Assembly (NCBI RefSeq): GCF_016925635.1
Contig: NZ_CP070490.1
Coordinates: 744,001 to 808,000 of the forward strand
Length of the DNA stretch: 64,000 bases
Reading direction: 5' to 3'
Source: Lysinibacillus fusiformis
GTDB lineage: Bacteria > Bacillota > Bacilli > Bacillales_A > Planococcaceae
The notes beneath the pieces are model-generated. The model had not been told where the DNA came from and did no database searches. It saw only the letters and a list, made by a program, of their open reading frames with translations. A program made the position numbers and the translations under genes. Shown here piece after piece: positions 1-64,000 of this stretch (its first letter is position 1; every line of letters begins with the position of its first letter).

Positions 1-169
1 TTGGGTATTGCGCTTTTGACGACGCACCATTGGCATACGATAAAAGAGCGCCATATACAACAATATCCACCCCATTTGGGTTCGGATTTGTCTGCTGCTT
101 TATCCACTGATGCATCGCTGATCCATTTTCCTGCTTCCATTGGCATTCTGACTGTATAAACATATTCAT
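1..169 (-). CDS. hypothetical protein, N-terminal part only
   Basis: An open frame enters the window from the left edge on the minus strand. Its ATG at 169 follows a GAAGGTGG ribosome binding site. The visible 56 residues start MNMFIQSECQW and contain a polar Asn/Pro stretch (NPNPNG) followed by VDIVVYGALLSY. No family is recognised. It is transcribed away from the polysaccharide operon on its right, and a terminator at 331-363 separates the two. It could also be a chance frame, but the ribosome binding site and start favour a gene. Confidence 0.4.
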   Translation of the reverse strand, partial: MNMFIQSECQWKQENGSAMHQWIKQQTNPNPNGVDIVVYGALLSYANGASSKAQYP

Positions 170-330
170 CTACCACCTTCTTTTCATTCAAGTTAAATTG
201 ACCTAAATCAATTGTTGCTCCCCTATAAATGTCCTAACATATTTTCTCTATAGTAATAGTACCATTCGTACAATGATTTTCGTCAAAGTTTTTCTTTTTT
301 CCTCTTTTCTTGGAAATTTTCTTTTGATCC

Positions 331-363
331 AACAAAAAAAGCAAACTTGAAATCAGTTTGCTC
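331..363 (-). terminator. rho-independent terminator at the end of the polysaccharide operon
   Basis: On the minus strand a 7-bp stem (GCAAACT paired with AGTTTGC) is followed directly by a run of T. It lies downstream of the 42-bp repeat array, so transcripts of the operon on the right would run through the whole array before stopping here. Confidence 0.7.
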
Positions 364-414
364 AGAAATTACATATATCTTTTGTTAGGAGATCGTGGCT
401 TTTCTCCACTTTTG

Positions 415-1325
415 GAGTGGTGTTCACCCTGCTTTGATCACTTTGACACCTTATATGAGCGGGGTTCACCTTGCTTTGATCACTTTGACACTCTTTATGA
501 GCGGGATTCAACCTGCTTTGATCACTTCGACACTCTTTATGAGCGGATTTCAAACTGCTTTGATCACTTTGACTCCCTTTTTGAGCGGGTTTTTACCTGC
601 TTTGATTACTTTGACACTCTTTATGAACGGCATCCTCGCTTCTGTGATCACTTTGAAACCCTTTATGAGCGGAGTTCACCTTGCTTTGATCACTTCGACA
701 CTCTTTATGAGCGAGTTTCACCTTGCTTTGATCACTTTGACTCCCTTTTTGAGCGGGTTTTTACCTGCTTTGATTACTTTGACACTCTTTATGAACGGCA
801 TCCTCGCTTCTGTGATCACTTTGAAACCCTTTATGAGCGGAGTTCACCTTGCTTTGATCACTTCGACACTCTTTATGAGCGAGTTTCACCTTGCTTTGAT
901 CACTTTGACACTCTTTATGAGCAGCTTCCACCCTGCTTTGATCACTTCGACACTCTTTATGAGCGAGTTTCACCTTGCTTTGATCACTTTGACACTCTTT
1001 ATGAGCGGGGTTCAACCTACTTTGATCACTTTGACACTCTTTATAAGCGGGATCCAACCTACTTTGATCACTTCAACACTCTTTATGAGCGTGATCCACC
1101 TTGCTGTGATCACTTCGAAACTCTTTATGAGCGGGGTTCAACCTGCTTTGATCACTTCAACACTCTTTATGAGCGGCATTCAACCTGCTTTGATCACTTC
1201 GACACTCTTTATGAGCGAGTTTCACCTTGCTTTGATCACTCCAACACTCTTTACGAGCGGCTTCCACCCTTCTGTGATCACTTCAACACTCTTTATGAGC
1301 AGCTTCTACTCTTTTACGAGCACTT
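415..1325. repeat. 42-bp tandem repeat array, about 21 units
   Basis: A unit with the core CTTTGATCACTTTGACACT followed by TTTATGAGCGG recurs every 42 bp about 21 times, with many point differences. Because 42 is a multiple of three, several frames on both strands stay open (one plus-strand frame would read FDTLYER..CFDH every 14 residues). None has a convincing start or continues as a known protein. Four consecutive units starting near 571 are repeated at 739, a 168-bp higher-order duplication. The array lies between the end of the deacetylase gene and a terminator, so it is probably the 3' untranslated part of that transcript. The TGATCA core is palindromic and could fold or bind protein in every unit. 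Confidence 0.85.
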
Positions 1326-1417
1326 AGCTCAGCTCTTTGACCAGAAATCACCCTTTATCAAGCAGGAAACTCCACCATTTCAACATCTCGCCTCTTTATT
1401 AGAACCTCTTGAATCGA

Positions 1418-2410
1418 CTACTTCTGCTGTTTCGAAAGGTTTTCGCAAAGTTCTGCTACCTCATACATGGAATAGCTTTGAAAATCATGTTGGCTACGCA
1501 ATTCTTCAAAATAACGTAATAGTTCTTCTAGCATCGCCAAATTTTTTTCAATATGCTTACCAAAATTATGAGGGTGCCACCATAAATGATAAAAAGCTTG
1601 TGCCTGTGCAGCCTTGAGCATGCCTTCCTTTATTCGCTTTACTTTTAAACTTTCGAATGCACGCAATGGACTACAATATGGCCTTAAAAAAGCACTTGAT
1701 CGAATATTAATCAGTTGCTCCTCTTGCATTTCTTCCAGTGTGGCTATATGATGGCCAGTTATATTCCAATAGCTATCTAGCCACTTCTTTGCACCTAAAA
1801 GTCTTCCCTTTTTCGTAAACTTTTGAGCGTCATATAATGCATGATTTTCTGTACCTCTATAGCAAACATAGCCCGCTTCTAGACAAGCTGTTAAATAGTC
1901 TTTGTTTACTTGATTACGAGGAAAAACAATGGACTTCATAGGCGTAGTATAACCTTCACTGATTGTTTTGGTTGCGTGTAAATCTGCGCAAAAGGCAGCT
2001 TCTGTTTGGCCCTTTTCCAAGCAATAAAAATGAGAAAATGTATGACTTCCTATTTCCTGATGTGGTGTACGTTTAATTTCCTCAATTAAAGATTTACCAA
2101 AATGCAGGAGGTCCTCTTGTTCATTTTCGCCCACCTTTGCAAGCTGTGTATGTGCTGCAAAGCGCATGTTTTCATATTTCACAGGGATACCTCGTAAATA
2201 ATGAGCCATTTCTGCCTTTGATTCAGCAAACAATAATCCGACGGTTGCCCAAGTTGCATGGATATCATATTGCTCAAATAGCGCTAGTATCCTGGGCAAG
2301 GCTTTACGTACACCATATAGGTTTTTATTGTATTGTCCATAACGAAATACATCATGGACACCCCAATTCAGCTCAAAATCTAATGAAATAACGAGACCCC
2401 CACCATTCAT
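1418..2410 (-). CDS. polysaccharide deacetylase family protein
   Basis: The 330-residue product begins with the core GLVISLDFELNWG and continues with HATWATVGLL, the arrangement seen in NodB-like / polysaccharide deacetylases that remove acyl groups from cell-envelope glycans. The metal-binding segment is visible as GSHTFSHFY near the middle. The ATG at 2410 is preferred over one at 2437, because GGAGG ends ten bases before it and the preceding gene stops four bases upstream. It is the last gene of a minus-strand operon of sugar transferase, glycosyltransferase and two acyltransferase-like genes, which suggests it edits the exported polysaccharide. There is no signal peptide, so it may act on the inner membrane face. 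Confidence 0.8.
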   Translation of the reverse strand: MNGGGLVISLDFELNWGVHDVFRYGQYNKNLYGVRKALPRILALFEQYDIHATWATVGLLFAESKAEMAHYLRGIPVKYENMRFAAHTQLAKVGENEQEDLLHFGKSLIEEIKRTPHQEIGSHTFSHFYCLEKGQTEAAFCADLHATKTISEGYTTPMKSIVFPRNQVNKDYLTACLEAGYVCYRGTENHALYDAQKFTKKGRLLGAKKWLDSYWNITGHHIATLEEMQEEQLINIRSSAFLRPYCSPLRAFESLKVKRIKEGMLKAAQAQAFYHLWWHPHNFGKHIEKNLAMLEELLRYFEELRSQHDFQSYSMYEVAELCENLSKQQK

Positions 2411-2414
2411 GTTG

Positions 2415-3161
2415 CTACTTCCTCCATTTTTGCACACCTAGTAATAGTGCACGTATTTTTGATTGGATAATGTAGCCTGAGTAAACATGAACAACCTGGC
2501 CACCAAAGCTCAATTTAAAGGCTCGTACATTTCGATTGTCCGTTAACTCGCCCATATCATATAAAACAAAACCGTGCTCCTTTAGGTGTAGCAGGTTATG
2601 CCAAATTAAAAAACGATTTGCATAACGGATCGGTCGTTTTAATGGAGCAGGCATAGCAGATGCATGACATGTTGCCTCGTAAAAGGACATCGCTTTTTTT
2701 TCATGCACAATATCTAGTCGATAACAAAGTGTTTGTCCGCAAACACTCTGGATCTCAGATAATAATAATGCGCCCTGTTCATTGAGGAGCAGGATGGTTT
2801 CCATTTGCGACTTACCAATTGCTTCAATCTTTTTTCTTTTTGCAAATTGATTGTAAAATTGCTGAAAGGCTCGCAAGTTTTCTATGGATGGCTCTTTATA
2901 TAAAATGACTTGATAAGATTCCTTTTGGGCACGTCGTAGGATTTTGCGATTTCCTTCAGAAAGCGCTAAATACAATGAAAGCTCGTGTTCTTGCAAATCA
3001 ATGTGAATCGTTTCGCTTTTCACAAGCTTCCGACTAGGCACTAGTGAATGCGTATAGCCTACAACTTTCATAGACTTTCGAACATTGGCTGGCTTTTCGA
3101 GAAAATAAAAATGATGCATTGCGATATTCCATCGCTTACTTTTAATGGACAGAATGTACAT
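2415..3161 (-). CDS. FemAB/GNAT-like acyltransferase-type protein
   Basis: About 248 residues with a GNAT-fold look: a central NRKILRRAQKESYQV segment, then FYNQFAKRKK and a C-terminal HGFVLYDMGELTD. This resembles the FemAB / BioF2-like group that acylates sugars or peptidoglycan-linked groups, but no catalytic motif is decisive. The frame can start at GTG 3170 or ATG 3161. The ATG is chosen because AGTGGGGG sits just before it. It overlaps the end of the upstream gene by 20 bases, indicating translational coupling within the envelope operon. Confidence 0.6.
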   Translation of the reverse strand: MYILSIKSKRWNIAMHHFYFLEKPANVRKSMKVVGYTHSLVPSRKLVKSETIHIDLQEHELSLYLALSEGNRKILRRAQKESYQVILYKEPSIENLRAFQQFYNQFAKRKKIEAIGKSQMETILLLNEQGALLLSEIQSVCGQTLCYRLDIVHEKKAMSFYEATCHASAMPAPLKRPIRYANRFLIWHNLLHLKEHGFVLYDMGELTDNRNVRAFKLSFGGQVVHVYSGYIIQSKIRALLLGVQKWRK

Positions 3162-4815
3162 CGCCCCCACTCTCTGTATATTTTTCTACACGGTGTCGCT
3201 CAAAACGAGCGATTTTATAATGTTTCATTCGAGAAATAGGTTTATAGCCTAGCTGTACTAAGCGCTTCCGCTTGCGCCATTGCCAAAAACTTACCGTTAC
3301 CCACAGTGTTTGTGATGGATTTATTTTTCTGAAGAAAGCTGTAATAATATCGATTTGTTTGAAAACATCATAGGCTAAAAAATAGGTTTGCTTTGGTAAT
3401 GCTTCTACAATTTGCATTGAATCTACACGCCAATTTGTGGCATGTAATGCAAACGCTGGCTTATTCGTTTCCGCAAAGGAGTCTTTATAGATTGTATAGC
3501 CCTTATAAAAGAGGGCCATGACTTCTTCCTGATCAAGCTGCATCGCTTCCTGAATCGACATTTCTTCAAATAAGTTTCCGACAGGCTGCTGTGGTGATAT
3601 GTCCTCTGATGGGGATAATTCATACAGCTCCACTTGTTTCAAACGAATAATTTTTTCTACGAATTGTTGTCCATATTCTAGCCAATCTTTTACCTTTCCA
3701 TACTTTACTAAATAACGTAAATGACCTAGTGTGTTACGCTTCCACTCTACGACTCTTTGGTTCCCTTTCACATATTCCTTGAGTCGTTGCTTTAACGATA
3801 AAAAACCTGCCAGTAGATTTGTACGTTTCGTACCGCTGCTAGCAAGCATCTGTCTTGTAAAATCAATGTCCGAGCGCCAGTCAAATTTATATGGCTCGTA
3901 GCCTATGCTCATATCAAATAAGCGATAGTTAGCAGCAAACGTTCGCTGAATGGTTTTCTGATTGACTATCCGTCCAGCACCAAATAAATTAAATGTTGGT
4001 TCATGTGCAAGTGCATACGTTACATAGCGGCCTCGACAGCAAAGTCCATAGGTGAAAGCAATCCACTGGTTTTCAAAGACAAGTGCATCGACCTCCACCT
4101 GTAATGCCTCACCTTTAAGCATCGTTAAACGCTCAAAAAAATCTCTTTTCCTCCCCTTTGTAAAGCCACTTGTATCCAGCTTTTTTGCCCATCGTCGATC
4201 AAATAACCGAAACATTTGCCAAAGCTCGTCTTGTGAAGGCACACGTCTTGCTAAGGAGCCTAAATTTCTTAGTTTTCGTTCCCGTCGATCAACGCCATGC
4301 ATTTTGCGGCGTTGATTGAAATGGTGCTGAAAATCTATTTCTGAAAAAGCGAGATAAGGTGTCACAACACGGAAAATACTTGTACGTAATTGTCTTTCTA
4401 CAAAGTATTGCTCTAGGGTCTTAGTAGACTGTTTACTTTCTAATAAACCATGCAAGGAAAAAATAATATGCCGATGCTTTTTAATAAGCTCATCGAATAC
4501 AAAGGTTGTTACTTGCTGTAACCATTCCTTTTTAGTCACAATCCCTGTATAATTGGCGATGTTTTCTCCTGCAAAAGCATACACTCTAATCCCCCACCGA
4601 ATTGACACTGTAAAGGGGAAAAAAGCCATAATCGTCCCCTCATGTTCAATGGCATAAAGCTCTACACGCTCTTTCCGTCCTACAATTTGCCACCAATTAT
4701 AAAACCAAGCAAATTCTATAAATGGATTATCATTGTCCTCTTCTTCTAAAATGGCATCCCAAATTTCCTTGTACCACATAAGCTCATCATCAGTTCTAAT
4801 GCGAATTAATTGCAA
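3142..4815 (-). CDS. BioF2-like GNAT acetyltransferase, long form
   Basis: 557 residues with two parts. The N-terminal 330 residues form a BioF2-like (CelD/BcsL type) acetyltransferase region ending in the typical FDMSIGYEPYKFDW segment. A basic C-terminal extension of about 220 residues contains a second small alpha/beta region. Proteins of this type acylate exported polysaccharides or their precursors. The TTG start at 4815 overlaps the stop of the glycosyltransferase upstream and follows AAGGGG. A paralogue of similar length and order lies at 9738-11351 outside the operon. The acyl donor and acceptor cannot be read from the sequence. Confidence 0.75.
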   Translation of the reverse strand: MQLIRIRTDDELMWYKEIWDAILEEEDNDNPFIEFAWFYNWWQIVGRKERVELYAIEHEGTIMAFFPFTVSIRWGIRVYAFAGENIANYTGIVTKKEWLQQVTTFVFDELIKKHRHIIFSLHGLLESKQSTKTLEQYFVERQLRTSIFRVVTPYLAFSEIDFQHHFNQRRKMHGVDRRERKLRNLGSLARRVPSQDELWQMFRLFDRRWAKKLDTSGFTKGRKRDFFERLTMLKGEALQVEVDALVFENQWIAFTYGLCCRGRYVTYALAHEPTFNLFGAGRIVNQKTIQRTFAANYRLFDMSIGYEPYKFDWRSDIDFTRQMLASSGTKRTNLLAGFLSLKQRLKEYVKGNQRVVEWKRNTLGHLRYLVKYGKVKDWLEYGQQFVEKIIRLKQVELYELSPSEDISPQQPVGNLFEEMSIQEAMQLDQEEVMALFYKGYTIYKDSFAETNKPAFALHATNWRVDSMQIVEALPKQTYFLAYDVFKQIDIITAFFRKINPSQTLWVTVSFWQWRKRKRLVQLGYKPISRMKHYKIARFERHRVEKYTESGGDVHSVH

Positions 4816-4816
4816 T

Positions 4817-5947
4817 TTAATCCCCTTTCTTCACTAGTTCTGAAACAGCCTGTTGATAAACCGTTAATGTTTTTTGATACATAGGGATAAAGGTGAAATA
4901 CTGTAAATAACGGTGTTCACTTGCAGTCCCCATTTGCTCTCTTAAAGTGGTATCCATTAACAGTTGATGCAGTCTCTTCTTCAATAATTCGTTATCCTCT
5001 CGCTCCACTAAAAATCCATTGTCATGATCAACAATGAGCTCTTTCACACCACCTACATTAGTTGCAATAATAGGAAGACCTACACGCATCGCTTCAATAA
5101 TCGAAATCGGCAAGCCTTCCCAATCTGATAACAGAACAAACAAGTGGCATTTCTCAAGATAAGAATGAACGTCTAATTGATTGCCTAAAAATGTTACACG
5201 ATCTGATAAACCATTCTGTTCAACGAAGTATTCTAGAACTGGGCGCAGGGAACCATCCCCAATCAATTGAAGGTGCCAAGGGATCTCTGTCAGTTCCGCT
5301 AAAGTCTTTAGTAAAATATCCTGTCTTTTAGGCACTTCAAAACGAGCAACCATGACAATGACTGGCTGCTCCATGCATATCTTTTCAGTTGTTTCATTTC
5401 TCTCTATTGATTCAATGCCATTATGAATGGTCAGTAATTTATGAGCAGGAGCAACCTTCTTCAGTAGTGCCAGTTCCCGATCATATTCAGACACCGTAAT
5501 AATTTTTGTCGTGAATGGCTGAATTGATTTTTCCATCCGGTGATAGAACAGCTTTTTCTTTTGAGGAACACCTTCTGTAAAGCTCCAACTGTGTGCCGTA
5601 AAAATAGTTGGAATTCGTAATAAACTACCAACTACTCGACCAATCACACCAGCCTTGGATGAATGGGTGGCTATAACGTCTGGTTGTAGACGTTTGAAAA
5701 CGGCTCTTAATTGCCAAAATGTTTGAAAATCTTTCGCTATATGAATAGCCCGTTGAAGAGCAGGTATACTGATAACAGGAATTTTATGCTCTTGTAAGTG
5801 CCATAGTGATGGTTGATAGGAGCCCGTCACTACTGTGACATCATGCCCATCCTGTTTTAAATGGATAGCAAGTGCCTCCACATGCTTTTGCGCACCTCCA
5901 ACTTTATCCATTCGTGTAATAAGCTGAACGATTTTCAGTATTGCCAC
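4817..5947 (-). CDS. glycosyltransferase family 4 (GT-B fold)
   Basis: A 376-residue GT4-type protein. The N-terminal Rossmann half starts IVQLITRMDKVGGAQKHVE, and the donor-binding half has VMVARFEVPKRQDIL followed by the family signature SDWEGLPISIIEAMRVGLPIIATNVGG, with the glutamate pair that contacts the nucleotide sugar. It should add a sugar from a nucleotide donor onto the lipid-linked chain begun by the sugar transferase encoded just upstream (10-base gap). Donor and linkage are unknown. It overlaps no other gene and is followed at once by the BioF2-like gene. Confidence 0.9.
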   Translation of the reverse strand: MAILKIVQLITRMDKVGGAQKHVEALAIHLKQDGHDVTVVTGSYQPSLWHLQEHKIPVISIPALQRAIHIAKDFQTFWQLRAVFKRLQPDVIATHSSKAGVIGRVVGSLLRIPTIFTAHSWSFTEGVPQKKKLFYHRMEKSIQPFTTKIITVSEYDRELALLKKVAPAHKLLTIHNGIESIERNETTEKICMEQPVIVMVARFEVPKRQDILLKTLAELTEIPWHLQLIGDGSLRPVLEYFVEQNGLSDRVTFLGNQLDVHSYLEKCHLFVLLSDWEGLPISIIEAMRVGLPIIATNVGGVKELIVDHDNGFLVEREDNELLKKRLHQLLMDTTLREQMGTASEHRYLQYFTFIPMYQKTLTVYQQAVSELVKKGD

Positions 5948-5957
5948 TCCTTATTTT

Positions 5958-6593
5958 TTAGTAAGCACCTGTGCGTGCAACTACAACATAAATTGTCTTC
6001 AACAAAATTTGGACATCCAACCAAAAGGAATAATGGTCAACGTATTCAATGTCATATGATATTTTTTGTCCATGTGAAATATTCGACCTACCGTTAATTT
6101 GAGCTAGACCTGTTAAGCCTGGCTTTACCTCCAAACGCCGAACCTGTAAGGAATTATATGCATTCGTGATCGCTGGAACCTCAGGACGTGGACCTACAAT
6201 GCTCATATCACCCTTTAACACATTTAAAAGTTGTGGAATTTCATCAATACTGAGCTTTCGAAGGATAGCGCCTACTTTTGTGATGCGTGTATCTTGCTCT
6301 GTTTTAAAATAATAATCATCAGGTATACCGTTGGCACAAAGAGAAGGCATATTTACCGGGACTGCCTGGATACACATTGTTCGGAGCTTCCAAATCACAA
6401 AGCGGTGATGATCGTGGCCAGTTCGTATTTGTTTGAAGAAAATGGGGCGACCTGTTGTTATGAGTAAAATGAGGAATACTGCTAGCATTAGAGGAATCGT
6501 CATAAAAAGTAAAAATAATGCCCCAACAATATCAAATATTCTTTTGCCGTACTGACCATAGAATGTGAGATTCTGAGCTGTCTGAACGTGCAA
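5958..6593 (-). CDS. undecaprenyl-phosphate sugar transferase (polyprenol phosphoglycosyltransferase)
   Basis: 211 residues. A single membrane-embedded helix near the N-terminus (IVGALFLLFMTIPLMLAVFLILL) is followed by the conserved monotopic phosphoglycosyltransferase core: FFKQIRTG, FVIWKLRTM, and LSIDEIPQLLNVLKGDMSIVGPRPE with its Asp-Glu pair. It would transfer a sugar phosphate to undecaprenyl phosphate, the first step of repeat-unit synthesis. The TTG start at 6593 has AAAGGATG upstream. It is the first gene of the minus-strand operon down to 1418. No Wzx flippase or Wzy polymerase is in the window, so the pathway is incomplete here. Confidence 0.9.
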   Translation of the reverse strand: MHVQTAQNLTFYGQYGKRIFDIVGALFLLFMTIPLMLAVFLILLITTGRPIFFKQIRTGHDHHRFVIWKLRTMCIQAVPVNMPSLCANGIPDDYYFKTEQDTRITKVGAILRKLSIDEIPQLLNVLKGDMSIVGPRPEVPAITNAYNSLQVRRLEVKPGLTGLAQINGRSNISHGQKISYDIEYVDHYSFWLDVQILLKTIYVVVARTGAY

Positions 6594-6689
6594 TACATCA
6601 TCCTTTGCATTTTTTTAGCACTTAACTCTATATATTCATTTTGAACATTTCTAGAACTATTTTAGAAAAAGTGCTTATTTTATGAAAAA

Positions 6690-6727
6690 AAGAGTTATAT
6701 CAGCGACACTTGCTGAATAACTCCTGT
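6690..6727 (-). terminator. terminator downstream of the OsmC gene
   Basis: The minus strand carries GAGTTAT..CAGC, a short loop, and GCTG..TAACTC followed by seven T, placed just after the OsmC stop codon. Confidence 0.75.
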
Positions 6728-6734
6728 TGTCTTA

Positions 6735-7184
6735 TTATATGCTTGCTTCCAAAATTTGAACATCACATTCAATCACAACATTTCCTTTTAATGCTTTACT
6801 AATCATACAAGTTTGTTCCGCCTTTTGTGCTAAGCGTATCATTCTTTTTTCAAGTTGTTCTGTTAGCTCTTGCACAGTAATAATCGGCCTATGCACAATT
6901 TTTTCATATGTAAAAACGCCATTTTCTACACTGACAAATCCGTGTGCCTCCATAGATAATTCCGCCACATCTATTTCTGACCTTTCGAGTAGAGCAGCTA
7001 ATGTAATTAAATAACAAGTTGCGGCTGCACCTAAAAGCATTTCATCTGGATTTGTACCAATGCCAGGCCCATTCATTTCCCGAGGAATAGAAATTTGTGT
7101 TTGCAGATTACTTGCTTTAATGTTTCCTGTACCATTTCTTCCCTCAGACCAAGTTAAGTCCATTGTGAATTTATGCTGAACCAT
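6735..7184 (-). CDS. OsmC/Ohr family peroxiredoxin-like protein
   Basis: 149 residues, the usual OsmC length. The N-terminal beta segment has a GRNGTGNIK turn. The first reactive cysteine lies in GAAATCYLITLAALLER and the second in QKAEQTCMISKALKGN, the paired cysteines that reduce organic hydroperoxides in this family. AAAGGAGG precedes the ATG. The gene is a single cistron between two terminators. The peroxide or other substrate is not evident, and OsmC, Ohr and YhfA-like subgroups cannot be separated firmly by eye. Confidence 0.85.
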   Translation of the reverse strand: MVQHKFTMDLTWSEGRNGTGNIKASNLQTQISIPREMNGPGIGTNPDEMLLGAAATCYLITLAALLERSEIDVAELSMEAHGFVSVENGVFTYEKIVHRPIITVQELTEQLEKRMIRLAQKAEQTCMISKALKGNVVIECDVQILEASI

Positions 7185-7208
7185 TCTAGATCCTCCTTTA
7201 TTTGTGTA

Positions 7209-7250
7209 GCTAAGAAAAATGCTCGCTTACAAACGTAAGGCGAGCATTCC
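7209..7250 (-). terminator. terminator downstream of the Na/Pi cotransporter gene
   Basis: Inverted repeat AATGCTCGC with GCGAGCATT and an inner CTTAC/GTAAG pairing, followed on the minus strand by TTTTTCTT. It closes the gene ending at 7253. Confidence 0.75.
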
Positions 7251-7252
7251 TT

Positions 7253-8863
7253 TTATTCAACTGTTACTGTATTTTTTTCTGTCTCATTATGGCGACCTTT
7301 TTTGGTCACAGTCTGGTACTCAGCAAGGCGAGCCGTTGTACGCCAATAGTGATAGACAAGACGATCAATCCACAGCAAAGCCTCCACTTTCGATACGGCT
7401 GTCTCTAACTCTACCACATTCTCAACAGTATGCTCAAAATATGCGTTTCGTTTATCGCGTCGCACGGCAGCCATTTCAGAGGAAGTAACCTCAAGCAAGG
7501 TTGCTATCTCAGGTAGGCGTTCATCCTCATCGATGATTAGTAGTACTTTTTCCAATACCTCTAGCCACTTTTGAGTTAATGTCTCCTGTAACTGAAAGGC
7601 ATTAGGATGTTGTTCGCGTAATGCCTTTGACAAACGATAGAGGTGGTCTAAAGCATGTAAAAGGGCTATATGTTTATAACGTTCCTTTTGTGAGGAAGAT
7701 TGGATAGCATCCATAAATAAACGTGTTTTTTCAATCGCCTCATCCATTTGAGCCAATCTACTGTCTGTTTCAGCTGTGCGTTTTTTCCCTTGAATAAGAG
7801 AAACAAGTACAGTCGTCATTTCCTTGGTAATATCTTGTAATGTATTAAAGGATACCTCCACAGCAACCCCAGGTAATTTGGCAACACTACTATCTAAATT
7901 ACGTGTTAAATGATTGCCTTTTTCAGGAATCATTTTTTCAATGGCCTTTGCAAAAGGACGGACAAATGGTACAAAAAGTATCGCGCCAATCACACTAAAT
8001 AATGTATGGAAAACAGCAATGCCCAGTGTTTCATCAAAGCTACCATTGATGGATTTTGTGACGAGTTCTGTAAGAGCAAACATAAACGTTGCACCAAATG
8101 TCACTAGTATAGCAGTGACTACATTGAACATTACATGGGTCACAGCTGTTCGCTTAGCAGCTGTTGATGCACCAATCGCTGCAAATAATGCTGTAGCAGT
8201 CGTCCCAATATTTTGACCAATGACTAAATAAGCAGCCTGTTCAAAATCAATGGCACCTGCATATAAGGCTGTTAAAGTGGCTGCTATTGCAGCACTAGAA
8301 GCCTGCATAATAACGGTCATGATAAGACCCAAAACAATTAAAATTAGTTTTCCACTAATAGTATTTGCACTAAATGCATCGAATGGGATTTTATCTTGTA
8401 CAGCTGCCATTCCTCCCTGAAGAACATCAATGCCTAAAAATAATAAACCAAAACCAGTAACTAGCCCTCCAATTGCTTTGTAATCTCGTGGTGCGAGCAA
8501 TTGTACAAATACACCAAGTGCAATAAAAGGCAGTGACATTGTCTGCATATTTATTTTGAAGCCGATTAATGAAATAATCCAGCCAGTACTTGTACTCCCG
8601 ATATTCGCACCAATAATGACACCAATCGATTGGACAAACGTGAGGAGTCCCGCACTGACAAAACCAATCGTAATCAGGGTTGTGGCCGTGGAGGATTGTA
8701 CAATCATTGTCATGAATGTACCCGATAAGACCGAGCTAATGGTTCCACCTGTAAAACGATTGAGCCATTTTTTTAAGGCATCCCCTGCCAATTCCTTTAA
8801 ACCGTTCGTTAGCATCGTCATTCCAAGTAAAAATAAACCGATGCCCCCAAGCACATTGATCAA
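7253..8863 (-). CDS. Na+/phosphate cotransporter family protein with PhoU-like tail
   Basis: 536 residues. Two inverted membrane repeats contain the Na/Pi-cotransporter QSSTATTLI (first half) and QASSAAIAATLTAL (second half) motifs in about eight to nine hydrophobic segments. The last 200 residues are a soluble helical PhoU-like domain. This is the NptA/YjbB type of transporter that moves phosphate across the membrane. The start is a TTG at 8863 with GGGAG upstream, and the product begins MINVLGGIGLFLLGM. It is a single gene with its own terminator. Import or export direction cannot be decided. Confidence 0.88.
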   Translation of the reverse strand: MINVLGGIGLFLLGMTMLTNGLKELAGDALKKWLNRFTGGTISSVLSGTFMTMIVQSSTATTLITIGFVSAGLLTFVQSIGVIIGANIGSTSTGWIISLIGFKINMQTMSLPFIALGVFVQLLAPRDYKAIGGLVTGFGLLFLGIDVLQGGMAAVQDKIPFDAFSANTISGKLILIVLGLIMTVIMQASSAAIAATLTALYAGAIDFEQAAYLVIGQNIGTTATALFAAIGASTAAKRTAVTHVMFNVVTAILVTFGATFMFALTELVTKSINGSFDETLGIAVFHTLFSVIGAILFVPFVRPFAKAIEKMIPEKGNHLTRNLDSSVAKLPGVAVEVSFNTLQDITKEMTTVLVSLIQGKKRTAETDSRLAQMDEAIEKTRLFMDAIQSSSQKERYKHIALLHALDHLYRLSKALREQHPNAFQLQETLTQKWLEVLEKVLLIIDEDERLPEIATLLEVTSSEMAAVRRDKRNAYFEHTVENVVELETAVSKVEALLWIDRLVYHYWRTTARLAEYQTVTKKGRHNETEKNTVTVE

Positions 8864-9079
8864 CCTATCAACACTCCCTACTAAAATTGTATCTATTTAT
8901 GAACGACTCCCTTTTTAAAGGAGTTTTATTCCTCAAACATTCTTAATAGTACCATTATTAAATTTGAGAAAATAGGGATATTTCCCTGCATTGTACAAAA
9001 TCAACCATTATTTTACGAAAAACAATGTCATAATTTTTATGGTAGAATAGAATAAATAATTCTTTAGGAGATTTTCAAA

Positions 9080-9697
9080 ATGATTTTAACAAAGCAAGAA
9101 GCAATGCAGGCACTTAAAAAGAACAAGTTCATCGGTTTTACTATTACAACAGGCAATATTATTATGAAAAAGATTAATAAAACCGAATATAATATTTTTG
9201 TTTTTGAAGAAGAAAGAGAGAAACCATTACGTTATGTAGGCTCTATCATGAACGTTATGGCGACAATGAGCGATAAAGCTTCCAAGAAAGATTTTGTGAT
9301 TGTTGAACAACTACCAGCAAGAAACAGTGCTGAAGAAACTCAATCTTCTGAACAGGAAGACATGACAGAAGAAAAAGTAGCGCCAATCGAAGAAAAACCT
9401 TTAGTTGAAGGTCAAGAAGAAAGCCGTGCGATTGCTGGCTATGAAGGGTTATATGAAATGACGATGAGTGGTCGAATTATTACGGTACGCGAAAACCGCC
9501 CATTGGCTCGTTGTAATGATGAATATGGCTTCCATATTGCACGACTAACAAAGGACGGCAAAGCATCTAGCCATAATGTTTTTGAACTTTGGAAACAGAC
9601 ATTCCCAGAGCTGGAGCATACTCTTTTCAAAGGTGCTTTAAAAGCTAAGTATGGTACAGGCTGTAAGCTAATCGATAAACCTGGTATCCATTTTTAA
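9080..9697 (+). CDS. small protein with a C-terminal NUMOD4-like motif
   Basis: 205 residues and no known full-length family. The first 80 residues form a compact alpha/beta unit (KNKFIGFTITTGNIIMKKI). An acidic linker (about 90-120) rich in Glu follows. The last 80 residues read IAGYEGLYEMTMSGRIITV then GFHIARLTKDGKASSHNVFELW, which resembles the NUMOD4 motif and following repeat of phage HNH/homing endonucleases that bind DNA. No HNH or GIY-YIG nuclease motif is present, so this would be a DNA-binding module without the nuclease. TTAGGAG precedes the ATG and a strong terminator follows. Confidence 0.7.
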   Translation: MILTKQEAMQALKKNKFIGFTITTGNIIMKKINKTEYNIFVFEEEREKPLRYVGSIMNVMATMSDKASKKDFVIVEQLPARNSAEETQSSEQEDMTEEKVAPIEEKPLVEGQEESRAIAGYEGLYEMTMSGRIITVRENRPLARCNDEYGFHIARLTKDGKASSHNVFELWKQTFPELEHTLFKGALKAKYGTGCKLIDKPGIHF

Positions 9698-9700
9698 TGG

Positions 9701-9735
9701 AACACCCTCAGCGAAAAAAAGCTGAGGGTGTTGTT
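9701..9735. terminator. bidirectional terminator between converging genes
   Basis: Perfect 12-bp stem AACACCCTCAGC with GCTGAGGGTGTT around a GAAAAAAA loop. It sits between the stop at 9697 and the converging gene ending at 9738 and can serve both. Confidence 0.85.
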
Positions 9736-9737
9736 GT

Positions 9738-11351
9738 TTAGACATGATATATTTTTTGCCATTTGAAAATCTTTATTATGTTGATTTTGGCTACTTTATG
9801 GAAACCTGCCTGTACGAGCTTTCGCCGTCTGCTTCTATCATACCATGGGGCTATTGTACAAACTGCCCTCCCTTCACGTTGCACTTCAGTAACAATCTCA
9901 ACTAGTCGCTGGCTGTCATATTCTTTTATAAACGACATATTATCTGACAGCTCATAGGAATAGTCAACCGTTTCTTCCGTTGCCGTTTTATCGTGTCTCT
10001 TGTATATGACTTGATCGCCATCTGCAAAGGGTCGATACCCCTTATAGAGGTCTGCAACATTGTTCGCTCGCTCTTTCATCGTCATGATATCCTTCATTGG
10101 TAATTCTTGAAATCTCACTTTTTCGCTATCTTGTTTTTGCTCTGCAATATAAACATCTAAAATATGAACCGATAGTATTCGTTGGAACATTTTCGTAACA
10201 GCTCTTAGCCAGTCTTTTGTATTTGCATGCTTCAAAAAATAACGCAGTTCTCCTAATCTGTCTCGCTTCAGTTTCACTAGCTGATGATTATTCGTTAATA
10301 GCCCTTTTAGCCGATCACGTATGACCATCCATAATCGAATATTACGCTCTTTAATTCCTTTTGTACTCATGACAAATTTTCTAGTGAAATCAATATGTGT
10401 ATACCATTCAAACTTATATGGCTCATAGCCACTTCCTAAGTCATAATAACGATAGCCAGATTGATGTGCTTTTAGCATGTTTTCCTTTTCAATAAGGCGC
10501 CCTGGGCCAAATAGGTTAAAATCAGGCTCATGGCCCATTGCCTGGCAAAAATTACGCTCTCTACAGCATAGGTCAATTGTAAAAGCAATCCACTGCCTTT
10601 CAAATTGTAAGCTATCGACTTCTACCCGAAGCACCTTGCTGTTGGTTTTAGCTAGCCGCTCATAAAATAGACGTGTTTGCTTTTCTGTAAAGCCACTTTT
10701 ATCAATTTTCTTTTGCCATCTTCTTGTGAACAACGTAAACATGTCTTGTAGATAATTGGGATTTACTTCCTGAAAGACGACATGACCAAGTGACTTTAAT
10801 TTGTTTTCACGTCGTTTAAGGCTTTTGAATTTCTTGCGATGCTTCTGTAGAAATGTATCTATTGTAATGGATTGAAAATCGATATAGGATGTGACAGTCC
10901 GAAAAATCGAATGGGGCATCTGATATTCGATCGCATACTTCTCTAATTCTTGAGAGGTTTTCTTACTTTCTACTAAACCATGTAACACGATTAAATAACG
11001 CTTATATTTTCGCGAAAACTCCTTCAATAGAAACGTAATGGAATGTTCCAGCCACTCCTTGTCAGCGATCACTTCCATATAGGTCGCAAAACCTTGTCCT
11101 AAAAAGCTAAAATAATGGATTGTACCAAATCGTATACAATGCACTAACGGAAAAAAAGCCACTGCCACACCCTGATGTTCCACTATGTAAATCTCTACAT
11201 TTTCCTGAACCCCAAGCGTTGCCCACCAAGTTGAAATCCATTCGTACTCAATAAAAGGATTATTATTGTGCTCTTTTTCAAGTATCCCTGACCAAGTACT
11301 TCTATAGGGCTCTAACTCTTCGATAGTCGTGATGAGTTTATAAGCTAGCAA
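9738..11351 (-). CDS. BioF2-like GNAT acetyltransferase, paralogue of the envelope-operon copy
   Basis: 537 residues with the same order as the protein at 3142-4815: the N-terminus NNPFIEYEWISTWWATLG, a middle KVLRVEVDSLQFERQWIAFT segment, the YYDLGSGYEPYKFEW motif closing the acetyltransferase part, and a basic C-terminal extension. Shared motifs show the two are paralogues, and this one stands alone rather than in the operon. It probably acylates an envelope polysaccharide. The start is a TTG at 11351 with AAAGGAG about twelve bases upstream, so it is somewhat uncertain. Confidence 0.75.
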   Translation of the reverse strand: MLAYKLITTIEELEPYRSTWSGILEKEHNNNPFIEYEWISTWWATLGVQENVEIYIVEHQGVAVAFFPLVHCIRFGTIHYFSFLGQGFATYMEVIADKEWLEHSITFLLKEFSRKYKRYLIVLHGLVESKKTSQELEKYAIEYQMPHSIFRTVTSYIDFQSITIDTFLQKHRKKFKSLKRRENKLKSLGHVVFQEVNPNYLQDMFTLFTRRWQKKIDKSGFTEKQTRLFYERLAKTNSKVLRVEVDSLQFERQWIAFTIDLCCRERNFCQAMGHEPDFNLFGPGRLIEKENMLKAHQSGYRYYDLGSGYEPYKFEWYTHIDFTRKFVMSTKGIKERNIRLWMVIRDRLKGLLTNNHQLVKLKRDRLGELRYFLKHANTKDWLRAVTKMFQRILSVHILDVYIAEQKQDSEKVRFQELPMKDIMTMKERANNVADLYKGYRPFADGDQVIYKRHDKTATEETVDYSYELSDNMSFIKEYDSQRLVEIVTEVQREGRAVCTIAPWYDRSRRRKLVQAGFHKVAKINIIKIFKWQKIYHV

Positions 11352-11440
11352 TGTACTAAATCGCTCCTTTTTCCGTTATCATCCATACATTTAGTAGCCA
11401 CTATATTCCTAGCAAGAAAGTATTAGAACATTACACCAAC

Positions 11441-11473
11441 GTAAAAACCCCTCCTCATTAGAAAGGAAGGGTT
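11441..11473 (-). terminator. terminator downstream of the KstD-like flavoprotein gene
   Basis: A ten-pair stem (AACCCTTCCT with AGGAGGGGTT, one G-T pair) is followed by TTTTT on the minus strand, ten bases after the stop at 11483. Confidence 0.85.
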
Positions 11474-11482
11474 ATGTCTCAT

Positions 11483-13171
11483 TTATACGTTTACAAGTGA
11501 TACCTCACCTTTTGTCACTGCATTGGCCATATGTGCTGTCGCTACATAGCTTAATGTCATACCAGGTCCAATGGTTGCGCCTGGGCCAGGATACGTCTCT
11601 CCCATGATAGACGCTGAACAATTGCCTGAAGCATACAATCCTTCAATGGGTTGACCATCCTCCTTTATCACACGAGCATATTCGTCCACTACGAGGCCTC
11701 CTTTTGTGCCAATATCTCCAGGATAAAGACGCAATGCATAGAATGGCGCTTTCTTGATTTCTGCTAAATTTGGATTTGGTAGTGTCGGGTCCCCGTAGTA
11801 ATTATCATAGGCACTATCTCCTCGATAAAAATCATCATCATGTCCGTTCCTCGCAAAGTCATTAAAACGATTCACCGTCGCTACTAGACTCTCCGCTGGC
11901 ACATCCATTTGTCTAGCAAGCTCTTCAATCGTTTCCGCACTTTTTGCGACTCCATGCTCAAACCAACTTTTAGGGAAGGCTTGTCCAGGGAACAGTCCTG
12001 TAAAAATATAACGGTTTTTAGCAGAGGCATCAATCAGTATCCAGGAAGGAACCGCCTGTTTGGTTGCCTCTTGATGCTTATACATCGTATCCACAAATTC
12101 ATGATATGGTGCCGCTTCATTGACAAAACGCAGTCCTGTACTATCCACCACCATCATATTTGGTACACCGCGATCTGCCACAAGGAAGAATGGATGTCCT
12201 TGTGGATCAATAACAGAAGGTGCTCCCCACACTTTATCCATTAAATCCAACGTAGCACCAATTTTTACACCAGGTTCAATGATGTCACCTGTTTGCCCTT
12301 CTGGTGAAGAAGTCCATGCAGCTTTCGTTGGACTTGGTAAATATTTTTCTCGGAGGGTCTGATTATGTGAAAAACCACCTGAAGAAAGAACAACACCTTT
12401 CTTTGCCTCAATTTTCAGCTCTTGCCCATCTCGTTCCACAATAATTCCATTCACTCGCTCCTTGTCCATAATGAAATCTTTAAAGGCAGTTGATAGCCAA
12501 AGCTCACCATTTGCTTCTGCAAGAGAGAGTCGTAAACGAGCAACTAAAGCTTCTCCTAATGCGACTGGGTCACTCTTAGTCACCTTTGACTTTACTAAAC
12601 GCGCTCCTAATTTCAGGGCAGTTGTTTTTCCTTTTAACGTCCGAGTAATCATGTTCACCTTATGAAACTCGTAGCTATTCATCGTGAATCCTTTTGTTGA
12701 TAGAGTTGCTCGACGCATAGAATTTGCTAAAGAACCCATTTTCGTTAAATCGAAAATAAGTGGTTCAATGGAGCGTCCTTGTGACAAGCCACCTGTTTTT
12801 TCTGGATAATAATCCGAGTAGCCTTTTGCATACTGGAACCGCATATGCTTTGTTTTATTGTATAAAAAGCGTAACATTTCAGGTCCTCTCGTAATATAAG
12901 CTTCCTTTAACGCTTCTGGCACACGATCACCGATTGTTGAATCTAGATATTGGCGTGCAAGTTCATGTGTATCTGGGACACCTGCACCTTTAATGACATG
13001 ATTATTAGGAATCCATAAGGCACCGCCTGAAATAGCAGAAGCACCACCATAGCGATCTGTTTTTTCAATCACTAATGATTTCATTCCTTGTAACTTTGCT
13101 GTTAAACCTGCTGTCAATCCCGCTGCACCAGAGCCTACTACCACTACATCATAACTTGCATCCCATTTCAT
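11483..13171 (-). CDS. FAD-dependent oxidoreductase, 3-ketosteroid dehydrogenase / fumarate reductase-like
   Basis: 562 residues. The N-terminal dinucleotide-binding motif VVVVGSGAAGLTAGL, the FAD contact GGASAISGGALWIP, and a C-terminal GTKGGLVVDEYARVI..GLYASGNCSASIMGETYPGPGATIGPGMT are typical of KstD-like / fumarate-reductase flavoprotein dehydrogenases. Such enzymes add or remove hydrogens on alpha,beta-unsaturated ketones or acids. The substrate cannot be read from the sequence, and no steroid pathway genes are nearby. AGGAGG lies upstream of the ATG at 13171. It is a single cistron. Confidence 0.85.
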   Translation of the reverse strand: MKWDASYDVVVVGSGAAGLTAGLTAKLQGMKSLVIEKTDRYGGASAISGGALWIPNNHVIKGAGVPDTHELARQYLDSTIGDRVPEALKEAYITRGPEMLRFLYNKTKHMRFQYAKGYSDYYPEKTGGLSQGRSIEPLIFDLTKMGSLANSMRRATLSTKGFTMNSYEFHKVNMITRTLKGKTTALKLGARLVKSKVTKSDPVALGEALVARLRLSLAEANGELWLSTAFKDFIMDKERVNGIIVERDGQELKIEAKKGVVLSSGGFSHNQTLREKYLPSPTKAAWTSSPEGQTGDIIEPGVKIGATLDLMDKVWGAPSVIDPQGHPFFLVADRGVPNMMVVDSTGLRFVNEAAPYHEFVDTMYKHQEATKQAVPSWILIDASAKNRYIFTGLFPGQAFPKSWFEHGVAKSAETIEELARQMDVPAESLVATVNRFNDFARNGHDDDFYRGDSAYDNYYGDPTLPNPNLAEIKKAPFYALRLYPGDIGTKGGLVVDEYARVIKEDGQPIEGLYASGNCSASIMGETYPGPGATIGPGMTLSYVATAHMANAVTKGEVSLVNV

Positions 13172-13582
13172 TCAACCATTCCTCCTTATATGAGCTAAAT
13201 CGATGAATCTGGCCTTTCTATTAAAAAGCATAGAATTAAACCAATATTCAGTCAATTTATACCGTTCCCTATATTTCCACAAAAAAAGAGCATAATCGCT
13301 CCCTTTAAGGTTTTAGAATCACCTTTATACAGTTATCTTCCACTTCACTAAATAAGCTTTACTTGCAATTCCCTGATATGTTACAGCCTTCATATCATCA
13401 TCTCCCTCTGTAAAGTATCATTACAACTAGCATAGATTCTGACTCTATTCTTTCCTTGTCTAATCTGCGGTCTGCACATCATGTTTTTACGCTGCCAAAT
13501 CGACTGCAAGCATATTCATTTCTACTTAGCATATATTTTGAAAAAGACATTAAGTTGATGATAGGGCGGAGGAATTTTACAG
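13172..13582. other. intergenic region between divergent genes
   Basis: 410 bases without a convincing gene. A short minus-strand hairpin (GAGC, six-base loop, GCTC, then TTTTTTT) lies at 13281-13302 with no gene upstream to terminate, so it may be a relic. The right end supplies the ribosome binding site of the ZIP gene. A 67-residue frame starting at 13456 overlaps the ZIP start in another phase and looks accidental. Confidence 0.5.
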
Positions 13583-14278
13583 GTGAGTGCAATGATACTT
13601 GGCGGTTTTCTATTTTTCAGTGTGAGCATTGGGGGCGCGATTGCCTGGATTTTCTCTAAGCTATTTCAGCATACAACACAAGGATTATCATTATTATGTG
13701 GGGGTTTTTTAGTAGGCTTACTTGTGCTAGATATCATCCCATCTTCATTTCAAATCTATCAACCATTCGGTATTATACTGGGTATTTTTATTGGCTATTT
13801 CATCTTTCAACTACTAGACACCTTATTTCATGCTTCTCATACACAAAATCCCTCGGTCTCTCTATTAACCCTTGCTATGATTATCCATACAATACCCATT
13901 AGTCTCACTGTCGGAAATTTACTTGGAAATGCTGCATTAAGTATTTCTCTCACTGCCTCCATTATTCTTCACCATGTTCCAGAGGGCTTTGCTCTATCTA
14001 CCGCACTCATCTCTCAGGGCGAAAGGCTATGGAGACTTTTCATTTATTTCTTTATCTTTTCTATTTTCTTTAGTATTTTCATCTGGTTTGGTCAATATTG
14101 GGCTTTACCAGACAAAGCACAAGGGATCTTAATGGGCATTTCGATAGGATTGATTGCTACAGCTAGTATTTCTGAATTCATTTTACATCAGCTACAAAAA
14201 GTCTCATTTAAAGCATTTTTTATGTATCTCTTTTTAGGTTATTTTCTAAGCTATATTTTCCATATACTTGTTGAATAA
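13583..14278 (+). CDS. ZIP family divalent metal transporter
   Basis: 231 residues with about seven to eight hydrophobic segments. The ZIP metal site is visible: AMIIHTIPISLTVGN in the fourth segment and IILHHVPEGFALSTAL in the fifth, matching the HxxPEG motif. The first of these has lost the PEG part (HTIPIS), as in ZupT-unlike bacterial members. It should carry Zn, Fe or Mn ions across the membrane. The GTG start at 13583 follows GCGGAGG with a ten-base gap. It is a single gene ahead of the multicopper oxidase gene. Confidence 0.8.
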   Translation: MSAMILGGFLFFSVSIGGAIAWIFSKLFQHTTQGLSLLCGGFLVGLLVLDIIPSSFQIYQPFGIILGIFIGYFIFQLLDTLFHASHTQNPSVSLLTLAMIIHTIPISLTVGNLLGNAALSISLTASIILHHVPEGFALSTALISQGERLWRLFIYFFIFSIFFSIFIWFGQYWALPDKAQGILMGISIGLIATASISEFILHQLQKVSFKAFFMYLFLGYFLSYIFHILVE

Positions 14279-14509
14279 CAAAGGGATATCTCTGCACTTG
14301 AGACACCCCTTTCCTATTTTATTCTTCACTTACTAGCATTAAAGTATGCGTGAGAATCTTACTTCTATTCTTGAATTTGAAGCTACTTGAGCAGATGAAC
14401 AAACGACAAGCCACATTACATATTTAATTAGATATAAAGACGAATGTGGTCCTAAATCCCATCACTATAGACATACATTAATGGAAATCAAGCTTACAGG
14501 AGGTTTCAA

Positions 14510-15406
14510 ATGGTTATCACCCCTGGTATAAAAGATTTGCCTTATCGTATGCAGGTAGATGGTTCGAAGTTTTTCACTTTAATTGCGGAAGAAATAACAT
14601 GGGAGCTTGTCGATGGGATATTCATTCAGGCTTGGGGCTACAATGGTTCCACTCCTGGACCAACCATTCGTGTTTACCCTGGTGATCGTGTATGTATTCG
14701 TGTCATTAATCGACTGCCTGAAAAAACTAGTGTGCATTGGCATGGCTTAATCGTACCGAACACAATGGACGGTGTCCCCCCAATTGAACCATCACCCTTT
14801 ATTGAACCTGGACATTATTTCGATTATCATTTTACGATTAAAAATCCTCCAGGAACGTATATGTATCATTCCCATGTAAATGTTGCTGTGCAAGATAATG
14901 CTGGTCTATTAGGTGGCTTGATCGTTGAAGATCCAAACTTACAAAATACTCATCAGCATAAGGATTATCTATGCCTATTACAAGAATGGGCCGTCGACCA
15001 ATTGCCTTGGGGGAAGCTTACAAAAGGTACGTATCCGTTAAATTTTATCAAACCGGAATTTAATTTCTTTACGATCAATGGCAAATGCTATCCTTTTACA
15101 AAACCATTAGCCGTACATTTCGGTGATACTGTAAACATTCGTTTTGGCAATATTCAAATGCATCACCACCCCATCCATTTACATGGTCACCAATTTCATG
15201 TTGTTGGGGCAGACGGTTTTCCTATCGCTAGTCACAAGCAAATTGCCAAGAACACCATTCTTGTGGCCTCTGGTGAAACTTGGGATATATGCTTTACAGC
15301 TAATAACCCTGGTATCTGGCCCATCCATTGTCATATGCCACATCACGTAACAAATAACGGCGCGCCTGGTATTGGGGGCATGTTTACCACGGTGAATTAC
15401 CTCTAA
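14510..15406 (+). CDS. two-domain multicopper oxidase (laccase-like)
   Basis: 298 residues, much shorter than the roughly 500 of three-domain laccases. All four copper-ligand motifs are present: SVHWHGL and MYHSHVN in the first cupredoxin domain, HHPIHLHGHQF and WPIHCHMPHHVTN in the second. The trinuclear site and the type 1 copper Cys and His are therefore available. The position ten residues after the Cys, usually Met, Leu or Phe, is Gly here by simple counting. There is no signal peptide or Tat motif, so the enzyme appears cytoplasmic. ACAGGAGG precedes the ATG and a terminator follows. The substrate may be a phenol or a metal ion such as Cu(I) or Mn(II). Confidence 0.85.
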   Translation: MVITPGIKDLPYRMQVDGSKFFTLIAEEITWELVDGIFIQAWGYNGSTPGPTIRVYPGDRVCIRVINRLPEKTSVHWHGLIVPNTMDGVPPIEPSPFIEPGHYFDYHFTIKNPPGTYMYHSHVNVAVQDNAGLLGGLIVEDPNLQNTHQHKDYLCLLQEWAVDQLPWGKLTKGTYPLNFIKPEFNFFTINGKCYPFTKPLAVHFGDTVNIRFGNIQMHHHPIHLHGHQFHVVGADGFPIASHKQIAKNTILVASGETWDICFTANNPGIWPIHCHMPHHVTNNGAPGIGGMFTTVNYL

Positions 15407-15407
15407 A

Positions 15408-15441
15408 ATGAGGGCAGCTTAAAAGCTGTTCTTTTTTACGT
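15408..15441 (+). terminator. terminator after the multicopper oxidase gene
   Basis: GCAGCTT and AAGCTGT pair around two bases and are followed by CTTTTTT, immediately after the stop codon. Confidence 0.8.
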
Positions 15442-15628
15442 TATATTTCTTTAATAGTGGGTACATACTTGAAAAGGAACTTCGCGCAAAAAACTTTATA
15501 TTTATATAATATCAGAGGCTTTCATTTGATTTTTATTCAAGGGTAGAAGTAGTATGGAATTGTAACGAAGGATTATCTACATATCCACACTATTATATTA
15601 ATGTAACAATTCCAAAGGAGGAATTTCG

Positions 15629-16528
15629 ATGAATTATCAAAACATTACAGTTGCAGGTAGTGGTGTATTAGGGAGTCAAATTGCTTATCAATCTGCTTTC
15701 AAAGGTTTTAATGTAACCGTTTACGACATTAATGACGAGGCTCTAAAAAATGCGCAAGATCGTATTATAAAATTAAAACCATTTTATCAACAAGACTTAG
15801 GTGCAACTCAAGAAGAAGTGGATGCAGCCTATGCACGTCTTTCATTTAATAGTGACTTGGCTCAAGCCGTTGCCAATGCTGATCTTGTTATAGAAGCAAT
15901 TCCTGAGGTTGTGAGCATCAAAACAGATTTTTACACGAATCTTGGAAAAGTAGCACCAGCAAAAACAATTTTTGCAACAAACTCGTCTACTTTATTACCA
16001 AGCCAATTTGCTGAAGCAACTGGCCGTCCTGAGAAATTTTTAGCTCTTCACTTTGCTAATACAATCTGGAAAAACAATACTGCTGAAATAATGAAACACC
16101 CCGATACAGATATGAAAGTATTTGATGAAGTTGTTGAATTTGCACGCGCCATCGGCATGGTACCACTACCATTGCACAAAGAGCAACCTGGCTATATTTT
16201 AAACTCATTACTAGTGCCGTTTTTAGATGCAGCTGAATCCTTACTTGTAAAAGAAGTGGCTGATCCAGAAACAATCGATAAAACATGGATGATTGGTACA
16301 GGCGCTCCACTTGGACCATTTGCTATTCTAGACATCGTTGGCATTAACACTGCCTATAATATTGTCGAAGCGAAAGCAACTGCCACTGGCGATGAAAACA
16401 TGAAAAAATTAGCCAACCTCTTAAAAACAGAGTATATCGACAAAGGCAAACTTGGTCGCGCAACAGGTGAAGGCTTCTACACATATCCAAACCCAAGCTT
16501 TGCTAAACCAGATTTTCTAAAAGCTTAA
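15629..16528 (+). CDS. 3-hydroxyacyl-CoA dehydrogenase family protein
   Basis: 299 residues. The NAD-binding start is ITVAGSGVLGSQIAYQ with GxGxxG, then LVIEAIPE and ATNSSTLLPSQFA, then the substrate-side LALHFANTIWKNNTAEI in which His and the following Asn belong to the catalytic pair of this family. The C-terminal dimerisation domain ends GEGFYTYPNP. It would oxidise an L-3-hydroxyacyl-CoA, or a related hydroxy acid, with NAD+. An AAAGGAGG ribosome binding site and a private terminator make it a single cistron, away from other beta-oxidation genes, so the exact substrate is open. Confidence 0.88.
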   Translation: MNYQNITVAGSGVLGSQIAYQSAFKGFNVTVYDINDEALKNAQDRIIKLKPFYQQDLGATQEEVDAAYARLSFNSDLAQAVANADLVIEAIPEVVSIKTDFYTNLGKVAPAKTIFATNSSTLLPSQFAEATGRPEKFLALHFANTIWKNNTAEIMKHPDTDMKVFDEVVEFARAIGMVPLPLHKEQPGYILNSLLVPFLDAAESLLVKEVADPETIDKTWMIGTGAPLGPFAILDIVGINTAYNIVEAKATATGDENMKKLANLLKTEYIDKGKLGRATGEGFYTYPNPSFAKPDFLKA

Positions 16529-16532
16529 TCGA

Positions 16533-16579
16533 TAAAAAGATGTACATAGTACTTTTTACTATGTGCATCTTTTTTTACT
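16533..16579 (+). terminator. terminator after the hydroxyacyl-CoA dehydrogenase gene
   Basis: AAAGATGTACATAGTA pairs with TACTATGTGCATCTTT (one G-T) across a five-base loop and runs into seven T. Confidence 0.9.
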
Positions 16580-16724
16580 TTCCCAATGTTCGTAGTGACA
16601 ATCCTATCTTCAGATAAGCCGCGTAAGTTATTCCATCATGCATGTAGGAATGAACTCTGGCAACAACAGTATATGTAATCTGGTGACTACTCGAACACCA
16701 GAATAGAAAATCGCCTGGTAGCTT

Positions 16725-16925
16725 TCACAAGAAAAAGTCCCAAAAACTAGGCGCGTCTTGAAATTTTACTGTTGCAAGCTTTTCTATAATTTTTAATTTA
16801 ATTTCTTGCTCTAGGTCTTCCCTTTCATGATAGTCTGTATTGTGTAAACAATGTTTAATTTTTGGGATGAAATTCTCGATTATTGTTAGCGTCTCTTCAG
16901 TATGTTGATTTTCTAAATTTCCCAT
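16725..16925 (-). CDS. rsoA: RsoA-like sigma co-factor
   Basis: 66 residues: ENFIPKIKHCLHNTDYHEREDLEQEIKLKIIEKL, then PSFWDFFL at the end. This matches the RsoA (YvrHa) type, which carries a sigma region-2-like helix and works with SigO as the two halves of one split sigma factor in Bacillus subtilis. The gene starts three bases after the sigO stop codon, with its GGGAGG inside the end of sigO, so the two are translationally coupled and made together, as in B. subtilis. It is slightly shorter than the B. subtilis protein as I recall it. A 7-bp hairpin without a T run (16678-16703) lies downstream. Confidence 0.8.
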   Translation of the reverse strand: MGNLENQHTEETLTIIENFIPKIKHCLHNTDYHEREDLEQEIKLKIIEKLATVKFQDAPSFWDFFL

Positions 16926-16928
16926 AGT

Positions 16929-17519
16929 TTATTCCTCCCTTTTTCCGAGTGAATGATTGAGTTTATTTAAAGCCTTTCTATGATGATTGGATATATTCTG
17001 GGGAGTTGTTTGTAATAGTTGAGCTATCTCTTTTATAGAAAGCTCTTTTACATAAATCATCTCTAAAATTTGAAGCTGTTTTACCGTTAGTTTTTGCAAG
17101 GACTTTAAGAGCTGTACATCTTCTATATTGTCCAATAATCCTCCACCAATTAAATGATCTAGACCATTTTCATTGCGTGTATCTTCTATTAGTTCTTTTA
17201 GGGTCGTCTCCCCCTCCTCTGATAATCCCTTATCTAATATTAATAAAGACCGATTTTGCAGCCTTCTTCTTTTTTTATCAAAATCTAAACTAAAGAAATA
17301 AATTAAATTACTTACATATTTGATCTTCCTAACATTTATATAGTGCGATTGAAAAGATTCATCAACGAGTTTCTTATTCAAATCAGTTGGATATAAGATC
17401 GCTTTTTGCACCAAATAAAGATTTTGGGAATCCGACAAAAAGCTTTTAATAATTGGATTGTTAACCTGCTCATTATTTCTATAGAAAAATTCCTCTATTT
17501 TTTGTTTATCATTCTTCAT
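16929..17519 (-). CDS. sigO: SigO-like RNA polymerase sigma factor
   Basis: 196 residues. The segment NPIIKSFLSDSQNLYL then HYINVRKIKYVSNLIYFFSLDFDKKRR strongly recalls SigO (YvrI) of B. subtilis. The last 50 residues are a sigma region 4 helix-turn-helix (LTVKQLQILEMIYVKELSIKEIAQLLQTTPQNISNHH). Region 2 is weak or absent, which fits the need for RsoA, encoded directly behind it. SigO-RsoA in B. subtilis drives the oxalate decarboxylase gene and yvrJ. Here yvrJ lies 630 bases away. An upstream copy of a motif shared by four local units (17551-17586) suggests autoregulation. GGAGGG precedes the ATG. Confidence 0.85.
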   Translation of the reverse strand: MKNDKQKIEEFFYRNNEQVNNPIIKSFLSDSQNLYLVQKAILYPTDLNKKLVDESFQSHYINVRKIKYVSNLIYFFSLDFDKKRRRLQNRSLLILDKGLSEEGETTLKELIEDTRNENGLDHLIGGGLLDNIEDVQLLKSLQKLTVKQLQILEMIYVKELSIKEIAQLLQTTPQNISNHHRKALNKLNHSLGKREE

Positions 17520-17550
17520 TTAATAATCCCTCCTATTATCCGCCTTCTTT

Positions 17551-17586
17551 CTATATAAAGTGAATGTTGTATCTATATTATAAACC
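17551..17586 (-). promoter_or_regulatory. candidate SigO-RsoA promoter of sigO-rsoA
   Basis: On the minus strand GGTTT (17586-17582) is followed 26 bases later, start to start, by CTTTATATAG (17560-17551), about 30 bases before the sigO start codon. The same two boxes at the same distance lie before the glutaredoxin-like gene and the tRNA-Cys. A sigma-A-like TATAAT at 17582-17577 overlaps it and could give basal expression. Confidence 0.55.
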
Positions 17587-17591
17587 AAAAT

Positions 17592-17607
17592 AAGAACAAG
17601 TGTTCTT
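17592..17607. promoter_or_regulatory. AAGAACA-N2-TGTTCTT inverted repeat upstream of sigO
   Basis: Seven-base arms around two bases, just upstream of the proposed sigO promoter. It contains GAAC-N4-GTTC, the core of the Firmicutes LexA (SOS) box, although the flanking bases differ from the best consensus. It may be the operator of a repressor acting on sigO. Confidence 0.45.
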
Positions 17608-17611
17608 AAAA

Positions 17612-17651
17612 AAGATAAAAAAATCACCTTTTATACAAAAAAGGTGATTTA
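17612..17651 (-). terminator. terminator after the glutaredoxin-like gene
   Basis: AAATCACCTTTT and AAAAGGTGATTT pair around a six-base loop and run into TTTT on the minus strand, separating this gene from sigO. Confidence 0.85.
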
Positions 17652-17662
17652 ATCCAACTTAG

Positions 17663-17905
17663 TTAAATTTCTAATATAGCTTTTATTTTTTCTGGCTGAT
17701 AACCAATAATTCTCTCTACTTTATTATCAGCGACTAATAAAGTAAATGGGATAGCGCTACTATTAAATTGCTTAAACTCCATTAATACGTGCTCTTCATT
17801 AATATCCTTATTAATATAAGTAATATTATTTTCCTCTAACCACTCCTTCAACCTAACACAATATTGACATCCATCGCTTGAATATACCGTTATATCATAC
17901 TTCAT
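17663..17905 (-). CDS. glutaredoxin/NrdH-like thiol-disulfide protein
   Basis: 80 residues: MKYDITVYSSDGCQYC with a CxxC active site, INKDINEE, then SAIPFTLLVADNKVERIIGY, where the cis-proline follows Ile as in glutaredoxins and NrdH. It is a small cytoplasmic redox protein. The ATG at 17905 is used because AAAGGAGG stands eight bases before it; longer upstream readings lack such a site. It is transcribed divergently from the tRNA-Cys/yvrJ unit and has a copy of the shared promoter motif. Together with the cysteine-rich bacteriocin nearby, a role in disulfide handling is possible, but that is inference. Confidence 0.8.
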   Translation of the reverse strand: MKYDITVYSSDGCQYCVRLKEWLEENNITYINKDINEEHVLMEFKQFNSSAIPFTLLVADNKVERIIGYQPEKIKAILEI

Positions 17906-17924
17906 CTTAGAGACCTCCTTTTTT

Positions 17925-17958
17925 CTATAAAGAGGATTACAACATAAGAAATGAAACC
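17925..17958 (-). promoter_or_regulatory. candidate SigO-RsoA promoter of the glutaredoxin-like gene
   Basis: GGTTT (17958-17954) and CTTTATAG (17932-17925) on the minus strand are 26 bases apart, start to start. The surrounding AATCCTCTTTA is repeated in inverted orientation in front of the tRNA-Cys. The distance to the ribosome binding site is very short, so any leader would be only about a dozen bases. Confidence 0.45.
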
Positions 17959-17986
17959 ATGACAAAATAATATTTTTTTATAGGCA

Positions 17987-18024
17987 GGTTGTTTTTATTA
18001 CAGAAGAATCCTCTTTACATAGTA
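17987..18024 (+). promoter_or_regulatory. candidate SigO-RsoA promoter of tRNA-Cys and yvrJ
   Basis: GGTTG (17987-17991) and CTTTACATAGTA (18013-18024) are 26 bases apart, start to start. The 12-base second box is identical to the one before the bacteriocin gene at 19745-19756. A start about eight bases after it would fall only a few bases before the tRNA. Confidence 0.55.
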
Positions 18025-18037
18025 CAGTTACAATTTT

Positions 18038-18108
<71 letters not shown>

Positions 18109-18149
18109 TATATTACTAATTTGGAGTAAGAGGGAGGGTGATTTACATT

Positions 18150-18323
18150 ATGACACCAGAAAATGTTCCAATTTGGATTAGCCTAATAGGAAACTTTGGA
18201 TTCCCTATTGCCATAACAGTCTATCTGTTCATTCGCTTTGAAAGGAAAATAGATAAATTAGAAGCTGTCATCATGGAGTTATCTGAAGTTATAAAATCTC
18301 TTAATTACAAGAAAGGAGGGTAA
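18150..18323 (+). CDS. yvrJ: YvrJ family small membrane protein
   Basis: 57 residues: a short N-terminus, one hydrophobic segment (WISLIGNFGFPIAITVYLFIRFE) and a charged amphipathic tail (KIDKLEAVIMELSEVIKSL). This is the YvrJ layout, which is also holin-like. In B. subtilis yvrJ belongs to the SigO-RsoA regulon. The ATG at 18150 is preferred, with GGAGGG eleven bases before; a GTG at 18138 in frame overlaps that site. The molecular function is not known. Confidence 0.8.
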   Translation: MTPENVPIWISLIGNFGFPIAITVYLFIRFERKIDKLEAVIMELSEVIKSLNYKKGG

Positions 18324-18328
18324 TCCAC

Positions 18329-18517
18329 ATGGAAATTGAAAAATTAATGGCCTGTTACTGTAAAGCAAGAGAAGTTCAATCATTTTATACAAATTGTTTA
18401 GCGAGTGACAGTCTGTCCCCAAAAGAACGCGATTTACTAATAAATCTTATACAAAATACTAGTATTTCTTCTAATTTATTGAGGGAATATTGTCAGATTC
18501 ATGCTAATGAAATATGA
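18329..18517 (+). CDS. small hypothetical protein in the yvrJ unit
   Basis: 62 residues, helical and without a membrane segment, with three cysteines near the N-terminal half (ACYCK, NCL). It starts five bases after the yvrJ stop; AAAGGAGG overlaps the end of yvrJ, showing coupling. A terminator follows. The family is not recognised. A short helix-rich Spo0E-like fold is conceivable from length and pattern (LLINLIQNTS), but no clear signature is present. Confidence 0.65.
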   Translation: MEIEKLMACYCKAREVQSFYTNCLASDSLSPKERDLLINLIQNTSISSNLLREYCQIHANEI

Positions 18518-18528
18518 TCTATTAACAA

Positions 18529-18593
18529 AATAAACCCATCAAATAATTTAGGTTAAGAACTACCTAATTTTATTTGATAGGTTTTAATTTTTA
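18529..18593 (+). terminator. terminator after the tRNA-Cys/yvrJ unit
   Basis: A long imperfect stem (AAACCCATCAAATAA..TTAGGT with ACCTAA..TTATTTGATAGGTTT) is followed by TAATTTTT. Confidence 0.8.
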
Positions 18594-18957
18594 ATAAGTG
18601 ATTTAAGCTTCTTTAAATCCAAACGTTCCTATTAAAAATGCTATTAGAAATATTATTAGCAAAATGGAATTGAGGATAATTAAAAGTAATTCTACTACCG
18701 CATCTCATACCATACCACTTTTTATACAGTCGAATAACAAGAAATCAACATTTATGGAGCAACTTTTATATTATTATGTAATGTCGATAATAAGGTTTTT
18801 TCATAATCTTTAAGTACTGACTATTATAAATAAAAAAAGGCAAAGTTGATTTCAGGCAAGGAATGGTTTATTCGATGTGATGAAAACTGTAAATAACACG
18901 TGTGGTATAATTGTAATAAAGTCAAACCTTCATTTACATACAAAGGGGCGGTGCTAT
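18594..18957. other. intergenic region, no gene seen
   Basis: 364 A/T-rich bases between the yvrJ-unit terminator and the next small gene. A TATAAT at 18905-18910 could be the -10 box of that gene. I see no open frame with a ribosome binding site, no tRNA and no clear repeat. Confidence 0.5.
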
Positions 18958-19209
18958 TTGCAAAGAAAAATTTTTACGTATTTATCAATAATTTTCTTGT
19001 TTTTAACATTTCTTATTGGATTGGCTCCTCAATATATTCTGGGAATTGGCATAACAATTCCATTTATTTTAGGAATTTCAGGACTAATATTTGCTATTTT
19101 AGGGATAAAGGGACCCACTCGTATGATTTTAGTTGTCCTTAATTCGTTTATATTAGTAGTGTTTATCGGGATTTATCTAATGGCTTTTTATGGATTTAAT
19201 AAACCTTAA
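18958..19209 (+). CDS. small membrane protein, unknown function
   Basis: 83 residues starting at TTG 18958 after GGGGCGG. Three hydrophobic stretches (IFTYLSIIFLFLTFLIGLA, GITIPFILGISGLIFAILGI, ILVVLNSFILVVFIGIYLMAF) fill most of the chain, so it is an integral membrane protein. It lies between the yvrJ unit and the bacteriocin gene, a usual place for immunity or export helpers, but nothing in the sequence proves that. The start is uncertain; an in-frame start at 18877 lacks a ribosome binding site. Confidence 0.5.
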   Translation: MQRKIFTYLSIIFLFLTFLIGLAPQYILGIGITIPFILGISGLIFAILGIKGPTRMILVVLNSFILVVFIGIYLMAFYGFNKP

Positions 19210-19718
19210 AAGAAGCAAAGTTTATCTTTAAAAGTCAGAATGATAGGAATTTTATGATAGTCTACAAAGAATAGCTATACTATATCTTCTTATAATAATC
19301 CATAGTATTTTTTAGGCTAAATAGATGAAAAGTATATAATTGGATTCTCGGGTCTTGCTTTTTTGTATTTGGTGCTTATGAGCCTTCATTATAATTGCCA
19401 AAAAGGCGTAGTTTTTGAGATGTTTTAGTATTGGTTAAAAATAAATGCGCGAATAGGTCCTAAATTATTTTTCAGAACAATATAAAGAAAAAATTGTACT
19501 TTTTATTTCTCTCTTAATCATTCTATTCTATTTAATTAAAATAACTATTAATTATAATGCATATTACCTATATTCTAAATGTACTACTTTAATCGTTTTA
19601 TCAAATTCCATAGATTCGAGCTATTAGCCTCCTTATTCATAACGTAACAAACCATTCAAAAGCATATAATTTCGTTTTATAGGTTTAATTTATATTTCCT
19701 GAAAAAAATTTAAAAATG
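19210..19718. other. intergenic region upstream of the bacteriocin gene
   Basis: About 500 A/T-rich bases with many stops in all frames. No gene, RNA or repeat is convincing. It may contain worn remains of a former gene. The right end leads into the promoter motif at 19719. Confidence 0.5.
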
Positions 19719-19756
19719 CAGTTTAAATCTCCAGTTGTATTTCACTTTACATAGTA
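19719..19756 (+). promoter_or_regulatory. candidate SigO-RsoA promoter of the bacteriocin gene
   Basis: AGTTTAAA from 19720 and CTTTACATAGTA at 19745-19756, with a spacer one base shorter than in the three other copies. The 12-base right box is identical to that in front of the tRNA-Cys. The bacteriocin start codon follows 56 bases later. Confidence 0.55.
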
Positions 19757-19811
19757 ATGAAGCACATCATACTAAATGTTGCTTCAAATACTTTAAAAGG
19801 GAGAGAAAACA

Positions 19812-20492
19812 ATGACTGAAAAACAAACTAAATCAGGAATTAAAGAGTTATCGAAAAATGAGGTTAACAATTTAGTTGAAAAAGCATTGGCAAATGAAAG
19901 TGTGCAGACGCTTATCAACAACTCACTAAATCATTACCCTGCTATTAAAGCTAAGTATACTGATCTTCGAGCTTTAATAACACAATCATTAGGCGGAGAA
20001 TTTACTAAAGGAACTACCCCTGTACAAGTTCTTACTTTAGTTATGGAAGAACTTCAGACAGTAATTACTTTTACTGTCGAAAACGCAGAATTTAAAGCTG
20101 TTTCGCATTTCCATGGTCATTCAAGTGTTATCGAAGTTACACAATCTGTTGGAGTAAATTTATTCCCAATTGTAACTATTAAGATTAATGGAGAGTATTT
20201 CGATTATGAATGGCACACAAACCCATTATATGATGTCAATGAATTACGTTCTTCTACACAAAATAATGAACTTAATCTAATGTGGTCAAATTGTACTATC
20301 TGTACTACTGTTTGTGACACTATCCAAGGTTTAGGATGTACCTTAGCTGGTACAGCAGCTTGTATGGTAGCTTGTGCTCCAATCGGTACTGTAGCGTGTC
20401 CATTTATTTGTGCAGCTGTTTTTGGATTAGTGTGCCTTAGCGAAAATAAGATCACATGTGGACCAGGTTGTAAATCATTAGGGTTTTGCTAA
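19812..20492 (+). CDS. halocin-C8-like cysteine-rich bacteriocin precursor
   Basis: 226 residues. The last 66 contain 12 cysteines and many small hydrophobic residues (CTICTTVCDT at the start, CKSLGFC at the very end), like the halocin C8 domain, which also ends in a Cys a few residues after the last Cys pair. The first 160 residues form a soluble leader without a signal peptide. In haloarchaeal halocin C8 the corresponding leader is the immunity protein HalI, so the same could hold here. It is surrounded by small membrane proteins and an intracellular subtilase that might cut leader from core. GGGAGAG precedes the ATG. Antibacterial activity is inferred only from the domain. Confidence 0.8.
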   Translation: MTEKQTKSGIKELSKNEVNNLVEKALANESVQTLINNSLNHYPAIKAKYTDLRALITQSLGGEFTKGTTPVQVLTLVMEELQTVITFTVENAEFKAVSHFHGHSSVIEVTQSVGVNLFPIVTIKINGEYFDYEWHTNPLYDVNELRSSTQNNELNLMWSNCTICTTVCDTIQGLGCTLAGTAACMVACAPIGTVACPFICAAVFGLVCLSENKITCGPGCKSLGFC

Positions 20493-20564
20493 ATAGAAAT
20501 AACAAGTTATAAAGTTAATATCTCCCCACCAATAATGTTATAATTAAAATAGGAGGGGAGATTC

Positions 20565-20798
20565 TTGTTAGCCTATAAGAGAATAATTATAATACATTTA
20601 CTTATTATGTTTTCTAGCATTTTTATTAGTTTTCAGATAAAAGGTATATGGATAGGATTACTTATATTTTTATTGGTGTATGCTTCTCTTTTTTGGTTGT
20701 TTATTGGACTACCTTATGCATTTCAAACAAAGTCGAAGTTTTTCGAAAGGTATTGGAATTGGTTAGTAAAAGGTGGGAAAATTGGTCCAAAAAGCTAA
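20565..20798 (+). CDS. small two-helix membrane protein, candidate bacteriocin accessory
   Basis: 77 residues beginning at TTG 20565, seven bases after a perfect AGGAGGGG. Two hydrophobic segments (IIIIHLLIMFSSIFISF, IWIGLLIFLLVYASLFWLFIGL) precede a positively charged tail. It follows the bacteriocin precursor by 72 bases and shares its downstream terminator. Size, charge and place match many bacteriocin immunity or export-helper proteins, but there is no recognised family. Confidence 0.6.
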   Translation: MLAYKRIIIIHLLIMFSSIFISFQIKGIWIGLLIFLLVYASLFWLFIGLPYAFQTKSKFFERYWNWLVKGGKIGPKS

Positions 20799-20867
20799 AG
20801 ATTTATTCTTTAATATTGCTTAATAATAGTAACAGAATACTCAATTTTATAAGAGAAATATTAAATT

Positions 20868-20923
20868 TAATCTACCTCCGAAAATGTTAGACTTTTACTA
20901 ACATTTCAGGGGTAGATTTTTGT
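20868..20923 (+). terminator. terminator closing the bacteriocin unit
   Basis: AATCTACC..AAATGTTA and TAACATTT..GGTAGATT form a long stem with a small internal bulge, followed by TTTTTG. Confidence 0.85.
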
Positions 20924-21002
20924 TTAATATTGAGCGAATTTCTCCTTTTTATTTATTATCATCTTCCTTCTAACACTTTATTATTTAAAAGGAGATGACA
21001 AA

Positions 21003-21926
21003 ATGAAATATGAAATCATTTTAGAGCGGGTAAAAGTGGTCAAGTTGTTTAAAGTTTTAAATGCAGTTCCTGATAATTTAGATAAGATTCGAGCAAGGGA
21101 ATTTTGGCAAGAAACAGATCAAGGTTCAGGATCTGTTATTGCTGTATTAGATAGTGGTGTTCAGGTTGACCACCCGAGTTTAAAGGACAATATTATTGAT
21201 GGCTATAATTTCACAGATGATGATGAAGGTAATCCTTCAATATTTAAAGATTATCTTGGACATGGTACACATGTAGCTGGAATTCTAGCTGCTGTTGATA
21301 ATGGCAAGGGAATCACAGGTATTGCGCCAAAAAGTAAACTTCTTATATTAAAAGTAATAAATCACAAAGGAAGAGGAAGCTTTGAAAGTTTGATTAAGGC
21401 GATTATGTATGCAGTTAATTGGACTGGACCTAATGGAGAAAAAGTAAACATTATTAATATGTCACTTGGCAGCCCAGAACCAAATGAAGAATTGCATAAA
21501 GCCATAAAATATGCCCGTTCAAAAGGTATAGTATTAGTTGCAGCAGCGGGAAATGAGGGCGATGGAGAAAGCGCAACTATCGAAATATCATACCCTGGTT
21601 TTTACAAGGAAGTAATTCAAGTCGGCTCTATATCTGAAACAGATACGCCTTCAAAATTTTCTAATACGAATGTTAACTTAGATTTTGTAGGGCCTGGTGA
21701 AAATATATTATCAACGCATTTAAACAGTGATTATGTAGAATTGACAGGAACCTCTATGGCAGCTCCGTTTGTTGCCGGTGCGGCTGCACTTATCATAAAA
21801 ATAATCAAACATTGTGAACCCCATTTGATTCCAATGTATGTATTTGACTACTTGTTAACTCATGCTCTTTCATTGGATCATTTCTCCATTAATCAGGTAG
21901 GGAATGGTTTTATTCAGTTGAAATAA
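21003..21926 (+). CDS. intracellular-subtilisin-like S8 serine protease
   Basis: 307 residues without a signal peptide, collinear with the Bacillus intracellular subtilisin Isp. The catalytic Asp is in AVLDSGVQVDHPS, His in GHGTHVAGIL, the oxyanion Asn in AAAGNEGDG and Ser in GTSMAAPFVAG. Isp carries a short N-terminal inhibitory LIPY motif; here that place reads LFKV, so self-inhibition may differ. The residue after AAP is Phe where most subtilases have His. It directly follows the bacteriocin unit, so maturation of the precursor inside the cell is an attractive but unproven role. AAAGGAG precedes the ATG, and a terminator follows. Confidence 0.85.
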   Translation: MKYEIILERVKVVKLFKVLNAVPDNLDKIRAREFWQETDQGSGSVIAVLDSGVQVDHPSLKDNIIDGYNFTDDDEGNPSIFKDYLGHGTHVAGILAAVDNGKGITGIAPKSKLLILKVINHKGRGSFESLIKAIMYAVNWTGPNGEKVNIINMSLGSPEPNEELHKAIKYARSKGIVLVAAAGNEGDGESATIEISYPGFYKEVIQVGSISETDTPSKFSNTNVNLDFVGPGENILSTHLNSDYVELTGTSMAAPFVAGAAALIIKIIKHCEPHLIPMYVFDYLLTHALSLDHFSINQVGNGFIQLK

Positions 21927-21951
21927 TTTGTGTTAACAATGGCAATTTAAT

Positions 21952-22005
21952 TACTCCCTTTAAAAGGTAAACATCAACAATTTCCTTTTAAGAGGAGTAT
22001 TTTTC
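21952..22005 (+). terminator. terminator after the subtilase gene
   Basis: TACTCC..TTTAAAAGG pairs with CCTTTTAA..GGAGTA and is followed by TTTTTC. Confidence 0.85.
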
Positions 22006-22127
22006 TTGTTTTTAGTTCATTGTACTACTCATTACCATTTTCAGTATAATAAACAGTAAGTGCTGTTGATATTTGAAACCTTAGGTATTTAGCAAAAACT
22101 TATTTATTGAAAGGATTTGAATAAGGG

Positions 22128-22385
22128 ATGGATATTCTACTTCCAATAGAAATAGGCTTTTTCGCTAATATGTTAGTATTTGGAATAAGTATACTTGTTA
22201 TAAAAGATAAAAGAAAAGCATCAAAGCTAACACTTATTTTCTTCGAAATCATTGTTCTTCTGTCGTTGATCATTGGTAGTTGGTCAGAAATGGGCTTATT
22301 TGTTATAAGCTTAGGCATATTACTCTTATGTATGTGTTTATATTTATATATTTTTATTGAGCGTACCTTCAGACCTATAGAGTAA
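22128..22385 (+). CDS. small membrane protein, unknown
   Basis: 85 residues with three hydrophobic stretches (IGFFANMLVFGISILVI, LIFFEIIVLLSLIIGSW, GLFVISLGILLLCMCLYLYIF). The ribosome binding site is weak (AAAGGA 18 bases upstream, AAGGG adjacent to the ATG). The family is not recognised. It could belong to the bacteriocin neighbourhood or be independent. Confidence 0.5.
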   Translation: MDILLPIEIGFFANMLVFGISILVIKDKRKASKLTLIFFEIIVLLSLIIGSWSEMGLFVISLGILLLCMCLYLYIFIERTFRPIE

Positions 22386-22590
22386 TGCTTGTAGTCCGCA
22401 GAATGCACGAATACCAGCCACCGCTGTAGTATGTCCTGAGACTCTTGAGGCAACAGGCACTGAGGTATTTATTTGTAAGAGCTTTAATCCGAAATGACGG
22501 CAGCACTCTTTTTAAAAGTACTGCCGTGTGACTTACCTGTTTATCTGCATACCATATATGTAAGAACAAATATGTAGATGGGGGGATTTT
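22386..22590. other. GC-richer segment of unknown origin
   Basis: About 200 bases between two small membrane genes, clearly richer in G and C than their surroundings in the part 22385-22465. It contains a hairpin ACGGCAG.ACT / AGT.CTGCCGT at about 22495-22530 without a T run. Frames on both strands are short. It may be a fragment left from another gene or element. Confidence 0.4.
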
Positions 22591-22836
22591 ATGGAACTGA
22601 TTTTGACCATTTTTCTCATGCTAGATATTCCCTACAATTACTTTCACCATTCATTCCCCATTACGATTGAATACTTGGGGATTCTTGGATTTTGGCTAGC
22701 ACTCCCATTATCGGTCATTATTATCTTGCTAAGTATATGGTTACTTATAAAAAAAGTGGGCATTGTTAGCTCTTTACTTATTCTTTATATTACGGGGATT
22801 CTTTTATTCATTGCTTTATTTTCATTGTTCCATTGA
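22591..22836 (+). CDS. small membrane protein, unknown
   Basis: 81 residues beginning MELILTIFLMLDIPYNYF after GGGGGG, with two long hydrophobic helices (LGILGFWLALPLSVIIILLSIWLLI, LLILYITGILLFIALFSLF). A strong terminator follows. No family is recognised. Confidence 0.6.
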   Translation: MELILTIFLMLDIPYNYFHHSFPITIEYLGILGFWLALPLSVIIILLSIWLLIKKVGIVSSLLILYITGILLFIALFSLFH

Positions 22837-22854
22837 TACTCATCATAATAAATT

Positions 22855-22890
22855 GAAGCCTTTGAAGATAGAAACTTCAAAGGCTTTTTA
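22855..22890. terminator. bidirectional terminator
   Basis: AAGCCTTTGAAG and CTTCAAAGGCTT pair around a seven-base loop and run into TTTT. It lies between converging genes. Confidence 0.9.
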
Positions 22891-22896
22891 ACTTTT

Positions 22897-23394
22897 TTAG
22901 AAATACAGCACCATATAATCCTCATCAAAATATTGCTGTCCTATTTTTAAGGCGTTTCGCTCTGTTCCAAAAACGTGAAAGCCTAACGATGTGTATAATC
23001 CCTTTGCTGATTCATTGGAAGACACAACTGTTAAATTAATTTGTTCGACGTCTACTAGTGATTTTGCTTGATTGATGACCTCTACCATTAGTTGTTTTCC
23101 AATGCCCAATCCTCGCTTTTTTGGTGAAACATAAACGGCAAAAATGCTCGCTTTATGCTTTAGCTTCATTTTATTTGCTTGCACCAATGTTGCCACACCG
23201 AGTAATTCCTCCTGGTCAAATGCACCAAATGTAAATGTTCCTTGTCCTTCGAGCCTACTTGCAAACGACTCAAGTGACAAATCCTTTTCTTCCTCGAAGC
23301 TAGAGCCAAAAGCTTCAGGATTTGTTTGCAATCCCTCTAACCTTAAATCTCTATATACCTCAGCATCAGCTGCTGTTAATTGTCTAATTTCCAT
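22897..23394 (-). CDS. GNAT family N-acetyltransferase
   Basis: 165 residues: IRQLTAADAEVYRDLRLEGL at the start, the acetyl-CoA loop VSPKKRGLGIGKQLMVEVINQA (R/Q-x-x-G-x-G/A), then NLTVVSSNESAKGLYTSLGF, the full GNAT pattern. It transfers an acetyl group to an amine of unknown identity. The ATG at 23394 is chosen because GGGAGGG stands seven bases before it; the longer reading from 23409 overlaps that site. Confidence 0.9.
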   Translation of the reverse strand: MEIRQLTAADAEVYRDLRLEGLQTNPEAFGSSFEEEKDLSLESFASRLEGQGTFTFGAFDQEELLGVATLVQANKMKLKHKASIFAVYVSPKKRGLGIGKQLMVEVINQAKSLVDVEQINLTVVSSNESAKGLYTSLGFHVFGTERNALKIGQQYFDEDYMVLYF

Positions 23395-23502
23395 GCCTTT
23401 CCCTCCCATCGTACTTTTCCTATTTATCGGCCATAACGATTAGCATTTAATGTACTTTTCCTATAACAATCCTTAAAATGGAAATAAAGGAGTTGAAAAT
23501 CT

Positions 23503-24048
23503 ATGAAATCTACTAGTATGGTGAAACATTTTCTTACGTTAGAGGAGCAACGAGCACACTATCTACCAGCTATTCATACGCTTCCACAAGAGGAACTATG
23601 GCAGCAAGGACATGAAGGAAAATGGTCCATTGGTGAACACTTTTATCACCTCTATTTGATTCTCAAAATGTTACATACAGCAACCAAATATTCTTTCTTC
23701 CTCACACCTTTTGCCAAAATGCGAAGAAACAAGCCCTTCGCTACTGAAATACATGATATTTATGAAGAATATCAATCTAAAAAAGGACAAGGAATGCGAG
23801 CACCAGCTATTTTAGTTCCATCTAAGAAACTACGCTTTGCCTTAAATAGTTATGATATCGAGCAATTACTTATCAACGAGACACTTGCTTTGCAAAAATT
23901 AGTAAAAGATATAGACGAGGATGTTGCCGGACACATTATCTTTCCAGATCCCATTGCGCATTATCCTAATCTAATTCAAGCTATTCAGTTGTTGGCTATT
24001 CATGAGAGACATCATTTTAATATTATGAAAGGGTTAAAATTATATTGA
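23503..24048 (+). CDS. DinB-like four-helix metal-binding protein
   Basis: 181 residues with the DinB/YfiT superfamily layout: WSIGEHFYHLYLI supplies the first His and HERHHFNIM near the end supplies the last, the usual metal-binding histidines of these dimeric four-helix bundles. Members include bacillithiol transferases and damage-inducible proteins of unknown activity. AAAGGAG precedes the ATG. It is a single gene followed by a terminator. Confidence 0.8.
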   Translation: MKSTSMVKHFLTLEEQRAHYLPAIHTLPQEELWQQGHEGKWSIGEHFYHLYLILKMLHTATKYSFFLTPFAKMRRNKPFATEIHDIYEEYQSKKGQGMRAPAILVPSKKLRFALNSYDIEQLLINETLALQKLVKDIDEDVAGHIIFPDPIAHYPNLIQAIQLLAIHERHHFNIMKGLKLY

Positions 24049-24071
24049 AAGGTACAATTAATGAAGTCAAA

Positions 24072-24119
24072 TAGAGCCAATTTGATTTTATGTCCATCAA
24101 AACTGGCTCTGGATTTTTC
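24072..24119 (+). terminator. terminator after the DinB-like gene
   Basis: AGAGCCA.TTTGAT and ATCAAA..TGGCTCT form a stem, then GGATTTTTC. Confidence 0.75.
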
Positions 24120-24150
24120 AGTATAGCAACTTTGTCATGGAAAAATTTCA

Positions 24151-25071
24151 TTAGGAAACGCTACGATCTCTTTGCTCTACAACAACACTTAAAATTCCAA
24201 ACAATAACAGTAATAAGACGCCCATTAACGTAATATTTGACCATTGTAACCTTGTATCAAAAAGCTGAAAAAAGAAGGTACATACAGGAATAAAACACAG
24301 TGACATCATGACTAGAAATACTTCACAATATTGAATACCCTTCTGTAATAAATACATTGGAATCAAAACACCGATGACTGTCATCAGTAAAATCCAACCA
24401 ATGTTTTCAAGTAAATAAGTAAACATGACATCATATGTAGCGATAAATGATAGCAAAATGATACCATAAAATCTTTTTGCTAAAATCATTGAGCTTGTCC
24501 ATCCTAATTGACTGAGCCGCTTAGAATAGACTGTACATAATACTGCACCAAGTCCACACAATATGCTTGCCCCGACTCCTAAAATACTTGATTGGTCCCA
24601 TGTTTGTACAGCCGATTTCCCTGTAAAAATAGCACCAATTAGTAATAAACTAGCTGCAAATATGCCAATTGCAATACCCCACTGTGCATTTATCACTCGT
24701 TTTTTCTGCTGTATTGCAAGTAGCAATGCAAACAATGGGCCTAGTCCCATTTCAAGAGAGCTCACTATCGCAGGTTCAATATATTTTAATGCAAAGTAAA
24801 ACCCCATAAAGGCTAATATGGAAGCACCGTTTAACTTCCATAAAGATGATCGAGCCTCTTTCCAGCAGGGCTCTACCTTTTGCTTACTTGTGATTAATTG
24901 AAAGAAGACAGTCGTGAGAAAAAAACTAATGCCTGTGAAAAGAAATGGATGCACCGCTTGTACACGGTTCGAGTAATACACTTGGCTAATAGACGTTAAA
25001 ATGGCTGACAATAGTAAACTTATTACCCCTATTGCATATAGATTACGTTTATTTTCAACTATAACTCCCAT
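24151..25071 (-). CDS. EamA/DMT family transporter
   Basis: 306 residues with ten hydrophobic segments arranged as two five-helix repeats, as in drug/metabolite (RhaT/EamA) exporters. Typical features are ALKYIEPAIVSSLEMGLGPLFALLLA at the end of the first repeat and GVLIPMYLLQKGIQYCEVFLVMMSLCFIPVCTF in the second. The ATG at 25071 follows CAGGAGG; the longer frame up to 25101 includes that site. The substrate is unknown. Confidence 0.82.
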   Translation of the reverse strand: MGVIVENKRNLYAIGVISLLLSAILTSISQVYYSNRVQAVHPFLFTGISFFLTTVFFQLITSKQKVEPCWKEARSSLWKLNGASILAFMGFYFALKYIEPAIVSSLEMGLGPLFALLLAIQQKKRVINAQWGIAIGIFAASLLLIGAIFTGKSAVQTWDQSSILGVGASILCGLGAVLCTVYSKRLSQLGWTSSMILAKRFYGIILLSFIATYDVMFTYLLENIGWILLMTVIGVLIPMYLLQKGIQYCEVFLVMMSLCFIPVCTFFFQLFDTRLQWSNITLMGVLLLLLFGILSVVVEQRDRSVS

Positions 25072-25108
25072 AGATTTCCTCCTGATAGGATGTCTACTCA
25101 TATGTTTA

Positions 25109-26377
25109 CTATTGCGTCGCTAGAGTAAACTTCTTTACTAGGTTCTCCAAACTGTCCTCTACATGGTGGCAGTCGACGAAGAATACCTTCACTTCGGTAC
25201 TTTGGTCACCTTCATTTGTGTTGAAGTAGATTTCTTTCATTTGTTCAACCTCAGTATTCAATGGATAGATAAGCCAAATTTCTTTAGCGTGATATTTTTT
25301 AGCGTAAGCATACATTTGATACATATCTGCCTGTGTAATTCCATAGTTATTGTGTGGCGTATTACTTAGCATTTTCCATTTTGTATCTAAAACAATTTTG
25401 CCAGCGCCATTAGTTAACACTATATCTGGTCGTAATGCAAATTTTCCTTGAAATAAATGATAGCCTTTATCCTGTAATTGCACCTGCCATGCTGAATTAC
25501 TTAGTAGCTTTTTCAGATGAAAGCCAATATAAGACTCAAAAACTTTTTCCATTGGGAATAATAATGCTTTTCTAAATGAATTTCCCGAAAAAGTTGTAAA
25601 GCTTTCATCATTTAAAAAAATGTTAGACCATTGCATAATCGTTTCATAATCTTTTGAGTTACGATCAATCTTTACCTTTGAAAAGTCTTTGCTGTAGTTT
25701 TTTGATTGCTCAATCAGTTCAAAGTGTACGAGCAGTTTACGAATTTCGTTTATATTGTCATTACTTGTTGATTGTTTTAGCAATTTAAGTAATGTAGCCT
25801 TGATTAAGCGGTTTTCGGCCCGATTCATCCCAAACTCATCGTAGCGTGTATAGAAACGTTCTCTATGAACAAGGTTATATTTTAATTGCTGTGAAAATAC
25901 CATTTTACCTTTGTATACATTTAAGTTATCTTCCATCGCATAATAGGATGATTTAAGCCCCTTTTTAATCAGTTTTTGCACTTCTTGAATGTACAATCGA
26001 ATGAAAATTTCCAATAATGTCATACGATCTGTCCGAAGGCTAGTCTCATTAAATGTTTTGCTAGGAAATTCTTGTAGCGATTTAAGCATTTTCACAAATG
26101 TTTTTTTAGGGTCAATGGCTGTTTTCCCATATATTTTTGGCAAAATTTGAATTTGTGTACCATTCTTCAATTGCACAATACCAACATAATTTTTTGCACG
26201 AATGACCTTTCCAACATGTCGCTTTGTGGAAACAGAGAAAAAATCGTATGCCTCAACATCTTCCATTTCATTGCAGTGCAAAATCATATTTTCAAGCTGC
26301 TCGAAAGAATCCTTATCTAAGTATATATACTCATCTTTATAAGCTTTATTGCATGTCAGGATATCGTATTCCTTCAT
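25109..26377 (-). CDS. mcrC: McrC, nuclease subunit of a type IV 5-methylcytosine restriction system
   Basis: 422 residues. An N-terminal all-beta part (VGIVQLKNGTQIQILPKIYG) is followed by LLEIFIRLYIQEVQKLIKKGLKSSY and the core RYDEFGMNRAENRLIKATL. The PD-(D/E)xK nuclease site reads LRPDIVL..IVLDTKWKML. McrC supplies the cutting activity driven by McrB. The ATG at 26377 starts two bases after the mcrB stop codon, with GAGG nine bases ahead, so the pair is translationally coupled. Confidence 0.88.
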   Translation of the reverse strand: MKEYDILTCNKAYKDEYIYLDKDSFEQLENMILHCNEMEDVEAYDFFSVSTKRHVGKVIRAKNYVGIVQLKNGTQIQILPKIYGKTAIDPKKTFVKMLKSLQEFPSKTFNETSLRTDRMTLLEIFIRLYIQEVQKLIKKGLKSSYYAMEDNLNVYKGKMVFSQQLKYNLVHRERFYTRYDEFGMNRAENRLIKATLLKLLKQSTSNDNINEIRKLLVHFELIEQSKNYSKDFSKVKIDRNSKDYETIMQWSNIFLNDESFTTFSGNSFRKALLFPMEKVFESYIGFHLKKLLSNSAWQVQLQDKGYHLFQGKFALRPDIVLTNGAGKIVLDTKWKMLSNTPHNNYGITQADMYQMYAYAKKYHAKEIWLIYPLNTEVEQMKEIYFNTNEGDQSTEVKVFFVDCHHVEDSLENLVKKFTLATQ

Positions 26378-26378
26378 T

Positions 26379-27875
26379 TCAATTAACCTCTTCATTCTCG
26401 ACCCTTCCATATATCCCGATATAGCTTGATGGTTCCTCGAATGCACTTGCTTGAAGATGGTATTTTGTTTCTGGGAGGTCTATATCAATGTCTCGACCAA
26501 ATAATCCTTTTATACTTAATTTCTCATCCAAAATAAATCGATATTGCTGTGGTTTTAAATGATCTCCTAACACTAACTGAATCTTACTATAATCTTCATA
26601 AAAATATTCTTGGAGAAGCGGAATAATCGCATTCTTAAAAATAGTAGCTAGATTTTCTAATGAATTGTCTTCTTTTAAGCTCATAAAATATGCATGACCA
26701 ATAGTATGTTCACGATCATATAGCGCTTCAATACGAGCGTTCATGACTTCCATTAGACGTTGAATATGGATATTTCCTACTTTTATATCAGCTACTGCAT
26801 TCAAATTTGGCAGCATTTCAATAAAGTCAAAGCGTCTTCTAAGTGCTGTATCCATCAGGGCAATCGAACGATCGGCTGTATTCATAGTTCCCAGTAAATA
26901 GACATTTTGAGGTACCCCGAAATCCTTTTTAGAATAGGGAAGCTTTACATGCATTTCTTCTTGCGCCCCAATTCGTTTTGTCGGCTCAATTAATGTAATA
27001 AGTTCACCAAAAATCTTCGATATATTGCCTCGATTAATTTCATCGATAATAAAGACATAATTATTAGTGTTTTCTTCCACATCGATTTGATCATTTTGCG
27101 AGTATTTTAAAATTAAATTATTTACATCATTAATCGATAGTCTCCAAAGCTCATAAATGGTTTGCTGCACTAAGTTCGTTTTGCCATTTAGCTCATAAAT
27201 ATTTTCATAGATATCCGTGGCTATCCATTCTACTTCTCGACTCCTTTTAAAATCTTCCTCAGCCTCTAACCATTCTGGCTCTCCCGTGACAATGCCAATT
27301 GCATCAATATGCTTTTGATCACCTAAAGAAAAGACAATATCTCCAACACTCATTCCCTCATAGAAATAGTACAAGGTATCTGAAGGATAGTCCCCATCCT
27401 CAATAAAGTCAGTACCTTCCTCATCCCAGCCTATACGAATTTGATTGTCCTTAAAGCATTCCTCTTTCAGCCAATTATTCCCACTTCCTCCTAGAGAAAT
27501 CTTCCAAACTTTTTTATTTCCTTCCATCACCTGATTATGAGCAGTTAATTTTAATTGCTGCGCTTGCTCACAAAATTCTTTAAACACCCCTGATTCAATT
27601 TTGTATTGAATGCTCTCTTCTGCTTCATCGTTTAAAACAGGCTTGATTCCCTCAATAAACTCTTCATATCCATATGATTGATGAAAAGTAACGAATCGAA
27701 TCTGACCTTGCTTTTTATACGCAAGATAACGTTCAAAAACGTCTTGATACGCTTCTGCACAAATCGCCATAAAGTCTTTATTCTCAATAATACTAACCGC
27801 GTAGTTCACTGTATTATACGTTTTCCCTGTTCCTGGTGGACCGTACAGGATTGTATTGATATTACATTTATTCAT
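26379..27875 (-). CDS. mcrB: McrB-type AAA+ GTPase with an inserted EVE-like domain
   Basis: 498 residues. The Walker A GPPGTGKT is right at the N-terminus (12-19), Walker B is FIIDEINRGN (about 275-284), and the McrB-specific MNTAD element is near 331-335, followed by ALMDTALRRRFDF. There is no separate N-terminal DNA-binding domain. Instead about 120 residues (122-245: WKISLGGSGNNWLKEE, IRIGWDEEG, MSVGDIVFSLGDQKHIDAIGIVTG) are inserted between Walker A and B. This looks like an EVE/YTH-type modified-base reader. McrBC systems cut DNA carrying modified cytosines. GAGGAGG precedes the ATG and mcrC follows at once. Confidence 0.88.
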   Translation of the reverse strand: MNKCNINTILYGPPGTGKTYNTVNYAVSIIENKDFMAICAEAYQDVFERYLAYKKQGQIRFVTFHQSYGYEEFIEGIKPVLNDEAEESIQYKIESGVFKEFCEQAQQLKLTAHNQVMEGNKKVWKISLGGSGNNWLKEECFKDNQIRIGWDEEGTDFIEDGDYPSDTLYYFYEGMSVGDIVFSLGDQKHIDAIGIVTGEPEWLEAEEDFKRSREVEWIATDIYENIYELNGKTNLVQQTIYELWRLSINDVNNLILKYSQNDQIDVEENTNNYVFIIDEINRGNISKIFGELITLIEPTKRIGAQEEMHVKLPYSKKDFGVPQNVYLLGTMNTADRSIALMDTALRRRFDFIEMLPNLNAVADIKVGNIHIQRLMEVMNARIEALYDREHTIGHAYFMSLKEDNSLENLATIFKNAIIPLLQEYFYEDYSKIQLVLGDHLKPQQYRFILDEKLSIKGLFGRDIDIDLPETKYHLQASAFEEPSSYIGIYGRVENEEVN

Positions 27876-28069
27876 TTTTGGGGAATCCTCCTCTAAACTT
27901 CATATTTCTAGCAACTCTGATTGGTAAGCTTGTATTGCTTAGGTATCTTCTATCAAGAAATTTATTCCCATCATAATACCATAAATTCATACAAATATTA
28001 CTAGTTATTTTATAAAAATAACCAACTTATCTACTAAGATCATCCTATATTATTTAATTTTTCTACAAC

Positions 28070-28118
28070 AAAAAAATCCGTAAAGGTCACTATAAAACTG
28101 ACATTTACGAATTTTTTA
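28070..28118. terminator. terminator after the pyridoxamine kinase gene
   Basis: CGTAAA.GTCA and TGAC.TTTACG pair across a loop, with A and T runs on either side, so it can act in both directions. It follows the stop at 28127 on the minus strand. Confidence 0.7.
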
Positions 28119-28126
28119 TTACTCTT

Positions 28127-28978
28127 TTACATCAGCATGCGTAAAAACTTTTCAAAATGCACGCCTGCCTCACGGGGTACTTGCTCCTTCGAAGTAGCTT
28201 CAATTGCAGCGGCTAAAAATGTTTCCGCTAGTTTCATTGACTCCATTAAATCTTGTCCACGCATCATGCCGCCCATCATGATGGATGCGAACAGGTCGCC
28301 TGTACCTGAATAGCTCTCACCATTATAGTTGCGGATACTATGAAAAGACCGCTCAGAATCGACAAACATATTCCCTACATAACGCTTGTCCGCATCTGCT
28401 GCTGGTGGATTCAAACCCGTAATAATGACGTTTGATCCAGTTGTTTGCTGTAGCTGCTGACCTGCCTCTTCAAGGGCATGAATATAATCTAATTCATTTT
28501 GATAGCTCTGTAGCCTCTCATAGGATAAACCTGTAAGCAAGCAACATTCCGTAACATTTGGCGTAATAATATCCGCACACTTTACTAACGCTCTCATACG
28601 ATCAAGCAATTCACCCGTAAACATTTTATAGACTTCACCATGATCACCCATCACTGGATCAACAAGCAATGTCGTCTTCTTTGAGTGAAACACGTCTAAA
28701 AAGCGAAATATATTATCGATTTGCTCCTTACCTGTAACAAAGCCTGTGTGAATACCATCAAAGGTAGCTCCAAGCTTGCTCCACTCATCTATAAAAGAGT
28801 CCATCTTTGATGTTAAATCTTCGCAATAAAAGCTCGAATACCCCGTTTGTGCCGTTAAAATAGCTGTAGGTAGTGGCACAGCCTGTACACCCATCACAGA
28901 CAGCACAGGCATCGCAGCCGTTAACGAGCACTTTCCAAAGGACGACATATCTTGAATTACCGCAACTTTTTTCATCAT
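28127..28978 (-). CDS. pdxK: pyridoxamine/pyridoxal kinase
   Basis: 283 residues of the ribokinase-like PdxK/PdxY group: the start VAVIQDMSSFGKCSLTAAMPVLSVMG, the substrate region PLPTAILTAQTGY, the ATP-site TLLVDPVMGDHGEVY and the anion-hole signature YSGTGDLFASIMMG with its catalytic Asp. It phosphorylates the vitamin B6 aldehyde or amine in salvage. A divergent ECF S component gene 175 bases away suggests shared B6 uptake. Two ATG codons in tandem (28978, 28975) follow AGGTGG, so the exact start is open by one residue. Confidence 0.88.
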   Translation of the reverse strand: MMKKVAVIQDMSSFGKCSLTAAMPVLSVMGVQAVPLPTAILTAQTGYSSFYCEDLTSKMDSFIDEWSKLGATFDGIHTGFVTGKEQIDNIFRFLDVFHSKKTTLLVDPVMGDHGEVYKMFTGELLDRMRALVKCADIITPNVTECCLLTGLSYERLQSYQNELDYIHALEEAGQQLQQTTGSNVIITGLNPPAADADKRYVGNMFVDSERSFHSIRNYNGESYSGTGDLFASIMMGGMMRGQDLMESMKLAETFLAAAIEATSKEQVPREAGVHFEKFLRMLM

Positions 28979-29153
28979 TCATTCCACCTAACTCATCCTG
29001 CTTTTACTCTCCTCATCGTATCATAATTAGATAAATGCGAAAATAACCTCGAACTGACCCTTAATTTTTTTATAAAATTGACACTTTTACAACAGTCAGT
29101 CCTTTGCTAAAGTAAAAATCATCAAAATATTCATCATAGTGAGGAAGAGACAA

Positions 29154-29708
29154 ATGCAAAATATACAAAGGCCAACATCCTATACAAAATCACGCACCAA
29201 AACATTTGATTTAGTCATTACAGCCATTTTAGCAGCACTTGTTTTTGTTGCTACAATGTTTATCAATCTTAAGCTACCGATCGGGCAAGGTGGACTTATC
29301 CACTTAGGAACATCCATGCTGTTTATTTCTGCTATTTTATTCGGACCTAAAAAAGGTGCACTTGCTGGAGCCATTGGAATGGGCTTATTCGATATCGTAG
29401 GTGGCTGGTTAATTTGGGCACCCACGACTATTATTTCACGCGCATTACAAGGCTTCATTGTCGGTAAAATTGCTTGGTCAAAAGGACATAAAGGTGATAA
29501 TCTTGGGCTGAATATTTTAGGAGCAGTAGTATCAATGCCCGTGATGATTGCTGTTTACTATGTTGGGCAAGCCATTATGTTCAACAGCTGGATTGCCCCG
29601 ATGGCATCCATTCCAGGAGACGTCATTCAAAACATCGTAGGCTTAGTTATCGCCATCCCAGTATGTGTTGTACTGAAAAAAACACCATACTTCAAAAAGA
29701 ATTTTTAA
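29154..29708 (+). CDS. ECF transporter S component, probably for a vitamin B6 precursor
   Basis: 184 residues, about six hydrophobic segments: TAILAALVFVATMFINLKLP, GGLIHLGTSMLFISAILFGPKKGALAGAIGMGLFDIVGGW, and two C-terminal helices. This is the layout of the riboflavin/pyridoxine-type S components that bind a vitamin and use a shared ECF energising module encoded elsewhere. Divergence from pdxK makes a pyridoxine-type substrate the best guess. GTGAGG precedes the ATG at 29154; the frame extends five codons upstream to a GTG that overlaps this site. A strong terminator follows. Confidence 0.8.
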   Translation: MQNIQRPTSYTKSRTKTFDLVITAILAALVFVATMFINLKLPIGQGGLIHLGTSMLFISAILFGPKKGALAGAIGMGLFDIVGGWLIWAPTTIISRALQGFIVGKIAWSKGHKGDNLGLNILGAVVSMPVMIAVYYVGQAIMFNSWIAPMASIPGDVIQNIVGLVIAIPVCVVLKKTPYFKKNF

Positions 29709-29710
29709 TG

Positions 29711-29756
29711 AAAAAACGCCATCTTGCTGTTTTACACAGTACAGTTGGCGTTTTTT
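29711..29756 (+). terminator. terminator after the ECF S component gene
   Basis: AAAAAACGCCA and TGGCGTTTTTT pair, with a partial inner ACTGT pairing, ending in a T run. Confidence 0.9.
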
Positions 29757-29842
29757 ATGGAGTGCTATGCAGAAACAATGAATTTCAAGATAAAGCGAAA
29801 CTAGCCTTGATCTTTTTCATACTATAGGGTGGAGGTGTAAAA

Positions 29843-30283
29843 ATGCCAAGAGTAAAATACCGTGATGCAGACGTTGCTTTAATGGCAAGGATGATGAGAG
29901 CGGAAGCTGAGGGTGAAGGAAAACAAGGCATGCTTTACGTGGGCAATGTCATTGTGAATCGTGCAGTAGCATCTTGTTTAGACTTCAACGATGTTAGAAC
30001 GATTGAGCAGGTTATTTACCAGGTTCAAGGTGGAAATTATTCTTTCGAAGCCGTTCAAAAAGGCAATATGTTTTACCAACGAGCGAGAGAAACGGAAAAA
30101 AGATTAGCGAAACAGAACTTAGATTTCTGGCGAGATCATCCAGCAAAATACGCACTTTGGTACTTCAATCCATATGCCCCATGTCCCCCAACATGGTACG
30201 GCCAGCCGTTTACAGGGCAATTTAAAAATCATTGCTTCTATGAACCCGCTCCAGATACTTGTGCTAGTGTATATATGGGATAG
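29843..30283 (+). CDS. cwlJ: CwlJ, spore cortex-lytic cell wall hydrolase
   Basis: 146 residues, close to the B. subtilis CwlJ length, and clearly collinear: MARMMRAEAEGEGKQGMLYVGNVIVNR, then IEQVIYQ, FYQRARETEKRLA, and WYFNPYAPCPPTWYGQPFTGQFKNHCFY. The Glu in RAEAEGEG is the likely catalytic residue of this SleB/CwlJ hydrolase group. CwlJ is made in the mother cell, has no signal peptide, sits in the spore coat and degrades cortex during germination. GGTGGAGG precedes the ATG. No gerQ is nearby. Confidence 0.93.
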   Translation: MPRVKYRDADVALMARMMRAEAEGEGKQGMLYVGNVIVNRAVASCLDFNDVRTIEQVIYQVQGGNYSFEAVQKGNMFYQRARETEKRLAKQNLDFWRDHPAKYALWYFNPYAPCPPTWYGQPFTGQFKNHCFYEPAPDTCASVYMG

Positions 30284-30298
30284 TTAGTTCATCATTGT

Positions 30299-30332
30299 AA
30301 AGGGAATACCTCAATTGCAGGTATTTCCTTTG
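30299..30332 (+). terminator. possible terminator after cwlJ
   Basis: AAAGGGAATACCT pairs with AGGTATTTCCTTT (one G-T) across a short loop, but the T run after it is poor. Confidence 0.45.
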
Positions 30333-30354
30333 TTCTCCCATTATTTAACATGGC

Positions 30355-31611
30355 TTAATCCATTACTTTCAAAAGCTTTTCCTTAAACATTATCACACCA
30401 ATCAAGCCAATTATAGAAAATATAACAGGCGAAATGAAGCCGTAGTAGTACCCATCACTTACATTACCTGTGGCAGCTTGAAAGTAATCTAAAATATAGC
30501 CAAAAATAATGGGCAACAATGCAGCACTTAGAAAGCCACCTGTATTGGCAAACCCAGAAACAATGCCGGATTCAGTTAGAGGGAAAGTTTGACGAACTGC
30601 CGCAAAGGTTAAGGCACTTGCGCCATAGCCAAAGCCAATGAGAAAGAATAGGACGATGAGCATGAAAAATGGAGGATGTCCTTTCAATAAAAGAAATGAA
30701 AACCAGCTCAATAAAACTGTAATATGAACAACAATATATGGTTTTTTAATCGTTCCTAGCCAGCCGGCAATCCAACTCATTAAAGGAGCTCCTATAAGCG
30801 CCCCGACTAATCCAATCATAATCAGCTGACTAGCCTCTGAACGGGACATCTCATACATATTGATCCCATATGGTACTGCCCACGAACTGATAAAACCAAC
30901 ATAACCTCCAACAACGCCAAAATGGCAAAAAAATAAAGCCCATGCTTGCCTGCTTGAAAATATTCTTCGTAATAATATGGAGCTTTTTTCACGTTGTATT
31001 TCTTCAGTTATGCTTATGGGTTCCTTTGAAAAGATACGTTTTGTGTTTTTTATCAGCACAAAATAAAGAAGTACACCACATAAACATAATAATAATCCCG
31101 TTGAAAAAAAGGTGATTCGCCAACCTAATAAAAGGATCAATGTAGCAAAAGGAACTGTCGCCAATAAGAAGCCTAAGCTCCCAGTCATGCCTGCAAAGCC
31201 AATTAATCGAACAAACTCCTTTTTATGAAACCATTGTGCCAAAATAAGCACCATATTCACCCATATGGTCGCATCTCCTACGCCAGTAAGCATTCTAGAA
31301 AAGAATAGGACAACTTCATGTGTACCTAGACTGTAAAGAATGGTCCCTATTCCTGTAAGGGTGGCACCAATGATGAGGAAAAAGTTTGGCCCAAATCGAT
31401 CAGCTAAAATCCCCATCGGAATTTGCAAACTCGTGTACACAAAAAATTGAATACTCGTCAATAACCCGATTGTCGATGCCGTTACCCCAAAATCCTTCAT
31501 TAATTGATCTGTAATTAACCCTGGAGCAGTTCGCTGACTTGCCATTAACAAATAGGTAAACAATACAGCAACAAACACAATCCATCTGTACTTATGTTGT
31601 TGTTTGTCCAA
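30355..31611 (-). CDS. MFS transporter
   Basis: 418 residues, twelve hydrophobic segments. The motif between helices two and three is GILADRFGPN (the MFS G-x-L-a-D-r-x-G signature), and a central cytoplasmic loop carries basic residues. Helix 10-11 contains LIGFGYGASALTFAAVRQTFPLTESGIVSGFANTGGFLSAALLPIIFG. It resembles the hexuronate/anion-type and GudP-like members in this last part, but the substrate is not predictable. Confidence 0.85.
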   Translation of the reverse strand: MDKQQHKYRWIVFVAVLFTYLLMASQRTAPGLITDQLMKDFGVTASTIGLLTSIQFFVYTSLQIPMGILADRFGPNFFLIIGATLTGIGTILYSLGTHEVVLFFSRMLTGVGDATIWVNMVLILAQWFHKKEFVRLIGFAGMTGSLGFLLATVPFATLILLLGWRITFFSTGLLLCLCGVLLYFVLIKNTKRIFSKEPISITEEIQREKSSILLRRIFSSRQAWALFFCHFGVVGGYVGFISSWAVPYGINMYEMSRSEASQLIMIGLVGALIGAPLMSWIAGWLGTIKKPYIVVHITVLLSWFSFLLLKGHPPFFMLIVLFFLIGFGYGASALTFAAVRQTFPLTESGIVSGFANTGGFLSAALLPIIFGYILDYFQAATGNVSDGYYYGFISPVIFSIIGLIGVIMFKEKLLKVMD

Positions 31612-31702
31612 TAATCACTACTCCTATTAGCTTTTATTTTATGTATATGAGTTTAAGGTCAGGATGAAGACCTGCTTTTGAGGAAGCTTCAAAATTACGA
31701 CA

Positions 31703-31736
31703 GAAAGAAAACGCACCTAGTCTATACTAAGTACGT
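31703..31736 (-). terminator. terminator after the amidase gene
   Basis: An eleven-pair stem (ACGTACTTAGT with ACTAGGTGCGT, some G-T) around ATAG is followed by TTTTCTTTC on the minus strand. Confidence 0.75.
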
Positions 31737-31746
31737 TCATGCTATA

Positions 31747-33207
31747 TTATACTGCTGGTTGAGGCTGTTCACTGACATGTACTACTGGTTTACGGTCTTT
31801 CCAAGGCATTGCTTCCTCTAGCTGTCTACCTAGCTGTAATAACGTCAATTCATCTGCAAATTTACCTGTCATTTGTAGACCAATTGGTAGGCCTGATTTA
31901 CTTTCTGCTAAAGGCAATGATAAGGAAGGCTGACCTGTAGCATTAAATAAATTTGTAAACGGTGCATACGTGAAAATTTGCTCCGTCCATTCAACAGCTG
32001 AGATGTTAGGATTGTTCGCATTTAATTCACCAATTTTAGCAGGAAGCGTGCCAATTGTTGGACTCAATAAAATGTCATAGTCTTCAAAGAAGCTTGCAAC
32101 TTGACGTGAAACGACTGCATTTGTATGAATAGCTTCCAATAAATCAGCCGCCTTTAACTGTCCACCATACTCATAGCATTTCCAAATGGCTGCTTCAATA
32201 TTGTCCGGAGAAACTGTTTTACCAGTCCCCGCTGCGGCACCCTTAATCATTTGATAAATATTTGCTGTCCAAATATCAACCGTCGCCTTTGTAAATGATG
32301 CTTGTTCATATTTCGGACGCGCTTCTACTACTTCGTGTCCTAGGTCCTTTAAAACTTGTACTGTTTTATGAACAGCTTCAATGCATTCTGGATCGACAAA
32401 TGCCCCAGAATTTGCTTCAGTTGTCCAAGCAATTTTTAGAGGGCGCACTTTTTCTAGGATAAGTTGTCCATACGGTGCATGTGTTACTTCTAATTTGGAA
32501 TAGCTCCCTAAATCAGGACCTGCTACTTGATCCAGTAGCACCGCTGTATCACGAATTGTACGAGTCACAGCGAACTCAATGGCAATACCATTTAAAGGCT
32601 CGCTATTGAATGGACCAGCTGGAACTCTTCCTCGTGTAGGTTTCAATCCAACTAGCCCACTACAGGAAGCGGGAATACGAATAGAACCACCGCCATCATT
32701 GGCATGAGCGATTGGCACAATACCACTCGCAACAGCAGCTGCTGATCCACCACTCGAACCACCTGGACTATGATTTAAATTCCATGGATTGCGCGTTGCA
32801 CCATAAATAACCGCTTCAGTAGCTGCATTATAGCCAAACTCAGGTGTTGTCGTAGTACCTGCTAAAATCAAGCCAGCCTTTCTAAAACGCGCCATTAATT
32901 CACTGTCGACCGGAATAATCGTATTTTCCCCTATACGACTCCCCATACTATGCAGAACACCCTCTGCATGTAACACAAGCTCTTTAATTAAAAATGGAAC
33001 ACCTGAAAACGGAGCATTTTCATCAACCTTCTCAATTGCTTTGTCAGCCTGCTCTTCTAACACACTAACGACCGCATTAATGGATGGATTTACTTTTTTT
33101 ATTCCTTCTAACGCTAGCTCCTTTAACTCCTGTGGTGTTACTTCCTTTGATTTTACTAACTCTGCCAACCCAATACCGTCATATGATGCATACTCTTGTA
33201 AATTCAT
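31747..33207 (-). CDS. amidase signature family hydrolase
   Basis: 486 residues. The amidase-signature triad is visible: Lys in GVPFLIKELVLH, the cis-Ser in SPGGSSGGSAAAVASG and the nucleophile Ser in NDGGGSIRIPASCSGLVGLKPTRGRVP. C-terminal LFNATGQPSLSLPLAESKSGLPIGLQ is also typical. It resembles 6-aminohexanoate-cyclic-dimer hydrolase-like enzymes more than GatA, and no gatB or gatC adjoins it. It hydrolyses an amide bond of unknown substrate. A divergent LuxR regulator 130 bases away may control it. GAGGTGATGAT precedes the ATG. Confidence 0.88.
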   Translation of the reverse strand: MNLQEYASYDGIGLAELVKSKEVTPQELKELALEGIKKVNPSINAVVSVLEEQADKAIEKVDENAPFSGVPFLIKELVLHAEGVLHSMGSRIGENTIIPVDSELMARFRKAGLILAGTTTTPEFGYNAATEAVIYGATRNPWNLNHSPGGSSGGSAAAVASGIVPIAHANDGGGSIRIPASCSGLVGLKPTRGRVPAGPFNSEPLNGIAIEFAVTRTIRDTAVLLDQVAGPDLGSYSKLEVTHAPYGQLILEKVRPLKIAWTTEANSGAFVDPECIEAVHKTVQVLKDLGHEVVEARPKYEQASFTKATVDIWTANIYQMIKGAAAGTGKTVSPDNIEAAIWKCYEYGGQLKAADLLEAIHTNAVVSRQVASFFEDYDILLSPTIGTLPAKIGELNANNPNISAVEWTEQIFTYAPFTNLFNATGQPSLSLPLAESKSGLPIGLQMTGKFADELTLLQLGRQLEEAMPWKDRKPVVHVSEQPQPAV

Positions 33208-33337
33208 ATCATCACCTCGTATAGTAGTAATCTTGCAATTACAATGTACTGAATATTCTAAAATTAAGATATTACCCGAAAGGATAATTCTGTTTTAAGT
33301 AGAATATAAATGCATAATAGAGAAACGAGGTGTTTTC

Positions 33338-34069
33338 ATGTTTTTGGAAAATGATTTAGAAAACATTCTTAAAGCGAGCTATCATATTTCGAATATAAAT
33401 GTGAAACAAAGTAATGAGAGTTTTAAACATGAACTATTGCATACATTAAGTCAGCATCTCGGCTATCACCATATGTTATTTTGGGAAATATTGAATAATG
33501 AATTAAATGCTCCTGTGCTTTTAAATATAGAGGGTCATACGATTAATGATTATTTACAAATATATCAAAAATTTGATCCATTACACCCTCAAAATATAGG
33601 TACACAGCATTCCATTCAGCTAATGAATAGGAATGAAGTTATGTGTCTGCAAAAACAAACCCACTATAAAGAAGTTTTTTTAAAAGAAAATCGCTATGAA
33701 GATGAAATGGCGATGTATTTGAGGGTAGACAATAAGCTCGTAGCGGTTATTGGCTTTTTAAGGAAAACAGGAGAAAAGTTATTTAATGAAAAAGATATTT
33801 TAAAATTAGTGTATTTGAAAAGAAATATCGAAAACATGTATTCCCTTCATCACTATTCACAGCCCTCCATCCTATTTAAAATGACGGAACGAGAAAGAGA
33901 AGTTTTAAACTTTGTTTTCAAGGGCTTGAAAAATGGAGAAATCGCCCAGCAATTATTCGTCAGTGAAAATACGATTAAAAAACATCTTCAAAACCTATAT
34001 AGAAAGTTTCAAGTAACAAATCGTACCCAGCTACTAGCAAAGTGTTTGAAGTATATTGATCGTGTTTAG
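33338..34069 (+). CDS. LuxR-type transcriptional regulator
   Basis: 243 residues. An N-terminal GAF-like sensor part (about 20-170) is followed by a C-terminal LuxR/FixJ helix-turn-helix: MTEREREVLNFVFKGLKNGEIAQQLFVSENTIKKHLQNLYRKF. The signal is unknown. It is divergent from the amidase gene, which suggests that gene as a target. GAAACGAGG precedes the ATG. Confidence 0.85.
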   Translation: MFLENDLENILKASYHISNINVKQSNESFKHELLHTLSQHLGYHHMLFWEILNNELNAPVLLNIEGHTINDYLQIYQKFDPLHPQNIGTQHSIQLMNRNEVMCLQKQTHYKEVFLKENRYEDEMAMYLRVDNKLVAVIGFLRKTGEKLFNEKDILKLVYLKRNIENMYSLHHYSQPSILFKMTEREREVLNFVFKGLKNGEIAQQLFVSENTIKKHLQNLYRKFQVTNRTQLLAKCLKYIDRV

Positions 34070-34207
34070 TAGGTTCCTCCAAAGAATAATTTCCTGTTCG
34101 ATACCCACATATTGTGACATTGAACTCTTCTACAACCTGGAGCCTTATAGATATGATTTGTCATTTGAACTATAGGGGTATCTACAATATTTTCTAAATT
34201 GACATTA

Positions 34208-34244
34208 TAAAAGAGACATTTCCAAGATCGAAATGTCTCTTTTC
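34208..34244. terminator. bidirectional terminator
   Basis: AAAAGAGACATTT and AAATGTCTCTTTT pair around nine bases, placed between converging genes. Confidence 0.9.
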
Positions 34245-34291
34245 TATCATGTTTGATATTTATTTATCATAGATGCTCTTTAGCTACACTT

Positions 34292-36247
34292 TTATTTTGT
34301 TTTGGCAGTTTCAATAATCCATTTAGCTAAATTGTCTATTTGTCCTTCTACTGCAATTGGGTCTCTAAACCATGACTCACTTTCCGTCCACAAGTATACT
34401 TTTCCATCTCGAATCGCAGGCAAGTTACCCCAAATCGGATCAGCCTGTAGTTCCTCCAACGTTGATTTTGTTGTTAAAACCAAATAATCTCCAGTATATT
34501 CAGGAAGCATTTCTAGCGAAAACTCGTAAAATGATTCAGCTAGCATATGTTCTGGAACCGTTGAGGGTGGATTCGCACCTAATATTTCATACATAATTCG
34601 ACCGCCGCGTCCAGACTTTGATCCGAATAAGAATACCTTTCCATCATACTCCTGCATGATGGAAACGGTCTCTCCCTCACCAAGTGCGGCTTGAACTTCA
34701 TCACGTAATTTACCAGTGCGACTCTCAAAATCGGTAATCCATTGTTCAGCTACATCCTTTTTATCTAATAAATCACCGAAATAACGCATTTCCTCCTGAA
34801 TCGTTTCAAAGCTATTATAAGGCATAGCCACGGTTGGCGCGATGAGTGAATATTTGTCCACTGTTTCTTCTTTATTAATATTTGTAATGATTAAATCTGG
34901 TTTCAATTCAACCAGTGCTTCTAGAGAATCTCCTACATCCGTTACACCATCAAGCATCCCTTCTAAATACGGGCTTTCCATCAATAAAAAATCAGATGCA
35001 ACTGGTTGGACATCAAGTGCCAACACGGTTCCTAAATAAGCAGGTGCTGCTATACGTTGTGGTTGTATAGGCACTTCTACATCTCCGAGTGCCGTCTTAA
35101 TTGTTCGCATTTGGATGTTGGCAGGTGCCTCTGACTTTACTTGATTCGATTTTGTTGCACCACTATTTCCGTTAGCCCCTTCTGATGATGTTCCACATCC
35201 TGATGCGACCATAGTCAGACACAATAGTGCCATCGCTAATAGATTTTTCTTTTTAATTTCCATATCATTTCCTCCATCCAACATCAATTGATAATGAATA
35301 TCATTACCATTTAAATGATACATTGCTGGATGTGGTGCAACAATGGACAGATTTGACCTATTCATTGTATCTTTCGAACCTATATACTGATATTGCTTGC
35401 GATATTCTCCTGGAGTTATGCCTGTTTGTTTCTTAAACATACGGTTAAAATAGACCGTGTCTGGATAACCAACATAAGCAGCTACTTCCTGTAGCGTCGC
35501 TTCGGTATCACACAGCAATTTTCGCGCCAAGTCTATGCGTAATCGAATCGTATAATCAAGTGGACTGCATCCCATCTGCTCTTTGAATTTCCTCGAAACG
35601 TACTGTGGAGTGTAATTCATTTGCTGGGCCAACTGCTCCATAGAAATCATACCACGATAATTTTTTGCGATATAGCGGACAACTTGTTCGGTTAGAGATG
35701 GGGCGTGAGCATGCTCCAGCCGCTCCTGTAACGTTGCATGTACGAAACGGATGAATTCCCCCTTGGCCTTCAGTTTTCTCAATTCATGGACATCCTTCAT
35801 GTTTTTCTCTTTGTCTATCTGCCCATTGTCTATTTGTTGCCAGTCGGTAAGCATTGTTTCTAGCATCTCCAGCATAACGAGCGGTTCGGATGGTGACACT
35901 GCCCAGCTTTGCATAAATGGATTGTCTGTTTGCATCATCATATGAAACTCCCGCAATGCTGAAGCGGGTAAAGAAGCATTGTATAAAATCATGTAGGTGT
36001 CAAGAAAGTCAGTGGATTGAACCGTTATCCGCTGCCCCTTGCCGATATGTATTAAATGAAACCGTTCGGATAGCCATACTTCATCGTTTGTCCACAGTTC
36101 AGCATGGCCATTTGCCACAAACATAAACATGCTTGCTGGTGTTACATAATCACAAATCACATCGCCGCGCCCTATTCGTTTTATCCGAATGTCGAGTACA
36201 CGAATGTCAACTTGATTCCACAATTGAATTTGTTCACCTATATTCAT
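34292..36247 (-). CDS. AraC-type regulator fused in frame to a siderophore-binding lipoprotein
   Basis: 651 residues in one frame. Residues 1-290 are an AraC/XylS regulator: cupin-like N-terminal half, then the double helix-turn-helix ISMEQLAQQMNYTPQYVSRKFKEQMG and LQEVAAYVGYPDTVYFNRMFKKQTGITPGEYRKQY. From Met 329 the chain looks like a separate gene: KKKNLLAMALLCLTMVASGCG is a lipoprotein signal peptide with lipobox, followed by a type III iron-siderophore-binding protein (VPIQPQRIAAPAYL, ELKPDLIIT, MLPEYTGDYLVLT). A strong GGAGG and a Fur box lie in the DNA coding for the junction. So the binding protein is probably also made on its own from 35263. B. subtilis Btr is a related fusion, but has no signal peptide inside. 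Confidence 0.8.
   Translation of the reverse strand: MNIGEQIQLWNQVDIRVLDIRIKRIGRGDVICDYVTPASMFMFVANGHAELWTNDEVWLSERFHLIHIGKGQRITVQSTDFLDTYMILYNASLPASALREFHMMMQTDNPFMQSWAVSPSEPLVMLEMLETMLTDWQQIDNGQIDKEKNMKDVHELRKLKAKGEFIRFVHATLQERLEHAHAPSLTEQVVRYIAKNYRGMISMEQLAQQMNYTPQYVSRKFKEQMGCSPLDYTIRLRIDLARKLLCDTEATLQEVAAYVGYPDTVYFNRMFKKQTGITPGEYRKQYQYIGSKDTMNRSNLSIVAPHPAMYHLNGNDIHYQLMLDGGNDMEIKKKNLLAMALLCLTMVASGCGTSSEGANGNSGATKSNQVKSEAPANIQMRTIKTALGDVEVPIQPQRIAAPAYLGTVLALDVQPVASDFLLMESPYLEGMLDGVTDVGDSLEALVELKPDLIITNINKEETVDKYSLIAPTVAMPYNSFETIQEEMRYFGDLLDKKDVAEQWITDFESRTGKLRDEVQAALGEGETVSIMQEYDGKVFLFGSKSGRGGRIMYEILGANPPSTVPEHMLAESFYEFSLEMLPEYTGDYLVLTTKSTLEELQADPIWGNLPAIRDGKVYLWTESESWFRDPIAVEGQIDNLAKWIIETAKTK
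35263..35275 (-). promoter_or_regulatory. internal ribosome binding site and start for the binding-protein half
   Basis: GGAGG (35275-35271) followed seven bases later by ATG (35263-35261), in frame inside the longer reading. The peptide from here starts with a perfect lipoprotein signal, which would be useless in the middle of a cytoplasmic regulator. Confidence 0.65.
35289..35303. promoter_or_regulatory. Fur box inside the fused gene
   Basis: TGATAATGAATATCA matches the 7-1-7 Fur consensus TGATAATnATTATCA at 13 of 14 defined positions. It lies 26-40 bases before the internal start, where a promoter of the binding-protein gene would be. Confidence 0.65.
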
Positions 36248-36327
36248 AATAAAACCACGTAACGACTACTATCTACCCAGTCCATTAGATTGCTCCTTCC
36301 CATGCATATTACAATTGAAATTATTTA

Positions 36328-36342
36328 TGATAATCATTCTCA
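36328..36342. promoter_or_regulatory. Fur box upstream of the AraC-binding-protein gene
   Basis: TGATAATCATTCTCA matches the 7-1-7 Fur consensus at 13 of 14 positions, about 80 bases before the start at 36247, so the gene is expected to be repressed in high iron. The rest of the 36248-36508 stretch holds nothing recognisable. Confidence 0.8.
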
Positions 36343-36508
36343 TTTTGATTTTTGTTTCAAGATATGTCAAGGACAGTCAAATTATTTCTGACTAGATGAA
36401 GAATTCCAATTAAGGACGTAGCTTGTTACACCGTTGTGTGTAATTTATTTATGATTTCAAATAGCTTAAAACAGCCTCTATTTTTTCTCAGCAGGAAATT
36501 TCCCCATA

Positions 36509-36562
36509 GAAAAAACTGCATCATCAATTGGTAGAGTGTGTCTAACAATTGGTGGTGCAGTT
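36509..36562 (-). terminator. terminator closing the mevalonate catabolic operon
   Basis: A 17-pair stem (AACTGCACCACCAATTG with CAATTGATGATGCAGTT, some G-T) is followed by TTTTTTC on the minus strand. Confidence 0.85.
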
Positions 36563-36603
36563 CTGATTTTGACTCTAACTATAGGGGTATAGATCCCATT
36601 CTT

Positions 36604-37503
36604 TTACTTATTACTTTGTACTTTATACACTTTACTATCAAGCTGTCTATTTATTGCCTGCTGTAAAAATTGTGTTGCGGTAAACAATTTTTCTTCATCA
36701 ATATTCGTTTGCACGCCTAAACGATGTAGGAAATTTACTAAATCATTCGTTGACACATTGCCGCTTGCACCAGGGGCATAGGGGCACCCCCCCAAACCAC
36801 CAATAGCACTGTCGTATTTTGTAATCCCGAGTTCAAGTGCTGCAAAAATATTCGCTAAAGCACGGCCATACGTATCATGAAAATGAAGGGCAAACAAATC
36901 ATGGTCGTATCGAGTGAGCAGCTCTGATAAAATAGCCTTTACTTGTACAGGGTCTGCTACACCAATTGTATCACCAAGTGAAATTTCAGAAACGCCCATT
37001 TCTAGATAGGCATCAATGATTTCCTTCACTGTTTGAAGCTTTACTTCGTCACCAAACGGACTGCCAAATACAGTTGAAATATAGCCTCTTAACGATATAC
37101 CTTCACGATTTGCTACTTCAGCTACAGCTTTTAAGTTTTGCAAAGATTGGCTGATTGAAGCGTTTACATTACTTTGATTATGTTCCTCAGAAGCAGAAAT
37201 AAATAAAGCAATTTCATCAACCTTTTGTTGGATGGCCCCTTCTATCCCTTTCAAATTGGGCACAAGAGCTGCATACGTTATTTTTTCATGACGTGTGATT
37301 TGCTCGAATACTTCATGATGATCGGCTAAAGCCGGTATCCACTTTGGACTAACAAAAGAGGATACCTCGATATGGCGGACACCTGTTTCACTTATTAAGT
37401 TAATCCATTGCACCTTCAAATCAGTTGGAATAAAAATTTTCTCATTTTGTAAGCCGTCACGCGGACCTACTTCTCTTATTTCCACTGCTTTTGGTAAGTT
37501 CAT
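36604..37503 (-). CDS. mvaB: hydroxymethylglutaryl-CoA lyase
   Basis: 299 residues. The TIM-barrel start EIREVGPRDGLQNE carries the catalytic Arg and metal-binding Asp, LHFHDTYGRALANI has the metal-ligand His pair, and the signature GGLGGCPYAPGASGNVSTND contains the catalytic Cys. It splits HMG-CoA to acetoacetate and acetyl-CoA. The ATG at 37503 has AAGGAAG nine bases before; a TTG one codon earlier is possible. It is the last gene of an operon with HMG-CoA reductase and a transporter. Together these would degrade imported mevalonate. HMG-CoA lyase also ends leucine breakdown, but no leucine genes adjoin. Confidence 0.92.
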   Translation of the reverse strand: MNLPKAVEIREVGPRDGLQNEKIFIPTDLKVQWINLISETGVRHIEVSSFVSPKWIPALADHHEVFEQITRHEKITYAALVPNLKGIEGAIQQKVDEIALFISASEEHNQSNVNASISQSLQNLKAVAEVANREGISLRGYISTVFGSPFGDEVKLQTVKEIIDAYLEMGVSEISLGDTIGVADPVQVKAILSELLTRYDHDLFALHFHDTYGRALANIFAALELGITKYDSAIGGLGGCPYAPGASGNVSTNDLVNFLHRLGVQTNIDEEKLFTATQFLQQAINRQLDSKVYKVQSNK

Positions 37504-37522
37504 CAAGATACACTTCCTTTAA

Positions 37523-38878
37523 TTAAATGCCGAACAGTTGTAGCATAATCCAACTTGATGCGTAGAATACCATGAATTGCACACCGGCTCCTACACCTAA
37601 AATTCGATTTAATAAACCACCAACAGTTGCGACTGTAAATGTTAACACTACTCCTAGCAATTGCGCCTCGTTATAGGCAAGCAAGAATGCTAAACCGATG
37701 AACATCGCTACGATTGCTTCCTGGCTAATATATTTCAATACTAATACAGACGCTTTACGTGCATAATTCATCGCAAATGGATAAGCAATTAAAGCAGCTA
37801 CACTAATACCGATTAACCCAAAAATGAAAAAATCCCATGAAGACATTAGCGTGTGTAAGTTGTTTACTGGATCTACTGTAAAAATCGGTGGTGCATTAAA
37901 TAAAGGTGATGCCGGTCCAAGTGCAACTGGACTTAACGGAATACCGAATGCAATTAATGGAATAATCGCTTCAGCAATATAAGTCGATTCCGTTACACCA
38001 TTCATTACAGTAAGACTCGTTGTTGATTTTTTATAGGCACCTTTTGTGCGAGAGCCTACAATTTCCCCCATCAATGACGTCATCCCGACAGGACTGAAGA
38101 CAAATGTGAGGGAGGAAAGAAACGTTGTAATACTCGTAAAAATGGTCTGCCTTTTCGATAAAATTTTAAATGGATTTGGAAAATAGCCTTTCCATGATTT
38201 CGTTTCAGGAGCAAGATTATATTGATTTGGCTTACTACGTGCTAGATCATTTTTAGCAACCGAAGATGCCGCCATTAAAATATTACAAAACATTGGTCCA
38301 ATGGCAATTCCTAAAAAGAATGTAATGCTTAAATGTTTATCCAGCATCGCAAAGCTAACGCTATCTAAAGCTTTAATGAAAAACGCAAATGGGATAATAA
38401 TTAAAATACTTGCCCATTTTCCTTTTGAAAAGAATGCGATTAAAATTGCGGCAAGTGTAAAAATGATGCCTGATGAAGATTTAAAAAAATCGGCAAATTG
38501 GCCTAAAAACTGACCTAAAAGTACTGCGGTTGGTAGGGCGATAAATGCACCGATAACGCCGCCGGAAATCATTTTACGTAGCGCCACGTGTGGCATACCT
38601 AAACGGCGTAATGTATTGGCATGATCAATTAAAGGTACAGCTGTTGTATCCCCAGGAATACCTAATAACGCAGTTGGTACAGCATGTGTTAAGTGCTTAG
38701 CTAACACGCCCGCCATGAAAAAGGCGAATACCCCTTCAGGAGGCGCTCCCAGCAAAATAACTAATAGCGTAATTGGTACCATAATCGCTGTTTCATCTGT
38801 ACCTGAAATAAGCCCAATGACAGTAAAGATAGCTGCGCCTAGAAGGGCAAATAAAAGAGCTATTAAATAAATACTCAT
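37523..38878 (-). CDS. TctA-type tripartite tricarboxylate transporter permease, candidate mevalonate carrier
   Basis: 451 residues with about eleven hydrophobic segments and the TctA layout: GVFAFFMAGVLAKHLTHAVPTALLGIPGDTTAVPLID near the N-terminus and GVTESTYIAEAIIPLIAFGIPLSPVALGPASPLF in the second half, the two inverted-repeat motifs. TctA is the large membrane subunit, and no periplasmic TctC-like binding protein is present, so this may work without one. Its start overlaps the stop of the small membrane gene (ATGA). Sitting between HMG-CoA reductase and lyase genes, it probably imports mevalonate or a related acid. Confidence 0.8.
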   Translation of the reverse strand: MSIYLIALLFALLGAAIFTVIGLISGTDETAIMVPITLLVILLGAPPEGVFAFFMAGVLAKHLTHAVPTALLGIPGDTTAVPLIDHANTLRRLGMPHVALRKMISGGVIGAFIALPTAVLLGQFLGQFADFFKSSSGIIFTLAAILIAFFSKGKWASILIIIPFAFFIKALDSVSFAMLDKHLSITFFLGIAIGPMFCNILMAASSVAKNDLARSKPNQYNLAPETKSWKGYFPNPFKILSKRQTIFTSITTFLSSLTFVFSPVGMTSLMGEIVGSRTKGAYKKSTTSLTVMNGVTESTYIAEAIIPLIAFGIPLSPVALGPASPLFNAPPIFTVDPVNNLHTLMSSWDFFIFGLIGISVAALIAYPFAMNYARKASVLVLKYISQEAIVAMFIGLAFLLAYNEAQLLGVVLTFTVATVGGLLNRILGVGAGVQFMVFYASSWIMLQLFGI

Positions 38879-39315
38879 TTTTTATCCGCTCCTTTCAAGC
38901 CTTGTAAGCTAGAAAGAATACCAAAATCCTCGAGCTCTTTTTTTGTCACCGGATCTTCCTCGATTAAGCGTATTTCCTCGTCTATATCAATTTGTAAATC
39001 TTCAAATGCTTCCTTTAAAGAATGACTGGATGCTTCATCTTCTACTAAAATACGTTTTGGTTTAAAAAGAATCGTATTGATAGCAACAACAATCAGAATA
39101 CCTGCAATGCCTGTTAACAATGAATACGAGTTAATCATTTGAGGGTCTGCAAACTTCGGAAAAACCCACTGGCCAAACTGATAGCCTAAAAAGCTTGCGG
39201 CAACGCTTAAAATAATTGAAAGAATTAACTGATTACCAGAAACTGTGTCACCTAAAATTTCAATAAACTTTTTTTCCTCTACATTTTTTTGCTCATTGTA
39301 TGGAGTATTCGCCAT
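38875..39315 (-). CDS. small membrane subunit partnering the TctA-like permease
   Basis: 146 residues: a charged N-terminus, two hydrophobic helices (LILSIILSVAASFLGYQFGQWVF, LLTGIAGILIVVAINTILF) and an acidic cytoplasmic tail. It holds the place of TctB, the small membrane subunit, but has only two helices instead of four and no sequence identity that I can see. It overlaps the permease gene by four bases and follows the HMG-CoA reductase stop by three. Confidence 0.65.
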   Translation of the reverse strand: MANTPYNEQKNVEEKKFIEILGDTVSGNQLILSIILSVAASFLGYQFGQWVFPKFADPQMINSYSLLTGIAGILIVVAINTILFKPKRILVEDEASSHSLKEAFEDLQIDIDEEIRLIEEDPVTKKELEDFGILSSLQGLKGADKK

Positions 39316-39318
39316 GTT

Positions 39319-40575
39319 TTATTCACCTCGCAGAGAGTTTGTAATCTCTAAAACACGATCATAACGGAAATCCTTCTCTTCTACCGCCTGCTGCACAACA
39401 CGATCAATAATATCGCCTGTTGCCCCAGCCATTACAGCCAAGTTTTTCGCATGCAAACGCATATGACCAGATTGAATACCCTCTGCTGAAAGTGCGCGTA
39501 AGCTTGCTAGATTTTCTACTAATCCAACTGCGGCAATGTAGCTGGCTAGCTCCTCTGCAGATTGCACATCCATTATTTTTAGCGCTGCTTTTGCAACTGG
39601 ATGAGTCTTCGTAGCCCCTCCCACAATACCAACAGCTAATGGCAATTCCAACGTACCAACAAGATTGCCTGCTTTATTTAGCTCCCACGTTGTTAAAGAA
39701 CGATATCTACCAGAACGAGCAGCATAGGCATGTGCACCAGCCTCAACAGCGCGTGTATCGTTACCCGATGCCAATACTGCGGCTGTGATACCATTCATAA
39801 CCCCTTTATTATGTGTGGCAGCCCGATACGGGTCAGCATCCGCAAATTCGTAAGCACTTACAATATTTTTGGCAATTTCTATACCGCCAAGCATATCTGT
39901 TGAGAATTCACCACGCGCACGGACGATACGCTTATCTGCTAAATTTGAAATAATCCGTAGCACAACTCGTCCATTTGTAATCCGTTCGATTAATGGTGAC
40001 ACAGATTCTGCCATTGTATTGACAGCGTTTGCCCCCATTGCATCCTTCGTATCTACGATTAAATGGACGACAACCATTGTTTCTTTTGCTGTGTCGATTA
40101 AGTGTACTTCTATATCCTTCACTCCACCGCCTAACTTGACTAACGTTGGATCTTTTTCATTACAATGCTCGATGATCTCATCTTTATGTTCAAAAATTTT
40201 CGCCCTCGCTGCATGAGGGTCCTCAATATTTAATACCTGAATCTGTCCACGCATAACTGTTCCCGAGCTGGAAGTAAAAATACCCCCTAACTCATATGCT
40301 GCACGTGCCGCATTACTAGCCGCAGCGATTACTGACGGCTCTTCCGTAGCCATCGGAATAAATACCTCTTTGCCATTAACCTTAAAGTTGGCTGCTACCC
40401 CTAGAGGCACTGAAATATGTCCAATAACATTTTCAACCATTGCGTCTGCAAGCTCTAATGAAATTCCACTTTTTAAAGCTTCAACTTCCTCGTTGGTTAA
40501 ATTTGATTTTTCAGCGATTAACTTAATTCGCTCTTCTACTGAAAGTAAATAAAATCCTTTAATTCGTGAAGTCAT
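39319..40575 (-). CDS. mvaA: HMG-CoA reductase, degradative class II
   Basis: 418 residues with class II markers: MATEEPSVIAAASNAAR (catalytic Glu), VDTKDAMGANAVNTMAE (the DAMGxN dinucleotide and catalytic Lys region), a conserved Asp in LASGNDTRAVEAGAHAYAA, and QSGHMRLHAKN with the catalytic His near the C-terminus. Class II enzymes of mevalonate-using bacteria oxidise mevalonate to HMG-CoA. The direction here is judged from the company of HMG-CoA lyase and a transporter, whereas synthetic enzymes sit with mevalonate kinases. GGGGGTATAGGG precedes the ATG. Confidence 0.9.
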   Translation of the reverse strand: MTSRIKGFYLLSVEERIKLIAEKSNLTNEEVEALKSGISLELADAMVENVIGHISVPLGVAANFKVNGKEVFIPMATEEPSVIAAASNAARAAYELGGIFTSSSGTVMRGQIQVLNIEDPHAARAKIFEHKDEIIEHCNEKDPTLVKLGGGVKDIEVHLIDTAKETMVVVHLIVDTKDAMGANAVNTMAESVSPLIERITNGRVVLRIISNLADKRIVRARGEFSTDMLGGIEIAKNIVSAYEFADADPYRAATHNKGVMNGITAAVLASGNDTRAVEAGAHAYAARSGRYRSLTTWELNKAGNLVGTLELPLAVGIVGGATKTHPVAKAALKIMDVQSAEELASYIAAVGLVENLASLRALSAEGIQSGHMRLHAKNLAVMAGATGDIIDRVVQQAVEEKDFRYDRVLEITNSLRGE

Positions 40576-40610
40576 CCCTATACCCCCAAAAATAAAAAAG
40601 TGTAATATAA

Positions 40611-40625
40611 TTCAACTTAGTTGAA
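40611..40625. promoter_or_regulatory. candidate operator of the mevalonate operon
   Basis: TTCAACTTAGTTGAA, six-base perfect arms around TTA, lies 36-50 bases before the HMG-CoA reductase start. It is a likely site for the XRE-cupin regulator encoded next door, though no second copy was found. Confidence 0.5.
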
Positions 40626-40712
40626 TAACATTACACCAATTGTAAATTGTCTGAATAGTATTGTAAACAAGAAATTTGCATTTTCGATAATAATTACGTT
40701 TAAAAGAAAGAT

Positions 40713-41261
40713 TTAATCCTCAACATAAATCGTTAATACCTTTGAGTTTTCCGCAGAATTGTTAATAAAGATATGCTCCTTTTTCCCAGAAAAATACGCA
40801 GAGTCCCCCTCTTCTAAATTGTAAAATTTATGATCGTATTTCAAGACGATACTACCCGAAATGACATAAATAAATTCATCATTATCGTGTGTATAAGGGG
40901 CTAAATTTTCCGCTCCATTATGTACAGTAACAATAGAAGGATTGATATTGCTCATATAACTCTTATTCGCTAACAACTCATATTGATAGCCAAGTTCATT
41001 CGTTTCAACAGTCTCATTGCGTTCTTTTTTCGAAACAATCGAAATGCCATCAAACTGATCCTGGATAACAAACCAAGCCATTGGCACATCAAATATTTCC
41101 GCAATCTTGGACAATGTCACCAGACTCGGTGTCGCTTTGCCATTTTCTATTTTTGAAATATGGCTTTTCGTTAAATTAATCTGCGAAGCTAAATCATCCT
41201 GAGACATTTTATTTTTCTTCCGCATCTGCTTTATTTTTACTCCAACTTCTAGTAAGTTCAT
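40713..41261 (-). CDS. XRE-cupin transcriptional regulator
   Basis: 182 residues: an N-terminal HTH_3 domain (KIKQMRKKNKMSQDDLASQINLTKSHISKIENGKATPSLVTLSKIAEIF) and a C-terminal cupin (NLAPYTHDNDEFIYVISGSIVLKYDHKFYNLEEGDSAYFSGKKEHIFIN) that probably senses a small acid. It lies directly upstream of the mevalonate operon in the same direction, and a palindrome in between could be its binding site. Mevalonate or HMG-CoA would be a natural effector. Confidence 0.85.
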   Translation of the reverse strand: MNLLEVGVKIKQMRKKNKMSQDDLASQINLTKSHISKIENGKATPSLVTLSKIAEIFDVPMAWFVIQDQFDGISIVSKKERNETVETNELGYQYELLANKSYMSNINPSIVTVHNGAENLAPYTHDNDEFIYVISGSIVLKYDHKFYNLEEGDSAYFSGKKEHIFINNSAENSKVLTIYVED

Positions 41262-41681
41262 CTATTCCAGTCCCCTCGATCATTTCGGTTTTTACAATAA
41301 CTATACTATATTTTTAAATGATGGATAGAAAAATACGGAGCGTATAATACTCCTTCATTTTAGTCTGCGGTATCAGTTTTATCCCAATATGAGAGTTAAG
41401 TTGCTGAAAATGCTAATTGTCTAATATGTATTGACACCCTAATTTCAATTTCTACATAAAAAGATCAGACACTCACTTTTATATGTGTGTCTGATCTTTA
41501 GAATTTTGTCTCAGTTAGTTATTATAAAGATTATATAGAATTTAGTTTTAATCTAAGTATAAATTTACGGAATTGCTGAAACAACTTTATTTGCATTTCT
41601 GCCTTTTACTTTTTATTCATGGTTAGTTAAAAGCCCTCATTTTAGACAGTTTCTTGTAAATTGACTAAGTTCTTGTTCTTG
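41262..41681. other. intergenic region with a bidirectional terminator
   Basis: 420 bases. AAAGATCAGACAC pairs with GTGTCTGATCTTT (about 41458-41499), with A and T runs on both sides, a good bidirectional terminator. No gene or RNA is seen elsewhere in the gap. Confidence 0.65.
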
Positions 41682-42704
41682 TTACTGCAAAGCTTGAGAT
41701 ACAAAATTGAACATATTTGAATTCATCTTTGGTCCACCATTCATAGTGTTCCCATTAACAATATATGAACCTCTATGAACACCAACAACTTGGTTGTTTG
41801 CATTTAATAATGCCGATCCCGACTGCCCAGGTGCAGTATCAATTGTATAAAAGGCTAAAGACGTATCTTCTCTTGTAACATTTCCTCTCATACCAAATTG
41901 AGAAACCACACCACCTGCTCTTATTAAATCTCCTGGATACCCAAAAATACCAACATTTTCGTTAAGAAGATTATTTACTTGTCTTATTCCAAGAAATCCT
42001 GCAACATCTCCTGCATGTCTATTATTATTTGCATCTAAAACAAGTACAGCAAAATCTTCTGAGGTTGAACCAGTTGAAATCCAATGAGAAGGGACAAAAT
42101 AATCCCTAACATTATAAGAGCCAAACCATCCCGTGCTATCACTTACGCCTGGATAAACTGTAGCACTAGATATACCCCTTTGTGTTCCAGCATCGATTAC
42201 ACAATGTGCATTTGTTAGAACCCTGTTCCTACCAATTAAAGTACCTGTACAGGTGCCACTTGTACCATCCGCCCAATTTAATTCAATATACGTAATTGAA
42301 CTAAATGGTGCTATTTGTGTATTTTCTACAATTGTTCTACCGTCCTCGCCTATTACTATATATGGAGTTATTTCATTTGTATTTTTAGATAAGTTGTCTT
42401 CAATAATAACAGGTGACGGAGTTAAATCAATAAATGATTTACTATGAAATATTAAGCTATCAATCTGAACAGGTGAAATTATTCCAGTGCCTTGAAAACT
42501 TGGTGTTTCATTAATTAATTGCAAATTATTATTTTTGAAGTCCTCATATTTAATAATTTCACCTTTCGAATTTACCATATCATAAGGATGCGAAGAATCA
42601 TTTGAATCAAATGTAAAACTTCTAAGTTGATCCTCCGCAAAGACATTCATAGGAACTAATAAAAAGATAAACATAAAGAAAAACTTTAAAGTAATTTTTT
42701 TCAT
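41682..42704 (-). CDS. secreted V8-like (S1B) serine protease precursor
   Basis: 341 residues. A signal peptide (MKKITLKFFFMFIFLLVPMNVFA) leads, then a propeptide of about 100 residues, then a trypsin-fold domain. The catalytic His is in VLTNAHCVID, Asp in EDFAVLVLD, and Ser in DTAPGQSGSALL, as in staphylococcal V8 and Bacillus glutamyl endopeptidases. The ATG at 42704 with AGGAGG seven bases ahead is preferred over upstream starts of the same frame. The product would be secreted and cut after acidic residues, though that specificity is by family analogy. Confidence 0.88.
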   Translation of the reverse strand: MKKITLKFFFMFIFLLVPMNVFAEDQLRSFTFDSNDSSHPYDMVNSKGEIIKYEDFKNNNLQLINETPSFQGTGIISPVQIDSLIFHSKSFIDLTPSPVIIEDNLSKNTNEITPYIVIGEDGRTIVENTQIAPFSSITYIELNWADGTSGTCTGTLIGRNRVLTNAHCVIDAGTQRGISSATVYPGVSDSTGWFGSYNVRDYFVPSHWISTGSTSEDFAVLVLDANNNRHAGDVAGFLGIRQVNNLLNENVGIFGYPGDLIRAGGVVSQFGMRGNVTREDTSLAFYTIDTAPGQSGSALLNANNQVVGVHRGSYIVNGNTMNGGPKMNSNMFNFVSQALQ

Positions 42705-42816
42705 TTTCATTCCTCCTAGACTGTTGTTAACTAACATTCTAATAAATAAAGGAAATAAATTAAAGTTATTATTCATAAATGGTAATTAAGTTATATTTAG
42801 TAAAAAATAATTTTGG

Positions 42817-43194
42817 TCACAGTTTTTCTATACGAATAACTTTGATTTTTGCTGGATTTGACTCCAAAATTTCAGAATACCAAATCCTCACTTCATCTCC
42901 ACTTTTAATTCCTTTCATAGAAAGTTTCGATTCATTAATTAAAATTGAAACTGATTCAAATTTATTTGAGAACAGGAGATTTTCGCTAGAGAAACTCTCT
43001 ATATCTGATTGTTGAACGTCCTTTCCTTGAATAAAATAGACTATTCCTTCATGCATTACTATATAACCAATTTCACTTTCGGTATTTTCTTTACTAGCAA
43101 ATAGTTGGCTAACATTACCTAAGAACCATAAAGCAACAAGAAAAAGTAACAATAAAATCGTGTTGATAATAGGTTTGGGGATTCTATCCTTCAT
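42817..43194 (-). CDS. DUF3221-like membrane-anchored protein
   Basis: 125 residues: one N-terminal membrane segment (IINTILLLLFLVALWFLG) and an outside domain starting GYIVMHEGIVYFI and ending SGDEVRIWYSEILESNPAKIKVIRI. The last part matches the DUF3221 (YobA-like) pattern of a short beta-barrel domain. The function is unknown. It precedes the V8-like protease gene in the same direction with a 112-base gap. Confidence 0.65.
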   Translation of the reverse strand: MKDRIPKPIINTILLLLFLVALWFLGNVSQLFASKENTESEIGYIVMHEGIVYFIQGKDVQQSDIESFSSENLLFSNKFESVSILINESKLSMKGIKSGDEVRIWYSEILESNPAKIKVIRIEKL

Positions 43195-43429
43195 TCAAAC
43201 CACCACCTTATACATTTAATAATTTTCATGTTGAATACAATTTAGCATTTTTAAATGTACATAATATACCAAATACTGTGCTCACCTCTATTCTACAATA
43301 CCAAACAATACTTTACTTGTAATACTTCCCAAAGAAGGAATACAGAAAATATTTTGAAGTTTTCAATACGATTGGATAGAATCGGTAAAATATTGAACTG
43401 CCGAAAATAAATTACAAGCTGTTGAGCGC

Positions 43430-43992
43430 TACTTAAAAGGAATGGAACGGAAAGCTCCTATGCTATAGCTAAATCTATGGGGACTAATAATAAAGCAATC
43501 CTTAAATGGATTAAGCAATATGGAATACAATGTAGTTGAAGCTATTATTCAGCCGTATACAAATTAAACATTAGAGTTTACTCTAGACCAACCTATTCAC
43601 TTGTTTCAGACATGTTGGACAAAGCACTCGAACGTTTATCTGAGAACCACCAGTTACTTATGCATACCGATCAGGACTGGCATTATCAAATGAATAAATA
43701 CTGTCCTGACTTAGAATCAAGAGGGGTTGTTCCATATATGCCTCGTAAAGGAAATTGTTACGCCAACTCTGTCATGGTGAATTTCTTTGACATTATGAAA
43801 TCCGAATTCCTTTACATGAGGGAATTTGAAAGTATAGAGCATTTTAAAATAGAATTAGAAAAATATATAAACTACTATAATATGAAACGGATCAAGGCAA
43901 AATTAAAAACGAGTCCGGTGCAATACCGAACTCATTTATCCAAACAGCCTAATGAAATAACGAAGCTAACATACTTCGAATTAACTATTTAA
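43430..43992 (+). pseudogene. IS3-family (IS150 group) transposase remnant
   Basis: The first part (about 43430-43560) resembles the orfA helix-turn-helix (LQAVERYLKG; LKWIKQY) in shifting frames with stops. From 43612 an open stretch of 126 residues gives the C-terminal end of orfB: HTDQDWHYQMNKY, MPRKGNCYANSVMVNFFDIMKSEF, and YINYYNMKRIKAKLK. The catalytic domain start and both inverted-repeat ends are missing, so it cannot move. It lies in a scar region beside the integrated element at 44909. Confidence 0.8.
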
Positions 43993-44485
43993 TTTATCGT
44001 TTTCATTCATTTATGTGTAACTTACTTAATTGCGCTCTGATTTTAGGAATGCTACAAATAAAGATAATTTTTCATCAGAAAAACCTTAGTTTCCTCTAAA
44101 GACATTAGTCTCTATTATTGAAAGCAGATGCAAATAAAAAAATACTAAGAGACTGAGACATTCAGATGTAAAAACAATTTTATAAATTAATACCCAAAAT
44201 AGAGCCTTTGAAGAATTTGATATGCATATATTCACATGAATTCTTTCACATTTAACCAAAAACGTTGGATATCAGTTTAAAGAGATAAACGGATGGTTAT
44301 CTCGCTTTATGACTACTCCCACTCAATCGTCGTTGGGGCTAAGATGTAATATCATACGGTAGGATTTAAGATTATTATCAAAACAGAAAAATGCATTCAA
44401 ATCATGTAATTTTTTGTCCTCAATTGTAGATGGTGACTCCCATTTATATGTCTATGTCGTTTCAATGTCTTTATCATCAATTTGA
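43993..44485. other. gene-free scar region
   Basis: About 490 bases with stops in all frames. The one recognisable piece is a guaA 3' fragment at 44313-44366. The rest appears to be worn-out sequence. Confidence 0.5.
44313..44366 (-). pseudogene. fragment of the 3' end of guaA (GMP synthase)
   Basis: On the minus strand the bases before TAG at 44313 code for TIEWE, the universal GMP synthase C-terminus. Further upstream lies YDITS, interrupted by a one-base loss. Only about 50 bases are left. GuaA 3' ends are known integration sites for genomic islands, so this may be an old attachment site. Confidence 0.6.
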
Positions 44486-44524
44486 AAAGAAAACATAGGA
44501 AAATTTTAGTCTTCCTATGTTTTC
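44486..44524. terminator. terminator after the small gene at 44532
   Basis: GAAAACATAGGAA and TTCCTATGTTTTC pair perfectly around a loop, with A- and T-rich flanks, directly downstream of the minus-strand gene. Confidence 0.85.
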
Positions 44525-44531
44525 ATTCAAA

Positions 44532-44681
44532 TTATTGATCTGTTTGTTCTTGCTTCTTTTTCAAATACTCTGCACGTATTTTCTCAAGTTGCTGCTTTTT
44601 ATCAAATTTGGCCGGCTTGTTTTTTTCATGATACTTTGCCACAGCCACCTTACCTTTAGTATCCAATTGATATTTCCCCAC
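44532..44681 (-). CDS. small basic protein, 49 residues
   Basis: A GTG at 44681 with AGGTGA six bases before starts a 49-residue frame: MGKYQLDTKGKVAVAKYHEK, then KFDKKQQLEKIRAEYLKKKQE. It is lysine-rich and helical, with no membrane segment. A strong terminator right behind it supports a real gene. No family is recognised. It lies just outside the left end of the integrated element. Confidence 0.65.
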   Translation of the reverse strand: MGKYQLDTKGKVAVAKYHEKNKPAKFDKKQQLEKIRAEYLKKKQEQTDQ

Positions 44682-44908
44682 TTTGGTTCACCTACTTTTC
44701 CTGCCTTTAAAGATATCTATTCAACAAATATAGTATACCTTATTTTGTTGATGTAAACCTTTTTCCTATATTGGTGTATTGCTTAACCTTAATTTCGGTA
44801 AAAGCTTAGTAAATAATTCATAGCCAAATGTATTATCTGTATCCATCCATTTTTATATTATTATACCTTTATCATTATTTACCGCGACAATCTTGCTCAC
44901 CTTTATGT

Positions 44909-44932
44909 ATGGAGACGGCGGGAGTCGAACCC
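44909..44932 (-). repeat. distal attachment site (copy of the tmRNA 3' end)
   Basis: 24 bases identical to 54560-54583, holding the T arm and acceptor end of tmRNA (GGTTCGACTCCCGCC on the minus strand). Identity stops abruptly after it. Confidence 0.9.
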
Positions 44933-44998
44933 TCTTCTTAAATGAATACCGTCGCACCATAATTTATAGAAGATTTTTGATATTTTCAATACTCTTTG

Positions 44999-45022
44999 AC
45001 TACGGTTTTGACTACGAGTTCA
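44999..45022. repeat. left arm-type integrase sites
   Basis: Two 12-base units, ACTACGGTTTTG and ACTACGAGTTCA, 67 bases inside the left attachment core. The same unit appears three times at the right end (54430-54465). Confidence 0.7.
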
Positions 45023-45250
45023 TAAATAACTGAAAACAGATATTAAGAAACTGGATTTGACAAAGCAAATATCTCATACTAAATGTATTTAATCCGAATT
45101 AATGAATTTAGTGAGACGATATGATAAAATTTATATAAATACCTATACTTTAACTGGCAGTAGTCAATTTTAGATTACTGCTTTTATCTTTTGTATTTAC
45201 ATGTAAAATGTTATAAAATAAGAACAAATGTTTTCTTAGAAGGAGATTTT

Positions 45251-46279
45251 ATGAAAGTAGTAGACTTATTTTGTGGAGCTGGGGGGCTACACCTTGGTTT
45301 TCAAGAAGCTGGTTTTGAAATTAAACTAGCAGTAGATAGTAATCCTATTGTAGCCAAAACTCATGAATTTAATTTTCCTGAAATCCCATTCTTCTCAGAT
45401 GATATTAATCAATTGACAGGCTTTGAATTGTTTAACTTAATTGAAGGAGAAGAAATCGACGTTTTAATTGGTGGACCACCTTGTCAAGGATTTTCTACTA
45501 TTGGAAAACGAGTTTCTTCAAATTTTGAAAGGCGAACAGCAGAAGATGAAAGAAATAAATTAATTCTTGAGTATATTAGAATCCTGAATCAGTTAAAACC
45601 TAAATATTTTGTAATTGAAAACGTTAAAGGTTTACTAACAATGGATAAAGGAGACTTTATAAAAGGGGTTTATAAAGAATTAGATAAAACTGGGTACGAT
45701 TATAAATTAAAATTATTAAATATGGCAGATTACGGGGTCCCTCAATTAAGGGAAAGGGTCTTTATTATTGGAAATAGACTAGGGCATGAAGTTAATTTCC
45801 CTTTACCTACCCATTCTGAAAATGGTGAAGATGGAACTTTTTCTTGGGAAAATTGTTGGTATGCTATTCAAGATTTGGTAGAAATTAAAGAAGATAAAGA
45901 CTTTAATCATGTACCTTTAAAACATACCGAAAAAATTATCGAAAGATATAAATTAATTCCAGAAGGTGGACGTCTACCAGAAAATGATTTACCTCCAGAG
46001 CTATACAGAAAGAATTTCGGTAATACTTATAAAAGATTATCGCGATTTAAACCAGCGCTTACTATGGTACCTGGGAACGATGCCTTTCCTATACATCCTA
46101 TTTTAAATCGAAGTTTAACTGTTCGAGAAGCTGCTAGAATTCAAACGTTTCCTGATTGGATGATATTTAAAGGTAATCGTCGTCAACAAGGGCATCAAGT
46201 AGGTAATGCTGTTCCGCCTTTATTTTCAAGAATTTTAGCTGAACACATCAAGAAGAAACTGTTAAAGGAGGAAGTGTAA
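45251..46279 (+). CDS. DNA C5-cytosine methyltransferase 1
   Basis: 342 residues. The AdoMet motif FCGAGGLHLGFQEAGF opens the protein, GGPPCQGFST holds the catalytic Cys (motif IV), FVIENVKG is motif VI, and GNAVPPLFSRI is motif X near the end. It makes 5-methylcytosine in a target set by the variable region. The ATG at 45251 follows GAAGGAG; the frame extends to 45191 but without such a site. The stop touches the start of the second methyltransferase, so both are in one operon. Two sister enzymes suggest an asymmetric target, one strand each. Confidence 0.93.
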   Translation: MKVVDLFCGAGGLHLGFQEAGFEIKLAVDSNPIVAKTHEFNFPEIPFFSDDINQLTGFELFNLIEGEEIDVLIGGPPCQGFSTIGKRVSSNFERRTAEDERNKLILEYIRILNQLKPKYFVIENVKGLLTMDKGDFIKGVYKELDKTGYDYKLKLLNMADYGVPQLRERVFIIGNRLGHEVNFPLPTHSENGEDGTFSWENCWYAIQDLVEIKEDKDFNHVPLKHTEKIIERYKLIPEGGRLPENDLPPELYRKNFGNTYKRLSRFKPALTMVPGNDAFPIHPILNRSLTVREAARIQTFPDWMIFKGNRRQQGHQVGNAVPPLFSRILAEHIKKKLLKEEV

Positions 46280-47353
46280 TTGCGTTTAAATGCTGTTGAT
46301 CTATTCTCGGGTGCAGGAGGTCTATTACAAGGTTTATTACAGACAGACTATAATGTACTTTTCTCTGTAGAGATTGATAAAGCTGCTGTTAGAACACACC
46401 TCGAGAATTTTCCTGATATCCCTGTATTTGACGATGATATTAGAAATTTGACAAAAGAAAAAATGGTTGAATTAACCAAAAATTCCGAGATAGACTTAGT
46501 TGTAGGAGGTCCACCCTGTCAAGGATTTTCAGTCTTTGGTAAAAGGAGATTTATTAATACACAAGGGTATAATCCTAAAGAAGATGACAGAAATAAATTA
46601 GTTTATGAATTTATTCGTGTAGTTAGAGAATTAAAACCTAAATATTTCTTTATGGAAAATGTTAAAGGATTCCTATCTTTAGATAAGGGTTTATTCGTTG
46701 AAGAAGTGATTAAAGAATTTAAGTCTTTAGGGTATGACAAAATTGAGTATAAAGTTTTTTGTGCAGCTGACTATGGCGTTCCACAAAAAAGATATCGTAT
46801 GTTAATGATAGGAAATCGTTTAGGACAAGATATTATTTTCCCTGAACCAACACATTCAGAAAATCCTTCTTTACTTAGTCATCCATATAAAACTGTAGGT
46901 CAAGCAATAATGGATTTAGTTAATTTTACTGAGACAGATATTCCTAACCATGTGCCTTTAAAACATAAAGACATTGTCTCAGAAAGAATGGCTTATGTAA
47001 AAGAAGGATCTAAACTAAATATTGAAGATTTACCTGAACATCTATTGCAAGCTACTCGAGTTGATTCTAAAACAGGTAAAGTAAAAAATTATAGTCATAT
47101 TTACAAAAGATTGCACCGTGAATTACCATCTAATACATTGGTTCCCGGCCACAATGCATTTCCTATACACCCTACATTAAATAGAACTTTGACTGTTAGA
47201 GAAGCTGCTAGAATTCAAACCTTCCCAGACACACATGTTTTCTTTGGAACAAGACAACAACAATGTATTCAAGTAGGTAATGCTGTTCCACCATTAATGG
47301 CAAAACCTTTCTTTGAACAAATAAAAAACTCCCTATCATTAGAGAAAGAGTAA
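46280..47353 (+). CDS. DNA C5-cytosine methyltransferase 2
   Basis: 357 residues and clearly a relative of the upstream enzyme: FSGAGGLLQGLLQTDY, VVGGPPCQGFSVFG (catalytic Cys), FFMENVKGF and GNAVPPLMAKPF. It starts at TTG 46280 directly after the stop of methyltransferase 1, with AAAGGAGG ten bases ahead. The middle, target-recognition part differs from its neighbour, so the two probably read different strands or sequences. It converges with the candidate endonuclease gene. Confidence 0.93.
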   Translation: MRLNAVDLFSGAGGLLQGLLQTDYNVLFSVEIDKAAVRTHLENFPDIPVFDDDIRNLTKEKMVELTKNSEIDLVVGGPPCQGFSVFGKRRFINTQGYNPKEDDRNKLVYEFIRVVRELKPKYFFMENVKGFLSLDKGLFVEEVIKEFKSLGYDKIEYKVFCAADYGVPQKRYRMLMIGNRLGQDIIFPEPTHSENPSLLSHPYKTVGQAIMDLVNFTETDIPNHVPLKHKDIVSERMAYVKEGSKLNIEDLPEHLLQATRVDSKTGKVKNYSHIYKRLHRELPSNTLVPGHNAFPIHPTLNRTLTVREAARIQTFPDTHVFFGTRQQQCIQVGNAVPPLMAKPFFEQIKNSLSLEKE

Positions 47354-47379
47354 AATTTCTCAAAAAATATTTATACAGC

Positions 47380-47412
47380 TAAAGCCTAAAATGAAGATAT
47401 TTTAGGCTTTAC
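47380..47412. terminator. bidirectional terminator between methyltransferase and endonuclease genes
   Basis: AAAGCCTAAAAT and ATTTTAGGCTTT pair around a short loop. Confidence 0.85.
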
Positions 47413-47415
47413 TTA

Positions 47416-48876
47416 TTAAATTTCTCGGTTTAAAGCTGTATATACTTTCTCCCAATCGATATCTAATCCAACAACAGGTTTAAATCTATTTCTACCTTTT
47501 TTAAAGAAACCTAAAAAACCTAAAACTGCTAATTCTGCTTGGAAAGGTTTTCTCCCCACTCCTCCACGTAAAGAAACTTTTCTAATAACTTTTATATCAT
47601 TAGCTAATATTTCTTCTACTTCTTTTAAATAATTATTCGAATTAAATGACTTAAATTCATTTCCTTCTATCACACTATACTTTAATGGAGTGTCTTTAAA
47701 AATCTTTTGTGAGGCTAAGCTTATGTAATGAATAAATGCACCTAATTCCCCGTGCTGGATTATTGCTGTTTCAAAAATAGCTAGCGGAGTACCATTTATA
47801 CTATCATTTCTATTTCTTTCACAAGCATCTACAAATTTGTAACCTATACTTGTAGGCTTTCCATCTTCATCAATCATACCTATATGATAGAGTGAAGAAT
47901 CTATATCTTCTCTAAAGCTATGTGCTCTGTCTTTTATTTTCTGGGCATATTCTACCCAAGCTTGTTCCTCGTTAATGGTACCAGCATTTAATTTTCCTAT
48001 AATTTTATTTTTTGGAGAGTTACTTTTACCCACCAAAAAATACTTAGGTAAACCATCATTTTTTAATAAAGAAGAACTAGCATCACATACCTTGTATAAG
48101 TCCCCTTCTAAAGTAAATAAAGGCAATGTTCTTTCGTTAATGATATATGTAAACCAAAAGTGCCTCCAAACAAAATCATGATAAGTATCCCCAGGTGCAT
48201 TTGATAAGTATTTCAGAGGATCTACATCATTCGGCAATGCGTTTAAGAGTTCAATAGGGAATTCAATTGTAGGTTCATTTAACTCTGTTAAATCTATTCT
48301 TTTTGCCATTTGTAAATATCTATAAAAAGTATCTGGCTCTGTGCTTCCCTCTCGTAAGTGTGCCCACTGTGTACTAATTGTATTAGTTTGATTGGTAGTA
48401 TCGTCAGAATCGATAGCCGTCGTAGAAAGATCAATATTGCGGATACAGTTAACTTCTAAATCATTTTCTCCATTTATTTTATAAGTAAAAATCATTATTG
48501 GTAAATCTTCACCAACTAAATCAAGAACACTTTTTAAATACTCACCAGGTGCTTCATGAGTATTATACACTTCTGGAATTATTATGATTGTTCCATTATA
48601 ACCTTTTTTTAAATACGCTTGTGATTGGCCTAATGCAGTTAAAATTCCGTGAATTCCTTCATTAACTCTTTTAAATTCAACTGCCATCTTATATTTTACG
48701 GTTGCCTCTTCTTCAATTACAATTACTCCATCCGCAAAAGGCCATGAAGTTTTCCCTTCTCTACTAGCATAAATAGAGAGGTTATTTATTGTTTCTGAAG
48801 TAAATAATGTTGATTGATCTGTTAAAATGTTAGCAATTGAAGCACTTGATATTGAAGCTAGTAAATCGTGGCTCAT
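47416..48876 (-). CDS. candidate type II restriction endonuclease
   Basis: 486 residues. A PD-(D/E)xK-like nuclease site is visible in the first fifth: WPFADGVIVIEEEA, then YKMAVEFKRVNEGIHGILTALGQSQAYL, with Asp and Glu-x-Lys in the right order and a conserved Gln pair behind. The rest is unlike known families; a C-terminal part (LRGGVGRKPFQAELAVLGFLGFF) could bind DNA. Its position, convergent to two cytosine methyltransferases, is the main support. The ATG at 48876 follows GAAGGG; a start at 48912 lacks a site. Confidence 0.7.
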   Translation of the reverse strand: MSHDLLASISSASIANILTDQSTLFTSETINNLSIYASREGKTSWPFADGVIVIEEEATVKYKMAVEFKRVNEGIHGILTALGQSQAYLKKGYNGTIIIIPEVYNTHEAPGEYLKSVLDLVGEDLPIMIFTYKINGENDLEVNCIRNIDLSTTAIDSDDTTNQTNTISTQWAHLREGSTEPDTFYRYLQMAKRIDLTELNEPTIEFPIELLNALPNDVDPLKYLSNAPGDTYHDFVWRHFWFTYIINERTLPLFTLEGDLYKVCDASSSLLKNDGLPKYFLVGKSNSPKNKIIGKLNAGTINEEQAWVEYAQKIKDRAHSFREDIDSSLYHIGMIDEDGKPTSIGYKFVDACERNRNDSINGTPLAIFETAIIQHGELGAFIHYISLASQKIFKDTPLKYSVIEGNEFKSFNSNNYLKEVEEILANDIKVIRKVSLRGGVGRKPFQAELAVLGFLGFFKKGRNRFKPVVGLDIDWEKVYTALNREI

Positions 48877-48982
48877 TAAAATCCCTTCACTCTCTTTGGA
48901 AATTTTTATCATAAAAGAACATTAGAGAAAACTGTTCTCTCCTTAATTAGATCATTGAAAACAAATAAATTAACAAAGGTTG

Positions 48983-48999
48983 AAAAAAAAAAAAAAAAA
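48983..48999. repeat. run of 17 A in the endonuclease upstream region
   Basis: A mononucleotide run of 17 A lies about 110 bases upstream of both the endonuclease start and the divergent DUF1643 gene. Such runs change length easily and could alter promoter strength, or the count could be a sequencing error. Confidence 0.8.
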
Positions 49000-49117
49000 T
49001 GCTTTAACAGCAAAATTTTTAGACTCTTTATTACAAATATTCGTAAATAGAGGAAAGTGCTCATTTTTGTAGAAGTATTCACTTAATAACCAAATACTTC
49101 AATAAAGGTGGTAAATT

Positions 49118-49684
49118 ATGAGTATAAAAAAGAATAGTTATGTTACTTCTAATGAATTTGACCTTAAAAGAAATCGTCGATACTCGCAAATACGTACATG
49201 GGGGACTATTAGGAATAAAGCAACGATTATTATGTATAATCCTCGCAATCCTGACCCTAACCCAATCTTTCATAGTCTGTCAATTGAAAAATGTGTAGAG
49301 GCTCTAATAAGATACGATAATAATTTTGGATCTATTGAAGTCGTTAACTTATTCGCAGATTGTAGTTCTAACTCTAAAGATTTAAACAAAGGTTTCCGTA
49401 AATTTGACGAAACTAACTTTGGATATATTACAAAAGCTGTGATGGATAACAATACAAGTGTTGTAATTTTAGCATGGGGAAAAAATTATGTTGCCCCTAT
49501 GAGCCGAAATGAAAGATTTGTAAATCTTATTACTGGATGCAACAAAAAACTAATGTGTTTAGGACTATATGATAATCATCAACCTATGCATCCAGCAAAT
49601 CGCAAAGTGCTCCCCAAATTATACCCTTGTAAAATGATAGAGTGCAAAGGAAACCAAAATGGAAATATCTATTTATACCATTGA
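49118..49684 (+). CDS. DUF1643 family protein
   Basis: 188 residues. The pattern RYSQIRTWGTIRNKATIIMYNPRNPDPNPI near the start, VVNLFADCSSNSKDL in the middle, and VVILAWGKN then LGLYDNHQPMHPANRKVLPKLYPCK at the end match DUF1643, a family common on phages and islands and of unknown activity. AAAGGTGG precedes the ATG. It is divergent from the endonuclease. Confidence 0.75.
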   Translation: MSIKKNSYVTSNEFDLKRNRRYSQIRTWGTIRNKATIIMYNPRNPDPNPIFHSLSIEKCVEALIRYDNNFGSIEVVNLFADCSSNSKDLNKGFRKFDETNFGYITKAVMDNNTSVVILAWGKNYVAPMSRNERFVNLITGCNKKLMCLGLYDNHQPMHPANRKVLPKLYPCKMIECKGNQNGNIYLYH

Positions 49685-49775
49685 TTGAAACTTAGAGAAG
49701 TATAATTACTTAATCTAAGTGATTATTAAAATGAATAAAACAATAAAAGTTTCCCTTTATACTCCTTAGATGACT

Positions 49776-50000
49776 TTACTTGTCACTAACTTCAATAATA
49801 TCAATAATTTCTCTAATATCACTAAGCTGTAAAGTATCGGCGATTTTCTCAATATGGCTAAAGTTAATATTTTGTCTTTTTTGATTAGCTAATTCACTTA
49901 AAGCAGCATGGCGTATATCAGTTAACCGAGATAATTCCCTTAATGAAATTCCTCTTTGATTGGCTAGTTCATGAATTTTCACTTTGACTCTTCTTGTCAT
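49776..50000 (-). CDS. XRE-family repressor of the element
   Basis: 74 residues, almost entirely a Cro/C1-type helix-turn-helix: VKIHELANQRGISLRELSRLTDIRHAALSELANQKRQNI. AGGGAGAG precedes the ATG. The 20-bp palindrome at 50066-50085 lies between it and the divergent membrane-protein gene, so it is likely the regulator of the element's genes. Confidence 0.85.
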   Translation of the reverse strand: MTRRVKVKIHELANQRGISLRELSRLTDIRHAALSELANQKRQNINFSHIEKIADTLQLSDIREIIDIIEVSDK

Positions 50001-50065
50001 AGCTCTCCCTACAATCGAATTATATTGACTATTAAGGAAAACTTACCATATACTTAAAAATATAG

Positions 50066-50085
50066 TGGTACGCTTAAGCGTACCA
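50066..50085. promoter_or_regulatory. perfect 20-bp palindrome, candidate repressor operator
   Basis: TGGTACGCTTAAGCGTACCA reads the same on both strands. It lies between the XRE gene (starting at 50000, minus) and the membrane-protein gene (starting at 50148, plus). Confidence 0.7.
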
Positions 50086-50147
50086 AAAACCTTATATAAG
50101 TCTCTAATAAAGAAAATTGTATATATATAAATTAGGAGGGAAATGTT

Positions 50148-50561
50148 ATGAGTGAGCTAAAATTTAGTGAAGTACCTGTAAAGAGGAAGCCTATATGGAA
50201 AAGTAAGGTTATATGGGCTATTGGAATTATCATAGTATTATTTTTAGCCTATAAATTAGGTAGCTCTCCAAATGTGCCAGAAGATATTGGAGAAAATTAT
50301 TATAGTAATGCTCTATGGGCATTCCATGAACTAAACGTAGCGTTTGAAAATGGTGAATTTCCGAGTAATGAGGTTACAAAATCTATCTCTGATAACGCAA
50401 GAGAAGTAGAAACTAATTCGACCAATTACACTGATAAGGAAAAATATATAAGTGAGCAATTTATAAAAATGATTCTAGGAGTAGGCGAAGGTTTGGAAGA
50501 GCAAGTATATGAAGCTCGTTCTAATCTCGCTAACTTGTTAGAGGTGGATGAAAACTATTAG
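50148..50561 (+). CDS. membrane-anchored hypothetical protein of the element
   Basis: 137 residues with one membrane segment (VIWAIGIIIVLFLAYKLG) after a basic N-terminus, then an outward helical domain rich in acidic residues. AGGAGGG precedes the ATG. The family is not recognised. It faces the XRE repressor across the palindromic operator, so it is probably the first gene controlled by it. Confidence 0.65.
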   Translation: MSELKFSEVPVKRKPIWKSKVIWAIGIIIVLFLAYKLGSSPNVPEDIGENYYSNALWAFHELNVAFENGEFPSNEVTKSISDNAREVETNSTNYTDKEKYISEQFIKMILGVGEGLEEQVYEARSNLANLLEVDENY

Positions 50562-50645
50562 AAGTAGATGGAGGTTTATTTTAATAATAAGTATATAGTT
50601 CTCTCGGAAGCTCGAATAACTAAGTAATTTATTTAATAGCGAAGC

Positions 50646-50666
50646 CTTCTCTGCGAAGCAGAGAAG
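50646..50666. repeat. hairpin with GCGAAGC loop
   Basis: CTTCTCTGC and GCAGAGAAG, nine perfect pairs closing a GAA loop. Its GCGAAGC tip is the exceptionally stable DNA mini-hairpin, seen again at 51426. Confidence 0.75.
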
Positions 50667-50702
50667 AAGGTCTTATAAAATACGGTAGAAAGAAGTGAAA
50701 AT

Positions 50703-50870
50703 ATGAAGAACGCTTATGATGAACTATCTAACGAACGAGAAGGATATGTGATGAAAAATGAAGAGAGCGGCGTGGAGATAACTTGTACTGAAAAATTTGT
50801 GAAGGCATGGGAAGAAAGAGGTTTTGTGATTATTAAAAAAGGTCTTGTTAAATTAGTTAATGAAAAATAA
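50703..50870 (+). CDS. small hypothetical protein, 55 residues
   Basis: ATG 50703 with GAAAGAAG ahead opens 55 residues: MKNAYDELSNEREGYVMK, then ITCTEKFVKAWEERGFVIIKKG. It is short, charged and soluble, and followed by a clear terminator. The family is not recognised. Position between the membrane protein and Rep makes it a likely real gene of the element. Confidence 0.6.
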   Translation: MKNAYDELSNEREGYVMKNEESGVEITCTEKFVKAWEERGFVIIKKGLVKLVNEK

Positions 50871-50888
50871 ACAAATCTACGATGGCTA

Positions 50889-50946
50889 TAAGCCCCTTAG
50901 GTGATAACTGGTTGCTAAACTTCCAGAAATCACCCAAGGGGCTTTT
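50889..50946 (+). terminator. terminator after the small gene
   Basis: AAGCCCCTT..GGTGA and TCACC..AAGGGGCTTTT pair across a loop of about 25 bases. Confidence 0.85.
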
Positions 50947-51842
50947 GACGTAATAATTATGGTAGTTTAGCTGGGAAAGATATAAAATGGCAAATTCCTT
51001 GTTTAAAAAGCCTTTAACCATTTGAAACTAGGGAATGAGTTTATCTTTAAATTACTGTGTTCCTTTGAAAGAAAAAAGATAGAAAACGACACTTAATAGT
51101 TAAAGATTTTTATGGGCATTTTATGTGTGATCGTGCTGATTAGAATTCCTGTATTTACCACACCTCGTTCTAAATCTATGTGGAAATATGAAACTATATG
51201 TCGCTTTAAGGTGATAAAGCCCCACACGCCCTCTTGTGTACTTTAGTACTTTAACGCTTTAGATAAAATATAGGTGGATATTAAGAAGTAGAATGAAATT
51301 TACATCTGAATACTCTACTGAAATTTGAATGAACAGGAAAAAGCTAAAGCATATAAATGGATATAAAGAAACAGAGACACAGAAAATTGAAAAGGACTTA
51401 GTTTAAAGAAAGTGAAAAAATAGCACTTCAGCGAAGCTGAAGCTTCTACTTCTTAATATTTATGGGTTATCCATGCCCTCGTTGGGGCGCTTTCCATAAA
51501 TAAATAATCAAGAGATAAGCTAATCTCACTCCTCGCTATGCTCGGAGGACTTCGCTTCGCTCCGTCCGTTGTTTATTTCCGCTTCTCCCCTCTATAATCT
51601 GATGAGAACCTATCCCCTACTGGCGAATGATGTAACTTTAACACCTCGAATCAGCCAAAGGGGCTGTTTTATTTTATAGCTAGATAAAAACCAAATCCAC
51701 TTCTTGCGTGTGAAATAACCACATAGAAACATTTAATTTTTTGTATCTACTAGAACATATGGAGTACATTTCTCCTTCCTTGGTTTATTTATTTCGAACC
51801 CCCAAAAAACGGGGGTACTATGGACCGAAAGGATGGTAAAAT
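50947..51842. other. non-coding region, candidate replication origin of the element
   Basis: Nearly 900 bases ahead of the Rep gene without a convincing frame. It contains a hairpin at 51426-51442, a GC-rich stretch around 51530-51600 with CGGAG..CTCCG and TTCGCTTCGC pairing, and several shorter repeats. Double- and single-strand origins of rolling-circle replicons commonly look like this and lie close to rep. The nick site cannot be fixed by eye. Confidence 0.5.
51426..51442. repeat. second GCGAAGC hairpin
   Basis: CTTCAGC and GCTGAAG, seven pairs closing a GAA loop, in the region upstream of rep. Confidence 0.7.
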
Positions 51843-52700
51843 ATGGATTACTATGATTGCGTACTGAAGCTGATAGGTGATGAATACATCATAGCAAAGA
51901 AGTATGGGGCTAGAATTAAGAAAAGAGAACGCTCTAAGAAAACTGATGATGAACTACAGGCGGAAATTAAAAAGATAAAAATGGACGCTAGTCTTTCAGA
52001 CGTTGCGAAAATGACTAAAATCGCTATCTTGAAAAATAATGGAGCTAAAGAAAAGATAAGTAAGAAAAAGGAAACTCAAGTACCTAAAGGTCGGAAGCTT
52101 ACTATGAAGGAAAAGGAAACTTTCAGTGATTTAATGGATATGAACTTTAAGCTAGGCGATAAATATGTGACTCTGACTTATGCGAAGGAAGATGTGTCGC
52201 TAGATGAAGCTAGTCAAGATTTCGATAATTGGATAAAACGTATGCGTGAAAGATATTCTGATTTTAAATATCTAGGTGTGCGTTCCTTCCAAGAACGTGG
52301 TACAGTCCATTTCCATGTGCTGATGACGATACCTGATATACCGATAGACGAATTAAGAAACGGTGTATTTCAAGGCATATGGGGACATGGACATGTTGAT
52401 ATAGAAAAGATTTATAGTCTTAGTATGGTCGGAAAATATGCGAAATTAAAAAATTATCTAATAAAAAATTTACGTGAATTTAAAGCAGATGAACGCTCTT
52501 TCGATAAAAACTTACTTTTAAAGAGCAAAAATCTAGAGAAACCAGAGGTTATAAGAGGTACTTATAAAGAGATAAAAGAATATTTAAACAGGCTTGAAGG
52601 AGCTTTAAAAAAGATAGATGAATATAGATTTTCTCATGAATATCTAAATTATATTACTTCCGTTACCTTCATACGTATACGAAATAAAAATGAAAACTAA
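51843..52700 (+). CDS. HUH-endonuclease replication initiator (Rep)
   Basis: 285 residues. After a basic, coiled N-terminal region the rolling-circle motifs come in order: KYVTLTYAKE (motif 1), RGTVHFHVLMTI with the metal-binding His-x-His (motif 2) and YLIKNLREF with the catalytic Tyr (motif 3). Enzymes of this type nick the origin and stay linked through the Tyr. They are found on rolling-circle plasmids, filamentous phages and integrative elements. Here it suggests that the excised circle can replicate. GAAAGGATGG precedes the ATG. Confidence 0.8.
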   Translation: MDYYDCVLKLIGDEYIIAKKYGARIKKRERSKKTDDELQAEIKKIKMDASLSDVAKMTKIAILKNNGAKEKISKKKETQVPKGRKLTMKEKETFSDLMDMNFKLGDKYVTLTYAKEDVSLDEASQDFDNWIKRMRERYSDFKYLGVRSFQERGTVHFHVLMTIPDIPIDELRNGVFQGIWGHGHVDIEKIYSLSMVGKYAKLKNYLIKNLREFKADERSFDKNLLLKSKNLEKPEVIRGTYKEIKEYLNRLEGALKKIDEYRFSHEYLNYITSVTFIRIRNKNEN

Positions 52701-52891
52701 CCTTTAAAACATAAAAATTCGCTAGCGGTGATGAAAGTTCACTGTACCTTTGTACGAGTGTAGAAAAAGGTTATTATCATATTTTTTAAAAAATCAAAAC
52801 CTAATTTAGGGTTGTAATTATATACAAGAGCGTAATATGCTTATTTGGAATTTAATACCAAATAGCGATTATTCTATATGGAGGAGAAAGT

Positions 52892-53161
52892 ATGTCGCTA
52901 AATATCGAGGAGCTATATCAATTTGAAAGTAAAATAAATGAAATTCTAAACGCTGCTATTATGAGCGCAATCGAAAAATACCAAGCTTCTTTAACCTCTA
53001 AGGAATGGATGACGTTAGCCGAAGCCTCTAAATACGCTGGGGTCTCTCACAATACCTTTGTAAAATTTCGTGAAATGGGATTAAAAGTGGCTCAAGTAGA
53101 TGGGATAAAACGTGTATCACGTAATGAGATTGATACTTTCTTAAAAAAACATAGTTTCTAA
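52892..53161 (+). CDS. excisionase-like helix-turn-helix protein
   Basis: 89 residues: a helical N-terminus and a winged MerR-like HTH_17 domain (WMTLAEASKYAGVSHNTFVKFREMGLKVAQVDGIKRVSRNEIDTFL), the usual form of excisionases coupled to tyrosine integrases. ATGGAGGAG precedes the ATG. It stands directly upstream of the integrase, with a nine-pair hairpin (53179-53206) in between that could weaken integrase expression. Confidence 0.8.
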   Translation: MSLNIEELYQFESKINEILNAAIMSAIEKYQASLTSKEWMTLAEASKYAGVSHNTFVKFREMGLKVAQVDGIKRVSRNEIDTFLKKHSF

Positions 53162-53178
53162 TACGAATTTGAGAGACT

Positions 53179-53206
53179 GAACCTTTAGCTTTAACGTTAG
53201 AGGTTC
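53179..53206 (+). other. hairpin between excisionase and integrase genes
   Basis: GAACCTTTA and TAGAGGTTC pair (one G-T) around ten bases. There is no T run, so it is more likely a processing or attenuation structure than a terminator. Confidence 0.5.
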
Positions 53207-53248
53207 ACTCCCTCTATACCTTATAAATTGATATGGGAGGAAATATTA

Positions 53249-54418
53249 ATGACTAAAAAGCGCACAACGTCGATTGAAAGTTATACCTTGGCGAACGGAG
53301 AAAAGCGTTATAAGTTCCAAATTTATGTTGGAGTTGACCCTCTAACAGGAAAAGAAAAGCGTACCACTCGAAGCGGCTTTAAAAGGAAGAAAGAAGCTGA
53401 ACTAGCACTAGCACGAATAAAGCTTGAAATTTCTAAAGGTACGTTTCGGAAAGTACAAGCTGAAACCTACCAAGATATTTACGACTTGTGGATAAGGCAA
53501 TATGAGAAAATTGTAGAAGAAAGTACATTCGTTAAAACAGAAGGTATATTCCGCAACCATATATTACCTCATTTAGGTTTATATAAAATTGATAAGTTAA
53601 ATGTTGAGGTATGTCAAGAACATGTAGATAAATGGGCAAATAAACTTAAAAAGTATCGAATTATAAAATCCTACGCCGCAAAAGTAGTTGATTTTGCTAT
53701 TAAGCGTGGCTATATGCAAATCAACCCATTTAAGCTAGTTGATATGCCGAAGATAAAAAAAGAACCGCTTGAATTAGTGAAAGAAGTAGATGAAAATTTT
53801 TATACGCGTGAACAATTAAATAAGTTCCTTGATTACTTAAAAAAGGAAAATAAACCGAAAGTATATGTCCTTTTTAGACTTCTAGCTTATTCAGGAATGC
53901 GTAAAGGCGAAGCTTTAGCCCTTAACTGGAAGGATATAGACTTTAAAAACGATGAAATACGAATCAATAAAGCTATATCGAGGGGAAAAGATAATAAGCT
54001 ATATCTGAAAACGACGAAAACGGGTTCTATTCGAACAATTAAAATGGAGAAAGAAACGATGCGTACGTTAGCTTTATGGAAAAAGCAACAACAAAAGGAT
54101 TACCTAATTTTAGGGTTTAATACACTAAATGAAGAGCAGCTCGTGTTTAGTAATAAAGAAAATGAATTCTTACAGCCTACTAAAACTCGCAAATGGCTAG
54201 TTGATATACTAAAAAAATATAACCTAAAGCCAATTACTACACATGGGCTACGTCATACACACTGCTCCCTCCTATTCGAAGCGGGTGCGAATATTAAAGA
54301 AGTTCAAGACCGTTTAGGTCATTCCGATATTAAAACAACAATGGATATATATACTCACCTAACCCAAGAAGCTAAATCAGAGACTATTCGAAAATTCGAT
54401 AACTACCTGAATAATTAG
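53249..54418 (+). CDS. int: tyrosine recombinase / integrase of the element
   Basis: 389 residues with three parts: an N-terminal arm-binding domain (RYKFQIYVGVDPLTGKEKRTTRSGF), a core-binding helical domain (about 65-165) and the catalytic domain. The active residues are visible: Arg in YSGMRKGEALALNW, His-x-x-Arg in THGLRHTHCSLL, His in DRLGHSDIKTT, and the nucleophile Tyr in MDIYTHL. Tn916/ICE-type integrases have this layout. The ATG at 53249 follows GGGAGG. The gene ends 142 bases from the attachment site at ssrA, the usual place. Confidence 0.95.
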   Translation: MTKKRTTSIESYTLANGEKRYKFQIYVGVDPLTGKEKRTTRSGFKRKKEAELALARIKLEISKGTFRKVQAETYQDIYDLWIRQYEKIVEESTFVKTEGIFRNHILPHLGLYKIDKLNVEVCQEHVDKWANKLKKYRIIKSYAAKVVDFAIKRGYMQINPFKLVDMPKIKKEPLELVKEVDENFYTREQLNKFLDYLKKENKPKVYVLFRLLAYSGMRKGEALALNWKDIDFKNDEIRINKAISRGKDNKLYLKTTKTGSIRTIKMEKETMRTLALWKKQQQKDYLILGFNTLNEEQLVFSNKENEFLQPTKTRKWLVDILKKYNLKPITTHGLRHTHCSLLFEAGANIKEVQDRLGHSDIKTTMDIYTHLTQEAKSETIRKFDNYLNN

Positions 54419-54429
54419 CTTAAAATCTT

Positions 54430-54465
54430 ACTACGGTTTTAACTACGACCTTAACTACGGTTAAT
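54430..54465. repeat. right arm-type integrase sites
   Basis: Three consecutive 12-base units beginning ACTACGGTTTTA, ACTACGACCTTA and ACTACGGTTAAT, 95 bases inside the right core. They share ACTACGG with the left end. Confidence 0.75.
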
Positions 54466-54493
54466 TATAATTGAACGAAATCATATGATATAG

Positions 54494-54536
54494 AAAAAAC
54501 GCCAAAACCCGTATAAGTCAAGGGTTTTGACGTTCA
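54494..54536 (-). terminator. terminator behind ssrA
   Basis: AACG.CAAAACCC and GGGTTTTG.CGTT pair, and on the minus strand TTTTTT follows. It lies inside the element but downstream of ssrA, so it now ends the tmRNA transcript; it may also serve the integrase gene. Confidence 0.75.
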
Positions 54537-54559
54537 ATGAATCTCAATGAAATCTTTAA

Positions 54560-54583
54560 ATGGAGACGGCGGGAGTCGAACCC
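54560..54583 (-). repeat. proximal attachment site within ssrA
   Basis: 24 bases forming the T arm and acceptor end of tmRNA, identical to 44909-44932. Integration here keeps the tmRNA sequence intact. Confidence 0.9.
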
Positions 54584-54913
54584 GCGTCCAGAAACTCCAA
54601 TACTTCAGCTTCTACGCGTGTAGTTTGCCTATTTACGATTCACGTAACATTATGCCGACAAACAGGCGTCCTGTACGCTAACCTGGAAATCTCTTGCCGA
54701 TGACTCAGGTGGTACCATCGACCGTATCCCACTAAAGTTGGGCCCCACGTTCTCTACATGGGCGATAGAGAGGCAGAGCGCTTACGAGCTTACGCTGCGA
54801 AAGCTAAGTTTTGTTGTTTGCCAGTTATTATATAACTGTCGTTGATGACGGAGCCGAGCCCTCCGACGCGCGACTAAAGCTTGAACCATCCCTGTCGAAT
54901 CCGTAACGTCCCC
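54561..54913 (-). ncRNA. ssrA: tmRNA
   Basis: 353 nt. The 5' end GGGGACGTTACGGATTCGAC and the 3' end GGTTCGACTCCCGCCGTCTCCA form the tRNA-like part, with seven acceptor pairs including one G-U. CCA is not encoded beyond the discriminator A. The tag frame at 54822-54790 reads GKQQNLAFAA and a TAA stop, to which the charged Ala adds the first residue. It rescues stalled ribosomes together with SmpB, encoded just upstream on the same strand. A TATATT box lies four bases before the 5' end. Confidence 0.97.
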
Positions 54914-55117
54914 TTGAATATAAAGCGAAGCGGTTGGGCCTCGTTCAAACAAAGAGCTAGAATTGCTTCTAGTACGGTGGGAGCTTAAAAGTACGCTTCC
55001 ATGAAATCTGGCAATCAGTAATACATATTATAAAACAAAACTATTGATAGTTCAAGCATCCCGCTATCGTAGAAAAAATTGGCTTAGATACTTAGGGTAT
55101 CCGTTAGATTGAGCTTT

Positions 55118-55201
55118 CTATCCATCACTTTTGCTTTGCTATCCACCACATTTCAATCTTTATCCGTCACTTTCGCCATTCTACCCGCCACGCCCAGCAC
55201 C
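55118..55201. repeat. four degenerate 21-bp tandem repeats
   Basis: Four neighbouring 21-base units begin CTATCCATCACTTTTGC, CTATCCACCACATTTC, TTATCCGTCACTTTCGC and CTACCCGCCACGCCC. They lie between ssrA and the smpB terminator. The remainder of the 54914-55117 gap contains the ssrA promoter area and nothing else recognisable. Confidence 0.6.
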
Positions 55202-55219
55202 ACTGCCACCCAACAACCG

Positions 55220-55253
55220 AAAAAAGCTCACCGCAGTCCAGCAGTGAGCTTTC
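55220..55253 (-). terminator. terminator after smpB
   Basis: AAAGCTCAC.GC and GC.GTGAGCTTT pair, followed by TTTTTT on the minus strand. Confidence 0.85.
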
Positions 55254-55263
55254 TCCAAATCTA

Positions 55264-55731
55264 TTAATATTGATTTTTGGATTTGAAGGTACGTTCCATT
55301 TCGCGTTTGGCTTCTTTTTTGCGCATGTCGTTGCGTTTATCGTAGTCTTTTTTCCCTTTGCCGACGCCGATTAAAAGCTTGGCATAGCCGTCTTTGATGT
55401 ACATTTTCAATGGGACGATTGTGTAGCCGTCACGCTTTACGGCACCGACTAGCTCGCCGATTTGCTTTTTGTGGAGCAGCAGTTTGCGGGCGCGCAGTGG
55501 GTCGTGATTGAAACGGTTGCCTTGATCGAAGTGGCTAACATGCATGTTGCTAATCCATGCTTCGCCATTGGTGATTCGGACATAGGAGTCCTTTAGTTGG
55601 GCCTTGCCTGCACGGATGGATTTGATTTCTGTGCCTGTTAGTACCATGCCTGCTTCGATTGTTTCTTCGATGAAGTAGTCATGGCCTGCTTTTTTGTTTT
55701 GTGCTAATACTTTACCAGTACCTTTTGCCAT
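55264..55731 (-). CDS. smpB: SmpB, tmRNA-binding protein
   Basis: 155 residues, the normal length. [47 protein letters not shown] is the conserved beta-barrel, and the C-terminal tail [26 protein letters not shown] is the helix that enters the ribosome mRNA channel. It carries tmRNA to stalled ribosomes. The ATG at 55731 is preferred, after GAGGGTGA; a GTG three codons earlier lies inside that site. ssrA is downstream, rnr upstream. Confidence 0.95.
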
Positions 55732-55753
55732 ATTTTTCACCCTCTACTTAAAA

Positions 55754-55803
55754 GGTTGAGCTTAAGCGAAAGCACCCTTTCAATGGATACTTTCGCTTAG
55801 GCT
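55754..55803 (-). other. long hairpin between rnr and smpB
   Basis: AAGCCTAAGCGAAAG and CTTTCGCTTAAGCT pair with one bulge around 17 bases. No T run follows, so transcription probably continues into smpB and the hairpin may mark a processing point. Confidence 0.6.
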
Positions 55804-58271
55804 TATTTACGTTTTGATTTTTTCTTTTTGCCTTTTTTGGCAATGCCCTCATAGAACTTTTGCTTTTGCTTCACGCGTTTTTTAGGACCTGGGCTTGAGT
55901 CATCTTTGCGGCGACCACGTGGGTCACGGTCGCTTTCACGACGTTCACCTTGCTTGGCGCTACGACTTCCTCGGTCTTCCTCTTGGCGACCGCCTCTGCG
56001 ATTGCCCCCACGGCTGCCTCGTTCCTCATCACTGCGTGTGCTTCGGCGACTGCGTTCACCTTTGTTATCGCTGTAATTTTTACGTGCATGAATAACAGTA
56101 GGTGCTGCTTTGCGTGTTCGTCCATATGAAGTTACCATTCCAACGATTTCAAAGTCAATGGATGACTCCTCAATAATGACATTGGCCACACGAACGGTTA
56201 CTTCATCACCAATACGGAATTGGCGATTCGTTCGTTCCCCAATCATAATCATTTGACGATCATCAAAACGGTAATAATCATCTGTCATATTGCTAATATG
56301 GACAAGTCCTTCGATTGTGTTTGGTAGCTCCACAAAAATACCGAAGTTTGTAATCGATGAAACAATTCCTTCGAATTCTTCGCCAATTTTGTCGGACATA
56401 TATTGTGCTTTTTTCAAAGCATCTGTATCACGTTCTGCATCAACAGCACGGCGTTCACGCTCAGATGTGTGATCGGCAATTTCATCCATTGCCATACTCC
56501 ACTGTGCAATTGTTTCTCTAGATGTATCCTTATTAATTAAATACGTACGAATTAAACGGTGTACGATTAAGTCTGGATAACGACGAATTGGTGATGTGAA
56601 GTGTGTATAGAAATCAGTTGATAAACCAAAGTGACCAATGCTTTCAGGATAGTACTTCGCCTGCTGCATCGAGCGTAAGAGCATTGTTGAGATAACAGGC
56701 TCCTCTGGCATACCCTCAATGGCCTTTAATACATCCTGTAATGCCTTAGGATGAACCGTATTACCAGTACCTTTAATTAAAATACCAAAGTTTGTGACAA
56801 ATTCAAAGAAGCGTTGAAGCTTTTCAGGCTTTGGATCTTCGTGAATACGGTATAGGAACGGTACATTCATCCAGTGGAAATGCTCAGCTATTGTTTCATT
56901 GGCAGCTAGCATGAAATCTTCAATTAATTTCTCCGCTACTGTCCGTTCACGTAATTCAATATCAACTGGCCATCCTTCTTCGTTCACGATCACCTTGGAT
57001 TCTTTAAAGTCAAAGTCAATCGCCCCTCGTGTTTCACGTTTACGACGTAAAATACCAGATAGCTCAGCCATATTTTTAAACATTGGAACAAGTGGCTCGT
57101 AGCGTTCGATTAGTGCCTCATCCTGCTCCTCTAAAATCATGTAAACGTCCTTATATGTCATACGCTCAGTCGTTTTAATGACACTTTGGAAAATTTCATG
57201 TGCAATGACATTGCCATTCGCATCAATAATCATTTCACAAGATAGTGTTAAACGGTCAACCTGAGGATTTAATGAACAAATGCCGTTCGATAAACGATGT
57301 GGAATCATTGGGATTACACGGTCTGTTAAATAAACACTTGTCGCACGATCATAAGCTTCAATGTCAATGACTGAGCCTTGCGTTACATAATAACTTACGT
57401 CTGCAATATGTACGCCAAGCTTATAAGTACCATCTACATTTTTCGTTACGGTTACGGCATCATCCAAATCCTTTGCATCTGCACCATCGATCGTCACAAT
57501 CGTTTCATGACGTAAATCACGACGGCCTACTAAATCGGCCTCAGTAATTTCATCTGGCACACGCTGGGCAGCAGCAATGACTTCATCCGGGAATTCAGGT
57601 GGAATGTCATGCTTATATAAAATAGATAAAATGTCCACACCAGGGTCATTTTTATGCCCTAAAATTTTCGTAATATAGCCTGTAGCAGATTTTAAATCCT
57701 CTGGCCATGTTGCTACCTCAACAACAACCTTATGTCCATCAACAGCGCCTAATGTATCTCCTTTGGCAATAAAGATATCCATTGGTAGCTTTTTATCATC
57801 TAAGACAACAAAGCCAAAGCCACGGTTAGCCTGGAATGTGCCGACAAAGCTTGTTTGACCACGCTCGACGACCTTTGTAACCGTACCCTCACGTCGGTCA
57901 CCGAATGATTCCTTTAAAACACGAATCAGCACGATGTCTCCATTAATAGCGCCATTAATTTCGTGAGGTGGAATGAACACATCATCCATGCCCTCGACAT
58001 CAGGTGTCACGAAGCCGAAGCCCTTCGCATGTCCGATAAATTTACCTCTTAGCAAATTCATACGCTCCGGTAAGCCATAGCGATTGGAGCGAGAACGTAC
58101 AACTAACCCTTGCCCTTCCATGCGGACAAGTGTTTTCACAAGCTCCTTGAACTCCTCCGCATCCTCAAAGCCAAATTCATCCTCGATTTCACCGACAGTT
58201 AGTGGTTTATAATCCTCTTTGCTAAAAAAATCGAGTAAACGACTTTGTAGTGTATCTTTTTGGTCTTTCAT
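55803..58271 (-). CDS. rnr: ribonuclease R
   Basis: 822 residues with the full RNase R order: N-terminal winged helix, two cold-shock domains ([30 protein letters not shown]), the RNB catalytic domain ([14 protein letters not shown] with the Asp cluster, [24 protein letters not shown]), an S1 domain ([28 protein letters not shown]) and a basic Lys/Arg/Gly-rich tail. It degrades structured RNA from the 3' end and helps tmRNA-linked decay. The ATG at 58271 follows AAGGAGGG; the frame extends six codons further up without a site. Confidence 0.96.
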
Positions 58272-58309
58272 ACATATTCCCTCCTTCATGAGAAAATCCT
58301 ATTTATTAT

Positions 58310-59056
58310 TTATTGTGCCCAATTTAGGCTTTCTAAAAAGCGATAAATATCTTCATGTAATTGATCTTTTTCTTGATCTAATGTAATAACATGTTTTGAG
58401 TTTTCATACCACTTGATGTGCTTTTCAAGTGACTCAGTTTGATTATATATAATGTTGGCAGATTCTGTCTCTATTACTTCATCATTTGTAGCTTGTACGA
58501 CAAAAATAGGCGCATAAATCATGTCAATTTCTTGACGAGTACGGGCTATAAATTCTCGCAACTGCTGTAGAGATGGCATGCCATTTTCAGCAATGAGCGC
58601 AACTTCAGCTTCAATTTGTTCTTCCTGTTTCCCTTGGAACTTTTTATAGTCCCTTGCATATTTCAAGACACCCTCAAACATAACGTCGGTTGTACGCATT
58701 GTCATGGGGGCGCACATTGTGACAATTCCTTTAACAGGATTATTTAATGCAATGTTTAACGCCATGACACCGCCTAATGAAAGGCCAGCAACGGCAATTT
58801 CCTGATAGCCAGCATCCTGTAACTGTTTGTAGGCGGCAACGACATCCTGCCACCAGTCTGCTGGTCCTGTTGTGATTAGTTCTTCTGGTTCCACACCGTG
58901 ACCTTTATAGTGAGGTGCTAATGTAGTATACCCTTTTTTCTCTAAAAATCTACCAAGCATTCGTACGTCTGCAGAGCTTCCTGTGAAGCCGTGTAATAAT
59001 AAAACAGCACGTGATCCTGCTTGAAAGAAAAATGGCTGTGATAATGTTTTGTTCAC
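58310..59056 (-). CDS. est: carboxylesterase (EstA/YvaK type)
   Basis: 248 residues of alpha/beta hydrolase. The oxyanion loop is [10 protein letters not shown], the nucleophile elbow is [12 protein letters not shown], and the catalytic Asp and His are near NDEVIE and NSKHVITLD. It is the monoacylglycerol-lipase-like carboxylesterase that always sits between secG and rnr in Bacillaceae. The GTG at 59056 is used because AAGGAG stands eight bases ahead; the frame is open a little farther. Confidence 0.92.
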
Positions 59057-59198
59057 TGTAAGCACTCCTTCATTCTAAAACACTTATACATACTATACCC
59101 ATTATAGTCATCTCGATGATGTCCAGCGATTGACATTTGGATATTGCGTTACAATTCATTTTTTACTACAGAGAGAGGATTTACCATTTAACAATGAT

Positions 59199-59231
59199 AA
59201 AAGAAAACGCCCAACCAATTCGGTTAGGCGA
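59199..59231 (-). terminator. terminator after secG
   Basis: CGCC.AACC and GGTT.GGCG pair around AATT, followed by TTTTCTTTT on the minus strand. Confidence 0.65.
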
Positions 59232-59245
59232 TATATCTTCAACTA

Positions 59246-59473
59246 TTAGATTTTTGTAATAGCGATTGCTAAAATAAAGAACACTATAGCTAACACAATT
59301 GTTGCACGGTGAAGGATTAAATCCATACCACGCGCTTTTTGCTTTCCAAATAGTTGCTCAGCTCCACCCGAGATGGCACCTGATAAGCCTGCACTTTTAC
59401 TAGATTGAAGTAATACCACAACGATTAACGCTAATGATACGATAACTAATGAAACTAATACTACTGTATGCAT
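59246..59473 (-). CDS. secG: SecG, protein translocase subunit
   Basis: 75 residues, two membrane helices: [41 protein letters not shown], the conserved SecG stretch, and [19 protein letters not shown]. SecG is the small subunit of the SecYEG channel. GGGAGG precedes the ATG. It leads the minus-strand series secG, est, rnr, smpB, ssrA. Confidence 0.95.
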
Positions 59474-59678
59474 TCACTGCACCTCCCGAACTTTGAAACA
59501 TCACAACAGACTACATTATAACAAAAAAAGGTTGCCATGACAAACTTAGCTTTATGTTTTGCGGGATTTTTTCCGCTTCATGCCTCTCTCCTTGTCGACT
59601 TATGCTACTATTTGTGGATGTCACTCCCTATAAATTAAATTATAATGGCAAAAATGAATTTTTTTGGAGGATGGGAAA

Positions 59679-60926
59679 ATGAATAAAAAAATAACAGCGC
59701 TGCTTGTACTATGCTGCATGATTCCCTTTCTTACGGCATGCTCAAAGGCCATTGACATACTTCTTGATGAGGATGATGTAACAACTACGACCTTAGCAGA
59801 AGAAACAGAGAATGATATAAAGAAGCCAGAAAGTAAAGCGTTATCTGCTTCTTTTTCACCTAATGATCTTTTCTCTACCTCATTATTTAAGGATGATCCT
59901 GCCTTACTACAATTCACTAAAAAAGTAGAAAAACAAGTAGCAAAGTTTGAACAGCACTTTGAAGTCCCTTATACAGGGAAGCTAGCTTTCGAAGATTTTG
60001 AAGTGCAGTTGAATGACTTAAATAGCCTCCTGACCTTTGTTGACCCCTATACAGCTGGTTATTTTCTTACTTATGAATGGACTGCTTGGGAAACAGATGA
60101 TGGCTATTTGGTGGAGTTGTCGATTGATTACTTAACAGATGCCAAGAAGGAGAAAAAGGTCGATCAATATGTAGATGCTTTTGCTGACCAGTATATTACG
60201 AAGGAAATGACAGATTTTGAGCGCGCTAAAATTATTAATGATACTGTCGTACAGTTGGCCACTTATACAGAACAAGGCTCTACTGAGGGACAAACGGTTT
60301 TTGAGCTAATAGATGAGGAAACTGCGGTATGTCAGGCCTATGCCCTACTAGCTTATCGCCTACTATTGGCTTCGAATGTAGAAGCGAAATATGTTTATGG
60401 CTATAGCGAGGATCAGCTGCATGCTTGGAATTTAGTCAGTATCGATGGCAACTGGTATCACCTTGATACAACATGGAATGATGTGGATTCAGCGGAGCCT
60501 TATGCGATTTCCTATGAATACTTTTTAGTCAATGATGAAAAACTAAGCCAAGATCATTTATGGGCAAATGAAAACTATTTTGCTGCTACAAATAATGATT
60601 ATGATTTTATGCATGATATGTGGTATGCCAATACTGTAGATGATGTGATTTATTATAATAGTATCAACGATAATATGGTCTATTCTTATAATTTTGACAC
60701 CAATGAAAACCATCATATTACAGAAACGGCGTGCTATTATTTAGCTACTTATCAAGAATCCATTTATTGCAGCGACTATGACAATGCTGGTTATTTAACA
60801 AAAATTGATGTCCAGGACGGCTCCGAAGAAGTCTTACTCGAAGATGAAGTCCTCAATCTGTACATCGAAGCAGGCACTTTATATTATGAAACGATAGACG
60901 GTGCACAACATCAGGAAAATTTGTAA
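59679..60926 (+). CDS. lipoprotein with transglutaminase-like domain
   Basis: 415 residues. A lipoprotein signal (ITALLVLCCMIPFLTAC) is followed by a linker and a transglutaminase-like domain around residues 180-290, where Cys is in EETAVCQAYALLAYRLLL, His in DQLHAWNLVSI, and Asp in YHLDTTWND. The last 120 residues are a beta-rich repeat region (VDDVIYYNS, QESIYCSDY, EAGTLYYET). Transglutaminase-like proteins of this sort act as proteases or cross-linkers on the cell surface, but the activity is not known. GGAGG precedes the ATG at 59679. Confidence 0.78.
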   Translation: MNKKITALLVLCCMIPFLTACSKAIDILLDEDDVTTTTLAEETENDIKKPESKALSASFSPNDLFSTSLFKDDPALLQFTKKVEKQVAKFEQHFEVPYTGKLAFEDFEVQLNDLNSLLTFVDPYTAGYFLTYEWTAWETDDGYLVELSIDYLTDAKKEKKVDQYVDAFADQYITKEMTDFERAKIINDTVVQLATYTEQGSTEGQTVFELIDEETAVCQAYALLAYRLLLASNVEAKYVYGYSEDQLHAWNLVSIDGNWYHLDTTWNDVDSAEPYAISYEYFLVNDEKLSQDHLWANENYFAATNNDYDFMHDMWYANTVDDVIYYNSINDNMVYSYNFDTNENHHITETACYYLATYQESIYCSDYDNAGYLTKIDVQDGSEEVLLEDEVLNLYIEAGTLYYETIDGAQHQENL

Positions 60927-60934
60927 CGCTCTCC

Positions 60935-60972
60935 AAAAGAATCTGTGTGAACCTCTACATAGATTCTTTTCT
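60935..60972 (+). terminator. terminator after the transglutaminase-like gene
   Basis: AAAAGAATCTGTGT and ACATAGATTCTTTT pair (one G-T) around an eight-base loop. Confidence 0.85.
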
Positions 60973-61003
60973 TCCTCATTATTTACAGAATTACCATACT
61001 TCA

Positions 61004-61044
61004 TTAACAAACCTTTAACGCTAGCTTTACACCCTTCCTTTACA
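61004..61044 (+). promoter_or_regulatory. Pho box upstream of alkaline phosphatase
   Basis: Four TT(A/T)AC(A/G) hexamers: TTAACA at 61004, TTAACG at 61015, TTTACA at 61026 and TTTACA at 61039, about 11 bases apart. This is the PhoP binding arrangement of Bacillus phosphate-starvation genes, 34-74 bases before the phosphatase start. Confidence 0.8.
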
Positions 61045-61077
61045 CTTACAGTTGAATTCATCTAAAGGAGGAAAATC

Positions 61078-62724
61078 ATGAAATACGCAAAAAAATGGAC
61101 TTCATTGTTTTTAGCAAGTGCAGTGACTTTATCCGCAGTTAGTATCCCACAACAAGAGGTACACGCAGCCGAAGTAAAAAAACCGACAAATGTCATTATG
61201 CTTGTGATGGATGGTAGCAGTAATAATGCTGTAACCCTTTCTCGTTGGTATAAAGGTGAAAGCCTCGCAATGGATGAAATTTTATCGGGTGCTATGCGCA
61301 CGTATTCTGCTGAATCAGCCATTACCGATTCTGCGCCTGCTGCTACGGCATTAGCAACTGGCCATAAATCGAACGATAAATATATAGGTGTGCTCCCATC
61401 TGTGATTAACTCCCCTGGATTAGCGCAAATTGCTAAGGAAGATGCCTTCCGACCTGTAGCCAATGTGCTAGAAGGAGCTAAGCAGCAAGGTAAGGCGACT
61501 GGATTAATTTCTACTTCTGAAATTCAACATGCTACACCAACTGGTTTTTCTGCGCATGTCAATAATAGAAGTCAATATGGGGATATTGCAGAGCAGCAGG
61601 TTTATCAAAATATTGATGTTGTCTTAGGTGGTGGTCTAGAATCCTTATCACCAGGCACAACGAAAAATGCTCGTCAAGATGGTGAGGATTTAATCAAGGT
61701 TCTGAATGAAAAAAATTATGATCTCGTTAAAACGCGTGATGAACTATTCAATAGTCAATCCTCAAAAATTTGGGGAAGCTTTGCACCAAGTGCACTTGCT
61801 TATGATTTAGACCGCGCTAAAACAAGAGCGTCTGAGCCTACACTTGCAGAAATGACGAATAAGGCGATCAATACGCTGAAAAAGGATGAGGACGGCTTCT
61901 TCCTCTTTGTAGAAGGTAGCAAGGTTGACTGGGCAGCACATGCCAATGATACAATTGGTATCATTAGTGATATTTTATCGTTTGATGATGCAGTGAAAGA
62001 AGCGGTTGATTTTGCGAAGGAAGATGGTAATACGTTAGTCATTGCAGTAACTGACCATGGAAATAGCGGCATTACGATGGGGAACGCTAACACAACTAGT
62101 ACCTATTCAAGCATTCCAGTCTCTGCTTACATTGATCCGTTAAAAAAGGCTTCAATGACTGTTGAGGGAGCATTAAGTCAACTAAAAGAAGATCGCTCTA
62201 ACTTAGTTGAGGTTGCTGCCCTTTATGGCTTAGATTCATTAACTGAGGACGAGCTCAAAACATTACAGTCAGCTAAAGACTTGGGCAATGCAATGGTAAA
62301 AATGCTAGCTAATCGTGCGAACATTGGTTATACAACAGGTGGTCATACGGGTGAAGATGTATTTTTATATTCATTTGGTCCTTCTAAATTGACAGGGCTA
62401 GTAGAAAACACTGATTTAGCCCATACAATGGCAGGCTTTATGGGCTTCGACTTAAACACATTAACGAATGATTTATATGTGCCAGCGACAAAGGCATTTA
62501 TGGAAAAAGGGTTTACAACAAAAATCGATTTATCGGATAAAGAAAACCCAACATTTATTGCACAAAAAGCAGATATTACAGTGAAAATTCCGGTCAATAA
62601 AAACACCATGATATATGAACAAACTTCCACAAACACGGCAAAGACGCATACATTTGATACAATCAATGTCTACAATGGCTCTGAATTTTATGTATCTAAA
62701 AAAGTGATTAATGAAGTGAAATAA
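61078..62724 (+). CDS. secreted alkaline phosphatase
   Basis: 548 residues. A signal peptide (SLFLASAVTLSAVSIPQQEVHA) leads to a mature chain starting NVIMLVMDGSSNNAVTLSRW, where Asp is a metal ligand. The nucleophile Ser is in ESAITDSAPAATALATGHKS, and other metal ligands in HATPTGFSAHV, EGSKVDWAAHAND, VTDHGNSG and TTGGHTGEDV. It cleaves phosphate monoesters outside the cell. The upstream Pho box indicates induction by phosphate starvation through PhoPR. AAAGGAGG precedes the ATG and a terminator follows. Confidence 0.93.
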   Translation: MKYAKKWTSLFLASAVTLSAVSIPQQEVHAAEVKKPTNVIMLVMDGSSNNAVTLSRWYKGESLAMDEILSGAMRTYSAESAITDSAPAATALATGHKSNDKYIGVLPSVINSPGLAQIAKEDAFRPVANVLEGAKQQGKATGLISTSEIQHATPTGFSAHVNNRSQYGDIAEQQVYQNIDVVLGGGLESLSPGTTKNARQDGEDLIKVLNEKNYDLVKTRDELFNSQSSKIWGSFAPSALAYDLDRAKTRASEPTLAEMTNKAINTLKKDEDGFFLFVEGSKVDWAAHANDTIGIISDILSFDDAVKEAVDFAKEDGNTLVIAVTDHGNSGITMGNANTTSTYSSIPVSAYIDPLKKASMTVEGALSQLKEDRSNLVEVAALYGLDSLTEDELKTLQSAKDLGNAMVKMLANRANIGYTTGGHTGEDVFLYSFGPSKLTGLVENTDLAHTMAGFMGFDLNTLTNDLYVPATKAFMEKGFTTKIDLSDKENPTFIAQKADITVKIPVNKNTMIYEQTSTNTAKTHTFDTINVYNGSEFYVSKKVINEVK

Positions 62725-62731
62725 AATGAAT

Positions 62732-62778
62732 AGCACGAACATAAGTTGAGATTATTCCCTTATGTTCGTGCTTTTTTT
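62732..62778 (+). terminator. terminator after alkaline phosphatase
   Basis: AGCACGAACATAAG and TTATGTTCGTGCT pair around a loop and end in seven T. Confidence 0.9.
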
Positions 62779-62829
62779 ACATAAGATAACCAGCCAATAG
62801 TTTGTAAAACCTACACATTCCCCCAGAAC

Positions 62830-62862
62830 CTTAAATTTACCTTAAATTAATCTTATGATTTA
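62830..62862 (+). promoter_or_regulatory. three 11-bp direct repeats upstream of dltX
   Basis: CTTAAATTTAC, CTTAAATTAAT and CTTATGATTTA follow one another directly. The 11-base step recalls PhoP boxes, but the hexamers (TTAAAT) fit the consensus poorly. A regulatory role for the dlt operon is possible. Confidence 0.4.
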
Positions 62863-63003
62863 CTGAATTCATCTTAATTCAGCAACATTTTTCTCCACAT
62901 TCCGTCAAATCAGTGTTAAAAACATAAGGTAAGGATTTTTAACTAGTAAATTACTATTTTTTGAAAGTTTAATCCTATACTTTTTTTCATTGGAGGTGGA
63001 CAA

Positions 63004-63141
63004 ATGCAATCCATCAAAAATAATGAGTATTTACGCTTCATTGGCTTCACGCTATTTTATTTGATTGTTTTGGTACTGTTGTTTCTTATACATGGCTTCC
63101 ATGATATGAACGCTGGACCATTTATATATACGGAATTTTAA
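63004..63141 (+). CDS. dltX: DltX, teichoic acid D-alanylation protein
   Basis: 45 residues: a basic start, one membrane helix (FIGFTLFYLIVLVLLFLIHGF) and the conserved end GPFIYTEF typical of DltX, whose C-terminal motif takes part in passing D-alanine to teichoic acid outside the membrane. TGGAGGTGG precedes the ATG. It is the first gene of the dlt operon, 17 bases before dltA. Confidence 0.92.
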   Translation: MQSIKNNEYLRFIGFTLFYLIVLVLLFLIHGFHDMNAGPFIYTEF

Positions 63142-63158
63142 ATAAAGGAGATTAAAAT

Positions 63159-64000
63159 ATGTTAAGTATTTTGGCAGCTATTGAACGTGTGGCCATCCAG
63201 CAGCCACAAAAAACTGCTTATCAGACACACAATGCCTCCTTAACTTATAGTGAGCTTTGGCATTTATCGGATCGTATTGCCGATTATTTGATAAAGCTTA
63301 ACTTGCGGAGACAGCAACCTATTGTCATTTATGGACATATGTCCCCCCTACAAATTGTTGCCTTTATAGGAGCTGTAAAGGCCGGCCATCCATATGTACC
63401 TGTTGATTCATCAACACCATCTGAAAGATTACAGCTCATTACAGAAGCTTCTGGAGCAGGTTTAGTATTGACAACAGAGCTATTACACATGCAGATGAAC
63501 ATTCCAGTTATGGCAGTGCATGATATTCTGGATACCTCCTCAAAGGACGTAATCCTATCATCTGCAACATGGGTTCAAGATGAGGATATTCATTATATTA
63601 TTTACACTTCTGGTTCAACTGGTCAACCAAAAGGGGTACAAATAACAGCTAGTAATCTAACACACTTTGTTATGTGGATGCAGGAGCACTTCCCTTTACA
63701 GGAAGACGGCGTATTTTTAAATCAAGCACCCTATTCCTTTGATTTATCTGTTATGGATCTCTACCCAGCTCTTGTTGGTGGACACACGCTTTATGCGATT
63801 ACACAGCAAGAAATTGCTAATCCAAAAGCATTGTTTGATTCATTAGCGACGTCAAATACTCGGGTATGGACTTCTACACCTTCCTTTGCCAAGATGTGTT
63901 TGATGAACAAAGAATGGGATCAAAAACTCATGCCTGCATTGGATACTTTTTTATTTTGCGGAGAGGTTTTACCGATAGCGGTATGTAACGAGTTGATGCT
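63159..64000 (+). CDS. dltA: DltA, D-alanine carrier protein ligase, 5' part
   Basis: The first 280 residues of an adenylation enzyme: ILAAIERVAIQQPQKTAYQT, YSELWHLSDRIAD, the phosphate loop IIYTSGSTGQPKGVQIT and the core FDLSVMDLYPALVGG, which are all characteristic of DltA. It activates D-alanine with ATP and loads it on DltC. AAAGGAG precedes the ATG at 63159. The gene continues beyond the window; dltB, dltC and dltD are expected to follow. Confidence 0.93.
   Translation, partial: MLSILAAIERVAIQQPQKTAYQTHNASLTYSELWHLSDRIADYLIKLNLRRQQPIVIYGHMSPLQIVAFIGAVKAGHPYVPVDSSTPSERLQLITEASGAGLVLTTELLHMQMNIPVMAVHDILDTSSKDVILSSATWVQDEDIHYIIYTSGSTGQPKGVQITASNLTHFVMWMQEHFPLQEDGVFLNQAPYSFDLSVMDLYPALVGGHTLYAITQQEIANPKALFDSLATSNTRVWTSTPSFAKMCLMNKEWDQKLMPALDTFLFCGEVLPIAVCNELM

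Follow-up and report, generated by a model that had tools for sequence, protein, structure and literature searches.

Within the window, a 64,000-nucleotide stretch of Lysinibacillus fusiformis DNA that was analysed as a whole, the genes for both halves of the split sigma factor SigO-RsoA lie close to those for a glutaredoxin-like protein (Grx), a tRNA-Cys and a Cys-rich precursor (Table 1). This locus probably belongs to a widespread and partly plasmid-borne module of Bacilli, in which SigO-RsoA would activate a Cys-rich product along with helpers, including a tRNA-Cys of the module's own lineage that would support its synthesis. The analysis establishes the gene content and its conservation, the co-occurrence with Cys-rich product genes (hereafter cargo), and a common promoter-like motif.

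In Bacillus subtilis, SigO-RsoA (YvrI-YvrHa) is a two-subunit sigma factor controlling oxdC, and PoxdC requires the cooperation of both halves (PMC10028694). The window encodes a split sigma factor of the same kind with YvrJ nearby; unlike the window, the B. subtilis system has PoxdC (oxalate decarboxylase) as its named output, and no tRNA, Grx or Cys-rich product is mentioned in the excerpts of that paper that we consulted. No linkage of tRNA-Cys with genes for bacteriocins or Cys-rich products was found in the consulted parts of open-licence PMC papers.

Composition of the locus

Table 1. Features of the SigO-RsoA locus and adjoining genes, in positions of the window
Feature	Position	Strand	Evidence
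RsoA, region-2-like half of split sigma factor	16725..16925	-	PRK14082.1, 100 bits
SigO-like sigma factor (region 4), 196 aa	16929..17519	-	Sigma70_r4_2; adjoins RsoA
SigO-type promoter-like site of sigO, GGTTTA-N20-CTTTATAT	17553..17586	-	15.3 bits
Glutaredoxin-like protein (Grx), CQYC, 80 aa	17663..17905	-	PF00462
SigO-type promoter-like site of Grx gene, GGTTTC-N20-CTTTATAG	17925..17958	-	15.1 bits
SigO-type promoter-like site of tRNA-Cys, GGTTGT-N20-CTTTACAT	17987..18020	+	18.5 bits
tRNA-Cys (GCA), no encoded CCA, second genomic copy	18038..18108	+	ARAGORN; RF00005
YvrJ family small protein, directly after tRNA-Cys on the same strand	18150..18323	+	PF12841
62-aa protein, CxC plus two further Cys	18329..18517	+	recurs in modules
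Small hydrophobic protein, possibly immunity or export; membership uncertain	18961..19209	+	
Weak promoter-like site of precursor, AGTTTA-N19-CTTTACAT	19720..19752	+	9.3 bits
Precursor, 226 aa, leader plus Cys-rich tail	19812..20492	+	ORF list
Cys-rich tail, 12 Cys in 69 residues, halocin-C8-like	20283..20489	+	TIGR04449, 15 bits
Small hydrophobic protein 3' of precursor, possibly immunity	20565..20798	+	relatives in L040-L044, L046, L047
S8 subtilisin-like protease, possible leader protease	21003..21926	+	PF00082, 186.6 bits

The window's open reading frames, together with Pfam, NCBIfam and ARAGORN, confirmed all the parts named by the first-pass annotation, namely RsoA, SigO, a CxxC Grx, tRNA-Cys, YvrJ and a 12-Cys precursor. 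RsoA passed the cut-off of PRK14082.1 (86 bits) and scored 67.1 bits against the more specific NCBIfam model sigO_reg_RsoA, under its cut-off of 100. SigO, which has relatives across the family, matched Sigma70_r4_2 with 41.8 bits (gathering 25.7), and no region-2 family was among its Pfam matches. Grx has both hallmarks of a glutaredoxin, the CxxC motif and a PF00462 match of 32.6 bits (gathering 22.9). The tRNA-Cys called by ARAGORN (Rfam tRNA RF00005, 61.8 bits; gathering 29) is isolated and has yvrJ beside it (PF12841, 58.5 bits; gathering 29.5), as had been claimed. The 62-aa protein had no Pfam or NCBIfam match (E 0.01), and relatives of it occur in L060, L087, L129, L150, L195 and L208. 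Beside the module in L040 and L044 there is a relative of the protein encoded at 18961..19209, and in L149 a weak one, again beside the module; the small hydrophobic proteins flanking the precursor are possibly immunity proteins, and we regard them as candidates only.

All 12 cysteines of the precursor fall within residues 158-226, giving a Cys content of 5% overall and 17% in the tail, compared with an average of 0.8% in the larger open reading frames of the window. By eye, no signal peptide was seen. The precursor has a homologue of 29-30% identity in G012 and L054; a Pfam search with the precursor and a PDB sequence search with its tail gave nothing and nothing useful, respectively. Because there was no match in plasmid and phage collections, and a two-sequence profile matched only G000 and G002 among 398 genomes of the class, this cargo type is considered rare; G012, whose sequence is in that profile, was evidently outside the 398-genome sample. 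Like halocin C8-like bacteriocins (TIGR04449), the precursor ends in a short Cys-rich domain, but membership of that family was rejected since the tail scored 15 bits (model positions 1-58 of 69) against the curated cut-off of 24.

A distinct and intact tRNA-Cys

The module tRNA of the window has an intact tRNA-Cys fold and is of a type distinct from the ordinary host copy, which belongs to a cluster of 16 or more tRNA genes elsewhere in the genome. It shows the cloverleaf, the GCA anticodon and U73, and T follows the acceptor stem in all 19 rows compared. In the covariation analysis of 19 sequences, 9 of 21 pairs were changed on both sides, which none of 500 shuffles reached. Furthermore, all eight module tRNAs compared (8/8) were nearer to the tRNA of another module than to the ordinary tRNA-Cys of their own host. 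As a tRNA-Cys (GCA), the module copy decodes the very Cys codons that the ordinary one does, and therefore it provides no codon argument. The 'tRNA-Tyr' of L057 was read instead as a decayed tRNA-Cys, positioned like the tRNA-Cys of L059.

A common promoter-like motif

A first motif scoring, made after viewing the same loci, was circular and was replaced by a matrix found unseeded upstream of SigO in tRNA-negative loci (GGTTGT-N20-CTTTATA). With this matrix, the site upstream of the tRNA-Cys was the top score of the whole 64 kb on both strands, and none of 300 shuffles reached it. The two-box motif had been proposed to be common to four units; it was clear upstream of tRNA-Cys, SigO and Grx, and weak upstream of the precursor, where the spacer is 19 bases and 3 of 46 control upstream regions in the window reach the same score. 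Both boxes of the tRNA-Cys site are kept in L041, L043 and L044, and GGTTGT is changed to AGTTGT in L040.

Across 20 tRNA-Cys upstream regions of SigO loci, the motif matched 12, four of which represent one orthologous locus, and in each case 0 of 300 shuffles reached the score. It was not significant in the other eight: three of these tRNAs follow a Grx gene bearing the motif, and no strong SigO-type site was found for the remaining five. The motif also lies upstream of Grx in the operon-type loci L054, L188 and L129. Cargo genes lacking a SigO-type site were those of L203, L087, L205 and two of three in L195. In regular-expression form, the motif showed no genome-wide enrichment in G000 (15 matches vs 16 in the reversed control), and the match at 447784, whose neighbouring open reading frames we take to be lrgA/lrgB-like, was dropped after inspection.

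Recurrence of the module across genera

The family search covered 261 genomes, and the 'order' search gave the identical 261. Before counting, Cys-rich open reading frames found by rule only in eight loci (L130, L154, L186, L201, L206, L213, L223 and L242) were discarded by eye as antisense, repetitive or unrelated. The results showed that 20 of 188 non-identical loci have a tRNA-Cys within 10 kb of SigO, as do 15 of 27 plasmid SigO regions (one region from each record found), so the linkage is not due to chance. Tallied by cargo, the tRNA was present in 15 of 24 loci with cargo vs 5 of 164 without. Conversely, cargo accompanied 15/20 tRNA-positive vs 9/168 tRNA-negative loci (Fisher 3e-12), Grx 17/20 vs 9/168 (Fisher 5e-15), and an S8 gene 12/20 vs 22/168. 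When SigO sequences were clustered at 60% identity, 12 of 14 tRNA-positive loci had cargo vs 8 of 68 tRNA-negative ones. The distribution on the SigO tree is patchy, with 14 changes; the independent-pairs test went in the expected direction but had too few supported pairs, with 3.9 same and 0.1 opposite of 7 for cargo (median p 0.125), and 4.5 same and 0.1 opposite for Grx (median p 0.06).

Most SigO loci have neither tRNA-Cys nor Cys-rich cargo. Nine carry cargo with no tRNA-Cys within 10 kb, and no cargo was found within 10 kb in five of the 20 tRNA-positive loci (L041, L043, L044, L150 and L164, the last a 3.5 kb contig). The order Grx, tRNA-Cys, precursor occurs in L054, L203 and L232, and the tRNA-Cys of other modules follows Grx or RsoA, or is distant from the cargo.

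On plasmids, tRNA-Cys was found in 14 of 15 SigO loci with cargo vs 1 of 12 without (7/8 vs 1/9 after removal of near-duplicates), and the 27 regions contain 16 tRNA-Cys and no other tRNA. In B. velezensis and B. subtilis plasmids, the tRNA lies 25-26 bases ahead of the annotated precursor start. Four plasmid loci with an annotated cell-wall hydrolase and no such cargo (L282, L283, L286 and L289) are all without tRNA-Cys. In L287, an amidase, Grx and tRNA-Cys are present and no cargo was seen; L278 lacks tRNA-Cys but carries SigO, cargo, Grx and S8.

The module cargos comprise three unrelated types, with high cysteine as their sole common feature. The type most commonly accompanied by tRNA-Cys is phospholipase-A2-like: the CCxxHD pattern, also seen in phospholipase A2 domains (PF00068, PF08398), is present in most cargos of related modules, and of the seven CCxxHD cargos scanned that gave any phospholipase match, six are weak Pfam hits. 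Every PF00068 or PF08398 match of a cargo was below gathering (best 31.1 vs 32.1), and a PDB sequence search with one related cargo gave weak phospholipase A2 matches only. The cargo of the window is of another type.

The proposal was to be refuted by related genomes that keep sigO-rsoA-yvrJ without either the tRNA or the bacteriocin, and such cases do occur inside the genus: of nine close SigO orthologues, five keep the tRNA-Cys and only two an intact bacteriocin. Lysinibacillus boronitolerans also has this locus (L040/L137). Since close orthologues retain the tRNA without the bacteriocin, the tie is at the level of the module and is leaky. Nor is the tRNA tied to this particular bacteriocin, as it accompanies all three kinds of Cys-rich product. 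On the other hand, SigO-RsoA, Grx, tRNA-Cys and a Cys-rich precursor are not linked by local accident: tRNA-Cys adjoins SigO in 11 named genera and on plasmids, in some loci immediately ahead of the precursor, and with the motif derived from tRNA-negative loci.

A model for the module and its alternatives

In the model that we favour, active SigO-RsoA would transcribe sigO itself, Grx and the tRNA-Cys, the last of these, in the window, along with yvrJ and the 62-aa gene. The extra tRNA-Cys would then enlarge the Cys-tRNA pool, so that the Cys-rich precursor could be made in quantity, and the CxxC and CxC proteins may handle the thiols of the precursor ahead of its presumed secretion. The proposal of one stress-controlled SigO programme is supported in part, by the recurrent linkage and the promoter-like motif, and in it SigO dependence and co-expression are inferred; the precursor site is weak and the tRNA is not specific to the bacteriocin.

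Another use of the tRNA-Cys would be outside translation, with Cys-tRNA feeding a modifying enzyme or with the tRNA itself acting in processing or regulation at the head of an mRNA. The tRNA often heads its unit, with yvrJ or the precursor just 3' (the window, L279 and L290), and tRNA-dependent peptide enzymes exist. We nevertheless consider such a role unlikely, as no enzyme known to use Cys-tRNA was identified in the module genes read (Pfam and NCBIfam matches of the window, and plasmid annotations), and the position of the tRNA varies between modules, so that it has no fixed place at the head of an mRNA. It is also quite improbable that the tRNA-Cys is a stress-time substitute restoring Cys decoding for any protein when ordinary tRNA-Cys is scarce or damaged. 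Its divergence from housekeeping tRNA-Cys, the motif of an alternative sigma factor and its retention without cargo in some loci would suit this role, whereas its tracking of Cys-rich cargo, both in the 188-locus set and on plasmids, argues against it.

The tRNA-Cys might otherwise be an integration leftover or marker, if modules moved with elements whose attachment site is a tRNA gene. Integration at tRNA genes is common, and the patchy distribution on the SigO tree would fit. Annotated recombinases or integrases lie 2-9 kb from the tRNA in the plasmid modules L276, L281, L287 and L302, and in G012 an integrase-family gene lies no more than 5 kb from each of the SigO loci C53 and C57, which have no tRNA. 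However, among the integrase matches listed for 12 genomes, none was within 30 kb of a module tRNA (on contigs of 23 kb for L054 and 35 kb for L087), and the tRNA sits between Grx and precursor in several loci. A SigO-type site precedes it in 12 of 20 cases, its covariation is that of an intact tRNA, it differs from host tRNA-Cys, and tracking of cargo cysteine would be unexpected for an integration site. We hold this origin to be very improbable, and retain a tRNA that supplies the synthesis of the cargo as the preferred explanation.

More broadly, we lean towards the view that these modules carry and regulate their own elongator tRNA, of a non-housekeeping type, to serve the amino-acid needs of one kind of product, and that this tRNA moves between genera and plasmids and follows the composition of the cargo, not its family. 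If so, the supply of a charged tRNA would be part of a sigma-factor regulon, giving a natural case in which one charged tRNA is raised together with the protein needing it, and the old question of whether bacteria tune tRNA supply to single products would become testable. The SigO-RsoA family would gain a role beyond oxalate decarboxylase, and a tRNA-Cys adjoining SigO could serve as a handle for finding unannotated Cys-rich products. Phages and plasmids carry tRNA genes matching their own codon use, and the likeness to the present case is that of a mobile element bringing its own tRNA; the SigO modules differ in that a single isoacceptor is tied to the product by amino-acid composition and is linked by the motif to the sigma factor.

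Linkage of tRNA-Cys and cysteine-rich products across SigO loci

Loci encoding SigO were gathered irrespective of tRNAs by protein and profile searches in the genus, the family and the class, together with a scan of named genomes (at least 70 loci). The sequence around each locus was taken to a length of up to 20 kb, some stretches being short because of contig ends. With 20 class-level stretches, genome G186 and some weak class matches left out, the set comprised the window and 207 loci, 188 of them with non-identical SigO. The results showed that a tRNA-Cys gene lies within 10 kb of SigO in 20 of the 188 non-identical loci; other tRNA kinds do so in 6, in addition to locus L057, where a decayed tRNA-Cys (9233-9301) beside SigO-RsoA-YvrJ is read as tRNA-Tyr by ARAGORN and occupies the position of the intact tRNA-Cys of locus L059.

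A cysteine-rich leadered product (cargo), called by rule with 8 loci dropped by eye prior to counting, was present in 15 of the 20 tRNA-Cys-positive loci versus 9 of the 168 others. The corresponding figures were 17/20 versus 9/168 for the CxxC glutaredoxin-like protein (Grx) and 12/20 versus 22/168 for S8 protease, whereas YvrJ showed no contrast (15/20 versus 134/168). After clustering of SigO at 60% identity (82 clusters), cargo was found in 12/14 tRNA-positive versus 8/68 remaining clusters, and Grx in 11/14 versus 5/68. The linkage of SigO-RsoA, Grx, tRNA-Cys and a cysteine-rich product, noticed in the first-pass annotation, was confirmed and proved much broader than the sequence-only reading. 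SigO loci with tRNA-Cys were found in Lysinibacillus, Sporosarcina, Virgibacillus, Lederbergia, Cytobacillus, Priestia, Salibacterium, Bacillus, Parageobacillus, Geobacillus and Salimicrobium, and in genomes belonging to other genera and families (G119, G145, G152, G416 and G442). Salibacterium salarium carries one module with two identical tRNA-Cys genes (L203, 4442-4515 and 6574-6647), and in G416 (L232) the set of cargo, tRNA and Grx/SigO-RsoA is present twice in a row.

Several observations count against a strict pairing. Of the nine close SigO orthologues within the genus, five (G000, G002, G017, G019, G022) keep tRNA-Cys and two an intact bacteriocin. G017 retains a bacteriocin fragment with a stop, and G019 encodes a full-length phospholipase-like cargo elsewhere in the genome; G017 and G022 gave only a short match (frame of 88 aa), a type present in 10 of 10 Lysinibacillus genomes searched, some with stops. 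Both tRNA-Cys and cargo were absent in eight more distant SigO orthologues, and cargo occurs without tRNA-Cys within 10 kb in nine SigO loci and likewise on plasmid L278. The tRNA state changes 14 times on the SigO tree (178 rows). The balance of independent pairs leaned towards an association of tRNA with cargo, at 3.9 same and 0.1 opposite of 7, and of tRNA with Grx, at 4.5 same and 0.1 opposite, but their number was too small for significance.

A sample independent of the 188-locus set was obtained from a plasmid collection, in which module-type SigO matched 29 places in 27 records and cargo matched 8 records, all within those 27 by accession. One region was read per record, five centred on cargo and the rest on SigO, cargo being defined here as an ORF of 130-380 aa with a CCxxHD pattern. 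The 27 regions contained 16 tRNA-Cys genes and no other tRNA; tRNA-Cys was present in 14 of 15 regions with cargo versus 1 of 12 without (P 1e-5), and in 7/8 versus 1/9 after removal of near-duplicates (P 0.003). The tRNA-Cys ends 25-26 bases ahead of the annotated cargo start in two plasmids of B. velezensis (L290, L302) and two of B. subtilis (L279, L303). No tRNA-Cys was found in four SigO plasmid regions whose annotation includes lysozyme, amidase or cell-wall hydrolase (L282, L283, L286, L289), neighbours that hint at cell-wall or toxin-like products as a frequent output of the SigO family; amidase and tRNA-Cys occur together in L291, with cargo, and in L287, with no cargo seen. A Bacillus arachidis plasmid (L277, 6401-6553) carries two tandem tRNA-Cys-like genes, one with an altered anticodon arm, and a Priestia megaterium plasmid (L283, 17519-19444) has a threonyl-tRNA synthetase gene 7 kb from its tRNA-less SigO-RsoA pair.

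Gene content of the window locus

The window covers bases 744001-808000 of a genome assembled as a single contig of 5.01 Mb and encodes a SigO nearest, among the named-genome matches listed, to that of Lysinibacillus boronitolerans (96%). SigO and RsoA are described as two halves whose cooperation is required at PoxdC (PMC10028694). The ordinary tRNA-Cys of this genome is part of a tRNA cluster with at least 16 genes, so the window tRNA-Cys is a second, isolated copy. All 12 cysteines of the precursor fall within its C-terminal 69 residues, giving 5.3% Cys versus a mean of 0.82% in 42 non-overlapping window ORFs of at least 150 aa.

Features of the SigO-RsoA locus in the window
Feature	Position	Strand	Remark
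RsoA	16725-16925	-	
SigO	16929-17519	-	
Glutaredoxin-like protein	17663-17905	-	
tRNA-Cys	18038-18108	+	divergent from RsoA/SigO/Grx genes
YvrJ	18150-18323	+	
CxC protein, 62 aa	18329-18517	+	without Pfam or NCBIfam match
Small hydrophobic protein		+	between CxC gene and precursor
Precursor, 226 aa	19812-20492	+	
Another small hydrophobic protein, then S8 protease		+	after precursor

The CxC protein has relatives in modules L060, L087, L129, L150, L195 and L208, and in L061 it appears to be joined to the C-terminal end of the S8 protease. Elsewhere in the window (53801-54913), about 190 bases separate the tmRNA gene (54561-54913) from a phage-integrase-family match (genome 797801-798367), which may mark an element integrated at tmRNA.

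SigO-type promoter-like motif

As a guard against circularity, the two-box matrix was trained by expectation-maximisation on SigO upstreams of 101 tRNA-Cys-less cluster representatives for which 100 bases or more of upstream sequence were available. The best model was GGTTGT-N20-CTTTATAt. Matches to it of 13.7-21.4 bits were found between -47 and -57 in 12 of the 20 regions upstream of tRNA-Cys, and four of the 12 (window, L041, L043, L044) represent one orthologous locus; each score was reached by 0 of 300 dinucleotide shuffles. Where the tRNA stands behind Grx, the site precedes Grx instead (L054, 19.8 bits; L188, 21.1; L129, 14.4), and the scan found no strong site for L059, L070, L087, L150 and L164.

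Across both strands of the 64-kb window, the tRNA-Cys site ranked first, SigO third and Grx fourth; the second-best match (23090-23123, +, 15.6 bits) has no recognised module gene downstream. By motif, the proposal that SigO co-controls tRNA and bacteriocin is well supported for the tRNA but only weakly for the precursor, whose marginal site (9.3 bits) was equalled or exceeded by 3/46 control upstreams and 34/984 tiles. Strong sites are frequent at cargo genes of other modules (L060, 21.4 bits; L231, 19.8; L208, 19.3; L061, 17.6), and no such site was found at the cargo genes of L203, L087 and L205 or at two of the three in L195. Searches of the open-licence PMC literature turned up no report of a tRNA belonging to a SigO regulon, nor one of tRNA-Cys within a locus for a Cys-rich peptide.

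The module tRNA and its possible role

The window tRNA-Cys scored 61.8 bits against the Rfam tRNA model. When 18 module sequences were compared together with the ordinary one, changes on both sides were seen at 9 of 21 stem pairs, a count above all 500 shuffles, which related sequences can exceed, though rarely by this measure. CCA is encoded in 4/20 module tRNAs versus 8/8 ordinary tRNA-Cys. In all 8 hosts with an ordinary tRNA-Cys found, the module tRNA is 82-96% identical to its best match in another module versus 75-80% to the host's ordinary copy, so that modules seem, from these comparisons, to come with a tRNA type of their own. The search of G012 found only the module copy and no ordinary one, perhaps because of assembly gaps.

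Three unrelated Cys-rich tails recur behind leaders across modules: a halocin-C8-like 12-Cys tail (window, L054), a 14-Cys tail (L055, L155, L157) and, in most other cargos, phospholipase-A2-like tails. No signal peptide was seen by eye in the leaders, and every match to TIGR04449, PF00068 and PF08398 was under the curated cut-off. The best explanation of the sequence data is that the extra tRNA-Cys would supply cysteine-tRNA for synthesis of the cargo; because the three types share cysteine, supply is preferred over a role tied to the chemistry of one product. A non-translational use of Cys-tRNA appears unlikely, and so does a role of the module tRNA as a general stress substitute. It is also unlikely that the tRNA-Cys is an integration-site leftover: recombinases do occur close to several plasmid modules and to two SigO loci of G012 that lack the tRNA, but among the matches listed no integrase came closer than 30 kb to the tRNA on contigs of chromosomal tRNA-positive modules, two of these contigs being shorter than 30 kb.

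Six modules with phospholipase-like cargo (L059, L060, L275, L276, L278, L281) also encode an ABC transporter ATPase and proteins of about 205 and 680 aa, joined in several by one of about 130 aa, perhaps forming an export or immunity set.
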